Position numbers and translations under genes: made by a program. Under the pieces are notes generated by a model, which saw nothing but the letters and a program-made list of their open reading frames with translations, was not told where the DNA came from and searched no databases. Shown here piece by piece: positions 1 to 7,340 of a stretch of DNA of 7,340 nt. Within the stretch, counting starts at the first letter, position 1. Each line of letters starts with the position of its first letter. The stretch is taken from assembly GCA_946491915.1 (NCBI GenBank), contig CAMLYR010000073.1, positions 1 to 7,340 of the forward strand, written 5' to 3'. This DNA is from an uncultured Clostridium sp. (GTDB lineage: Bacteria; Bacillota_A; Clostridia; TANB77; CAG-508).

Positions 1-918
1 TTTTAATGCGTGGAACCAATAGTCTTTTTTAACTACAACATTTTCTTCATTGCTTTTTGTTGAATCAATAAAGTTAGTAACTTGAGATATTAGAGCGCTA
101 CGTAACTTTTTAAAACCTTCTTTATTTGGCGGTGGAGAAGAAATATTATAAGAAAATCCTTCTAAAAATTCCGATTTTGAGCAATAGTATAAAAAAGGCA
201 GATAGTCTTCCATTCTATTTTTATAATAGTCTTCATCTTTATAAATCAGTAAGACGGGCGTTCCTAGTGCTAAACAGGGTAAAGCACAGTGCAGTCGTGT
301 TGTAATGACACATTTTGCTTTTTGATAACATTCCAATAACTCTTCCACACATTTCTTTCTTTTATTCCAATCAAAATGTATATCCTGCTTTTTCTGATGA
401 GTCAATTCTAAAAGATTATTTGAAGGAACTGTGTCTTTGATTTTGGCCAAAACTTCAGAATCAAGGTCAACGCAACAAATTGTTTCACCTCGTTTAAGAT
501 TATTTTTAGGTTCTATAGTTAAGGTTAAACAGCCGGAAAAATATGCGGAAATCCCTTTTCTTTGTAACATTTCTTTTGTACTTGTATCTCGACAGCCTAT
601 TTCTCCGTATTTTTTCAAATAGCTATAACCGTTATCCTCTAAAAAATCCTCTCCTATCATATAAAAGTCTATATCGGAAATATGAATAGATAAAAAGCAG
701 GGATTAATGTATGGTGAGGGAGGCCAATTATATTTATGGTACATATACCACGCATTCATAATTACTGCTACCGACTCATTTTTATCTGCTTTAAAAGTAT
801 TTAAACTTTCCCTGTCAATATAATAGTCAATTGTGGGTAAAAAACGTTGAGCTGCATACGATTGTATGTCGTCACCGATATTTACACTTTCTTTAAAAAC
901 CAATAAACCATATTTCAA
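1..918 (-). CDS. Polysaccharide pyruvyl transferase family protein, C-terminus cut by window edge
   Basis: This frame stays open from 918 to the left edge (306 codons, no stop seen). The protein begins MKYGLLVFKESVNIGDDIQS, an N-terminus I recognise from the polysaccharide pyruvyl transferase family (CsaB/WcaK-like, PF04230), with the Asn-Ile-Gly-Asp-Asp loop at residues 13-17. Other matching segments are YLKKYGEIGCRDTST (GCRD at 108-111), a YFSGCLTLT strand soon after, and TTRLHCALPCLALGTPV with His210, the typical late family motif. Known members transfer pyruvate from phosphoenolpyruvate to a sugar of a surface polysaccharide as a ketal; the substrate here is unknown. No signal peptide or membrane segment is seen, so it is probably cytosolic. 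I chose TTG at 918 because it gives the family N-terminus and has a GGGGA Shine-Dalgarno 8 nt upstream. In-frame ATGs at 933 and 963 lack a convincing one. The family call is firm; enzymatic activity is inferred. Confidence 0.85.
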   Translation of the reverse strand, partial: MKYGLLVFKESVNIGDDIQSYAAQRFLPTIDYYIDRESLNTFKADKNESVAVIMNAWYMYHKYNWPPSPYINPCFLSIHISDIDFYMIGEDFLEDNGYSYLKKYGEIGCRDTSTKEMLQRKGISAYFSGCLTLTIEPKNNLKRGETICCVDLDSEVLAKIKDTVPSNNLLELTHQKKQDIHFDWNKRKKCVEELLECYQKAKCVITTRLHCALPCLALGTPVLLIYKDEDYYKNRMEDYLPFLYYCSKSEFLEGFSYNISSPPPNKEGFKKLRSALISQVTNFIDSTKSNEENVVVKKDYWFHALK

Positions 919-926
919 AATAGTTG

Positions 927-931
927 TCCCC
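927..931 (-). promoter_or_regulatory. Ribosome binding site supporting a TTG start
   Basis: The minus strand reads GGGGA here, 8 nt before TTG at 918. It decides between three in-frame starts: the ATGs at 933 and 963 are preceded by TTTAAAAGAA and GCTAATAAC, neither purine-rich in the right way. The inference rests on one short match plus the family-like N-terminus it yields. Confidence 0.5.
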
Positions 932-978
932 ATTTCTTTTAAACTTATTATAAGTTCCCACATGTTATTAGCAGAATA

Positions 979-1007
979 GCCAAAGGCCAGACAAAGCTGG
1001 CTTTGGC
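979..1007. repeat. Intergenic stem-loop between the GT2-HAD gene and the pyruvyl transferase gene
   Basis: On the plus strand GCCAAAGGCCAG pairs with CTGGCTTTGGC across the six-base loop ACAAAG. The stem has 11 base pairs with one bulged G. It lies about 35 nt after the stop of the upstream gene and 61 nt before the TTG start. Neither strand has a T-run right after it, so it is not a textbook intrinsic terminator. It could be an mRNA processing or stability element or a partial attenuator within the operon. The rest of this 123-base gap (919-1041) shows no convincing promoter. Confidence 0.6.
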
Positions 1008-1041
1008 AAGATTTAATCAATAAGTAAGCATCAAATAATTA

Positions 1042-4000
1042 CTATAGTCGGTCCTTTAGCTTATTCCTCAAAATATTTGGCGCAATAAGCAACATTACGA
1101 TAATCCGTTTCCACCTACTACTGGTATAAAAATTTTTTCCGATTCCTAAATAGTCAATACTATTAGTTTCAGTGTTTGAAGTTTGAACAATCAAGCGGCT
1201 TTCTTGCGCTACACTATAATTATTCCACCAGCTAGTCATTTCAATTTTACCTTTCCCCGAAAAAATATCGTCCTCAAAATAGCAACAGCTAAAAACATTT
1301 CTATCCATATCAGACGCTCTTTCCATTAAAAATTCAAAGGGAAGAGAAATATCATAATTCCTAAATGTAACTAGTGGCAGTACATCGGCAAATTTGCTCA
1401 AAAAATCTTCGGCAAAATCAGACACACCCAAACTGATAATTTTACTCATTTCTTTTTCAATATAACTCATCTGCTCTTTTTCTAACTTAGGAATTAAATT
1501 ATTATTATGTATATCGTATCCGATACAGGAAGGCTCGCCCTTTGAAAACATAAACTCCCGGATGGCACCAGATATGCACGGTGTTCTATCATAAAAGGTT
1601 TCAACCTTATAACCCAGCTCTGTTTCATTAAGCATAGGCTTATCTTTATTAATATACACATAATATGCATCAATTGGCTTTTCCATAAGAATACTTAGAA
1701 TCTTTTGAGCCGTACCATTATAACCAATATCAAATAGCAAATCCTGTTCATCAATTATATCATTTAATTTTTCCTGAATAAGTTGTTTTTTATTACGCAG
1801 AGATGTAAACAAAGTTTTGTCTTTACATAATATTTTCAAAAATGTATTAAAAGATTCAAAGTTCTTAAAATATGCTTCCGAATCAAAGCCTTCTTTTTTT
1901 AGACGAATTTTAATCTCCTTATTATCTTCCAATCCCAAAAATTGTTTCATAATCATAGCTGGAGTTTTGAAGGTAACAGAATCAAATGAGATATTGTCTT
2001 TTATATATGGAATATCTTCTGGTGAGGTAAAGGCCAAGGGCAGTAAAGCTTTTCTTGATAAATACAAATAATTACTTTCTGGTAAATCCGAAATATACTT
2101 CTTCAAGATATCATATACTACTTTACACTGATAGCCATCTCTCGCAACAAAGTGTATTGTTTTTTTGGACTTATTTCGTTTTACCAAGTCTAAAGTTATT
2201 CCTAATAAGTGCATTCCTAATGCATAATAAGACATATAATATAAATTTGAATTGAAATCTGTATTTTCGTTGAACATATAATACGGATTATCAAAAAATT
2301 TATTTGCTATAACGGAAAGCATGCAGCGAATCCCCCAAAATTCCATCGAAACCTTATGGTCAAAGAAATTGCCGCATGGGCGTAACATATTATAAAATGA
2401 ATTGCCTACATTGTACCCAGAATCTACTAATTTTCCAGTAAAAACATCGATGGCCTTGGGTAAATAAATGCTTTCTATTCCTAGCTCTTTAGGCTTAAGA
2501 TAGTCAGATTGGTAATTATCTCCAACATGTATTAGTGTTTTTTTATCGCATTCTTTAGTCACATCATGATATAAATTGCCAGTCGATTTTGTTTTCTGAG
2601 ATTCTGATGATAAATACAGTTTTTCATAATCATTATATCCATTTGAACTCAAAATAGCGATAATAGTATCTTTATCTAGATACATATCAGATGTCAATAC
2701 TATCTTTTTATTTAAAAATCTTGCTATATTATACAATTCATATCCAAAGTTTCGCCGATAGCAGAATTTGATTTCTAGTTCCTTTTCATATTCCATTAAA
2801 TTTTTTGTATGTGCAGTTGAAATATTATATTCGTTGGAAATTCGTTCATAAATTTCTTTTAAAGTTATTTCTTCTCGACCGATATCATTTATCGCATTTC
2901 TAGCCTCTCGCTCTGCTTCAATTCTAATTTTAGAAAAGTCAACATGCGTCTTTGGGTTTAACTGCTTATACCTATACTCTAAAATTCGAAATAAATCAGA
3001 TGGTTCAAAAAAAGGTCTGCAAATTAGCGTGTCAAATATGTCAAAGCTTACACAATGAATTTTATGATTAATAATCTGCTTTTTTACAACTTCTTCTCTA
3101 TCGGACCATTTTGTGGTTACAGAATAATAATATCCATCTTCCTTTGTCTGCATTTCCAGTTGTTCTATACCTAATGCATGTCTTACCAAATCTTCTAAAT
3201 ATTTGATATCTGCGCTGTCAAATCCTGCCCATTTAATTGCATTTTTCCAGCTACGACCATAATTTTCTTTCCACGCAATATGATTTTTTTCATATTGTTC
3301 ATACACGTTTAATTCTTTTAACACTTGTGTTCTAAAATCAAAAGAAACTTTTAGGTCAGATATATTCTTTTCGAATTTTTTTATATCCTTTGCAATTCCT
3401 GTAGAGGCCGCTTTGCGTTGCACATAGAAATAAGTGTCACAATCTACCTCTGTATATTTTTCTGCCAATAAAAAAAGAGGGGTCGAAAATGCAATATCTT
3501 CTGTCATAATTAAATGTGTATTAATGTTTTTATAAAAATGCTCACACTTTTTCCATAGCTTCATACTATATAATTTTACACATAAAATATGCCAAGAAAA
3601 GTCTACGCCTTCTTGGCGAAAATATTCATCTGCGATAGCTTTTCCGGTCAATGTTATTCTAGGCCTATAATTGATATAATTATAAACATACTTTTCTCCG
3701 ATTCGCTCATCATCCATAATAAACTGAGCTTTTACGATATCTGCTTGCTCCTGCTCCGCTTTAAAAACAAGTGAACGAATGTAATCTATGCCGATATAAT
3801 CATCACTATCGATAAAAGTGATATATTTTCCTTGTGCTATTTTAGCACCCTCCATTCTGGCCCTAAAAAGTCCTAAATTTGAGGGATTATCAACCAACTT
3901 AACTCTAGGGTCATTTTGCTGATAGCGCAATATAATATCTTTTGAATTATCAGGAGATGCATCATTAACTGTTAACACTTCAATATTTGAATACGATTGC

Positions 4001-4095
4001 TGCAAAATACTATCCAGGCAACGATTCAAATATTTGGATGTTCCATATACTGGAACTACAACGCTAACTAGGGGACAGTTATTTTTATTTATCAT
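1042..4095 (-). CDS. GT2 glycosyltransferase fused to a HAD-superfamily domain (COG5610-like)
   Basis: This is a 1017-residue, probably cytosolic protein. Residues about 8-330 are a GT-A fold family 2 glycosyltransferase: VSVVVPVYG near the N-terminus, nucleotide-binding Asn44-Asp45, metal-binding Asp96-Ser-Asp98-Asp99, and an acceptor-side Glu199-Asp200. From about 345 a HAD domain follows: SFDIFDTLI with Asp352 as likely nucleophile, LTSD with Thr468/Ser469 as motif II, and HVGDNYQSD with Asp526 and Asp531 as motif IV. The base at +2 from the nucleophile is Phe354, not the Asp of HAD phosphatases. Residues about 590-950 form a further conserved-looking region (ARDGYQ around Asp653, FDIGYNGT around Asp789) that I associate with this HAD family but cannot assign a function. 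The tail is basic and hydrophobic. I start at the ATG at 4095, which has a GGGAGG site 5 nt upstream; an in-frame ATG at 4140 would add 15 residues but lies inside the preceding gene. Sugar donor and acceptor are unknown. Confidence 0.88.
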   Translation of the reverse strand: MINKNNCPLVSVVVPVYGTSKYLNRCLDSILQQSYSNIEVLTVNDASPDNSKDIILRYQQNDPRVKLVDNPSNLGLFRARMEGAKIAQGKYITFIDSDDYIGIDYIRSLVFKAEQEQADIVKAQFIMDDERIGEKYVYNYINYRPRITLTGKAIADEYFRQEGVDFSWHILCVKLYSMKLWKKCEHFYKNINTHLIMTEDIAFSTPLFLLAEKYTEVDCDTYFYVQRKAASTGIAKDIKKFEKNISDLKVSFDFRTQVLKELNVYEQYEKNHIAWKENYGRSWKNAIKWAGFDSADIKYLEDLVRHALGIEQLEMQTKEDGYYYSVTTKWSDREEVVKKQIINHKIHCVSFDIFDTLICRPFFEPSDLFRILEYRYKQLNPKTHVDFSKIRIEAEREARNAINDIGREEITLKEIYERISNEYNISTAHTKNLMEYEKELEIKFCYRRNFGYELYNIARFLNKKIVLTSDMYLDKDTIIAILSSNGYNDYEKLYLSSESQKTKSTGNLYHDVTKECDKKTLIHVGDNYQSDYLKPKELGIESIYLPKAIDVFTGKLVDSGYNVGNSFYNMLRPCGNFFDHKVSMEFWGIRCMLSVIANKFFDNPYYMFNENTDFNSNLYYMSYYALGMHLLGITLDLVKRNKSKKTIHFVARDGYQCKVVYDILKKYISDLPESNYLYLSRKALLPLAFTSPEDIPYIKDNISFDSVTFKTPAMIMKQFLGLEDNKEIKIRLKKEGFDSEAYFKNFESFNTFLKILCKDKTLFTSLRNKKQLIQEKLNDIIDEQDLLFDIGYNGTAQKILSILMEKPIDAYYVYINKDKPMLNETELGYKVETFYDRTPCISGAIREFMFSKGEPSCIGYDIHNNNLIPKLEKEQMSYIEKEMSKIISLGVSDFAEDFLSKFADVLPLVTFRNYDISLPFEFLMERASDMDRNVFSCCYFEDDIFSGKGKIEMTSWWNNYSVAQESRLIVQTSNTETNSIDYLGIGKNFYTSSRWKRIIVMLLIAPNILRNKLKDRL

Positions 4096-6898
4096 TTTTT
4101 CCTCCCATTTTACATTTAATTTTTTTACAAAAATCGGCAAAAATACGCAGAGGTTTTGTCATACGCCAAAAGGTAGATGATTGTATTTCTTTATATAATC
4201 TTTCATAGTCTACGGCACTGGAATTTGAAGACTTCTCATTTGACTCTAATAGAATTTGAGAAGCAAAATATTGCCTAATAACCTCATAGCCATTACACCA
4301 TACCTTTTGACCTGGTTTGCATATATCATAATGGTGTTTGACAATACAATTGCCATCATGAACATTGATTGTCAGCACATTGGCACTGTAAATTTTTCCG
4401 CCATTTCTTAAATGCTGCGTCTTACCATTTTGATAAAAACCTCCTTCACCCAAAAGAACTCTTAACATCTTTTCCTTCAATAACATTTCCGGAAAATCCT
4501 TATTTTCAAGCAGTTCTGAAGCTTTATATGTCGTCAGAAGTCTTTCGATGAATATACAATTTTTTTCGGCGCCAATAATGCCCGCTTGTACCATATTAGA
4601 TGTTTCAAATGCCAAGAAAAAACTGTCGCACCGAAGTTCATCCAATGGCTTTAGCAGTTCCATGTCGCTATTTAATGCAATACCCCCATAGTTTTTTAAA
4701 GCTTTTAGTCGAAAATACTCGGAAAGTATCGTCCAATCTTGCTGAGAATATGCGTTTTCAAGTATGGGGTTGTCTTTTATATCACAGTTGGATTCATTCC
4801 ATTCAATAATTTTGTAATCTGGTGCATATTTCTTCCATGAAAGATAGCATTGATTAAATGTTTCGGCTGTATCGCCATTTCCAAATTTACAATAATGGAT
4901 GATTTTAGGAATCTCCGGTAACTGTTCAAAATTTATAAACTGCCCATTTTCGACCGCTTTCTGGATATAGGAGTTATGGAGAAAGTTTTTTTTGTTGGAG
5001 TCAAAATATTTTTTACTATAATAGGCAAAATTCTCCAAAAAATTAGTACAAAAGAAGTTAATACTCCAATATACCGCAAAATGAATTTCATTTTCATAAA
5101 GTGGGTTAGATAGATTTAAAATTCTGTCCCATGCGGCGTAACAGTCAAGTAAACGAGAATCGTTATTTTTGATGGAAGTTATAGAGCCTGTTCGTTGTCT
5201 GTAGTTATACAGGCCTTCCCTTACATAATGAATATTTTTCGCATAGCTAAGTAAAATCGGAGTAGTGGCCAGATCCTCATAAAAGCCCTTGGGAAAACTA
5301 ACTTTATTCATTAAGTTTTTATGTATTAATTTTGTACAGGCATTTACTACTCCATATTTGGAAGAATACTTTAGAATTTCAAATCGGTCTACATTTCCTT
5401 CTAAGCTATGTATATATTCTTTTTTCCCGCTATCCCAGATTGCGATATAGTCACACATTACACAATCAGAGTCATTTTTCTGGGCTGCTGCATACATTTT
5501 TTGGAACATTTCGGGCTGAACTGTATCATCAGAGTCAACAAAGCCTATATATTGGCCTCGCGCTTTTCTTATTCCATAGTTTCTTGCTTCACCTAACCCG
5601 CTATTTTTTATAGAAAACGCTCTGATTTTATCAGGATAATGATAAACATAATCTGCGATAATCCGCTCAGAATGATCAGTAGAGCCGTCATTGACAATAA
5701 TAATTTCTAGATTATCATATGTTTGCTGTACCAATGATTCCAAGCACTCTTTTAAATATTTTTCTGTATTATAAACCGGTACTACTACTGAAATATCCAC
5801 GTCTTTATTAGTCATTAAATTTCTGTCAGGAACATAATCAATTTGACTCTTTGAAGTATTATCTGATATCTCGAATAATCGATTGAGTTCTTTTTTTATT
5901 CCTTCATTATTATACTGATAATTTTTTAATTTTTTTCTTTTCTCTGAAATAAGTTTCCTGTCAGAATATATTTTTTGTAGTGTATTGATAATTGAATATA
6001 TGTCATTTTTAACAATCCATCCATATTCATCTGCAAGGATTTCTCTGACTCCACCGGATTCTGTTGCTAGAACAGGAGTACCTAAAGAAAGGCTTTCTGC
6101 AATGACTAGCGCCAATCCCTCATATTCCGATAAAAGCGCAAAAATATCGGCAGCTTTTACAAATGGATATGGGTTTTGACGAAAGCCCCAAAAATGAATA
6201 TTAGTGATGGAGTATTTCAGACATTTCTGCTTGAGAATGTCATATTCTTTTCCTTTGCCCAAAATATGCCATTCTATTTTTGTCCCCTGTTCATTTAATA
6301 TTTTTGCTATATCAATTAGTCGCTGATAGGATTTTTGGGGTTCTAATCTCCCAGAAACAACGATATTTAATTGCGCATCGGAGTGCTTTTCCATTATTTC
6401 GCTATCAATAGGAGCCAGGGATTTTAATCCTATTTCATAAGTATCTAAAATATTATATATAACAATGCATTTGCTTTCTAACTCTGGAAAAACCAGTAAA
6501 AAATTATTTAAGTTATGCTGCGAAACAAATACAATTTTGTCAAAGCACGAAAAAAGTTCTTTTTGCTGTTGAATATCAGCATCGACAATTTCTGCCCATT
6601 TTTTGTAATCGATATGAACCCATTGTATTTTTTTGATTCCTTCTAATGCAGCGACTTCCTCTCTAAAGCAGGAATTCTCAAATGGAACAATTACATATTC
6701 ATATTCCGCATAATTTTTTTCGTTACATATAGTTATCTGACTGGATAAATACTTCTGAGTTTCTTTTAAAATCTCATGTGGGGAATATATAAAAACGCCC
6801 ATTCCCGTTTCGGCCAAATAATTCGCCATTTTAAATGTTGCGAAATGTGCTCCGCCTCTATAATTTATATCGTCCATCACAATTAAAACTTTTCTCAT
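4085..6898 (-). CDS. Tri-modular glycosyltransferase: GT4, GT2 and GT32-like domains
   Basis: This 937-residue protein carries three sugar-transfer modules and no signal peptide or membrane span. Residues 1-345 are a GT-B fold, GT4-type domain: Gly15-Gly16 in the N-terminal loop, GRLEPQK at 183-189 for the donor phosphates, and an EX7E motif at Glu260/Glu268 followed by the SLGTPVLATESGGVREIL segment. Residues 366-590 are a GT-A family 2 domain: ISVVVPVYN from 369, Asp404 in VNDGSTD, Asp455-Ser-Asp457-Asp458, and Glu541-Asp542 as candidate base. Residues 663-860 resemble GT32 (PF04488, 'glycosyltransferase sugar-binding region containing DXD'): IPKIIHYCKFG, SWKKYAPDYKIIEWNE and YGGIALNSDMELLKP, where the usual Asp-X-Asp reads Asn743-Ser-Asp745. 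The end carries WRMTKPLR (911-918), a tail seen on many surface-polysaccharide enzymes. The start has a GAGGAG site 6 nt upstream. It is the first gene of the visible operon. Domain families are secure; linkages and sugars cannot be read, and the third module may be weakened. Confidence 0.88.
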   Translation of the reverse strand: MRKVLIVMDDINYRGGAHFATFKMANYLAETGMGVFIYSPHEILKETQKYLSSQITICNEKNYAEYEYVIVPFENSCFREEVAALEGIKKIQWVHIDYKKWAEIVDADIQQQKELFSCFDKIVFVSQHNLNNFLLVFPELESKCIVIYNILDTYEIGLKSLAPIDSEIMEKHSDAQLNIVVSGRLEPQKSYQRLIDIAKILNEQGTKIEWHILGKGKEYDILKQKCLKYSITNIHFWGFRQNPYPFVKAADIFALLSEYEGLALVIAESLSLGTPVLATESGGVREILADEYGWIVKNDIYSIINTLQKIYSDRKLISEKRKKLKNYQYNNEGIKKELNRLFEISDNTSKSQIDYVPDRNLMTNKDVDISVVVPVYNTEKYLKECLESLVQQTYDNLEIIIVNDGSTDHSERIIADYVYHYPDKIRAFSIKNSGLGEARNYGIRKARGQYIGFVDSDDTVQPEMFQKMYAAAQKNDSDCVMCDYIAIWDSGKKEYIHSLEGNVDRFEILKYSSKYGVVNACTKLIHKNLMNKVSFPKGFYEDLATTPILLSYAKNIHYVREGLYNYRQRTGSITSIKNNDSRLLDCYAAWDRILNLSNPLYENEIHFAVYWSINFFCTNFLENFAYYSKKYFDSNKKNFLHNSYIQKAVENGQFINFEQLPEIPKIIHYCKFGNGDTAETFNQCYLSWKKYAPDYKIIEWNESNCDIKDNPILENAYSQQDWTILSEYFRLKALKNYGGIALNSDMELLKPLDELRCDSFFLAFETSNMVQAGIIGAEKNCIFIERLLTTYKASELLENKDFPEMLLKEKMLRVLLGEGGFYQNGKTQHLRNGGKIYSANVLTINVHDGNCIVKHHYDICKPGQKVWCNGYEVIRQYFASQILLESNEKSSNSSAVDYERLYKEIQSSTFWRMTKPLRIFADFCKKIKCKMGGKNDK
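4101..4106 (-). promoter_or_regulatory. Strong Shine-Dalgarno inside the end of the upstream gene
   Basis: The minus strand reads GGGAGG, then five A, then ATG at 4095. The site lies in the last codons of the tri-modular glycosyltransferase gene, whose TAA is at 4087-4085, so the genes overlap by 11 nt (ATGATAAATAA). The arrangement fixes the start of the GT2-HAD gene and suggests translational coupling. Confidence 0.85.
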
Positions 6899-6904
6899 TT
6901 ATTT

Positions 6905-6910
6905 CTCCTC
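6905..6910 (-). promoter_or_regulatory. Ribosome binding site of the first operon gene
   Basis: GAGGAG on the minus strand, 6 nt before ATG at 6898, fixes the start of the tri-modular glycosyltransferase. Confidence 0.8.
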
Positions 6911-6954
6911 AAACGATATATGCTTTTTTCATTTTATAGTGATGAGATACAACT

Positions 6955-6968
6955 AATCAGCACTGATT
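6955..6968. repeat. Short palindrome at the predicted transcription start
   Basis: AATCAG and CTGATT form a 6-bp dyad separated by CA. It lies just downstream of the proximal candidate -10 (6974-6979), about where transcription would begin. That placement fits an operator or a small 5' hairpin. Dyads this short are common by chance in AT-rich DNA. Confidence 0.3.
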
Positions 6969-6973
6969 TTCGT

Positions 6974-7001
6974 ATTTTATGAGTCTATCAGATTAATTCA
7001 A
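6974..7001 (-). promoter_or_regulatory. Candidate proximal promoter for the glycosyltransferase operon
   Basis: On the minus strand TTGAAT (7001-6996) is followed after 16 nt by TAAAAT (6979-6974). The boxes match the housekeeping consensus at 4/6 and 5/6 positions. Transcription would begin near 6967, giving a leader of roughly 70 nt. It lies between the inverted repeats and the first gene, so it would be unaffected by any inversion. Similar matches arise by chance in AT-rich leaders. Confidence 0.4.
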
Positions 7002-7032
7002 ACTGCGTATTTGTAGGAGGTATTACTTTTAA

Positions 7033-7061
7033 ACACAACAATTTGAAGAAAATTGTTGTGT
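7033..7061. repeat. 12-bp dyad with 5-bp centre: candidate recombinase site or hairpin
   Basis: ACACAACAATTT and AAATTGTTGTGT are perfect reverse complements around GAAGA. Twelve-base arms around a short asymmetric centre resemble a tyrosine-recombinase core site. The right half is part of the inverted repeat shared with 7276-7296. As RNA it would form an AT-rich hairpin; on the minus strand it is followed by TTTAAAAG, a poor terminator. Confidence 0.65.
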
Positions 7062-7062
7062 A
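7042..7062. repeat. Left copy of a 21-bp perfect inverted repeat
   Basis: This stretch is the exact reverse complement of 7276-7296 over 21 bases. The match ends at both borders, but looser similarity resumes further in: 7071-7081 (TAATCTTTACG) against 7268-7277 (CGTAAAATTA), after a gap of about nine bases. An exact 21-base match within 255 bases is unlikely by chance even in AT-rich DNA. Confidence 0.9.
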
Positions 7063-7202
7063 GGATAGCTTAATCTTTACGAAAAGAGGGATATTAGGAG
7101 AAAAAACGACAAATATTTTAGCGAAAAGAAAATAAGCGCATAATAAAGAAGTTTGGTTGCCTGCTTACAAGATATGGTACTGCTTTTTACAGTAAATTCT
7201 TA

Positions 7203-7231
7203 TTGCAGTTTTTTTATGAAACTAATATAAT
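7203..7231 (+). promoter_or_regulatory. Promoter-like sequence inside the inverted repeats, facing away from the operon
   Basis: TTGCAG (7203-7208) and a perfect TATAAT (7226-7231) are separated by the optimal 17 nt, with a T-run between. The -35 box matches the consensus only in its first three bases, so strength rests on the -10 and spacing. Transcription would start near 7238 and run rightward out of the window. I found no comparable minus-strand promoter in the same spacer. Confidence 0.55.
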
Positions 7232-7275
7232 ATATTCTGAGTGGTAAACAGGAACTTGTGACAAAGGCGTAAAAT

Positions 7276-7296
7276 TACACAACAATTTTCTTCAAA
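7276..7296. repeat. Right copy of the 21-bp inverted repeat
   Basis: Exact reverse complement of 7042-7062. Read on the plus strand, it has the same ACACAACAATTT arm and TCTTC centre as the left site, followed by AAACTGTAACCT, a degenerate version of the left site's AAATTGTTGTGT arm. The asymmetric centres are in opposite orientation, the arrangement in which site-specific recombination inverts rather than deletes. Confidence 0.9.
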
Positions 7297-7311
7297 CTGT
7301 AACCTCAAACA

Positions 7312-7340
7312 TAAGTTATCCCTTACACACAATGCTTCAA
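7312..7340 (+). repeat. Possible third, degenerate copy of the repeat, running off the window
   Basis: TAAGTTATCCCTTACACAC followed by AATGCTTCAA resembles the extended left copy read on the minus strand (7073 downward), which runs TAAGCTATCCTACACAAC and then AATTTTCTTCAA. The alignment needs gaps (two extra bases after TATCC, fewer T before CTTCAA). It lies in the same orientation as the copy at 7276-7296. It may be a decayed site or the edge of a further repeat unit. Confidence 0.4.

Follow-up and report, generated by a model that had tools for sequence, protein, structure and literature searches.

Does the short stretch of non-coding DNA that precedes a set of polysaccharide genes in an uncultured Clostridium sp. 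serve as a promoter that can be turned around? The question is raised by 255 bases (7042-7296) whose ends are mirror-image repeats separated by 213 bp, and which lie towards the right-hand end of the 7,340-nucleotide stretch of DNA analysed here in its entirety (the window). The answer developed below is that the slightly wider element at 7033-7305 is probably an invertible promoter, present in its OFF state, in which a recombinase would invert the intervening DNA and a promoter-like sequence within it would drive transcription.

The gene cluster and the repeat in its leader

The window has a G+C content of 32% and carries three genes, all on the minus strand, whose spacing suggests that they form one transcript. 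The first (4085-6898) encodes a 937-aa protein and the second (1042-4092) a 1016-aa protein with an N-terminal GT2 glycosyltransferase domain, while the third (1-1020), encoding a polysaccharide pyruvyl transferase, is truncated by the end of the window. In the 937-aa product three sugar-transferase domains, of GT4, GT2 and DXD type, are joined in a single protein. The start codon assigned to the third gene in the list of open reading frames may be placed too far upstream; its product is also 100% identical, across 91% of the query, to a 491-aa database protein from a contig of 7978 bases, which looks like a longer form of the same pyruvyl transferase gene. Since the genes occupy the minus strand and the first ATG is at 6898, the repeat-bounded segment lies upstream of them, in keeping with the original prediction, which had placed the repeat in the leader of glycosyltransferase genes. 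The inverted repeat begins 143 bp upstream of the cluster, and throughout the 442 bases upstream of the first ATG every reading frame is 38 aa or shorter.

The left arm of the repeat (7042-7062, plus strand; 21 bp, TTTGAAGAAAATTGTTGTGTA) is the reverse complement of the right arm (7276-7296, minus strand), making the latter a perfect inversion of the former, and the pairing reaches 25 bp if one mismatch is allowed (7038-7062 with 7276-7300). The perfect 21-bp inverted repeat around 213 bp that had been claimed for this locus is thus real, and it exceeds everything seen when the window was shuffled 300 times with dinucleotides preserved: scored for perfect inverted repeats with at most 2 kb between the arms, the shuffled sequences had longest repeats of 11-16 bp, with the 16-bp maximum occurring in 7 of the 300. 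These dimensions (21 bp and 213 bp) also fall within the range of invertons, in which repeats measure about 10-30 bp and segments extend over tens to hundreds of bp.

Comparable pairs were sought in 53 sequences, comprising the window and 52 related loci (893,140 bases in total), many of the latter stopping short of the start of the gene cluster. With perfect arms of at least 16 bp, a spacing of 60-1200 bp and simple sequence removed, six pairs passed, one of them being that of the window. The others are three nested pairs in L021 and one each in L036, where the arms consist of A and T plus G only, and L042, where the pair runs to the contig end; all are over 2 kb away from the matched region of their locus. 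The nested repeats of L021 (6834-7286; perfect arms of 18, 22 and 27 bp) constitute a separate observation. Together they make up a palindrome, interrupted and some 450 bp long, that is possibly a mobile or invertible unit; by Pfam, its neighbours are a solute-binding protein gene on one side and a polysaccharide deacetylase gene on the other.

Recombinase-like sites and an internal promoter-like sequence

Sites for tyrosine recombinases take the form of two inverted arms around a short asymmetric core, and a palindrome with an odd centre suits these enzymes better than serine invertases, which act at a 2-bp centre. A feature additional to those originally seen is that the left end of the element (7033-7061) resembles this form in shape: it is a perfect 12-5-12 palindrome, ACACAACAATTT-GAAGA-AAATTGTTGTGT, composed of an outer arm (7033-7044), a core (7045-7049) and an inner arm (7050-7061), and it contains most of the left repeat arm. 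Palindromes with arms of at least 12 and a loop of 3-10 arose in 1 of 200 shuffles. The right end (7277-7305) has a perfect inner arm identical to that of the left (7277-7288) and the left core reversed (TCTTC, 7289-7293), together with a poor outer arm (7294-7305) that agrees at 7/12 positions, a level attained by 3.6% of the 12-mers in the window. The exact 12-base arm is present three times in the window, always within the element. The cores point towards one another, as inversion requires. Overall the ends resemble loxP, FRT and dif in shape, with inverted binding arms and a short asymmetric core, and differ from them in the poor outer arm of the right site. None of the window's three genes encodes a recombinase.

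The segment proposed to invert (7063-7275; 213 bp, 31% G+C) has as its longest touching reading frame one of 38 aa, which leaves the window, and encloses the promoter-like sequence TTGCAG-N17-TATAAT (7203-7231, plus strand). This is the single match to TTG-N20-TATAAT on either strand of the window, where 0.30 would be expected, and at least one such match is also present in 51 of 200 window shuffles. Its -35 hexamer is weak, and because it matches at only 3/6 positions the sequence is absent from a standard promoter scan, which returned two other matches against 2.3 expected by chance. A second promoter-like sequence, GTGACA-N17-AACAAT (7258-7286, plus strand), overlaps the right arm and points in the same direction, and a third, TTGAAT-N16-TAAAAT (6974-7001, minus strand), lies between the segment and the first gene as a possible fixed promoter; both are at chance level. 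The sequence at 7203-7231 is directed away from the genes, so that the sequenced orientation would be OFF. Inversion of the segment by script leaves both 21-bp arms unchanged, as it does for any perfect inverted repeat, and carries the promoter-like match to 7135-7107 on the minus strand, facing the genes.

A mechanism of the following kind may be envisaged. A site-specific recombinase of the tyrosine type, with its gene outside the window, would bind the 12-bp arms of either end and exchange strands within the asymmetric GAAGA core; with the cores in facing orientation, the DNA between them would invert. In the sequenced orientation the putative internal promoter would fire away from the genes (OFF), and after inversion it would point towards them from a place some 210 bp before the first ATG (ON). 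Presumed in this scheme are the inversion, the recombinase with its class, the promoter activity and the phase variation of a surface polysaccharide.

Distribution of the site, the leader and the genes

Searches for the site outside the window bear on whether it is a recurrent feature. The exact 21-mer arm has no occurrence in either genome_contigs or viral_contigs, in a search blind to diverged copies. A 16-base core of the arm was found in 50 stretches of viral_contigs, with one match apiece; in not one of these stretches does an inverted partner, allowing 2 mismatches, lie within 1500 bases, and the matches are accordingly put down to chance. Also absent from viral_contigs is the exact palindrome, whichever 5 bases form its core. 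Among 391 sampled genomes of the class of Hungatella effluvii (G003), the exact paired-arm pattern occurs in none, and the palindrome with up to 2 mismatches occurs in three, at a single place in each (L104, L105 and L106); a control search with the pattern read backwards matched one genome.

No second site with 4 or fewer mismatches was found around these three palindromes, all of which are taken as chance, although some weaker traces speak against this. L104 has a direct site with 5 mismatches about 225 bases away. L105 has a 16-base inverted pair (81%) with members 160 bases apart, which extends into one arm of the palindrome and shares sequence with a terminator-like hairpin, and L106 a 14-base pair (93%) at a spacing of 1002 bases. 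The L105 palindrome itself (1501-1527), CAAAACAATTT-TCTGC-AAATTGTTTTG, is symmetric and near to that of the window, and the verdict of chance is uncertain in this instance because its arms have these two properties. It is located at the 3' end of a reading frame that scores 28.1 bits for Polysacc_synt, against a cut-off of 28.2.

Among 299 genomes sampled from the phylum, the leader DNA matched five, over 25-40 bases each and with E-values from 2.6e-4 to 9.0e-4; a homologous leader was not found in this sample. L109 agrees with the left palindrome at 24/30 positions and lies inside a 521-aa reading frame with no second site nearby, and the match in L107 is confined to the promoter stretch. All five are taken as chance. 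The verdict of chance on the palindrome and leader matches follows from an inspection of L104-L107 and L109, with L108, L110 and L111 having been examined for the site alone. As the searches brought up no relative bearing this site, nothing shows that it is kept or used.

The 937-aa protein gave 459 matches, and among the best 120 of these the top full-length relatives show 47-57% identity; most of the best full-length relatives are taken to be metagenomic. An alignment of 35 relatives (A1), used as the query, retrieved 52 loci from genome_contigs, the best by E-value being L001, a Eubacteriaceae MAG (41%), with short segments of other matched loci reaching up to 46%; the same query retrieved no locus from viral_contigs. 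At a limit of 1e-100, one of 200 genomes from the family of G001 matched, and this was G001 itself. At 1e-130, none of 397 sampled genomes from the family of G003 did so; G003's own match also misses this limit, so that the result means only that the sample contains no closer relative. The lowest E-value was 0.1 among the best 20 of 39 matches to plasmids and 0.2 among the best 20 of 29 matches to phages. The few named matches to the proteins of the second and third genes come from Clostridium, Clostridia, Desulfosporosinus, Lachnospiraceae and Eubacterium. Judged by the records in which the best-scoring relatives occur, the bacterium probably belongs to the Bacillota.

Known switches, rival explanations and biological meaning

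Among documented systems, whose general mechanism is reviewed in PMC7241687, a close likeness in size and layout is offered by Cdi2, the pdcB switch of C. difficile. As PMC9286219 describes it, Cdi2 has imperfect repeats of 19 bp and a span of 174 bp (here, perfect repeats of 21 bp and a span of 255 bp), shows internal promoter activity (against a promoter-like sequence inside the segment here) and is OFF in the reference genome, as the sequence deposited here would be. Its gene lies 840 bp away, against 143 bp for the cluster, and its target is pdcB rather than polysaccharide genes. The same account leaves undecided whether the main role in Cdi2 falls to its internal promoter and gives its recombinase as not yet identified. 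Capsule loci are a known target of invertons, as in the Akkermansia cps1 locus dealt with in PMC13343947, where the repeat motif is given as CGGATT..AATCCG, unlike the repeat of the window. Short inverted repeats, a non-coding segment of promoter size and adjoining polysaccharide genes are shared with the capsule invertons of both Akkermansia cps1 and Bacteroides, inversion being putative in the present element.

The anatomy must also be weighed against explanations in which the segment stays in place. The palindrome at 7033-7061 could be the operator of a dimeric regulator or a structure in the leader RNA, and the second arm could be an additional site for binding or one strand of a long-range RNA stem. 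We regard this as rather unlikely, despite a strong local hairpin predicted in the minus-strand transcript at 7015-7070 (-13.8 kcal/mol, z -6.6, equalled in 0 of 200 shuffles) and the pairing of the 21-bp arms with each other when the fold of the entire leader is predicted. That fold is itself unexceptional (z -1.46, equalled in 9 of 100 shuffles), the right site has a weak predicted fold (z -1.0, equalled in 28 of 200 shuffles), and Rfam yields no family match at E up to 1; moreover, the repeat spans the inner arm and the non-palindromic core, which would be superfluous for a plain operator. Insertion of a miniature inverted-repeat transposable element (MITE) into the leader would also explain why a short non-coding stretch ends in inverted repeats of 21-25 bp, yet of 13 placements of the boundary, 12 give a target-site duplication of 0 and one gives 2 bp. 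MITEs are usually multi-copy, and the absence of the exact arm from genome_contigs and viral_contigs, which diverged copies would escape, adds to the reasons for holding this origin to be very improbable.

Two further possibilities accept inversion and differ as to its effect. The segment might act through RNA, after transcription start, under a fixed promoter outside it, in the manner ascribed to the cwpV and flg switches of C. difficile in PMC9286219. These documented precedents, and the chance that DNA past 7340, outside the window, contains a promoter, lend this idea some plausibility; against it are the promoter-like sequence inside the segment and the absence of intrinsic-terminator-like sites, none being returned by a scan of 6800-7340 or by a simple script applied to 6900-7340 in both orientations, and it seems to us improbable. 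There is also a slight chance that the switch is two-sided: the promoter would serve genes to the right of 7340 or, once inverted, the polysaccharide genes, so that two surface programmes would alternate, under a recombinase, perhaps undescribed, that reads the arm AAATTGTTGTGT. Opposed recombinase-like sites, an asymmetric core and an outward-directed promoter-like sequence together fit an invertible promoter better than they do the alternatives, as judged from the DNA itself. The earlier reading of the locus as such a promoter thereby gains in its structural part, through the anatomy of the sites and the promoter-like sequence found inside, while inversion, the recombinase and promoter activity keep the inferential standing that they had.

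Switching by DNA inversion is itself a well-known bacterial phenomenon, to which the present element, if real, adds one case. The 12-5-12 sequence provides a precise handle for finding the recombinase and further switches in the same strain. If the segment does flip, the polysaccharide would vary in phase, probably at the cell surface, and this would affect the encounters of the organism with phage and with its host.
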